Source: a virus. Taken from it: a DNA stretch of 33,428 nt. Numbering within the stretch: the first letter of the stretch is position 1; each line of letters opens with the position of its first letter. Location of the stretch: positions 1 to 33,428 of the IMG/VR virus record IMGVR_UViG_3300050010_000496; one strand, given 5' to 3'. A model generated the notes under the pieces. It was not told where the DNA came from and searched no databases. It worked only from the letters and a program-made list of their open reading frames with translations. Position numbers and translations under genes: made by a program. This document shows, piece after piece, positions 1-33,428 of the stretch.

Positions 1-1
1 C

Positions 2-709
2 GAACTCTCAGTCTATCCCTACATGAGTGCCTACTCTACCACTCTCTCCAGCGAGAAACTGTGGCATTCTAGAGGCACAACACTGTCCTCCTACTCGGAT
101 AAGATGATTCAACTTCCCAATGGAGGAGTCATAAAGATCCTGGCTCCTCCCGATCATGCCAACATCTGGGCAACCCTTTGCACCTATCGGGAGGAGAACA
201 AGGTCAAGATAGAAAGTAATCTCAATGCTTTGATGATCGCTCAAGCCTTTGTAGGTAGTAAGGCTACTTCTCGTCTTTCAGAGGATCTCAGAAAGACAGC
301 AAAGAATCTTCAACCTGACTTACAGGAACCCTGGCAGAAGATTGTGAAGCCGGTGCGTGAGTATAAAGAGGATGGCTGGGCTCATGGCGGTGGTGATTCC
401 ATTGAAGAACTCATGCGAGAGATGCATGGCATCGACAGCTTTGACAAACATGAACAACTCATGGCGGCCTTCGAGAAGCAACAACGTGAAGCGGCGGAGA
501 AGGAGAAGGATCGCATTGAGGATCTGGTGCGCAAGTACCACAAGGACGAGCCGGTTTGGGAAGACTCAATGCCAGTCATCTTGTCTGATGCTGAGGTTCG
601 GCACCAGGAGCAGGAACTCAAGAAGAATCGCAAGGTCATCAACCCAATTGTGCCTTATGAATCTCAAACTCCTCAGGAGAGGATTCGTAGGTTTGATCAG
701 AATCGTTAA
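2..709 (+). CDS. Unidentified protein upstream of the tail chaperone, 5' end cut by the window
   Basis: The frame is open from the first complete codon of the window to a TAA stop. The first ATG (position 23) has no Shine-Dalgarno sequence before it, so the true start probably lies upstream and this is a partial gene with 235 visible residues. I do not recognise a domain. The product looks soluble, mixed alpha/beta at first, then strongly helical and charged (Lys/Glu/Arg-rich from about residue 150), with no signal peptide or membrane segment. In contractile phages the slots just before the tape measure often hold tail-completion or assembly-chaperone genes, so such a role is possible but inferred only from position. 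Its last codons lie in a 38-bp sequence repeated 1.4 kb downstream, and its stop overlaps the stop of a convergent gene by 4 bp. Confidence 0.75.
   Translation, partial: ELSVYPYMSAYSTTLSSEKLWHSRGTTLSSYSDKMIQLPNGGVIKILAPPDHANIWATLCTYREENKVKIESNLNALMIAQAFVGSKATSRLSEDLRKTAKNLQPDLQEPWQKIVKPVREYKEDGWAHGGGDSIEELMREMHGIDSFDKHEQLMAAFEKQQREAAEKEKDRIEDLVRKYHKDEPVWEDSMPVILSDAEVRHQEQELKKNRKVINPIVPYESQTPQERIRRFDQNR
671..708 (+). repeat. 38-bp direct repeat, copy 1 (3' end of the first gene)
   Basis: Matches positions 2074-2111 at 36 of 38 bases. In this copy it encodes the last residues of the upstream gene (PQERIRRFDQNR) followed by TAA. The two differences between copies (cgt/cgc and ttt/ttc) are both synonymous in this frame. 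The two copies bracket the reverse-strand 440-aa gene. Confidence 0.85.
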
Positions 710-2028
710 CGAATTCGTCTCAATAGTTTAGATTTAATCCTCATACTATGCAAAAACTTGTTGTCTTCACTCTGTTCTTTTTCCTTCTTTTTCGCCTCTT
801 CTGCCAACTCTTTTTCCAACTTTTCCCTTGGCTCCACCATACGTGGATCTTCACCTGGTTGTTGTCCCTTTAGTTTTTCCTTGTCAATTTCAGCCTGTTC
901 CTTTATCTTCTTGGCAGACATTGTCTCAAAAATATGCAAGGCTTGTATAAACTCTTCTCTCGGTATATCTATCAGTAGGTTCTTATCTACTCCTGATCGG
1001 AATCTGAGAGTCTTCCCTTCATCATCGTGACTTCTTTTTACAATCCAACCATAGTCAGCCCAATGTCCACTAGAAGTGGTATCCTTGTTACTCATAGATT
1101 CCACTGATTTTGCCTGAGTACCATAGGCTGGAGTTAACTCCGCTATAAGTTGAGCAGACTTATATGGAAATGTGGCAATATTTTCTTCGCTACCTGTGTT
1201 ATAGATTAAAATTACAGCGCCAGTATCTGGATCATTAGATATTTGTCCTTCACCTGTACTTGGTTTTGCCCAATTATCCCTATTCCAATCCTCCTTATTG
1301 ATACGACGTCCTTCACTAAGTTCATTTTTCCGCATTATTTCCTGATAGGATTCCACTAATTGCCTGTATTTTGGATATAAATCCATTAAGGATTCTTGGA
1401 ACTCGTTATCCCAGTTTCTCCAGGTTATGTTAAGTGTACGAGGTTGCGGTGGTGATGATGTATACCCCCATTCACGCCAACCTTCGTCTTTCCAAAACTT
1501 CTTTGTGTAGTAAGTAGCTGCATGATAGATGGCAGCCATAGGATCTAGAATTTTATGTACAACATCTTCTGTCTCTACTTTTTGAATGTCATGTTCATGA
1601 CAATACTCTCTCCCCTTCTTATTGAGATACTGAGATTTCGGAGAATAATGAAGATGAGTCTTTAATCCAAAGTATCCACTCAGATTTCCGGACGTAACTC
1701 TTGACCAAATAGCCAAAAATCCACTAGCTTCCAGCTGTTGAACAACTTGAGGACTAATCGAAGCACAATTATGCAATTTCTCCTCTCCAATTAGAAATTC
1801 ATGAGATTGTCCATCTTGACTAAGGTTTTTCATCAAAAATAGTCTATCTCTATCAACATCATCTTGAGTAAGTTCTCTATTTTCTCTCATCCCATCTAAA
1901 GGAATTCCAGGATTAACCTGTATCTTGGGAAAACTATAGATATGAACTCCAAGATTACCTTGGTTATTGGGAATGTGTAGCAAGAGAGAAAGAGCAGTTT
2001 CAAAGTTTGGATTAGAGTGAAATATCAT
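706..2028 (-). CDS. 440-aa protein of unknown function, reverse-strand accessory gene
   Basis: Transcribed against almost everything else in the window. The start at 2028 is supported by a strong GGAGGAGG just before the ATG. I do not recognise the family. The middle is rich in aromatic residues (many Trp and Tyr between about residues 165 and 330). The last roughly 75 residues are a highly charged Lys/Glu helix, likely a coiled coil, ending in a basic tail (KSKLLRRIR). No signal peptide, membrane segment or nuclease motif is evident. The gene is AT-rich (23 of 60 bases G or C at 1141-1200, against 32 of 60 in the sheath at 22021-22080). It lies between two copies of a 38-bp direct repeat, and its stop overlaps the convergent gene's stop by 4 bp. 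This fits a recently acquired accessory (moron-like) gene, but its role is unknown. Confidence 0.75.
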   Translation of the reverse strand: MIFHSNPNFETALSLLLHIPNNQGNLGVHIYSFPKIQVNPGIPLDGMRENRELTQDDVDRDRLFLMKNLSQDGQSHEFLIGEEKLHNCASISPQVVQQLEASGFLAIWSRVTSGNLSGYFGLKTHLHYSPKSQYLNKKGREYCHEHDIQKVETEDVVHKILDPMAAIYHAATYYTKKFWKDEGWREWGYTSSPPQPRTLNITWRNWDNEFQESLMDLYPKYRQLVESYQEIMRKNELSEGRRINKEDWNRDNWAKPSTGEGQISNDPDTGAVILIYNTGSEENIATFPYKSAQLIAELTPAYGTQAKSVESMSNKDTTSSGHWADYGWIVKRSHDDEGKTLRFRSGVDKNLLIDIPREEFIQALHIFETMSAKKIKEQAEIDKEKLKGQQPGEDPRMVEPREKLEKELAEEAKKKEKEQSEDNKFLHSMRIKSKLLRRIR

Positions 2029-2041
2029 ACCTCCTCCTACT

Positions 2042-2057
2042 AGACTCCTAGAAGTCT
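2042..2057 (-). promoter_or_regulatory. Small hairpin in the leader of the reverse-strand 440-aa gene
   Basis: Read on the minus strand, AGACTT and GAGTCT can form a 6-bp stem (one G-T pair) around a CTAG loop. It sits just upstream of the strong ribosome binding site of the reverse gene. It could be a leader RNA hairpin or an operator-like near-palindrome; no clear -35/-10 pair could be assigned near it. Confidence 0.3.
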
Positions 2058-2073
2058 GTTTGTGTGAAATATC

Positions 2074-2111
2074 CCTCAGGAGAGGATTCGCAGGTTCGAT
2101 CAGAATCGTTA
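2074..2111 (+). repeat. 38-bp direct repeat, copy 2
   Basis: Second copy of the 3' end of the first gene. In the same frame it would encode the identical peptide and then a TAG stop at 2110-2112, but in-frame TGA codon 2065-2067 just upstream shows that the rest of that gene is absent here. Its end overlaps the stop of the next reverse-strand gene at 2109, reproducing the 4-bp convergent stop overlap seen at copy 1. Confidence 0.85.
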
Positions 2112-3044
2112 GTAGTCCTGTGTGACTAGCTCCTTGGATGAAACCTTCTTCAAGTGAACGGTTGCCTCAATGGCCTTCTGAGTCTCTTCCCAGTACTTGT
2201 CCACTGAATGAGGGTCAAGTCCGTTGGCCTCGGCGTACTTTTCCCAGAACTCCTTGGTCCTCGTTGCCTTGAAGGCATCGATAGCTTCCTGCTGACCGGA
2301 AGTGTACTTTGGCTCCCTGTCTAAGATATCGCTCCAGCGATCGATGTTAAGAAGGAAATTGGATGAATCCTTGCCACAGCGTCCAGCTAGGCAGTAGCCT
2401 GTAATGACTGGCCATTTCACCTGTTCCACGCCAAAACCTTCTTCACCCAGTTGATTCTGTCTATCAGGACCTTCAAGATGCCACATCACATCAAAGTGAG
2501 GAATCGTAGTATCTGAAGCTGGAACAGAATACTTTCCATCCATGCTATCTGTATCATTGGGGCAATTGCTGATGAAGTCGTCACCGATGACTACTTGTTT
2601 GTCGAACTTCAACTGAGTGACGACATACTTCAAGGTGTAGATGTTCAACGAACCTTCGATGTAACGCTGGTACAACCAGCCGGTTTTGCGCACGTACCAG
2701 TCATCCCAGTAATCGTTCTGCATAACTTGAGACAAGAACTTGTCACCTTGTCCACAGAAGGAAATAGCCTGATGAGGACGGATAATCTTTGGGTCGTAAT
2801 CAGGTCCCACAACATTTCCTAAAGGAACACCGTTACCAAACTGAGAATCTTTAGCAGCTTGATAGACATAGCTCATATGTTCAGAATTACTGTGTTCAGG
2901 AGTAGCCAGCCACACCAAACCAGCAAGACTGAAGATCACTACTCCCATCGCTAGCAAACCGAGAACCTTCAGTAAGAAGAAAGCTGCTTTCAATGGAGCT
3001 AGTAAGAACGACGCCGCTTCTGCAAGCCAACCAAACTCTCCCAT
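2109..3044 (-). CDS. Membrane-anchored protein with a cysteine-containing outer domain, unknown function
   Basis: The start is placed at 3044, where GAGGAG lies 6 bases upstream of ATG; a GTG at 3071 would add nine residues without a good site. The 311-aa product has a hydrophobic N-terminus, with amphipathic or hydrophobic residues 7-25 and a clear transmembrane segment at about 27-47. A soluble domain of some 260 residues follows, with four cysteines (in SFCGQG, SNCPND, GYCLAG and GRCGKD), as expected of a disulfide-bearing exported domain. It is not recognisable as a known family. The position, alone with another reverse-strand gene inside a tail operon, fits an accessory gene acting at the host envelope, for example superinfection exclusion, but that is inference. 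It is transcribed away from the chaperone and tape-measure genes, so 3045-3150 must hold its start signals. Confidence 0.7.
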   Translation of the reverse strand: MGEFGWLAEAASFLLAPLKAAFFLLKVLGLLAMGVVIFSLAGLVWLATPEHSNSEHMSYVYQAAKDSQFGNGVPLGNVVGPDYDPKIIRPHQAISFCGQGDKFLSQVMQNDYWDDWYVRKTGWLYQRYIEGSLNIYTLKYVVTQLKFDKQVVIGDDFISNCPNDTDSMDGKYSVPASDTTIPHFDVMWHLEGPDRQNQLGEEGFGVEQVKWPVITGYCLAGRCGKDSSNFLLNIDRWSDILDREPKYTSGQQEAIDAFKATRTKEFWEKYAEANGLDPHSVDKYWEETQKAIEATVHLKKVSSKELVTQDY

Positions 3045-3079
3045 GATGTACTCCTCAAGATTATCTACCACATCTGGAA

Positions 3080-3114
3080 CTCAGATCGGTTAGTATCCAA
3101 TCGTTAATGAATTC
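3080..3114 (+). repeat. Degenerate copies of the 38-bp repeat end, between divergent genes
   Basis: Bases 3099-3114 match 702-717 (the stop region of the first gene and beyond) at 15 of 16 positions. Bases around 3080-3098 resemble 2099-2118 with a few gaps. The segment lies in the short divergent region between the membrane protein gene and the chaperone gene. It may be the distal remnant of the original gene junction before the reverse-strand genes came in. Confidence 0.4.
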
Positions 3115-3150
3115 CGATTTATCAACTCTGACATGATTAGTGAGGGATGT

Positions 3151-3780
3151 ATGAAAAAGGAAATGATGGAGGAAGGAATTGCTGAAGCAGTTCCGTCAAT
3201 TGACGAGATAGTTGCTGCACTTGCCGGCTTTGGATTGGAGGATTTTGAAGAGATCCTCACTGTCAAGGTCGGTCCCAAGGAACTTCGTCTCAGAATTGCC
3301 AATCTTCCGACTGAAGAGGAGATGAACTCACTCTTTGCGGTGGAAGAATTCAAGGGATATGCCTGGGTTCAACACATCAAGTGTGAGATTCTATCCCGAG
3401 CAATCTCTTGGATCAATGGCATCAACATTCGCAATCTGACTTCCACACAGCGAATGGTTGTGGATCCCACAGACAAGGAAGGAGTTCAGAAAGACATCCA
3501 GGTTGTTCTCCGCAATCTCCTAATGGGTTGGGGCCAAGAATTTGTGGGAGTATTGTGGAAAGTGCTCATGGTTCATGCTCAACGCATCACGGACAAGTTG
3601 TATGAGCAATTCCCCGACAGCGCCATCATGACGGAATACGAGAAGAGATTCATGGAACACGCACAGGAAGAAATCGAGCAGGCGACTACCGACAATATCC
3701 GGCAGCAGATTTCTGAAATGTACGATCCTGAGATAGACGTGCCTAAGGAATCTGAACCTACGAAGACAAAGGAAAAGTAG
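3151..3780 (+). CDS. Probable tail assembly chaperone
   Basis: The ATG at 3151 is chosen because GAGG lies 5 bases upstream; an ATG at 3133 would add six residues but has no such site. The 209-aa product is acidic, soluble and mostly helical. A short beta-rich part (LTVKVGPKELRLRIANLP) is followed by long helices and a Glu/Gln/Lys-rich tail. The call rests mainly on position: the gene ends only 3 bases before the tape-measure start, where tailed phages encode the chaperone that coats the tape measure during tail assembly. I found no convincing slippery heptamer for the translational frameshift seen in some phages, so this looks like a single-product gene. It is the first gene of the block after the two reverse-strand insertions and presumably needs a promoter within or upstream of 3045-3150. 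Confidence 0.55.
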   Translation: MKKEMMEEGIAEAVPSIDEIVAALAGFGLEDFEEILTVKVGPKELRLRIANLPTEEEMNSLFAVEEFKGYAWVQHIKCEILSRAISWINGINIRNLTSTQRMVVDPTDKEGVQKDIQVVLRNLLMGWGQEFVGVLWKVLMVHAQRITDKLYEQFPDSAIMTEYEKRFMEHAQEEIEQATTDNIRQQISEMYDPEIDVPKESEPTKTKEK

Positions 3781-3783
3781 ACT

Positions 3784-6700
3784 ATGACTATGGATCAAAC
3801 CCAAAATGGTCCTCCCAATACGGTAGGAATTGGCGGAGATAAGGATAATCCCTTAAATTCAGGGAACGTGCGCCAAGGACCAGAACTACCAAATCTTAGT
3901 CACATTCTAGAAGGAATGATCAACATCAGAGACGTTCAAAATAAGATGTTGGAGTTATCTGGAGACTTGAAGGCGTCTTTAGATGAAATTCCTAAATCAC
4001 TAAAGGATACTGTTGAACAATTAAAAAGGATTCACACCAGTGTGAAGGATACTGTTAGTGAAGTAGAAGATACTGTTGATGCTTATGCTAAATTGAAGAA
4101 GAGAGCTGAGGAATTCAACAGAACTCTTAATGACTCTACTAGAAGTGAACATCAGAAAAAACTTGACTTTCAAGATATGATTGATTCATTCGAAAAATTA
4201 GTGAAATTTGGGAGACTAAATACGACACAGCTTCAAGAAGCTGGAGATCATATTGAGCGTCTTAAAAAGGGGTATCAAGATGTCCTAGAAAAGGTAATGG
4301 ATTTGACTAATCCACTTCATGTAAGACAGTACCAAGTCTCTTGGGAGAATGCACTTCGTACTATAAAAGCATTTGGGGTAGAATACAAAAGTATCAACAG
4401 CACTGGCTTGCGTGCTAGACAAGACAACATGCGTGCTGCCTTTTCTCAGGCTGGCTTCTACATGAAGCCCGGTTATAGAGACCGCGCTGTAAGAATGGGA
4501 CAACTTGCTGCCAATTTTAAGGAAAATACAAAGCATCATATAGCAGAAATTAGGGAGGCTTTTGATGAAAAACGTACTGCAGGTGGATTTGGAGGAAATA
4601 TAGTTCGAAAAAGAAATGGAAGAATAGATTGGAAAGCCTATTCTAAACCAGGAGATGCTCTGGATAGGGAAAGTTGGGGAGATAAAGGACTTCAAAGTGA
4701 ATTTGAAAAGCTGGGAGGTAATAGTAAATCATTAAAAGGAGCATATCGAGCATTGGCTGAGTCTAAGGCAGGTGGTCCTTCACTTAGTCTAATGAACAGA
4801 ATGCGCTTAGGAATTGCTGAAAGAGGAGGGGCTGTTAGCGGACTTGCTAATTGGGGAATGGGTCTGGTAGAAAAGGGAATAGGAATGGGAGCCGGAGTGA
4901 TGGCTACTCCCGGTGTTGGAGAAAGTCTTGCTCTTCTTAGTTTAGTGAGAGCTGGATTTGATAAGCAAATTGAGATCAATCAGGGAATTGAGAAGAACCT
5001 CGGTACTGCGGGAGTGTTTGCTCCAGGTCAAGGTAGTGTATTTCAGAATATGCGCAATGTTGAGACTAACTTAATGCCTTCATTTGGTGGAGGATTCTAC
5101 AACACCTTGGGCATTACCTATAAAAAGAACATGGAAGTCGCTCAAGCAATGGCTTCTAGTGGAGTAGGTCTTTCTGAATTGCAGCAGGATAATAGCGTTT
5201 TTAAGAACAGTCGGTGGGGACCTGGATCCTACGGAGCGATCCAACATACGGCATACACCACTGCTCGCCTAGCTGGATTTGACACAGCAGCGGGTACTGC
5301 TCAGGCCGTGAAATTGATACAGGCCTATGGTCAGTCTCTACAATCAACCCATGAGTTCTTTATCACGTTGACCAAAGATGCTCAAGCTGCTGGTATGACC
5401 ACAGTCAAATACGTGAGCATCATCGATGATGTGACCAGTGGTCTAGATAACATGAACAAGTCCTTTGAGACGGCTGTAAGTGTGGTTAGAATGCTAGGGG
5501 CTTCTGGTGGGTCAACAGCTGAAGATATCAAAGAGATGGTTTCAGCTATATCAGGAAATGGAGAGAAACGCCCTCTAAGGACAGATGCTTTCTTGTACTC
5601 TCAGATGGCTAAGTCAGGAAGAGCATCTCAGTCTGCATCAAGCGAACAGGAACGTGTTCGGGTTCGTTCTGGGGAATTAGCAAAATCCATTGAACAGGCT
5701 GGAGTTACAGGAAATGGATTTGAAGGTCTGTATGCTTCTAACGGTGGTGCGGATAAAATAGCAGGTATGGGAACTGGAGTAATGAACTTGCAAAGTTTGC
5801 TCGCTACTGCAGGAGGAGAACCAAACGCTCAGAGAACAGGGTTAGTAAAACAAATTCAAGCAGTGTTTCAGGCATCAGCTCAAGTTAACAAGTACAGTCA
5901 ACTTCAACAAGGAGGTAACGGATTACTAGCAGCTAGTCAATCTCAATTTATCAAGCCGGATCTCCTATCCCAGATACTTGAAGAAAACAACGCAGTTATG
6001 TCGAATTTGGATTTACAGCATAAAAGCATGGGTGACTTGAGAAGAATGGTGGCGGCACAAGGAGGGACACAAGAATCTCTACTGACTGGAGGTCTTGCTG
6101 AAAAATTTGGAGGAGCTAAACCGCAACAACTTGTTGACATTTTACAGGCTCACACTCTAGCAGCAGGTTCAGTAATCAAGGAAATCCAGAGCTATACTTC
6201 TCCCGAAGATGCCTTGAAGTTCATAGGTAGCATAGGTGGAAGGGGTTTCAGAGGTAAGGCGGCTCAAGATGTACTCGATCTTGCAACTAGCAAAAATGCA
6301 GATAAACTCACTGAACTCTCAAATAGGCTAGTGGATAGTGGATTGATGGTAGGAGAACTAGGAAGGTCTGGTGTCACACCTGATGGTACCGAAGTAGATA
6401 AGCTGGAGGACATCAGAGCAGCAACTGTTAACATTGCAACTACATCCACAGCCGATATGTTTGCTAACTCTTTTGAACATTTGTTCATGTTGATTGTGAA
6501 ACCAGTGAACGACATCCTGGATGTTCTACCTGGACATAGTCCAGCAGCAGCGGGTAGCATCGAGCGTATGCGTTATGACGTAGCTGACAGACATCGAGAA
6601 AAAGCCATTAAAAATATAGTAGACTACCAAAAGAGGCTGTCGCCGAATGATCCGCAGCAACCTGGTCTAAGAGATCTACTTTCTGAGTTGAACTATGATA

Positions 6701-7428
6701 GGCCGGGGTTAGATGCTACACCTGCTACACTAGATAGAGTAACCGCAAAGATAAACTCTGGGTTAAGTATAGGCAGCGATTATCAAAGCTCTGAGAAGTT
6801 GAACGACACATTTAAGTACAATTGGGGAGATGCCATACTTGGTCGGCGTGGGATTCTGGGGGGACCAACTCCCATACAAGGTAAAACAGCGGCTGATAAT
6901 GATCGGATTTATAGCGGGCAAGTTGATGCATACTTGAATCGAATCACCGGAATTGATCCAAAAACTGGGCAAAGGTACATAAATTCTGAAACTGGGAAAC
7001 CATACACTGACGCAGAAGCAGCCGGGTTAGTGATGAGATCTCTAGTAAATATGGAAAAAACTCCTGGTGATATTCAGATAAAGGATAATCAGTTGGTAAT
7101 TCCTAGTAGTGAACTTACTGACCCAGGAGGAGGAGAATCACCAATGGCTAAGTTTTTAGATAGAGTAGCTAGATTACCAGGAGGAGGATTTTTTAGTAAC
7201 GCAGACAAACCAGATAATCGTGCAGGTTGGGAAGGTGGTAAAACAACTGGTTATTCTACTGTCAACATGACTATCTATAATAATACTAATGGTCAACTTT
7301 TCCAAGGGATCATTGGAGGTCAGCAAACAGCCAGAACAAGTAGTCAAAATGTTACAGCTGTAGTTCCCAAGGTTCGCTGGAACGACCATCAACTGCATCG
7401 GATAATTCCACACTGGGATCATCAGTAA
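3784..7428 (+). CDS. Tail tape measure protein
   Basis: At 1214 aa this is one of the longest genes in the window. Residues about 30-180 are predicted coiled coil (heptad-like Leu/Ile with many Lys/Glu). A small hydrophobic, Gly-rich stretch at about 352-389 is typical of the membrane-interacting segment of tape measures, and long helical, Ala/Gln-rich regions follow. It stretches inside the tail tube and fixes tail length. With the usual rule of about 1.5 angstrom per residue this predicts a tail of roughly 180 nm (inference). No peptidase or lysozyme motif is seen, and the peptidoglycan-cutting domain is in the next gene. It follows the chaperone by 3 bases and precedes the transglycosylase gene by 12. 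Composition is AT-rich with a more GC-rich patch around 5200-5520. An alternative ATG lies two codons downstream. Confidence 0.85.
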   Translation: MTMDQTQNGPPNTVGIGGDKDNPLNSGNVRQGPELPNLSHILEGMINIRDVQNKMLELSGDLKASLDEIPKSLKDTVEQLKRIHTSVKDTVSEVEDTVDAYAKLKKRAEEFNRTLNDSTRSEHQKKLDFQDMIDSFEKLVKFGRLNTTQLQEAGDHIERLKKGYQDVLEKVMDLTNPLHVRQYQVSWENALRTIKAFGVEYKSINSTGLRARQDNMRAAFSQAGFYMKPGYRDRAVRMGQLAANFKENTKHHIAEIREAFDEKRTAGGFGGNIVRKRNGRIDWKAYSKPGDALDRESWGDKGLQSEFEKLGGNSKSLKGAYRALAESKAGGPSLSLMNRMRLGIAERGGAVSGLANWGMGLVEKGIGMGAGVMATPGVGESLALLSLVRAGFDKQIEINQGIEKNLGTAGVFAPGQGSVFQNMRNVETNLMPSFGGGFYNTLGITYKKNMEVAQAMASSGVGLSELQQDNSVFKNSRWGPGSYGAIQHTAYTTARLAGFDTAAGTAQAVKLIQAYGQSLQSTHEFFITLTKDAQAAGMTTVKYVSIIDDVTSGLDNMNKSFETAVSVVRMLGASGGSTAEDIKEMVSAISGNGEKRPLRTDAFLYSQMAKSGRASQSASSEQERVRVRSGELAKSIEQAGVTGNGFEGLYASNGGADKIAGMGTGVMNLQSLLATAGGEPNAQRTGLVKQIQAVFQASAQVNKYSQLQQGGNGLLAASQSQFIKPDLLSQILEENNAVMSNLDLQHKSMGDLRRMVAAQGGTQESLLTGGLAEKFGGAKPQQLVDILQAHTLAAGSVIKEIQSYTSPEDALKFIGSIGGRGFRGKAAQDVLDLATSKNADKLTELSNRLVDSGLMVGELGRSGVTPDGTEVDKLEDIRAATVNIATTSTADMFANSFEHLFMLIVKPVNDILDVLPGHSPAAAGSIERMRYDVADRHREKAIKNIVDYQKRLSPNDPQQPGLRDLLSELNYDRPGLDATPATLDRVTAKINSGLSIGSDYQSSEKLNDTFKYNWGDAILGRRGILGGPTPIQGKTAADNDRIYSGQVDAYLNRITGIDPKTGQRYINSETGKPYTDAEAAGLVMRSLVNMEKTPGDIQIKDNQLVIPSSELTDPGGGESPMAKFLDRVARLPGGGFFSNADKPDNRAGWEGGKTTGYSTVNMTIYNNTNGQLFQGIIGGQQTARTSSQNVTAVVPKVRWNDHQLHRIIPHWDHQ

Positions 7429-7440
7429 AACGGAGTTTTA

Positions 7441-8859
7441 ATGAGCACTAGTACCAATCCAACGCAGGCACAAATCGCAACAGTAGCTCAGGCTCTAAGC
7501 CAGCAGTACGGAATTCCTGTAAATTTAATCATGGCCACTGTTAGCTATGAGTCTAATAATCAGCAGTACAAGGATGGAGTGACTAACACTAATCCTTCGG
7601 GAGCTGCTGGATTGATGCAAATTATGCCTGATAGCAGTGTTCCAGGATTAACTTCTGCTGATTGGAATACTAACTGGCAAGCTAATATGCAGGCAGGTGT
7701 CTACCTCATGAACTCCCACATACAAAATCCTCCAGGGGGGAATGGAGGAGTAACTCCCACTCCACCCTATTCTGTAAACCAGCTTGCTAACGGAATGGTT
7801 GGATATGAAGGAAAAGGGGGTCTTCAGTCACAAGTTAACGCACAACAGGTCATGACCTTGGCAGGTTATGGTCCGAATGTGGTTTCTTCTGGGTATGGAG
7901 CAGCACCGACACAAACCTACGATTCTTTTCAGACTGCAGGAATAACAAATCCAGGTACTGTACTAACAACCCAACCTGTTACAGGCCAACCCATCACTGA
8001 TACCGCTGATCTCTACCCTCCTTATGTCATAACAGAGGGACTGGACGCTGTTCCTTGGTGGCTGATGAAAGGTGGTGTTACTGAGAATCCCTGGCTCAAG
8101 CAAGTTCCAGCCCCGGTCACCTTTGAGGTCATGCTACCTAACAGAACGATGCTTTCAAATACCAAGGCAGGAAACAATTCTGGCACGATCTCGATTCGAC
8201 TAAATGCTTCAGTCTCTAGTTTCGAAGTTCAGTCCGGTCATGTCGTCAATAAAGGTCTATCTCGCACAGGAATGCATATCACGATGTGGGGACAGGAAGC
8301 TGACCTGATCTCAGGGGAAGCTAACACCGGCGCATTCATGAATGCTCTGGGCATCACGAGCTTTCTCAGCGTTTCAAGCATCAGTGCTCAGCTTCAATCT
8401 CAAATTGCCAAAGCATTCACTCATTCAAAGGCGTCTCTGGACTATGACACCAGCAGTGCAAGCAACGACCTGAGAATTGCTGCCAGAGATGCCTTCATGG
8501 AGCTTCTAGCACTATTTAAGGCCAATGGAGTTGTGTGGTTCAGAAATTCCACTATTGGTTCTGGTACTGGAGCAACCAATCCGGTTGGAGTGGACTCCTT
8601 TTCTCCTCAGACTGGATTGTCAAACTACCAGATGAACGCTCGTACCAATGATGTCATGGCTCGAGGCCAAGTCATCATGAAGTTTCGCAATTCAATGTAC
8701 TTGGGATATTTCAAGTCGCTGGAATACGAAATGGAAGCCGAACGCCCATTCTACTGGAAGTTCAGATTCGTGTTCCAGGTTGAGAAGACTTTGACTTTGA
8801 ACTACACCCCGATGGTAGTGAACACTCAGGCACCTTATGGACCAAACTCAGACGGCTAG
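7441..8859 (+). CDS. Lytic transglycosylase fused to a baseplate/tail structural domain
   Basis: GGAG lies 5 bases before the ATG. Residues about 8-150 form a soluble-lytic-transglycosylase (lysozyme-like) domain. The catalytic Glu is E37 in SYESN, followed by the signature GAAGLMQIMP near 54-63 and by MVGYEG, which fits the later conserved Tyr motif. The enzyme would cleave the glycan backbone of peptidoglycan at the tail tip during DNA entry. After a Pro/Thr-rich linker, residues about 195-460 form a beta-rich structural domain similar in layout to the protein encoded next (RTGMHITMWG against RDGWKFGVWG). The product is therefore a virion enzyme anchored in the baseplate. The transglycosylase part is AT-richer (22 of 60 G or C at 7501-7560) than the structural part (27 of 60 at 8641-8700), consistent with a domain fusion or exchange. 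Confidence 0.85.
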   Translation: MSTSTNPTQAQIATVAQALSQQYGIPVNLIMATVSYESNNQQYKDGVTNTNPSGAAGLMQIMPDSSVPGLTSADWNTNWQANMQAGVYLMNSHIQNPPGGNGGVTPTPPYSVNQLANGMVGYEGKGGLQSQVNAQQVMTLAGYGPNVVSSGYGAAPTQTYDSFQTAGITNPGTVLTTQPVTGQPITDTADLYPPYVITEGLDAVPWWLMKGGVTENPWLKQVPAPVTFEVMLPNRTMLSNTKAGNNSGTISIRLNASVSSFEVQSGHVVNKGLSRTGMHITMWGQEADLISGEANTGAFMNALGITSFLSVSSISAQLQSQIAKAFTHSKASLDYDTSSASNDLRIAARDAFMELLALFKANGVVWFRNSTIGSGTGATNPVGVDSFSPQTGLSNYQMNARTNDVMARGQVIMKFRNSMYLGYFKSLEYEMEAERPFYWKFRFVFQVEKTLTLNYTPMVVNTQAPYGPNSDG

Positions 8860-8868
8860 AGGATTCCG

Positions 8869-10038
8869 ATGACGACAACTTCAGCAGCCCTCGCTCTACC
8901 AATTCGCTCTGAAAGAGTCGTATTGCCGGTTACTGCTCCGAGTTCTCTAGCAATTCCTTCTGGAAGACCAATTTCCACCAGTACTTCCGATTTTCAGATT
9001 ATTGCCGCTCTCAAACCATACACGGACTACATCGTGTTCAGAATTCCTCATCGTGGAATCACTTCAAGCGGCAGTCCGGATCCCACCAATCCAGCCTACT
9101 TTCGATTCTTGATCAATCCTCATACAGTGCGGGTTTCTCATCAGACTCAAGACACTCAGTTGATGACTCGTGATGGTTGGAAGTTCGGAGTTTGGGGAGA
9201 GGGATTTGTAGAGGTAAGTTTCTCAGGTAAGACTGCTGGGCAGTATTTCACATTGGGAACCACCGACATGTTCAAGGAGTTCACTGAATCCTACCAGAAC
9301 TTGCTGGAACTTCAGTCTCTCTTTGACAACAACGGATACTGGTTCGAAGGAGAGACTCCGGCAGCCGGAGGAACATCGACAGGACAGGCGATTCCCACGG
9401 CTCTTACCAAGCGCAGAATCAAGATGCATGAGGATGTAGAGATTTTCTGTGGAGAAACCATTTGGTCTGGAATGTTTGACAAACTGAATGTTTCTCAGAA
9501 TGTAGACAGCCCTTTCTTGGCTGACTTCAACATCTCGTTCACGGCTTGGAAGGAAAGATATCGCTTAGATTCGCCATATAGAAATGCAGGGGCATGCAAC
9601 ATCCAGCGCGGTCATTCCTACAGTGCATTTGCCTCCGTAGTGAATTCTTCTGGGCAAAACACGACGCTGGCAGATGCTGATGTAGATTCAGGTGCCTCTA
9701 CTTCTCTTCTCACTAACATATACACGAATACCTGGCTTAATGGTCAGCCAGTTCCAATACCATCAGCAGCACAAGTTTCGAACTCGCCTGCTTTGGCTGC
9801 AGCAGCGCAGCAGCAAACTGCTCCAGTAGTGACTCCCAGTCTGACTGCCGCGTCTACTGATCGTAGTGATCTTCTTAATCCAGATCCCACTTATTGGAAT
9901 GGTGGTGGAGGCGGAGGAGGTTTGGATCCGGCAGGGTCATACTTTGGTGTAACTCCAGTTGATTCATCCGCGTTTTCGTATCCACCAATCGTTTCAACTG
10001 CATTTCCTATTCAGGAAGGAGTAACAAATGGCAAGTAA
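8869..10038 (+). CDS. Baseplate/tail protein paralogous to the preceding C-terminal domain
   Basis: An AGAGG sequence lies 6 bases before the ATG. The 389-aa product has a beta-rich core at about residues 60-245 that can be lined up by eye with the C-terminal domain of the transglycosylase fusion. Shared features are a WG turn after an R-x-G motif, a following SGxAxxxxF-like stretch, an L-L-x-L-F-x-x-N-G helix end, and a closing strand pair. The remaining C-terminal part is low in complexity: Ala/Thr/Ser-rich, with a run of seven glycines before LDPAGSYF. A structural role near the baseplate or tail tip is inferred from this relationship and from the neighbouring hub and spike genes. The last 11 bases overlap the next gene, whose ribosome binding site lies inside this one, so translation is probably coupled. 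Confidence 0.65.
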   Translation: MTTTSAALALPIRSERVVLPVTAPSSLAIPSGRPISTSTSDFQIIAALKPYTDYIVFRIPHRGITSSGSPDPTNPAYFRFLINPHTVRVSHQTQDTQLMTRDGWKFGVWGEGFVEVSFSGKTAGQYFTLGTTDMFKEFTESYQNLLELQSLFDNNGYWFEGETPAAGGTSTGQAIPTALTKRRIKMHEDVEIFCGETIWSGMFDKLNVSQNVDSPFLADFNISFTAWKERYRLDSPYRNAGACNIQRGHSYSAFASVVNSSGQNTTLADADVDSGASTSLLTNIYTNTWLNGQPVPIPSAAQVSNSPALAAAAQQQTAPVVTPSLTAASTDRSDLLNPDPTYWNGGGGGGGLDPAGSYFGVTPVDSSAFSYPPIVSTAFPIQEGVTNGK

Positions 10039-12736
10039 CCCAGCTGATCTCCCTCAGAATCTGGACATCTCCAGTGGTATTCCTTCCGGACCAGTGAATC
10101 TTGATATCTTTGGCAATACTCCAACTGTTACCGGGCCAGCGAATCTGGATATCTTTGGCAATACTCCAACTGTTACCGGACCAGCGAAGATCCGCAACAT
10201 AATCCAGACTGTCCAAGAGCGTGAAATCGTCAAGACAGCTCCAGATCTGGTAGTGATGATTGATGGAGCATCGTATCTAGAGAACGGCTATGTTCATCCT
10301 CAGGATGGAAGTACGACTCCCTATGCTCTCGTACATTTCAACGAACACGTCATCGGGTTCAGTGCAGGATATGACACTGACCAGTTGGTGCCTCAATGTT
10401 CAATCAATCTCAGTGTACCAAATGCTCAGAAGTACCTCTACCAGACTATCGGTGGCAACAATCTTCTGAAGACCATGGATGAGCTTGTTGTGTTTGCCAA
10501 AGGGTACTGGCTGTCTCCCAAGGGCAACTCACTCTACCACAGAGTCTTCAAAGGATTGATTAAGTCGGTTTCCCACACTGACAACGGCAAGACTCTCGAC
10601 ATCACGATTACAGGAATTGGGATACTGCATTTTTTACAACTTATGCAAATGGAATTATGCCCTCCAATACAAACTAATGCTATGTCTAGCACAGAATTTA
10701 TGGTGACTAATCAAGCGAACTTAACACCATATGAGATGATTGCAGCTACATTTAGAGAAAAGGACTTGTTACAAGGGTTTAATGCTATGACTTCAAACTA
10801 CAATTGGGGATTTAATGGCGGAATTGGCAATCCAAGTCAGTCTGTTTGGGCAAACGCTATCAATGCTGGATACATTGAAAAGTGGCAAGCAATTTTGCTC
10901 AACTTAGACCAGGATGTCCATGTGTACGGATTACAACCTCCTAATCCGAATGAATCTACTCTACAACGGTTTCCTCCGTCAACTGATCGTTCAAAAGAGG
11001 CAATGAGTCATCTTTTTGCTAACACTGTTGTTACAGAAAATGACCAAATTGAGAAAACTATATTTTTAGATTCTATCAGAGAACATTTGCCTGAACTTAC
11101 AACAGGTAATATTGAACCATTTCAAGGTCGAATGACCAATCGACTTGATAGACTTCATGCCATTATAAACATGATTGGATTTGAAGGATATCAGGATGTT
11201 AATGGATCAGTAATTGTCAAACCTCCTCTGTACAACTTGGACTGTACAAATCTAGATAATGTTGGTGATCCTGTTGTTGAACCCTCAACACCAGTTTCAG
11301 CTTCAAATCTGACTGCAGTCAATAATCCGTTCATTATTTTATTATCTGAAATTCTGCCGAACGAATCCGAGGTTGAAGACGAAAATGGAGTGGTATGCAC
11401 TCGTATGCAGGTTGTAGGAAGTTACGAACCCAGTCAAGCCTTTGTTGATGTTGATTTGAATCTGAAGACTTCTGGCGATTTTATTGACCCCGATAAACTG
11501 TCTAGATTTGGACTTCGTGAACAACCTCCTAAACAATGCGGGTGGGTACATTTTGATGATAGAAACTTTCTTTTCGCTGTTGCTTGTTGGGAACTTCAGA
11601 AAGCTAACAAAGGATGGAGAACCTACACTTGTACTATTCCTCTTCGTCCTGAATTGAAACTGGGATTTCCTGTATTTTTGCCTCATAAGGACATGTACGG
11701 CTATGTGAAGAGCATTCAACACAGCTATCAGTACGGAGGAACTGCCACCACCACAGTAACCCTGGATGCGATCAGGAAGAGACCGATGTACCCGGCTTCA
11801 ACTGTGCAGAATTCACAGAACGGAGATGGAGCGACCGGACCCACGACATACTACTCAGCACAGCCAAACCTAGTTCACCAGATGACCGATACTTCTTCAG
11901 CCACTTCAGCTTCAGGTCAAGTAGGAATTCCTGGAAGTAATCCTGAAGTAGCCTATACTGGGAATGCTACCACAATCCCCACAGTGACTTCAGATCCAGC
12001 TAACCTTGTAAATGGTTCCACTGATCAGGCAAGATTACAAGCCTACAAAGCTGCTACACTTCAAAAATGGACAGGAATGCCTTATGATACTCCAGGTAGG
12101 AGCTATCGTGTTCAGATGAATCCAATATTTGATACTAAGAGACCTGTAGATGCAGTGTACTTCAAAATTCTAACAGGTAACTTAACAACTGGTACAGCAG
12201 CTGGTAACTCTTCGATGATTCCCTACACAGATAGCAAAGGGTACGAAGTTATTCCTCCATTTCCATGGGGAAGATATACAAGTCTTCGCAAGGCTCTGAA
12301 TGTATGTTGTCAAGGATCCAGTATTTCAAATAGTCAAGTTGGAAAAGTTCCTAACGCAGTCGGAACTCTGAATGCAGCACAGTCTTTTCTATTTTCAGGA
12401 GTTGGAACTCCTCCTAACTCAAGTGCAGGAGACAGTATGCAATCTGTTGCTTCTACGATAGCTTCACTGGTGAATGATGATTCCGTGTTTGAGCTTACTT
12501 ACACCGATGCCACCACGGCGGCTGATCAATCCACAAAACAGCAACAGAGTCTAGTATCAGACCTGGAGACATCCATTAATGCCAAGGCTCAACTGATGGT
12601 CAGTGGATTACCCACCAATTCCAACTTGGTCAAGGTTTTATCACAAATCGGGTCTTCCACTACTCAAGTCACAGGATCCACAATATCTGATGATCTGAAA
12701 CAACTGAACGCGGGATTCAAGAACTTCACGTCATAG
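10028..12736 (+). CDS. Baseplate hub-like protein with N-terminal NLDI repeats
   Basis: AAGGAG lies 6 bases upstream of the ATG inside the preceding gene. Residues 11-53 hold one degenerate and two nearly identical NLDI repeats. From about residue 70 a beta-rich domain begins (VIGFSAGYDTDQL, SINLSVPN, then VFKGLIKSVSHTDNGKTLDITITG). This pattern is familiar from gp27/gpD-type hub proteins that form the ring on which the spike sits. The call is supported by the OB-fold spike-like gene directly downstream. Around residues 540-610 another beta segment ends in an SIQHSYQYGG stretch. The C-terminal 250 residues are Ser/Thr/Gln-rich and helical at the end. At 902 aa it is much longer than classical hubs (about 400 aa). 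The interior is AT-rich (21 of 60 at 10741-10800) while the ends are not (29 of 60 at 11701-11760). Confidence 0.6.
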   Translation: MASNPADLPQNLDISSGIPSGPVNLDIFGNTPTVTGPANLDIFGNTPTVTGPAKIRNIIQTVQEREIVKTAPDLVVMIDGASYLENGYVHPQDGSTTPYALVHFNEHVIGFSAGYDTDQLVPQCSINLSVPNAQKYLYQTIGGNNLLKTMDELVVFAKGYWLSPKGNSLYHRVFKGLIKSVSHTDNGKTLDITITGIGILHFLQLMQMELCPPIQTNAMSSTEFMVTNQANLTPYEMIAATFREKDLLQGFNAMTSNYNWGFNGGIGNPSQSVWANAINAGYIEKWQAILLNLDQDVHVYGLQPPNPNESTLQRFPPSTDRSKEAMSHLFANTVVTENDQIEKTIFLDSIREHLPELTTGNIEPFQGRMTNRLDRLHAIINMIGFEGYQDVNGSVIVKPPLYNLDCTNLDNVGDPVVEPSTPVSASNLTAVNNPFIILLSEILPNESEVEDENGVVCTRMQVVGSYEPSQAFVDVDLNLKTSGDFIDPDKLSRFGLREQPPKQCGWVHFDDRNFLFAVACWELQKANKGWRTYTCTIPLRPELKLGFPVFLPHKDMYGYVKSIQHSYQYGGTATTTVTLDAIRKRPMYPASTVQNSQNGDGATGPTTYYSAQPNLVHQMTDTSSATSASGQVGIPGSNPEVAYTGNATTIPTVTSDPANLVNGSTDQARLQAYKAATLQKWTGMPYDTPGRSYRVQMNPIFDTKRPVDAVYFKILTGNLTTGTAAGNSSMIPYTDSKGYEVIPPFPWGRYTSLRKALNVCCQGSSISNSQVGKVPNAVGTLNAAQSFLFSGVGTPPNSSAGDSMQSVASTIASLVNDDSVFELTYTDATTAADQSTKQQQSLVSDLETSINAKAQLMVSGLPTNSNLVKVLSQIGSSTTQVTGSTISDDLKQLNAGFKNFTS
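10050..10070 (+). repeat. 21-bp dispersed repeat, copy in the hub gene
   Basis: Identical over 21 bases to 15787-15807 in the 1066-aa baseplate gene. Both copies are read in the same frame and encode PQNLDI. The match continues imperfectly for about another 14 bases. Confidence 0.8.
10058..10186 (+). repeat. In-frame tandem repeat encoding NLDI units
   Basis: Two 45-bp units (10097-10141 and 10142-10186) differ at only two bases and encode NLDIFGNTPTVTGPA twice. They are preceded by a diverged 39-bp unit (10058-10096) encoding NLDISSGIPSGPV. All are in the reading frame of the hub-like gene near its N-terminus. Confidence 0.9.
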
Positions 12737-12743
12737 GAGATCA

Positions 12744-15074
12744 ATGTCTGACTTTTTCACAACATATCCTGTCAGCCCTATTGAAACAACTAGGGAGCAA
12801 GACGAGTTCCAACTCTTCTTGGCGAGAATTCTGACAGTTGACCATGAGAAAATATCGTGCACTCTTAAAGATGAACGTAACGGAGCAATTTACAGAGCCG
12901 ATCTTATTCCAGCAAATGCTTCATCAACAACGTCTACTGATGTTAATCTTCCAGAAGTAGGAACTAGATGTTTGTGTGCTAATGTTACCTATCTAAAAGG
13001 AATCGTTAGAGTAGCAATCATTGCTTATATGCTTTCTGACACTTTTCAGGGACTATCGGCGATTGCGATTAAAGGTCCTAATGAAACCTCTGGTAGTACG
13101 AGGACTCGCTCTTTGTATCGCAAAGCCTATCCTGGTCAGAAGACGGTCAACACGAGTGGTGGATATACTGAGAAAACTGATGGAGGGTGGGACAAGACCA
13201 CTGCAGACCTGAGCAGGGACAAGTTAGATCCACACAGTAGAACTTGGTCACAATCGACGTCAGCCCTTGTGAGATACACTGACAGTGGCCTTCACGTGAC
13301 TGGTCCGGTGAGTCGCCCAGGCGCGACAACGGTATCTCCTCGCATTCTCCCAGATGGATCGTCGGAGAACATTGTCTATCTCCAACCAAACAGCAAACTC
13401 ACCAGCAGATACACGAGTGGATCTCAGGATATCACTCCCTTGGTGGAAGCTCGTGAGATGGTTCAGGAGTTCGCTCTAGACTATCCGGTTCCCATTGAGG
13501 TTCTCAACACGAGTCTCATGGACCAAATTCTGGGGACTACAGCCAATCTTTGGGAAAGAACCAAGATCGTTCAGACCGGCAACGTATCCAACGATGATCA
13601 GGCAATATCCATTGATCAAACCTGGGATCTTCCATCAAATGCAGCAGTAACCACCAAACCTGTTGGTCCCACCACGAGTGATGGTCCAACTCCTCGTCGT
13701 CGCGGGTACATCATGGAGAAGGTGGCCGGTACACTGGTTGGTTACAACCAGTTCGACAAAGCCAACTATGGACAGGTTCTCAAACCATATCTCTTCAAGG
13801 ATCGATTCTCAAACAATGTAGCCTCCGGATACAACGTAGTTGCAGCCAGTAACGATCACTCTGAGACTCGGCTCGCGGCTTCAGCCCTTGCTGTTCGCTT
13901 TCCTCATGAGTACAACACTACTCGTTGGGATGTAACCAAAGAAGGTCTGATGAGTTTCGAGATTGGATCGACCATTCCAAAGGAGAATATCCTCTACGAT
14001 GGTGGATCCTATGAGAATCCTCTTGGTGCAGGTCGTTCAGTCGAAGGTCACTTGGTTGGAAGTCTGAAGATGGTTGTAGGGAAGAATCGGGATCAGGAAG
14101 ATTCCATAGACCTGACAGCCCTGGGCCAGACAGTTTTTCGGTTTGGTGCTGATGACACTTCACTTCCCAATGTTCGTCGGACGGTCTTCACTCAGAATCG
14201 CGGTCAGAACGACGCTTCTCTCGCTCGTACACTTCAGTATTGGACTCATCCGAAGACAGGACTTGGAGATGCTGGGAGTCTGACCAACAAGACTGCGATG
14301 GAGAATGTCTCGCTTCGGGCGGCCATGGATGGAGGAACCATCATCAGGTTTGGAGCTAGAAATCCTGGAGTCTTGCGCAAGCATTTGATGAACGGATACA
14401 GCGATGGTCCTGGAATTCATGAAGTGGCTCCCGGGGATCCATCACGACAGGATAGCAAGACGAGCGGTCGTCCTACCTATGGATCTGGAGACACGAAGTA
14501 CTCTTTCCATGATCTGACTCAGGCCGGTGCTCCCGTCGCCAAGATGCTTCCCTACAACTGGAGTGGTTCTCCCATTTCTACGAGCATGGATCGTCATGGC
14601 CTCTCAATCGACTTCCACACCGTTCGTGATACTCTACTGAGAATCGGGGCCAATCCGGATACCAATCAATCTTTGCTGATGGATCTTGCCGGCGGACTGG
14701 TTAGCTGGATGGGAAAGGACAAGCAAGGACGTTCAGTGACAGCCACTTTGGATGGCGGTGTCGAGTTAGTGATCGGACCCAATAACCAGCAAAAGGGTCT
14801 TCGGATGGAGATTACTGGAGATGTGGATTGGACGATCAAAGGGAACTTCCACATGCTGGTTACAGGAGATTCTGTTTGGGAGTCAACTACCCATCGTCAC
14901 AATGTCAAGACAGATTATATCATCGCTGCCCAGAACATTACAACAAAGGCGTTGGTGAGACACACGATCGAAGCAGTCGATATCATTCACAATCAAGGTC
15001 TCTATTTTAGTGATGAAAATTCACAGAATCTAGTTCCTGATGCTAACAGTAACTTTTTGCCTCCCGTTGTATAA
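12744..15074 (+). CDS. Baseplate central spike protein (gp5/VgrG-like)
   Basis: An AGGAG sequence overlaps the previous stop, 4 bases before the ATG. Residues about 20-110 look like the OB-fold domain of phage spike proteins (FLARILTVDHEKISCTLKD, then LPEVGTRCLCANV and a hydrophobic closing strand). The long middle region is polar and beta-rich. Residues about 610-750 carry short alternating strands (TATLDGGVELVIGPN, MEITGDVDWTIKGNFHMLVT), which resemble the trimeric beta-helix of gp5 and VgrG spikes. Such proteins form the needle that pierces the outer layers of the host cell when the sheath contracts. No lysozyme domain is present here; the peptidoglycan-cutting function is in the transglycosylase fusion upstream. 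The first 130 codons are visibly AT-richer than the rest, another possible exchange boundary near 13130. Confidence 0.65.
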   Translation: MSDFFTTYPVSPIETTREQDEFQLFLARILTVDHEKISCTLKDERNGAIYRADLIPANASSTTSTDVNLPEVGTRCLCANVTYLKGIVRVAIIAYMLSDTFQGLSAIAIKGPNETSGSTRTRSLYRKAYPGQKTVNTSGGYTEKTDGGWDKTTADLSRDKLDPHSRTWSQSTSALVRYTDSGLHVTGPVSRPGATTVSPRILPDGSSENIVYLQPNSKLTSRYTSGSQDITPLVEAREMVQEFALDYPVPIEVLNTSLMDQILGTTANLWERTKIVQTGNVSNDDQAISIDQTWDLPSNAAVTTKPVGPTTSDGPTPRRRGYIMEKVAGTLVGYNQFDKANYGQVLKPYLFKDRFSNNVASGYNVVAASNDHSETRLAASALAVRFPHEYNTTRWDVTKEGLMSFEIGSTIPKENILYDGGSYENPLGAGRSVEGHLVGSLKMVVGKNRDQEDSIDLTALGQTVFRFGADDTSLPNVRRTVFTQNRGQNDASLARTLQYWTHPKTGLGDAGSLTNKTAMENVSLRAAMDGGTIIRFGARNPGVLRKHLMNGYSDGPGIHEVAPGDPSRQDSKTSGRPTYGSGDTKYSFHDLTQAGAPVAKMLPYNWSGSPISTSMDRHGLSIDFHTVRDTLLRIGANPDTNQSLLMDLAGGLVSWMGKDKQGRSVTATLDGGVELVIGPNNQQKGLRMEITGDVDWTIKGNFHMLVTGDSVWESTTHRHNVKTDYIIAAQNITTKALVRHTIEAVDIIHNQGLYFSDENSQNLVPDANSNFLPPVV

Positions 15075-15083
15075 GGAAGAATC

Positions 15084-18000
15084 ATGGGAAGTTTTACAAA
15101 TCCGATTGTTCAAGCCATCACTACTGCGACGGGGAGACTTTCCAGCATTGTAAATGCAGGTGCGGCCCTTATCAATTCAGGACCGGCTGGCAGCACCAAT
15201 TCAATGGGTAATCCTGGTCAAGAGAACTGGTATATTCAGGCCAAGAGGAAAGTCAATAGACTGGATGTTCTCAGCGATCCGGAGGTTTCTAAACTTTACA
15301 CCAAGTCTTTGGAACAGGGTCGTCTTCTTGAAAACAGCATTGGCGATTCCATGACCTGGATTCAAGACAAGAAGTTGCAGCTTGAAGCTAGGATCCTCCA
15401 CCTGATGCACATGAATACTCTTGGAACAGATGGTCAGCTTCCGACTGCTCTTCGCAAGCCCAAGTACATCGTTGATTGCGTCAATTTCATGAAGGAAGTT
15501 CAGAAAGTGATGGGAGAGATTTCGGCTCTCGTTGCCGCTCTGCAAAAAGATCTTGCTACTTTGGTTATGATTGAGAAGAACGTCTTGGGAATGATCCAGG
15601 CAAGCCTCAATATGCTCTCTTCGCTATTGGCAAACATCTGCAATTGGGGTCTTCCTAAGCTCCCTTCGATTCCCTTCATAGTCGGGGATACGATATGGCG
15701 TTTCAATGGCTTTGGAAACGCTCTGAATCAGTTGATGGCCAAGCCCAATCTCTCCTTCAATTTCTCGTTCTCTCAGTGCAACCTTTTCCCTCAGAATCTG
15801 GACATCTTCAGCAATATTCCTACCAGCATTGCCACGGCCATTCCAAGTTCAGCTATTGGAGCCACTCCAGTTTACATTCCTCCTCTGACTGGTGTAGTTC
15901 TCCTCCCCACGGTTTCAGTCTCTGATCCAAACATTCAGGCAATCTTGGCAACTGCCAAGGATACTCCTATATTCAACTCAACATTCGATCCGTTCAATCA
16001 GATGTTAGGAAGTGTTCCGGACCCTGTCACTATTGTCAGTAACTACTTGATGCCACCCGATGTTTACCAGAAAAACATCGTGAGTATTGCCCCGGCTCTC
16101 AGAACCTTGGTTCTTCCAGTGGGAGCAACTCCCACTCCGGCCAACATCAATGCTTTGAAGGCAGCTCTTCGACTCAATGTCAACCTAGATTCCCTGGTAG
16201 ACAGTAACTTTGATCCCTACCTGACATCGGCTTGGCTCTACGAACTCAATCTCAATCGGCAATTGATAACTCAGGGACGCGGCGGTCAATGGATTGCCAA
16301 CTACCAGGCTGTCTATGACCAGTACATCCAGCCTTCGGTTGACGTTTTGACAAGTACCCCGATTCCTTGGAACAACATGAATGACCTCGGAATCAACGAT
16401 CTTCCCACGATTCCTTTGATTCCAATTTTGAAGGCTGATTCAACTCGTAACCTCGCTTGGAAATTGTCGTATGTCGAAGCAGCCATCCTTGGCTATCCCA
16501 GGACTACCACGTTTGAACAGGGTCAGGATTCCACATACGTGTCTTCGTACACCGGCTCAGACCTCGATTACAAGTCAACTCCGGTCGATATGACAGTGGT
16601 TTCTACCTACACTCTTGGAGTTGGGACAGCGGACTATCCAGTTCTCATTTCATATCCGACCAGCATGAACAATGCACTTATGGAAGTGGTGTCGACCGCC
16701 GCTACTAGCATCGCAAATAGCCCATCATGGCAATCCTCACATCCACAGTTCCGATACATTTACAACCAGTTCGCTCAGGCGGCACTGATAGACAGATACT
16801 CTCAATTCTGGAGAGAGTTCCGTTCAAATCTGTCTGCGTTCTTGACTCAGAACATCGGTCTTATTCAGGAGATTGTGAGCTATCCGGCGGCTCTTGATTC
16901 AGCCATTGATCCTTTGGGATCCAGCACGATTTACAACATAATAGAAGCCGATTTTCTGTCGAAGAATCAGAATTGGGTGCCGGGATCCATTTTGCTCTCC
17001 ATTCCAAACGAACTATTTCTATCCCAAGTCAATAATGCTACCTACATCGCACTGCAAGTCAATGGTCCATTGACAAACATCATTACTCCAGGAAGTAACA
17101 ACTCTGTTTGGGCTGTCAGTACTTCTGGCACTGGAGGAAATTACTCTGCCACGATAGACTATCCAGTTGGATCGATTGTCAGTTTTGTCAATTCAGCAAG
17201 TACAGGATGGAGTGGTGGGCTTTTTGATGCTGCAGTCTTCTTGGCACGTCCAGATATTCAGTCACAATCAATTCCTGTTCAACAAGCAATGCTTAGTACC
17301 AACCAAAGCTATGCAAGTTTGATGTCTTTCCAGAACAATTTCCAGTCGGCGGTTTCAGCAGCTGTGACAGCAGCGAACACTATGATCAGCACAGTTCAGA
17401 ATTCAGGAGCTCATGTTCTGACAACAATCGGCGAACTGGTTCCTGCTTCAGCGGGACTAGGAGGAGTTCCGGTTGTTTTTCAGACAGTGGATTACGACAA
17501 CGGTGGCTTCCTGGAAAATCCAAACACGATTATTGTCAATCAGGGTGGAAGTTACCTCGTCAGTGGAGATCTGGAATGGGGAGCCACTTCTGTTGTAGCC
17601 AATCTTGGCTATACACTCATGCTCAATGGGTCTACGGTCCTAGGCACCGAGACACTCTCCTCAGATTCACCTGATGCTCAGACTGAAGTATTCTCTTTGA
17701 CCTACAACTTCAATACAGGAGACACTCTTCAATTATTCGCGTTTTCAAGTGAGGATGTAGAAATTCAACCGGGAACTGACCTGACAATCAGCGTTGTTCC
17801 TGGTGGTGGAGCAGCAAACGATCTTCCAGTTAGCGGAGGCGGATCTTCTACAACAGATCTTGCTGCTAGGACCCTGATCGCCGATGCAGTTCTTGTCACT
17901 GGTCAGTGTGTACAAATCGACTCAAGTGGAAGAGTAACCCCGGTGCTTCCAACTATTGTGGCATATCCTCTGTCCACCACTCAGTTCAACATTCCGTATG

Positions 18001-18284
18001 TAGATGGAGTAACTTTGGCAGCAGCCGGAATAGGGGATTCAGTACAGGTGGCCACTGCTTACGGATCTGTGTACGAGATTCCTGGAATCACTCTGACACC
18101 TGGTGGAATTATCTATGTGGCAGCAAATGGGGTACTCACACAGGATTACTCGAGCGTGCTGGCGAATTGTGCTTGGACGGTTTGTGTGGGTAAAGCAGTG
18201 GCTGTGGATTCAATTTTGTTTCAGCCTCATCTTCCGTATCCGCGTTGGGATGAAGGAACATTCACAGATCCGTTGCCAGAGTGA
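15084..18284 (+). CDS. Large baseplate/fibre-type structural protein
   Basis: AAGGAAG precedes the ATG. The 1066-aa product has a helical N-terminal third (long Leu/Met/Gln-rich helices at about residues 60-190), a short NLDI motif at 236-241, and an extended Pro/Thr/Asn-rich region. Near residues 792-905 lies a jelly-roll-like stretch (GGFLENPNTIIVNQGGSYLV, then NFNTGDTLQLFAF) that resembles C1q/TNF-type domains of phage receptor-binding proteins. After a GGGS linker, the last 125 residues form another beta domain ending in PYPRWDEGTFTDPLPE. The order hub, spike, this gene, fibres suggests a baseplate arm or fibre attachment protein exposed at the tail tip. The exact family is not recognised. 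A 21-bp stretch around the NLDI codons is identical to part of the hub gene. Confidence 0.6.
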   Translation: MGSFTNPIVQAITTATGRLSSIVNAGAALINSGPAGSTNSMGNPGQENWYIQAKRKVNRLDVLSDPEVSKLYTKSLEQGRLLENSIGDSMTWIQDKKLQLEARILHLMHMNTLGTDGQLPTALRKPKYIVDCVNFMKEVQKVMGEISALVAALQKDLATLVMIEKNVLGMIQASLNMLSSLLANICNWGLPKLPSIPFIVGDTIWRFNGFGNALNQLMAKPNLSFNFSFSQCNLFPQNLDIFSNIPTSIATAIPSSAIGATPVYIPPLTGVVLLPTVSVSDPNIQAILATAKDTPIFNSTFDPFNQMLGSVPDPVTIVSNYLMPPDVYQKNIVSIAPALRTLVLPVGATPTPANINALKAALRLNVNLDSLVDSNFDPYLTSAWLYELNLNRQLITQGRGGQWIANYQAVYDQYIQPSVDVLTSTPIPWNNMNDLGINDLPTIPLIPILKADSTRNLAWKLSYVEAAILGYPRTTTFEQGQDSTYVSSYTGSDLDYKSTPVDMTVVSTYTLGVGTADYPVLISYPTSMNNALMEVVSTAATSIANSPSWQSSHPQFRYIYNQFAQAALIDRYSQFWREFRSNLSAFLTQNIGLIQEIVSYPAALDSAIDPLGSSTIYNIIEADFLSKNQNWVPGSILLSIPNELFLSQVNNATYIALQVNGPLTNIITPGSNNSVWAVSTSGTGGNYSATIDYPVGSIVSFVNSASTGWSGGLFDAAVFLARPDIQSQSIPVQQAMLSTNQSYASLMSFQNNFQSAVSAAVTAANTMISTVQNSGAHVLTTIGELVPASAGLGGVPVVFQTVDYDNGGFLENPNTIIVNQGGSYLVSGDLEWGATSVVANLGYTLMLNGSTVLGTETLSSDSPDAQTEVFSLTYNFNTGDTLQLFAFSSEDVEIQPGTDLTISVVPGGGAANDLPVSGGGSSTTDLAARTLIADAVLVTGQCVQIDSSGRVTPVLPTIVAYPLSTTQFNIPYVDGVTLAAAGIGDSVQVATAYGSVYEIPGITLTPGGIIYVAANGVLTQDYSSVLANCAWTVCVGKAVAVDSILFQPHLPYPRWDEGTFTDPLPE
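15787..15807 (+). repeat. 21-bp dispersed repeat, copy in the 1066-aa baseplate gene
   Basis: Identical to 10050-10070 and encodes PQNLDI at residues 236-241, followed by FSNIPT, which resembles the FGNTPT of the hub repeats. Confidence 0.8.
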
Positions 18285-18291
18285 GGAATAA

Positions 18292-18648
18292 ATGCAATTT
18301 CGTCGTGGTCTTAAGACTGGTCTTCCGGGAACGGCTCTACCTGGCCAGCCATTACTGACCTCGGACACACATGAGTTGTATATTGGGAATGAAGATACCT
18401 CAATCACGGCTCTTCAGATTGATGTTTCCAATGTTATTGGTGGAGGAGGTGGTAGCTCATTTCTTTATGTTCAGGGAGTTCCGTCGGCCACTTGGGTAAT
18501 CGTTCATGATCTGAATGCATATCCGACTATCGTAGTCATTGATAGTAGTGGTGCTCAGGTGTTCGGTGGTGTCAGTTACGACACCATGAATCAGGTTACT
18601 CTAACCTTCTCAGGAGGGTTTTCAGGAATTGCTTCACTCATGTCATAG
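18292..18648 (+). CDS. Small tail-fibre-type protein
   Basis: GAGGAA lies shortly before the ATG. The 118-aa protein begins with a segment (FRRGLKTGLPGTALPGQPLL, followed by LYIGNED) typical of the short N-terminal modules of phage fibre and adhesin proteins. A glycine linker (GGGGGSS) follows, then a beta domain opening with WVIVHDLNAYPTIVVIDSSG. The same kind of C-terminal domain ends the next two gene products. It probably belongs to the fibre or adhesin assembly at the baseplate, as an adaptor or short tip. It lies 7 bases after the preceding gene and 9 before the next, within one operon. Confidence 0.6.
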   Translation: MQFRRGLKTGLPGTALPGQPLLTSDTHELYIGNEDTSITALQIDVSNVIGGGGGSSFLYVQGVPSATWVIVHDLNAYPTIVVIDSSGAQVFGGVSYDTMNQVTLTFSGGFSGIASLMS

Positions 18649-18657
18649 GGAGAATTC

Positions 18658-20796
18658 ATGTCAATTCCATTTCTACAAGCGATCAATCTCAGCCAGAACG
18701 AACTTCAAAATGCAAGAATACAGAATCTGGCATCAGATCCTGGTTCTCCTGTAGTTGGGCAGATTTGGTACAACACTACAACTGGCGTTCTGAAGTATTA
18801 TGATGGCGCAATCCGTGTCTTCGCTGGACTACAGAACAAACTTACAGACTTTGTTGCTCCGACTAGCTCCATTAGCATGGGCAGCCAGCTTGTGCAAAAT
18901 GTGGCCACTCCTGTCAGCAGTACAGACGCTGCCAATAAAGCCTATGTGGACAATGTGGCACTTGGGCTGGATGTAAAAGCCAGTGTCAAGTGTGCCACGA
19001 CAGCATCTGGAACGTTGGCTTCCTCCTTCGCCAACGGTCAGTTAGTTGATGGCATTACTTTGGTCACTGGAGACAGGATTCTCATCAAGAATCAGGCGTC
19101 TCCGTCTGATAATGGCATTTACACTGTCAGTGCTTCAGGAGCTCCAACACGTTCAACAGATTGCAATTCTACTACAAACTATCTAACTGGATCGTTTACC
19201 TTTATTGAAGAAGGTACTGTTAATGCCGGAGCTTCTTACGTTGTCCAGACCCAGGGAACAATTACGCCAGGAGTAACTTCTGTAAGCTGGGTTCAGTTTT
19301 CTGGAGGAGCATCTTCGTCTGCTACCAATTTGGCAGGTGGTTCGGCTAACGCAATTATCTACCAATCAGCAGCAAGCACCACAAACTTCCTAGCTGGTAA
19401 CACGGCAGCAACTGATCAGGTGCTGGTATCTCATGGCACAGGATCAGCCGCAAATGCTCCAACTTTGACTAACGCTCCTGCCTTGTCTGCCGCAAACATG
19501 ACAAGTTTCCCCACAGTTTCCAACGCTACCAGCGCGGTGAACTTCTCAGGATCTTTGAGTGGGGATGTGACAGGCACCCAGGGTGCAACTTCAGTTGTTA
19601 AGGTGAACGGCCTGGCAATTCCGGTCAGCGCGGCCTTACTGGCTTCTAACAGCAGCAGTCAGTTGACAGCAGTTACAACGGTACCAACAGGCACGATGCC
19701 TGCTCTGACTGGTGACGTAACCAGCACTTCTGGTACGGTGGCCACCACCGTTGTCAAGATCAACGGTGTTAGCATGGCTGGTCTAGCCACAGGTATCCTG
19801 AAGAATACGACAGGTACGGGAGTTCCATCAATTGCCTCGGCTGGAACCGACTATGTTGTTCCTTCTGGTAGCATCACTGGTTCATCCGGATCATTCACAG
19901 GTTCTCTAGTTGGAGACGTGACTGGCACTCAGGGTGCTACATCCGTAGCCAAGATCAACGGCGTTACATTGCCGACATTGGCAGCCGCAACTGGAATTCT
20001 CTATGACACAGCCGGTGTGCTATCTCTAGCTGCCACACTTCCTACTGCCGCAGAACCGGCCCACACAGGAGATGTTACAAACACGGCTGGTTCTTTGGGA
20101 ATGACAGTAAAGGGTATCAATGGTACTCTCTTGAGTGGATTGGCATCCGGATTGCTGTACAATACAACTACTACAGGTGTTCCGACCATTGCCACAGCGG
20201 CACAGGTCGTTGCTGTAATCAGCACTACTGCAGTAGCAAACGCGACAGCTGCAGTAAGTGCAACCACCGCGACCAATTTGGCAGGAACCACTTCTTTTGC
20301 TGTTCCCTATCAGTCAGGATCAGCAACTACAGGCTATGTTTCACCCAACACAACTGGGTCGACTGATGCTGTTCTGACTTCCACGTCTACTTCAGGTGTT
20401 GCAGCAGCACCTACGTTCAAGAATGCTCCTGCTCTATCTGCTGCTAACATGACCAGCTTTCCTACTCTAAACCAGAGCACTTCTGGTACTGCTGCAGGTT
20501 TGTCTGTTACTTTGGCGGTAGGATCTGGTGGTACAAACGCAACTACTGCAGCTGGTGCGCGTACCAACCTAGGAGCTACAGGAAAGTATGCGGCAACTTT
20601 TGGTGATGGATCAACTACAAGCTATGTCATCACTCACAGTCTAGGAACAAACGATGTTATCGTCGGAGTGTACTACGTCGCAACTCCCTTCCAGGTAGTG
20701 CAGTGCGAGGTACAGCTTACAAGTACCAATACCATCACCTTGGTGTTTGCCGTGGCCCCAGCCTCAAATTCACTGCGTGTAGTTGTGATTGGATAA
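18658..20796 (+). CDS. Tail fibre protein with GDVT repeats
   Basis: GGGAGA lies 5 bases before the ATG. The 712-aa product starts with a fibre-type N-terminus (NARIQNLASDPGSPVVGQIW, then YDGAIRVFAG). Near residue 92 it has the DAANKAYVDN motif common in phage fibres, followed by a domain at about 105-220 (DNGIYTVSASGAP). From about residue 300 come four repeats starting GDVT and containing K(I/V/G)NG, separated by Ala/Thr/Ser-rich linkers and two copies of NAPALSAANMTSFPT. It ends in a small beta domain (YVITHSLGTNDVIVGVYY). The composition (Ala, Thr, Ser, Gly, few charges) and repeats fit a long trimeric fibre that recognises the host surface. No chaperone gene of a known type follows; the next ORF is a short fibre-tip-like protein. 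Confidence 0.75.
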   Translation: MSIPFLQAINLSQNELQNARIQNLASDPGSPVVGQIWYNTTTGVLKYYDGAIRVFAGLQNKLTDFVAPTSSISMGSQLVQNVATPVSSTDAANKAYVDNVALGLDVKASVKCATTASGTLASSFANGQLVDGITLVTGDRILIKNQASPSDNGIYTVSASGAPTRSTDCNSTTNYLTGSFTFIEEGTVNAGASYVVQTQGTITPGVTSVSWVQFSGGASSSATNLAGGSANAIIYQSAASTTNFLAGNTAATDQVLVSHGTGSAANAPTLTNAPALSAANMTSFPTVSNATSAVNFSGSLSGDVTGTQGATSVVKVNGLAIPVSAALLASNSSSQLTAVTTVPTGTMPALTGDVTSTSGTVATTVVKINGVSMAGLATGILKNTTGTGVPSIASAGTDYVVPSGSITGSSGSFTGSLVGDVTGTQGATSVAKINGVTLPTLAAATGILYDTAGVLSLAATLPTAAEPAHTGDVTNTAGSLGMTVKGINGTLLSGLASGLLYNTTTTGVPTIATAAQVVAVISTTAVANATAAVSATTATNLAGTTSFAVPYQSGSATTGYVSPNTTGSTDAVLTSTSTSGVAAAPTFKNAPALSAANMTSFPTLNQSTSGTAAGLSVTLAVGSGGTNATTAAGARTNLGATGKYAATFGDGSTTSYVITHSLGTNDVIVGVYYVATPFQVVQCEVQLTSTNTITLVFAVAPASNSLRVVVIG
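19561..20200 (+). repeat. Four diverged GDVT repeats inside the fibre gene
   Basis: Units begin at about 19561, 19711, 19912 and 20068. Each encodes GDVT, then an NG-containing strand and, in most, a short (G)ILxNTTGTGVPSIA-like segment. They are diverged at DNA level but clear in protein. Confidence 0.7.
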
Positions 20797-20799
20797 GCG

Positions 20800-21075
20800 A
20801 TGATTCCAGTTCTTCAAACGATGAACGCTCCCGGATATGATATCGCTGGAACTAGCGCTATTTTGAAAGTAACAAATGTTACGATTTCTTCCTCCACTGT
20901 AGGAACTTTTACTCTAGCTCATGGACTTCCTAAAATACCCATATCAGTCAATATTCAAATGACTTCTGGAGGCTTAATCTGGTTTCAATCAGGAACACTA
21001 TTTGATGCAACGAATTTGTACCTTGTGGCTTCAGATTCAGGACTTTCAGCTACGCTCGCTTGTTTTACCTACTGA
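20800..21075 (+). CDS. Short fibre-tip-like protein
   Basis: A 91-aa ORF that starts 3 bases after the fibre stop. The ribosome binding site is weak (GGAT), so expression may depend on translational coupling to the fibre gene. The sequence is beta-rich, and its second half (FTLAHGLPKIPISVNIQMTS) has the same layout as the C-terminal domains of the 118-aa and 712-aa proteins: a strand, H-x-L, a turn, then two long strands. It may be a separate fibre tip, a paralogous adhesin subunit, or a duplicated remnant of the fibre end. I cannot tell which. No membrane or signal sequence is present. Confidence 0.55.
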   Translation: MIPVLQTMNAPGYDIAGTSAILKVTNVTISSSTVGTFTLAHGLPKIPISVNIQMTSGGLIWFQSGTLFDATNLYLVASDSGLSATLACFTY

Positions 21076-21083
21076 GGAGTATC

Positions 21084-21500
21084 ATGAGATACGAGTTTCA
21101 ATGCGTTGATTGCAACACGATCCAAGAGATAGTCCATCCGATGTCCAAGGCTAACTCGCAATTCTTTGAAGATCGTGTCTGTCCAAAGTGTGGAGGAGTT
21201 GCCAAGCATAAACTAGGAGCACCATCAATTCTTACCTCTACGACGTCAGCCAATCAGTCCATCGATGTTGTGATTGGTAGAGATGCCAATGCCAGGTGGG
21301 ACGATATTCATAGAAGACAAGAACTTCGCGAGAAGGTCCGTACGGAATCCAAGACCCAGGGCCTCTCGTTTGTTGGTAGGAATGAGTTCCAACCTTTGTC
21401 TGATACAAAGAAGACGATCCGAACTGATGCCAATAAACGACTACAGACTAAAGGATACGAGAGCCTCTCTGAAAGTGATGCTCGTCTCATAAAGCGATAG
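21084..21500 (+). CDS. FmdB-type zinc ribbon protein
   Basis: GAGGAG lies shortly before the ATG at 21084, and this start gives the usual family opening MRYEFQCVDC; an in-frame start at 21060 lacks support. The 138-aa protein has one N-terminal zinc ribbon with C7-x2-C10 and C33-x2-C36 (CPKCGG). This layout fits small FmdB-family regulatory-type proteins found widely in bacteria and phages, whose exact role is not settled. The remaining 100 residues are charged, helical and unlike anything I know. The position, directly before the hairpin and the sheath gene, would suit a late transcription or assembly factor, but this is inference only. Confidence 0.7.
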   Translation: MRYEFQCVDCNTIQEIVHPMSKANSQFFEDRVCPKCGGVAKHKLGAPSILTSTTSANQSIDVVIGRDANARWDDIHRRQELREKVRTESKTQGLSFVGRNEFQPLSDTKKTIRTDANKRLQTKGYESLSESDARLIKR

Positions 21501-21501
21501 T

Positions 21502-21555
21502 GGAATTCTCTTTTTGATTGTTGAGAAAGGATATCAAAACCAAAAAGAGAATTCC
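21502..21555 (+). terminator. Perfect 15-bp inverted repeat before the sheath gene
   Basis: Arms 21502-21516 and 21541-21555 are exact reverse complements (GGAATTCTCTTTTTG and its complement) around a 24-base loop, followed by TTTGTTCTTT. It begins two bases after the zinc ribbon stop and ends 51 bases before the sheath start. It could be a weak terminator or attenuator, or an RNA processing or stabilising hairpin for the sheath transcript. The stem is AT-rich and the loop long, so termination is not certain. Confidence 0.55.
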
Positions 21556-21606
21556 TTTGTTCTTTATAGAGACGCTAAGCAACCCTAGTCTTCAGGGAGA
21601 TTTCAA

Positions 21607-24600
21607 ATGGCATTGTTCAGCAGCTACGCTCCTCCGGGCACATATACTGACGTCAATATCATCAGCCCAGGCACTCCGCTTTTCGGCACGGCTCGTGTTC
21701 CGGTGCTCATCGGAGAAGGTGTTCAGTCTTTCACCTATTCCGATGTCGAAATTCCTCGCGGGTCTGTGGCTGGTGGCAATGAGTCGGTGGTTGGTGAGGA
21801 TATCTCGTCTCAGGCCAATGGAATCACCACTGTATTCCAGCTTTCCTATTACCCAGTTGTGATTGGCGACGGAACTGACACAGTTTCCAGTAACCCTGCC
21901 GACATCACTGTCACGGCCAACGGAATCCAGTGTGCAGTTGCTGCTTTGAACGGCACTCTTGGCCAGTTCACCTGCTACGAGATCCCTGCCGGCGCAGATG
22001 TGGTAGTAAACTACTCCTTCGACCGCACCGACACTTTCATCACCAACGAGAATCTGACCAACCAGATTCCCACCTTCGCTTCCCTGACTCTCCAGACTCT
22101 CGCTCTGTCTCTTTCGGTTCCTGGAGCAACGGGCAATCAGGTGAACCTGGCTTTCACTCTGCTTCCCATAGATAGTTCAATTGCTGGAAATCGCACCTCT
22201 GGAACCTTCACGGTTGGAGAGACAGCAACTCAAGGAACTTCACTGGCAACTGGCGTTGTCGTCAGCTGCACGGCAACTTCCCTGGTTCTTCAAACTGTTA
22301 CGGGAACACCAGATGGTACTGTCGGTCACACCTGGGTGGGTGGCACCAGCGCCGCGATTTTCGCTCCTTCAGCAGTCCCTGTCGCGATCTTGAACGGCAT
22401 AGCTGATGTAGCAGCGGTTACGGTCAATGGCAATGCAGTGAGCGTGGAACTCCGGAACGTGGATAACACAGTTCGCACCGTGGGCAAGGTGGCTTCTCTG
22501 CTCAATGGAGTTCTAACGCTGTCGGCAGGATACATTTCGGTCGCCTCCACGTCTTCTTCAGCGGCAACGGCGGTCGCTCCTACTTCTTTCCAAGGTGGAA
22601 CAGGCCAGAGCACCAACATAACCTTCTCGGTGGCTCACCTTCCCATCACTGATGGAGCGAATGCCGGAACTGCAACCACCAATCCTTCCGATGTGAAGGT
22701 TTTGGTGAATGGCACCCCGGTTACGGTCACAGCAGTCAATGGAGCAGCTGGACAATTCACTCTGGCGACTGGAGTTCCTGCCACTGCTGCCAGCCTGGAA
22801 GTCAGCTACTACACCAACACTTACCAGAGAACTTTCGACGTTATTCCTTCTCCGAATGTTAGTTCGATCATTGAAGTGGGTCTTGGTCCTGACAGATCTG
22901 ATTATATTCAGGGAATTGACTATGTCCTCAGCGGCAACACCATCTCCTGGGGAGCAGCGGTCAGCACGGCACAGGGAGCAGTGATTGGCACAACCGCTCC
23001 CTTCAACGGTCTCTACATCATCACTTCCTTGAAGGATGACCATGCATATCTTCGTCAGGCCACCGGCGGAGTGAGCAACAGTGTTAACCTGAGCTTCACT
23101 CTGGCTGACGTCCCGGTTGATGGAACTGGACTGGGTAATCCGACCAACGATCCCACCTTGATCAAGGTATATGTGGGACAGGATCCAATCACGGCTTTCA
23201 ACGCGGGAACTGTGACGGTTTCAAGTCTTCGTGGAGATTCGGCGACGGTGGTTCTCAAGAATCCTCCTGCGTTTGGTTCTTTTGTGTATGCTTCCTACTA
23301 TCGCTCCGTGCTGGAAGATCACACCCTTTCTCTGACGGCCACGAATCCGTCCATCAGTGGGTATACTATCACCGATGAGAATGGTATTGTGGTTCCGACG
23401 GCAATTGTGACTGGTTGCATGACGGCTGGGGGAACTGTTTCAGCTTCTCCAAACAACACGATTGCTTGGCCCTACAAGTTCTCTGACCTCAAGGCAGCGA
23501 TCGAGGGTCCGAACGAAATCGTTACAGTCACCTTCCAGAATGACGATCTTTTTGGAACTCTGACTTCTGGAATTCAGGCTTCTGTTGTGACCCAGGCAAC
23601 ATTCTTGACATTGCAGGCCACGAAGGTCGGCGTCAACACTACCACCAACGTCACTTTTGTGGCGGGCGCGGCGGTTGCAGACAGCCTTGCTCTTACGGCG
23701 GTTGGAGAAGCAATCTCAGTGAACATCACTGCAGTTTCCGGTGTTCGCACTCTGGGAGACATTCTCTCCATCTTCGACATCTATCCAGTTTCAACTCCTT
23801 TGGCCGGTGTCATTCTTGCCTCTGTAACTTCTGGACACTCTGCAACTCTAGCGGTAGCAAGTGGCCCGACTGCTTTCAGTGGAGGCACGGTACCCACTGG
23901 AACCAATCCGTATGCAGATCGCTTCATCGTGACTTCTTCACTTAGTGGTGGATCAGCTGGTGTTGGATACCTGGGACAGACCTATGTCGACGCTGTAACA
24001 GGACTGAAGTTCACTATCGTTCCAAATACCCTTGCTGCTCTCAGTTATGGTTGGTCAACCACTCCAGGTCTCTACACCTGGGTTGGTGGTTCCACGTTAG
24101 GAACCGGAGGTGACACAATCACCATCACGGTGTCCAATACAGGAACCCGCTATGCTTCACAGACTCCCACCATCGACATTCCGGGTGTCTGGACTGAAGT
24201 CGAGCAGTTCTTCAATGTGGGCACCGGCAACACGGCAGTTGTTGAAACCTTCAATGGGTCAGGCAATGGACCTTCGGTGGGTGAGTACTACTACATCACC
24301 TACACGGTCGCAAAGCAGGCCAGTGACTACGCTCTGAAGTTGTACACCAGCGCGGCGGATGCCTATGCAGCATACGGACAGCCTTCTGCTATCAACCGTC
24401 TGTCCTTGGGTATCTATCTCGCGACTCTCAATGGTGCTCAGACCTTTGGTTGCATCCAGGTCCCACAGCAGACCAATTCAAACCTGGCTGCGGATTCCGA
24501 GTACATCGCGGCTTTGCAGACTTTGACCACGAACCTGCCAGGAAGTGATTCCAAGGTTAATGTGATCGTGCCTCTCAGCACTTCGCTTACAGTACAGCAG

Positions 24601-25335
24601 GCACTTTCTCGCCAACTGATCACCCAGGCTCAGATTCGCAATCGTGGAGAGGCAATCGGATTCGTGGGATTCAATCAGTTCACCACTCCGACTCTGGCTC
24701 GCCAGTATGCTCGATCTCTCGCCAATTCCCGCGTCGTCGCGGTGGCACCGTTCTATGCGGCGCTGCAGCTTCCCACACAGGATGCCAATGGAGTCTTCGA
24801 AGTCATTGGTGTGACGGGCGAATTCATTGCGGCGGCTCTTGCCGGCCTGAACCTCAACACGGCAAACGACGTTGCAACCTCGCTCACCAACCAGAACCTG
24901 GTAGGATTCACTCAGCTTCTGCAACGCTATGACGATCCTACCAAGGACCTCATGGCAGGAAGTGGAATCACGGTCATGGAGGAGAACAACGGAGCACTGT
25001 ATGTTCGCGACTACCTGACCACTGATCCTTCGAACCCGATCACCAGCGAGCCGACTTCCACCACTATCGTCGACTACACTCGCCAGCAGTTCCGTCTTGG
25101 CCTCAAGCAGTTCATAGCTCGCAAGTTCACGGCTCAACTCCTGAACGACATCACGATCGTCTCCAACTCGATCTTGACGTCACTGGTTGGCAACGAAATT
25201 CTATCGGCTTTCGCAAATCTGTCGGTGGTTCCAAGTCCGACCGATCCAACCGTCGCTCTGGTCACTGTGGCCATCAAGCCTATTTTCGCTCTGAAGTACA
25301 TCCAGGTCACCTTCTCGGTGGCTACACAGCTGTAA
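21607..25335 (+). CDS. Contractile tail sheath protein, unusually large
   Basis: AGGGAG lies 8 bases before the ATG. The N-terminus (YAPPGTYTDVNIIS, FGTARVPVLIG) and the last roughly 350 residues are typical of sheath proteins. Features of the latter include NRGEAIGFVGF, YARSLANSRVVAVAP, an Asn/Leu-rich turn, ALYVRDYLTT, and a final two-strand/helix unit with FIARKFTAQLLNDITIV. Subunits stack around the tube and contract to drive it through the envelope. Sheaths usually have about 400-660 residues; this one has 1242. The excess sits in the middle and contains three copies of one module (about 61-148, 329-414, 487-575) and two of another (about 257-332, 684-765), probably outward-facing decoration domains. 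Codon use is GC-richer than in neighbouring accessory genes, as expected of a highly expressed structural gene. It is bounded by a hairpin upstream and a terminator downstream. Confidence 0.9.
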   Translation: MALFSSYAPPGTYTDVNIISPGTPLFGTARVPVLIGEGVQSFTYSDVEIPRGSVAGGNESVVGEDISSQANGITTVFQLSYYPVVIGDGTDTVSSNPADITVTANGIQCAVAALNGTLGQFTCYEIPAGADVVVNYSFDRTDTFITNENLTNQIPTFASLTLQTLALSLSVPGATGNQVNLAFTLLPIDSSIAGNRTSGTFTVGETATQGTSLATGVVVSCTATSLVLQTVTGTPDGTVGHTWVGGTSAAIFAPSAVPVAILNGIADVAAVTVNGNAVSVELRNVDNTVRTVGKVASLLNGVLTLSAGYISVASTSSSAATAVAPTSFQGGTGQSTNITFSVAHLPITDGANAGTATTNPSDVKVLVNGTPVTVTAVNGAAGQFTLATGVPATAASLEVSYYTNTYQRTFDVIPSPNVSSIIEVGLGPDRSDYIQGIDYVLSGNTISWGAAVSTAQGAVIGTTAPFNGLYIITSLKDDHAYLRQATGGVSNSVNLSFTLADVPVDGTGLGNPTNDPTLIKVYVGQDPITAFNAGTVTVSSLRGDSATVVLKNPPAFGSFVYASYYRSVLEDHTLSLTATNPSISGYTITDENGIVVPTAIVTGCMTAGGTVSASPNNTIAWPYKFSDLKAAIEGPNEIVTVTFQNDDLFGTLTSGIQASVVTQATFLTLQATKVGVNTTTNVTFVAGAAVADSLALTAVGEAISVNITAVSGVRTLGDILSIFDIYPVSTPLAGVILASVTSGHSATLAVASGPTAFSGGTVPTGTNPYADRFIVTSSLSGGSAGVGYLGQTYVDAVTGLKFTIVPNTLAALSYGWSTTPGLYTWVGGSTLGTGGDTITITVSNTGTRYASQTPTIDIPGVWTEVEQFFNVGTGNTAVVETFNGSGNGPSVGEYYYITYTVAKQASDYALKLYTSAADAYAAYGQPSAINRLSLGIYLATLNGAQTFGCIQVPQQTNSNLAADSEYIAALQTLTTNLPGSDSKVNVIVPLSTSLTVQQALSRQLITQAQIRNRGEAIGFVGFNQFTTPTLARQYARSLANSRVVAVAPFYAALQLPTQDANGVFEVIGVTGEFIAAALAGLNLNTANDVATSLTNQNLVGFTQLLQRYDDPTKDLMAGSGITVMEENNGALYVRDYLTTDPSNPITSEPTSTTIVDYTRQQFRLGLKQFIARKFTAQLLNDITIVSNSILTSLVGNEILSAFANLSVVPSPTDPTVALVTVAIKPIFALKYIQVTFSVATQL

Positions 25336-25343
25336 CCTATACG

Positions 25344-25370
25344 GGGAGGAGCGATCCTCCCACATTTTCT
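25344..25370 (+). terminator. Probable terminator after the sheath gene
   Basis: GGGAGGA (25344-25350), GCGA loop, TCCTCCC (25355-25361): a perfect 7-bp GC-rich stem closed by a GNRA-type tetraloop, followed by ACATTTTCT. It starts 9 bases after the sheath stop. The U-tract is short, so termination may be partial and allow read-through to the next genes. Confidence 0.7.
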
Positions 25371-25387
25371 CGTCTGGTGAAGACAAA

Positions 25388-26659
25388 ATGAAATCAAAGA
25401 TGATCGCACGTCGCAAGCAAGCAGCACCTCCGGTAACTCCTGCGGCTCCGGCTCCAAAGCCAGCGGCTGCTCCACCTCCGGTTCCTGGTGTTGGTGCACC
25501 TCCAGTTCCTGTGGCTCCTCAGGAATACCAATCCACTGATGAAGCTCTCAAGGCTGTCAGCACTGACGTCCTAGCTTCAATGGTGAAGGCTCTCGTGGGT
25601 GGCAAGGAGTTTGCAAACGACAAGGCGGCTCAGTTCTTGATCGAAACCATGACGGCTGAACTCAAGACTCGTCCGATTCAGGTCGAGGATGGCGAACCAC
25701 GAATGGCCTCCAAGAGAGCAAACAGATATGAAGATTGTACCTCTTGCAAAGGAAAAGGCTGCAAGGAATGCAACGACAAGGGGAAGACTATCAAGACCTA
25801 CGACAAACTTCCCTGGGAGAAGAAAGACGCTGGATGGATTTCCGTCAACGACAAGACCATGAATCTTGAAGAAGGCGGTGATCGAGTTCCGGAAATTGCT
25901 GAGGCTCACGGAAAGCTGGAAGATCACACTGGCATCGTGAAGACCAGGGTGGTTCTCCCCGAGAAGTTCGCTGCCGAAATTTCTACAGCTTCTGCAGTCA
26001 AGAAGGCTGAAGGATATGTCACCAGTCTGAAGAGCACATATCTCGAAGCCAAGGTTCTGAACACTGTCAATGGAACTCGTCCAGTTCGCGAAGCGGTAGA
26101 GTCCATCTATGCCGCCTCTCTTCGGATGGCTGATGCGACAAAGACACTTGCCAAGCAACAAGAGCAGGAAGAAGAGGAATCCGAAAAGGCCAGGAAGGCT
26201 CTTGAAACCAAGAAGTCAAGCGCGAAGTACAAACTGGGCGGTTTGGTAATCGCTGATATAGAAACACCTCGTTTTGCCAACATCCATAAGCGCAAGAAGG
26301 CCGCTGTGATAGGTCATCCCTATGCTTGTCCAGGTTGCAATGCATACGGAGAAGACGACGAATCTCTTGAGTTTCGTAACGAAGGTGAAAGTATGCTCTT
26401 GGTGGGGAACAAGCAGTTAATAGAAGATGATGATGAAGAACTTCTTCAGCGTAATGAAGATGGAACCATCAAAAATCCTGTTATGGAAGAAATAGAACCA
26501 AATCAGCCAGGAGCAGAACAAATCTTAGCTACAACTCCGGATTCCATGGAGGCATACTGTGGTGGCTGTGGCTGGGGTGGAACCTGGGGAGATGTCAAGA
26601 TTAACCACGGTGATGAAGGTGTACCAGGAAACATACCCAGAGGATTTCATCCTAACTGA
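25388..26659 (+). CDS. Zinc-cluster protein between sheath and tube, function unknown
   Basis: The 423-aa product opens with a basic start (MKSKMIARRKQ) and a Pro/Ala-rich linker to about residue 45. A small helical part and a DnaJ-like zinc cluster follow (CTSCKGKGCKECNDKGK, near residues 116-132). A long Lys/Glu-rich helical middle contains the coiled-coil run KQQEQEEEESEKARK. Two further Cys pairs (CPGCNAYG near 314 and CGGCGWGG near 391) could form a second split zinc ribbon. Apart from those motifs the family is not recognised. The basic and proline-rich start could be removed or disordered. The position between the two main tail-shaft genes suggests a tail structural or assembly factor. 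The last third is AT-richer than the rest. The start at 25388 has a GGTGAAG site; an ATG five codons later is an alternative. Confidence 0.65.
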   Translation: MKSKMIARRKQAAPPVTPAAPAPKPAAAPPPVPGVGAPPVPVAPQEYQSTDEALKAVSTDVLASMVKALVGGKEFANDKAAQFLIETMTAELKTRPIQVEDGEPRMASKRANRYEDCTSCKGKGCKECNDKGKTIKTYDKLPWEKKDAGWISVNDKTMNLEEGGDRVPEIAEAHGKLEDHTGIVKTRVVLPEKFAAEISTASAVKKAEGYVTSLKSTYLEAKVLNTVNGTRPVREAVESIYAASLRMADATKTLAKQQEQEEEESEKARKALETKKSSAKYKLGGLVIADIETPRFANIHKRKKAAVIGHPYACPGCNAYGEDDESLEFRNEGESMLLVGNKQLIEDDDEELLQRNEDGTIKNPVMEEIEPNQPGAEQILATTPDSMEAYCGGCGWGGTWGDVKINHGDEGVPGNIPRGFHPN

Positions 26660-26724
26660 AGATAACTACTTCCGATTTTCTCACTACCAGGCACCAGAGT
26701 TAGAAGCACACAGGAGATTGAATC

Positions 26725-27408
26725 ATGGCAACAGGAGCGTATCTTTATCAGGAAGGCGCAACTCCTCAAACAAGTACAGTCCTGAGCACCCGCTTCCGCA
26801 TATTTAGTCATGCGGTGGGCAACGGCAAATTCACGAAGTTGGGAGTGACGTCTTCTTTCAACATTCAGGAACAGCGCAACGTCGAAGCGGTGCGTGGCTT
26901 GGGATTTGGCGATCAGGTTGCTGAGCTCGTGCCCGGAGTGACGGCCCCGATGTCAATCTCCATCAACCGCACTGCTCTGTATCTGGCGAACCTTCAGCAG
27001 ATGATGGGATACAAGGCTGGTGTTTCCGGCCTGGTCCGTTCACTGCGTCATCACAAGTGGCCATTTGATATCAAGACCGAGATTGCCTTCTCGGAACTGG
27101 TGTCTGAAGGCGGAAGTGGTGTAGGACCCGATGCAACCGTGGCTTCGTACTTCAATAACGAGGGCGGTCTCAACAACTATGGCAACACCGGAATCTACGC
27201 TGTGGCCACGGTTTACGAGGGATGCTGGATGGAGAATTACTCCTCCAACTACCAGGTTGAACAGGCAGCGGTAACTGAAGAGAGTCAGATTGTGGTGACG
27301 GATATCTTTGATTGTTCGGGGAGCGTTTATGGGGAATTTGTGGATTCCGGATTGAATAAAAACGATCCAACGGGTAGAAGCCTCTTGTTTTCTTTGGTTG
27401 GCAGCTAA
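26725..27408 (+). CDS. Tail tube protein
   Basis: AGGAG lies 8 bases before the ATG. The 227-aa protein has the size and layout of contractile-tail tube proteins: a beta-rich N-terminal half with FRIFSHAVGNGKFTKLG and SSFNIQEQRNVEAVRGLGFG, a helix (ALYLANLQQMMGYKAG), and C-terminal strands (GIYAVATVYEGCWMENYSSN, VVTDIFDCSG). The sentence-like order of strands resembles T4 gp19-type tubes. Hexameric rings of it stack to form the inner tail tube beneath the sheath, so its position after the sheath gene is expected, though a zinc-cluster gene lies between them. A strong terminator follows, in keeping with high expression. A less likely alternative is another tube-fold protein such as a tail terminator. 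Confidence 0.75.
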   Translation: MATGAYLYQEGATPQTSTVLSTRFRIFSHAVGNGKFTKLGVTSSFNIQEQRNVEAVRGLGFGDQVAELVPGVTAPMSISINRTALYLANLQQMMGYKAGVSGLVRSLRHHKWPFDIKTEIAFSELVSEGGSGVGPDATVASYFNNEGGLNNYGNTGIYAVATVYEGCWMENYSSNYQVEQAAVTEESQIVVTDIFDCSGSVYGEFVDSGLNKNDPTGRSLLFSLVGS

Positions 27409-27446
27409 CTCTATTTACTGACACAAGTATGAACTTCGCAGTATTA

Positions 27447-27480
27447 GAGAGGTGAGCAGAACATCGCTCACCTTTTCTAT
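27447..27480 (+). terminator. Rho-independent terminator after the tube gene
   Basis: AGGTGAGC (27450-27457) pairs with GCTCACCT (27466-27473) around an 8-base loop. The stem can extend by A-U and G-U pairs, and TTTCTATT follows. This is the clearest terminator in the window. It separates the tail shaft genes from the endonuclease that follows. Confidence 0.85.
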
Positions 27481-27492
27481 TGCGAGGATTCC

Positions 27493-28419
27493 ATGAACGT
27501 CTTCACCGTTTATAAAACCGTCAATCTGATCAATCATCGCTATTATCAAGGAGTCCACGAAACTTCTAATCCCAACGACAGCTATCTAGGTTCCGGAATC
27601 GTCCTCACAAGAGCCGTAGCCAAGTATGGTGCCAGCAACTTCTCCAAAGAAATCTTATTCGTATACAACACAGCAGAAGAAGCCTTCTCCAAAGAGGTCG
27701 AACTTTGCGCTATTTCCAAAAATGATCCTCTTTGCTACAATCTACATCCCGGTGGCAAAGGAGGTTTCAAGTTCATACTAGATCATCACCTGATGACTCC
27801 AGTACCCAAAGAATTCCTCACAGGTCGCAAGCCCGGTTCCAAGGATTTAATTACCCCCGTCACTGTATTTCCAGAACCAGTCTGTAAGTACGGATGCGGA
27901 CTAGGAGCCAGGTTTCTTCTTGGAGAAAAAGGCACTCCTTGCTGCTCTGATCATTTTGCTAAGTGTACCGGATATCGAGCAACAAAGAAGTCTACCAAAG
28001 TGAAGCACATCTACAAAAAGGAGATGACGTGTTTTTATGGATGTGAACAGCCAGCCCATTATCTTCTTGGAGTCAGTGAGAAGCCTTGCTGTTCCAGGTC
28101 ATTCTATGATTGTCCTGGTCATTGGGTAAACCGCAAAACACTAGCTGACCCTGATTTGAGACAGAAGATGGAAACTACCATGATGGAAAGATACGGTGTG
28201 ACAAATCCAGCAAAGAACATAAAACTGGTTGCTAAGATGGTACAGACCAACATCAAACTCTACGGAGGAGCCAGCCCCACCTGTGATCCCACCGTTAATC
28301 AAAAGCGCATCCGCACCAACAAGAGACGCTTTGGTGGCAACGCTCCGTCCTGCTCTAAGGAGATCATGGACAAGATGAATGCTACTCGGAGAAAATCCAA
28401 ACTTCTCCCCTCTTCTTAG
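27493..28419 (+). CDS. GIY-YIG homing endonuclease with two cysteine fingers
   Basis: GAGG lies 5 bases upstream of the ATG. Residues about 4-95 form a GIY-YIG nuclease domain of the phage Seg-like type: VYKTVNLINHRYYQGVHE contains the variant GIY and YIG elements, then YLGSGIVLTRAVAKYGASNF, the likely metal-binding Glu in FSKEVELC, and CYNLHPGGKGGF. Two tandem cysteine fingers follow with identical spacing: C131, C135, C150, C151, C158 and C180, C184, C199, C200, C207. The C-terminal 80 residues contain repeats of the RYGVTNPAKN and RFGGNAPSC type known from phage homing endonucleases and probably bind DNA. Such enzymes cut phage genomes lacking the gene and spread it by repair. It is a free-standing gene placed just after a terminator, and its stop overlaps the next gene's ribosome binding site. 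Confidence 0.85.
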   Translation: MNVFTVYKTVNLINHRYYQGVHETSNPNDSYLGSGIVLTRAVAKYGASNFSKEILFVYNTAEEAFSKEVELCAISKNDPLCYNLHPGGKGGFKFILDHHLMTPVPKEFLTGRKPGSKDLITPVTVFPEPVCKYGCGLGARFLLGEKGTPCCSDHFAKCTGYRATKKSTKVKHIYKKEMTCFYGCEQPAHYLLGVSEKPCCSRSFYDCPGHWVNRKTLADPDLRQKMETTMMERYGVTNPAKNIKLVAKMVQTNIKLYGGASPTCDPTVNQKRIRTNKRRFGGNAPSCSKEIMDKMNATRRKSKLLPSS

Positions 28420-28426
28420 AGGCAAT

Positions 28427-30745
28427 ATGATGTATAGTCGTCTTCTCCAGCCTAATAAGGCTGCAGTCTTCTACGCTTCCCCTGAAGGAGAAACTTATGA
28501 TCCATTCTACGGACCTATTCCCAGAGGGGTGGGCGGTGCAGATCTTGATGGTCTTGATGGTATCCCCGACTCTCCGATCAACAACAAAACTCCGGAATAT
28601 GCTGAGGAGTCTCGCGGGTACAAGAACCCTCTAGCTGAGAAGGGAACTGAGAACAAGGATGAGGATGCCAACTTGGCGGAAGGAATTCCTCCCGGTTTGA
28701 TTGTGGCAAAAGTAGCTTATAGAGAGAAGGGGAAGAAAGAAGAGGAAGTAACACCCAAGGAGGAAGTTGTATATTCCTTGGGTTGGTGGGATTCAAGTGA
28801 TGATATTGTAATACCCACTGGGGTTAGTGGGACATTGAATCAAGCTACTCAATGGTCCTCTCAGACCGACCACCAACTCAAAGGATACTCCATACTGGCC
28901 TTTCCAAATGAAGGAGGAGAGGTCCTTAAATTTAGAGGATACCCCCTTTCAAGTTTTCATGGTACAGGACAAAATATCTCTGTAAAAACGGGAATTTCTT
29001 TTGAAATGACTGGAAACCGCTTGGGCAAATCGGTTTCATTTGCATTTGCTGATATGATTTTGAAGACAAAGACATCATCAGCTTCTTCAGCTTCTCAAGG
29101 AAAGATGGCTTACACGTATCTTTATCATGCTACTCCAAGAAAAAACTTGGAAAGTATTTTGAAAGAGGGTTTACTTCCACAAAAAGGTGATTCATCTTCA
29201 CGAATGAAGAATACCAAGGGAGTGTACTTCTTCACAGAGTTTGCCCCCACTAAACTCTTGGCTAATGCAGAGGAGAACCGTAAGGACAACGTGATCCTAG
29301 TGATAGATCGTAAGCAAGTACATGGTCTTAAATCAGATTCCGGATTTGCAGAACGAATCTCTGATGATTGGGAAGCAACCTACTGGAAGAATTACAAAGG
29401 CACTAAAGATAAGTCAAATGCGATTCCTCCAAAGAAACATACACTGTTTACCAAGGCTCAGCAATCCTTTTACACTACGAATCCAGTACCAAATAGTGCG
29501 ATTATTCGCGTTCTTAATCTGGATGGTAGTGTTTACAAGGATGTATCTACTATATCCCCTTCTGGTGAAAAGATCACAGATACTCATCCTGAACAACCCA
29601 GGGTATCTCCAAAGCATCATGATTTAAGTCAAGTGTATGGCCAACCGGACATTCGTTGCTTGGGAATGAGGGAGCCAGTACAGGTTTCCATTATCAGTGG
29701 CTGGAAGAGTATAGAACTGAAAACCTATCCTGAAGGTGGTAGTGGCAATTTTAAGATTCACCTAAGATTTGTTTTCATTCCAAGTGTTAGCGATGTTACG
29801 GCTGAATATGGTGATGAAATCCATAACTTCTCTGGAAATGTATACCTAGTCACTAAGGATGGAACTTTCTTTATAGTAGACAAGAAACGTCCTCCTAAGT
29901 TTTTATCTATCGAAGATAATGGAATATATAGTCCTGAAAGACCCATTTCAGAGATTTGGGGATCATTGGTTTTTCCAACTTTTCTGAAGAGTAAGTTGTT
30001 CGATCTTCCTTCTCTATATTCACACAGCTCGATGGAAAAGCAGTATGTAAGGTATGTGAAGGATTCGGAGGGTAATCCTAAGAAGGATTCAAATGGTTTG
30101 CCAATAACAGAACCTGATGTTTTTAAGCAATTAGAGCCAGGTAGTGAATCACTAAAACTTTGGCGCCCTCAGGCACATTACAAGGAAGCAGTTGGGACTG
30201 TCTCTGACTGGCCTCAGCCTTCGGAAGAACAGTTAGAACAATTAGAACAATACTACAAAAAGGTAAAGAAAGCACCTTCAACTACTGACAGTCTCCTGCC
30301 AGAAACTATTAAGATTATCAGATTTCTTGAGTCTCTAGGATGTAAGAGAAATACTTTGGCGGGTGATGATCCGGATACACCCCAAGGCGACTATTCGACT
30401 AACAACGAAGCGTATGCAAATTTTGGGTTTAAGGATCCCGATGAATGGCCAGGTGAATATGGTTATTTTGTCGTTAGTGATAAGAAGTCAAAAAAGGGAG
30501 GATCTTACTGGAGCTATATGGGTATACCCACAAAAGTAGGCTATGACCTAGCCTCTTTGGAAGAATTTGTAAAGAGGATGAGTACAAAGAAGAAGGCATC
30601 AGTGGATATCCATGAGTCTCCGACGAAGCTCCCACCGCGCAATGATCTACGCAGACACCTCGACAAAGACGCTCTGGAAGAAGATGAAGAGCCTGAGATG
30701 AGGCATCTGATCTCATGTTTAGTAGTTGCTGAGAAGGAAATCTGA
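28427..30745 (+). CDS. 772-aa protein with an ADP-ribosyltransferase-like segment
   Basis: AGAGG overlaps the previous stop; ATG 28427 and ATG 28430 are both possible starts, 4 and 7 bases from it. The N-terminal 225 residues are a Pro/Glu-rich, partly beta region of no known family. Residues about 228-355 look like an ART/KptA-type fold: YLYHATP (H234), NLESILKEGLLPQ, then GVYFFTE (Y267), and later strands VILVID and SAIIRVLNLDG. This His/Tyr pattern resembles the NAD-binding H-Y-[E/Q] signature of these families. It is a match seen by eye, with no third catalytic residue confirmed. The remaining 400 residues are mixed beta/helical and unrecognised, with a Lys-rich patch near 720 and an acidic C-terminal stretch. 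It sits just before the head protease and scaffold genes, flanked by two homing endonucleases. It could be a packaged effector or a structural protein. Confidence 0.6.
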   Translation: MMYSRLLQPNKAAVFYASPEGETYDPFYGPIPRGVGGADLDGLDGIPDSPINNKTPEYAEESRGYKNPLAEKGTENKDEDANLAEGIPPGLIVAKVAYREKGKKEEEVTPKEEVVYSLGWWDSSDDIVIPTGVSGTLNQATQWSSQTDHQLKGYSILAFPNEGGEVLKFRGYPLSSFHGTGQNISVKTGISFEMTGNRLGKSVSFAFADMILKTKTSSASSASQGKMAYTYLYHATPRKNLESILKEGLLPQKGDSSSRMKNTKGVYFFTEFAPTKLLANAEENRKDNVILVIDRKQVHGLKSDSGFAERISDDWEATYWKNYKGTKDKSNAIPPKKHTLFTKAQQSFYTTNPVPNSAIIRVLNLDGSVYKDVSTISPSGEKITDTHPEQPRVSPKHHDLSQVYGQPDIRCLGMREPVQVSIISGWKSIELKTYPEGGSGNFKIHLRFVFIPSVSDVTAEYGDEIHNFSGNVYLVTKDGTFFIVDKKRPPKFLSIEDNGIYSPERPISEIWGSLVFPTFLKSKLFDLPSLYSHSSMEKQYVRYVKDSEGNPKKDSNGLPITEPDVFKQLEPGSESLKLWRPQAHYKEAVGTVSDWPQPSEEQLEQLEQYYKKVKKAPSTTDSLLPETIKIIRFLESLGCKRNTLAGDDPDTPQGDYSTNNEAYANFGFKDPDEWPGEYGYFVVSDKKSKKGGSYWSYMGIPTKVGYDLASLEEFVKRMSTKKKASVDIHESPTKLPPRNDLRRHLDKDALEEDEEPEMRHLISCLVVAEKEI

Positions 30746-30771
30746 CTAAGAGACTCTCTATAGGAAGTACA

Positions 30772-31761
30772 ATGACGAAACTGCCTTTTGGACACAAAAT
30801 CTCGCAGGTTAATCCAGCATGGGATGAAGTGTGCCTTGAGATGATTCTGGAGAAGTATCCGGACTGCGACCAGAAAGCAGTGGAAAACTATCTGAAATTT
30901 GTAGCGGATGGAAAACAAGTAAATGGAAAATTAGAAGGTCATCATACCTTGATGAGAGCTGATTTTCCTCAGTATATAGACACACCTGTTAACATCGTTA
31001 AGCTGACAGCACGCAATCACTTTGTAGCTCACTACTTGTTAGCAAAGGCGGTTCCATCATCTTCCAGTATTCAAATCACTTTTTATCTCATGGCCAACAT
31101 GAAAAGGGCTATGTATCTAAAATTGCAAGAAGTTTATAAGATGGCAGATGTATACGAAGCCTCTAAACTTCACATACCTTCGACAAAGGGGTTCACTCCA
31201 GTTTATAACCCAGATACTAAAATGGTTGTACTCATGTCTAAAACAGATCCTGTAGTGGTTTCAGGACAGTTTAGACATCACACAACAGGAACTACTTCAG
31301 TGAGAGACAAGCAGAGGAACTGTTTTCGTGTTCCCAAAGACGACTCTAGGATAATTTCCGGAGAATTACAACCAATCAACAAAGGAAGAAAAGTTCGTAT
31401 GAATACAGTAACGGGAGAAACTGCTTCTATGATTGCTGGAGATGTCAGGCTAGAAGATCCCAACTGGGTTCATCCCTCTACAGGAAAAGTAGCTGTAGTT
31501 GATTCAGAAGGAAATACTTTTTCTGTCTCAAAAAATGATTCTCGTTTTCTTTCAGGTGAATTACGTGGTGTAATGTCAGCTGCCTCTGAGGATACTAGAA
31601 AAAGAATCGGAAATGCTCAGTTAGGTAGACATCCTTCTCTGGAATTGAGAAAATTGTGGAGTAAGCGACGTAAAGGACGGGTTGTTTCACAGAAGACAAG
31701 AGACAAAATCAGTGCCTCTCATTTTCTTATGCATCAGAAAAGGAGAGAAAATGTCATTTAA
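30772..31761 (+). CDS. HNH homing endonuclease with repeated DNA-binding modules
   Basis: AGGAAG lies 5 bases before the ATG. The nuclease core is at about residues 45-95: EGHHTLMR (H57, H58), N74, then ARNHFVAHYLLAKA (N82, H83, H87), the usual HNH pattern of phage endonucleases. Four short modules follow, starting near V144, V177, V208 and V242, each ending with a (V/I/F/L)xSGxx-type strand; they probably contact the DNA target. Residues about 271-318 resemble a NUMOD3-type motif (SEDTRKRIGNAQLGRH, SQKTRDKISAS). It would cut and spread into endonuclease-free phages. Its end overlaps the start of the next gene by 11 bases and includes that gene's ribosome binding site. It is AT-rich compared with the structural genes. 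Confidence 0.8.
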   Translation: MTKLPFGHKISQVNPAWDEVCLEMILEKYPDCDQKAVENYLKFVADGKQVNGKLEGHHTLMRADFPQYIDTPVNIVKLTARNHFVAHYLLAKAVPSSSSIQITFYLMANMKRAMYLKLQEVYKMADVYEASKLHIPSTKGFTPVYNPDTKMVVLMSKTDPVVVSGQFRHHTTGTTSVRDKQRNCFRVPKDDSRIISGELQPINKGRKVRMNTVTGETASMIAGDVRLEDPNWVHPSTGKVAVVDSEGNTFSVSKNDSRFLSGELRGVMSAASEDTRKRIGNAQLGRHPSLELRKLWSKRRKGRVVSQKTRDKISASHFLMHQKRRENVI

Positions 31762-32626
31762 GAAGCAGGCTCAGGCAGTACTAGCCAGCCCACTTGTCAG
31801 TCTTAATGATTGGCATAAGATGTATGGAAATAACGCTTTTGGAGTTAAGACTGCCTCATTGAAGAAAGTTGCGGAGTCATCTCAGTACCTTCTATCTCAT
31901 TGCACAATTATGGCATCAGTAATGGTAGAGGCAGAACCTTATGACTACCTAATTAAGCCTGAGACGAGCCATTTGGCTAATAATAATCAGGACGCCTGGA
32001 GTAATGAAGTACTCAAAATGAGTCACAAATCTTTCATTGGTGCATTCAATTTTCTTGAACACTTCCAAAATTCTAAGTATGCCAAGGGACATATTCTAGA
32101 CGCTGTCCTTCGTAAAGTATCGATTGCTTCTCCGGATATTTGGGTCTACTTTTGTGATATTTTGGTAGCAACAGATATGAAACATGAATCACTTGTAGGA
32201 GATATCCGTTCGGGTAAAACTAAGTATATGTCGATGGGTTGCGTCGCAGATGAAGTTACATGCTCCTTTTGTGGAACTAGAGTCACTGATGCCAACACCT
32301 ATTGTCAGCATCTCAATTTTCAGAAAGGCATGTTCATGCCTGATGACGACGGTGTTCCTCGGATCATAGTGGAATTGTGCGGACGGCCTTCGCTTCCAGG
32401 TGGTGGAGTTCATTTTATCGAGGCTTCATGGGTTGAGACCCCTGCCTTTCCTGGAGCGGAACTTCGTGGGATTATATCTGACGAGAACGGGAACGATACC
32501 TGGACAGGACCTAAGACTAAGTTTACATATAGTACCACCGCTGGAATTAAGAAAGCTGCCTCTAGTCCAAGAGAAGAGTTGTCCAGAGCTTCCATTGCCG
32601 ATTTTAGACGGAGGTTTGGTTCATGA
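31751..32626 (+). CDS. Probable prohead protease
   Basis: AGGAG lies 5 bases before the ATG at 31751; earlier in-frame starts lie deep inside the HNH gene. The 291-aa product has an N-terminal helical region, then a core with HCTIMASVMVEAEPYDYL and DAVLRKVSIASPDIWVYF. The candidate catalytic His is H145 (MKHESLVGDI) and the candidate Ser is S161 (YMSMGC). Directly after the Ser is a small zinc site: C171-x2-C174, C185-x-H187. The block SMGC, CSxCG, YCxHL is, as far as I recall, typical of head maturation proteases of some large myoviruses. Such enzymes sit inside the prohead and cleave scaffold and capsid proteins. A scaffold-like gene follows immediately, supporting the call. The last four bases overlap a small ORF (ATGA). 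Confidence 0.65.
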   Translation: MSFKKQAQAVLASPLVSLNDWHKMYGNNAFGVKTASLKKVAESSQYLLSHCTIMASVMVEAEPYDYLIKPETSHLANNNQDAWSNEVLKMSHKSFIGAFNFLEHFQNSKYAKGHILDAVLRKVSIASPDIWVYFCDILVATDMKHESLVGDIRSGKTKYMSMGCVADEVTCSFCGTRVTDANTYCQHLNFQKGMFMPDDDGVPRIIVELCGRPSLPGGGVHFIEASWVETPAFPGAELRGIISDENGNDTWTGPKTKFTYSTTAGIKKAASSPREELSRASIADFRRRFGS

Positions 32627-32718
32627 AGATTACCTGTTGGTATAAGAAACGACTTCAAAACACCCTAGTAGTGAGTGGTTCACTGGAGACTGCGCAATGC
32701 GTAAACTTTCTCAACTGA
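32623..32718 (+). CDS. Possible 31-aa small protein, ATGA-coupled to the protease gene
   Basis: ATG overlaps the protease TGA stop, with a strong GGAGG 8 bases upstream inside the protease gene. The product begins MKITCWYKKRLQNTL and is basic and short. Its last 22 bases overlap the start of the scaffold-like gene in another frame. It may be a real small protein, or the reading may only serve to couple ribosomes to the next start. It has no recognisable domain. Confidence 0.35.
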   Translation: MKITCWYKKRLQNTLVVSGSLETAQCVNFLN

Positions 32719-33428
32719 AACAGGCTCTCTTGAAGAAGGAAGCTGATCTTGACATGCTTGACGACCAGATCATGTCTCTGCCGACTTCTTCAGTCAAGTT
32801 TGACTCCCTTGCCCAGAAGCGTGAGGACATGGAAACCGATATCCGTCAGCTTCGAGAGGGCATCGAGGTTCTCAATGCTTGGGACACTCTCAAGGGCGGC
32901 GATTGGTCAGATGAGATGAAACAGTCTCTCGGCGAAATCGATCCGTTGGTCGTGGAAATGGCGACCGGCGAGGCTGATGAAGGAATGGGCATGGATGATT
33001 TGGGTATGGGTGCTCCTCCCATGACCGACTTCGCACCTGAAGCTCCTCTGCCTCCTCCTGCACCAGCTGTTGAACCTCCTCCCCTGGAAGAGCCTGTAGC
33101 ACCTCCGCCTGTTGAAGAAAACACCATGGATGAAATTCCTTCCGGTGATGAACTTGCCGGCGAAGAGCCACCGGCGGAAGAGCCACCTGTCGAGGAAGAA
33201 CCTCCTGCTGAAGAGGCACCGATTACGGCATCAAGCAAGAAATCCAACTTCCCGACTCCAAGTAAGAAAAGCACTCCGGTGCCTACCGCTCAGAAGAAAG
33301 GCAACACAACCATGGCGACTGCGACCGAAACCACGAAGTCTTCTTCTCTTAAGGATAGAATCGCTGTTATCAAATCAAAGAGAGCAGAAGCGATCAATAA
33401 GGAAGCACAGACTAGAGTCGCTTCCGCT
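32697..33428 (+). CDS. Acidic, proline-rich prohead core/scaffold-like protein, 3' end beyond the window
   Basis: GGAG lies 8 bases before the ATG, and the frame stays open for all 244 codons to the window end, so the gene is partial. The first 80 residues are a charged coiled-coil helix (KLSQLKQALLKKEADLDMLD, then KREDMETDIRQLREGIEVL). Next come a Met/Gly/Asp-rich part and a long Pro/Glu low-complexity run (EEPPAEEPPVEEEPPAEEAP), then a basic Ser/Lys/Thr-rich part. This composition, and the place directly after the probable prohead protease, fit the internal scaffold or core protein that is degraded during head maturation. Alternatively it may be a fusion of scaffold with a capsid-related domain further on; the sequence ends before that can be seen. 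Confidence 0.6.
   Translation, partial: MRKLSQLKQALLKKEADLDMLDDQIMSLPTSSVKFDSLAQKREDMETDIRQLREGIEVLNAWDTLKGGDWSDEMKQSLGEIDPLVVEMATGEADEGMGMDDLGMGAPPMTDFAPEAPLPPPAPAVEPPPLEEPVAPPPVEENTMDEIPSGDELAGEEPPAEEPPVEEEPPAEEAPITASSKKSNFPTPSKKSTPVPTAQKKGNTTMATATETTKSSSLKDRIAVIKSKRAEAINKEAQTRVASA

What the first reader, a model, noticed from the sequence alone, without database searches (positions are those of the whole stretch)
671..2111. Reverse-strand gene bracketed by a 38-bp direct repeat whose differences are synonymous
The 3' end of the first gene occurs twice (671-708 and 2074-2111, 36 of 38 identical), with the 440-aa reverse gene between. Both substitutions keep the encoded peptide, and both copies reproduce the same 4-bp stop-to-stop overlap with a convergent gene. 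A replicative duplication would not by itself give synonymous-only differences. This looks like an insertion that carried its own recoded version of the target gene's end, so that it restored the host gene while leaving the old end behind. Recoding would also protect against recutting if a nuclease was involved. The unknown gene may therefore be part of a mobile unit of a kind I do not recognise.
Basis: partly seen in the sequence, partly recalled or inferred. Interest (0 to 1): 0.7.

Follow-up and report, generated by a model that had tools for sequence, protein, structure and literature searches.

The report
Nested insertions in phage cargo slot

Summary
In detail: 671-708 recurs at 2074-2111 (36/38; E = 2e-10). 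Relatives settle the insertion question. Three IMG/VR genomes have gene A (ends at 709) next to D (tail assembly chaperone, 3151-3780), with one repeat copy and no B (the 440-aa gene).

Best reading: B (717-2073) inserted with a 46-bp target duplication. C (2112-3098) then entered the second copy, leaving 8-bp AATCGTTA repeats.

The "recoded end" inference is weak. Both differences polarise to copy 1, the working gene end, and copy 1 diverges no more than the rest of A. The 4-bp stop-to-stop overlap recurs at this slot in relatives. B has no detectable homologue, nuclease, transposase or terminal inverted repeats, and its last codons come from the target, so it is not shown to be a mobile unit.

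The A-D slot is a recurrent cargo site, holding reverse-strand membrane genes and, in several lineages, homing endonuclease genes. In relatives, three homing-endonuclease insertions do come with diverged or synonymously recoded ends of the adjacent gene.

The parts
2..709 (+). Gene A, 3' part (356 aa in relatives); homologue of Tunturi_5 gp259 (hypothetical protein), upstream of the tail assembly chaperone gene
   Evidence: 94% aa to G001, 41% to gp259
671..716 (+). Copy 1 of the duplicated target: A's working 3' end plus 7 bp of intergenic target (CGAATTC)
   Evidence: abuts B-specific DNA at 716/717
717..2073 (-). B cassette, 1357 bp, 38.4% GC (window 46.5%)
   Evidence: absent from all relatives
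706..2028 (-). Gene B, 440 aa orphan ORF; its last residues and stop (..R-I-R-stop) are read from the target sequence
2074..2111 (+). Copy 2 of the target duplication: relict A end; matches relatives at both sites where the copies differ
2112..3098 (-). C cassette, flanked by 8-bp direct repeats AATCGTTA (2104-2111 and 3099-3106)
2109..3071 (-). Gene C, 320 aa with an N-terminal hydrophobic segment; homologue (72% aa, 74-78% DNA) lies elsewhere in G001-G004
3099..3150 (+). Target resumes: AATCGTTAATGAATTCCGATTTATCAACTC..., continuous with copy 2 before C entered
   Evidence: 94% to the relatives' A-D junction
3151..3780 (+). Gene D, tail assembly chaperone homologue (Tunturi_5 gp258, 45% aa); codons about 16-38 unusually diverged from relatives (29% against 12%)

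Best explanation
The region is a recurrent cargo slot between a tail gene (A) and the tail assembly chaperone gene (D) of Tunturi_5-like jumbo phages, holding two nested insertions. Shown: in close relatives A and D adjoin with one copy of the repeat, and the window has B and C between them. Inferred order: B (1357 bp) entered first at the end of A, and a 46-bp stretch of target (CCTCAGG...GAATTC) was copied on both sides, as happens when a break with widely offset nicks, or with both processed ends re-copied, is repaired. C, a gene kept elsewhere in the sister genomes, then entered the second copy and left 8-bp AATCGTTA repeats. The left copy stayed the working end of A and gained two silent changes; the right copy is a relict. 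Inferred more weakly: the breaks came from homing endonucleases that target this junction, since endonuclease genes occupy the same slot in relatives and D's start shows diverged patches next to them.
For: Empty site with one copy in G001-G003. B absent from those and 12 further relatives. C homologue about 21-23 kb away in G001-G003. Copy 1 continues into CGAATTC while the rest of the target resumes at 3099 after C, which is what a 46-bp duplication later split by C predicts. The outgroup codons CGC and TTC match copy 2, so both changes lie in copy 1. Slot survey: of 16 more distant groups, about 10 hold a reverse-strand membrane gene before D, one of these with a GIY-YIG ORF and one with an HNH-like ORF; G001/G003 hold a GIY-YIG gene. 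D codons 18-40 differ by 29% from G002, against 12% elsewhere.
Against: Only one genome carries B, so order and duplication length are reconstructed, not observed. The last 8 bp of the second copy would be present on any model that keeps D's flank. The direction of C's move is ambiguous: deletion between the AATCGTTA repeats would also give the relatives' state. GTATCC at 3093-3098 has no assigned origin. No endonuclease gene is now in the window's slot, and none of those in relatives has been tested.
Confidence: 0.6

Rival explanations
1. Ordinary recombination between co-infecting phages: a donor already had B directly after its own A end, and crossover at the A end on one side with an illegitimate join on the other put A(donor)-B in front of A(end)-C(recipient). 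The two silent differences are allelic divergence between donor and recipient.
For: Copy 1 continues into the C-less target version CGAATTC, as a donor without C would. Window and G001 have exchanged DNA recently elsewhere (99.6% over 30595-33428 against 85-89% nearby). Both copies share ATT and AGG, so the donor would be a close relative.
Against: No such donor found. Needs an extra unseen genome, while the 46-bp duplication needs none.
Confidence: 0.22
2. One reading: B is, or was part of, a mobile unit that carries a recoded version of the target gene's 3' end, restores the host gene, avoids recutting and leaves the old end behind.
For: Polarity: the old end matches relatives, the working end does not. 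Close precedent in fungal mtDNA (PMC3630166). Homing-endonuclease inserts in sister phages do carry replaced or recoded gene ends.
Against: Only two changes, no excess over A's background. B has no nuclease profile and no homologue at any second place. B's 3' end is read from the target, so the unit has no end of its own. In the sister phages the old gene end was replaced, not left behind.
Confidence: 0.1
3. Metagenome assembly chimera.
For: Single contig from a metagenome; reads not available; B has lower GC.
Against: The longest exact stretch within the repeat is only 17 bp, too short for an assembler to join on; ORFs are intact across joins; C sits in a slot that holds reverse-strand genes in many relatives.
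Confidence: 0.04
4. C is the slot's old resident and the sister phages lost it by deletion between the 8-bp repeats; only B is an insertion.
For: About 10 of 16 more distant groups have a reverse-strand membrane gene in the slot; two of them share the same 4-bp stop overlap.
Against: C is not detectably homologous to those proteins, and the sister genomes keep C elsewhere. Copy 1's CGAATTC then needs a C-less donor.
Confidence: 0.15

Closest known systems
Mobile ORFs (mORFs) of fungal mitochondria, e.g. Allomyces macrogynus and Glomus atp6 (PMC3630166)
   Same: A foreign ORF follows a gene whose 3' end is duplicated; the old end persists downstream and resembles relatives more than the working end does
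   Different: mORFs encode LAGLIDADG or GIY-YIG endonucleases and lie on the host gene's strand; B encodes no recognisable nuclease and is on the opposite strand; divergence here is 2/38 rather than clearly foreign
Free-standing phage homing endonuclease genes and HEG-driven exchange (T4 seg/mob genes; ICP1, PMC10448857)
   Same: The same intergenic slot is occupied by a GIY-YIG gene in G001/G003; adjacent gene ends are diverged in HEG-bearing genomes
   Different: Neither B nor C is an endonuclease gene; the HEG inserts show no left-behind duplicate
SegB-mediated segmental amplification in phage T6 (PMC13096335)
   Same: A homing endonuclease provokes duplications in phage DNA via short homologies
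   Different: Produces tandem repeats of a resident segment, not insertion of a new gene
Phage cargo or moron loci between late structural genes
   Same: Reverse-strand accessory genes in a tail-gene operon at a fixed position across many relatives
   Different: Here two insertions are nested, and one left a 46-bp target duplication

Membership tests
Homing endonuclease gene / mORF | Encodes a homing-endonuclease domain | tested here: not met
   No Pfam, PHROG, NCBIfam, PADLOC or PDB match for B beyond a weak hit to one unknown PHROG, while two other window genes match such families
Homing endonuclease gene / mORF | Empty allele lacks the insert and is otherwise intact | tested here: met
   G002 A-D junction
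Homing endonuclease gene / mORF | Carries a clearly foreign or recoded end of the target gene | tested here: inconclusive
   2/38 silent differences polarised to copy 1, no excess over gene background
Homing endonuclease gene / mORF | Endonuclease cuts the empty site | not testable with these tools
   Needs biochemistry
DNA transposon / insertion sequence | Transposase gene | tested here: not met
   No transposase match for B or C
DNA transposon / insertion sequence | Terminal inverted repeats | tested here: not met
   No inverted pair at both cassette ends
DNA transposon / insertion sequence | Short target duplication of fixed length | tested here: not met
   46 bp for B (longer than usual) and 8 bp for C; lengths differ
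Group I or II intron | Conserved catalytic RNA | tested here: not met
   No Rfam match in the window; the insert lies after A's stop codon
Recurrent phage cargo slot | Same position holds unrelated accessory genes in related genomes | tested here: met
   Survey of A-D junctions in 17 groups plus Tunturi_5

The most novel reading that the evidence does not exclude
The A-D junction is a homing-endonuclease battleground. Breaks made there by a rival phage's endonuclease were repaired by capturing a resident gene (C) and a foreign gene (B) together with a non-identical copy of the target gene's end, a phage counterpart of fungal mORF-driven replacement of gene ends, with cargo that is not itself a nuclease.
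Probability: 0.2. Interest if true: 0.6.

Novelty: new member of a known kind. Interest (0 to 1): 0.35.

Why it matters
It gives a readable scar of how a jumbo phage acquires accessory genes inside its tail operon without disrupting it. It also ties the position to sites used by homing endonucleases in sister phages. The stronger lead lies next door: in these phages, homing-endonuclease insertions come with localised, sometimes purely silent, replacement of the neighbouring gene's end (12 silent and 0 replacement changes in 20 codons in one case). That makes 'recoding against recutting' directly testable with an endonuclease and two natural alleles.

Tried and rejected
B homologues by pattern plus tblastn in IMG/VR and GTDB genomes, and by tblastn in phage records and 16 related contigs: none. 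B fold: mean pLDDT 36, unusable; C fold: 38.6; so no fold search was run. C as a homologue of the slot's membrane proteins: no support. Copy 2 as a regulatory element for B: promoter and terminator counts are near shuffled levels and RNA folding has z = 0.4. Duplicated A ends in other genomes by nucleotide match: none in the gaps, although L036, L053/54 and L055/56 hold a small plus-strand ORF like A's C-terminal domain (blastp about 1e-5 for L036 and L055; by eye in L053). Introns: no Rfam hit. Transposon ends: none.

Full report
What is there. The window is a 33-kb IMG/VR virus contig. Its genes match the tail region of Tunturiibacter phage Tunturi_5, a 309-kb jumbo phage of an acidobacterial host (PMC11924767). 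Gene A (2-709, +) corresponds to Tunturi_5 gp259 (hypothetical protein) and gene D (3151-3780, +) to gp258, annotated tail assembly chaperone; they lie about 9 bp apart in Tunturi_5. In the window, two reverse-strand genes lie between them: B (706-2028) and C (2109-3071).

Empty sites. G001, G002 and G003 (L002-L004) carry A and D with a single copy of the repeat...CCTCAGGAGAGGATCCGCCGGTTCGATCAGAATCGTTAACGAATTCCGATTTATCAACTC..., and a degenerate search for the encoded peptide finds one copy in each. B is absent from these, from G004 and from 12 more distant relatives.

A second insertion was missed. C's homologue is in G001-G004 but not in this slot: in G001-G003 it lies about 21-23 kb from A (the G004 contig did not show A). 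C's homologous stretch is 2109-3092. After 3098 the A-D target resumes with AATCGTTAATGAATTCCGATTTATC, so the slot's right edge is at 3099, not 2111. C is flanked by AATCGTTA on both sides (2104-2111, 3099-3106). Its left join with the target shares TTA, which serves as C's antisense stop and lies in A's stop region.

Reconstruction. Copy 1 does not stop at 708: it continues with CGAATTC of the empty-site sequence and meets B-specific DNA at 717. If C is taken out, copy 2 reads CCTCAGG...AATCGTTA+ATGAATTC, so B would be bracketed by 46-bp copies of one target stretch with three differences. The simplest history is B first, with a 46-bp target duplication, then C into the second copy with an 8-bp duplication. 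Caveat: the D-side bases would be there on any model. The alternative is that A-end+B came from a donor phage lacking C. B's final codons (CGA ATT CGT TAA) are read from the target, so B was cut off or fused at insertion; that is not how a unit with its own ends would look.

The silent differences. Relatives have CGC and TTC at the two variable codons, like copy 2; copy 1 has CGT and TTT. Both changes therefore fell in the copy that still encodes A's end, where selection filters replacement changes; chance alone gives two silent changes with probability 0.04-0.11. Copy 1 differs from relatives at 4/38 positions, A as a whole at about 8%, with no excess in its last codons. Both window copies share ATT and AGG against ATC and CGG in relatives, so they split after the lineages did. 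This fits drift or a closely related donor; it does not require recoding. The shared 4-bp stop overlap is also ordinary here: L038 and L063 show the same 4-bp overlap between A and an unrelated reverse gene, and L058, L064 and L057 come within 1-10 bp.

The slot. Profile searches with D and A gave 16 further groups at 90% nucleotide clustering. Between A and D they hold: nothing (L041, L044, L046, L051, L062; also Tunturi_5); a reverse-strand membrane-protein gene (L037, L038, L053, L055, L057, L058, L061, L063, L064; in L040 before D, with A not upstream; L061 read by eye); a GIY-YIG ORF in L064 (below Pfam's cut-off); an HNH-like ORF in L040 (by motif CxxC..DHINGDG..CANCH, no Pfam match); and in L036, L053 and L055 a small plus-strand ORF like A's C-terminal domain. 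Among the closest relatives, G001/G003 hold a 221-aa GIY-YIG/NUMOD3 gene. The junction is thus a recurrent insertion site. C is not detectably homologous to the slot's membrane proteins.

Homing endonucleases and gene ends in the sister phages. Three comparisons between HEG-bearing and HEG-free alleles were read. (i) A-D: in G001 the first 40 codons of D differ from G002 at 43 of 105 bases, the rest at 5 of 528. (ii) Downstream of C's usual place, G004 has an Endonuclease_7/NUMOD3 gene and the next gene (HAD-like) carries 12 silent and no replacement changes in its first 20 codons, against 16 silent and 1 replacement in the next 285. (iii) The helicase gene before a GIY-YIG gene in G002 has 24 silent and 3 replacement-codon nucleotide differences in its first 480 codons but 49 and 63 in the last 99. 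In cases (i) and (ii), unlike B, the old end was replaced and not left behind. The window's D shows 29% divergence at codons 18-40 against 12% elsewhere and resembles G001 there in part, which hints at past endonuclease-linked exchange at this junction; this is an inference.

Mechanism and confidence. Insertion of B and C in this slot: shown by comparison, barring assembly error. 46-bp duplication with B, then C: about 0.6. Endonuclease-provoked breaks as the cause: about 0.35. B's function: unknown; no homologue by any search, fold model unusable. The working guess is accessory cargo expressed against the tail operon.

Against known kinds. The layout resembles mORFs of fungal mitochondria, where a duplicated C-terminus accompanies an endonuclease ORF and the native end matches relatives better (PMC3630166). 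B fails the defining feature, an endonuclease. Phage homing endonucleases can provoke duplications (SegB, PMC13096335) and mark boundaries of exchange (PMC10448857). Overall: a new instance of phage cargo-slot insertion with an unusually long target duplication, of moderate interest.

Noticed in passing
L005:7062-7577 and the next gene (G004); same gene in L024:16502-17428 (G002): An Endonuclease_7/NUMOD3-type homing gene in G004 is followed by an HAD-like gene whose first 20 codons carry 12 silent and 0 replacement changes against G002 and G001, then near identity: a clean natural 'recoded end'.
   Followed up: partly
G002 (L024) helicase gene 28163-29902 beside a reverse GIY-YIG gene 29840-30610: The last 99 codons of the helicase gene are sharply diverged between G002 (endonuclease gene present) and G001 (absent), while the first 480 codons are nearly identical.
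   Followed up: partly
window 30595-33428 against G001 115634-118467: 99.6% identity over 2.8 kb that includes an HNH-type homing gene (30772-31761), while neighbouring regions are 85-89%: a recent exchange between the two phages.
   Followed up: partly
window 28379-30745: 788-aa ORF with a weak PARP-like match (Pfam E = 0.005, below cut-off); about 1.9 kb of it (28708-30595) is absent from G001.
   Followed up: no
L036:4166-4402, L053 about 5597, L055:5609-5809: Small plus-strand ORFs after A that resemble A's own C-terminal domain, apparently old partial duplications of A in the same slot.
   Followed up: partly
window 2-120: The first 39 visible codons of A have 1 difference from G002 while the rest of A averages about 8%: possible recombination edge near the contig end.
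   Followed up: no
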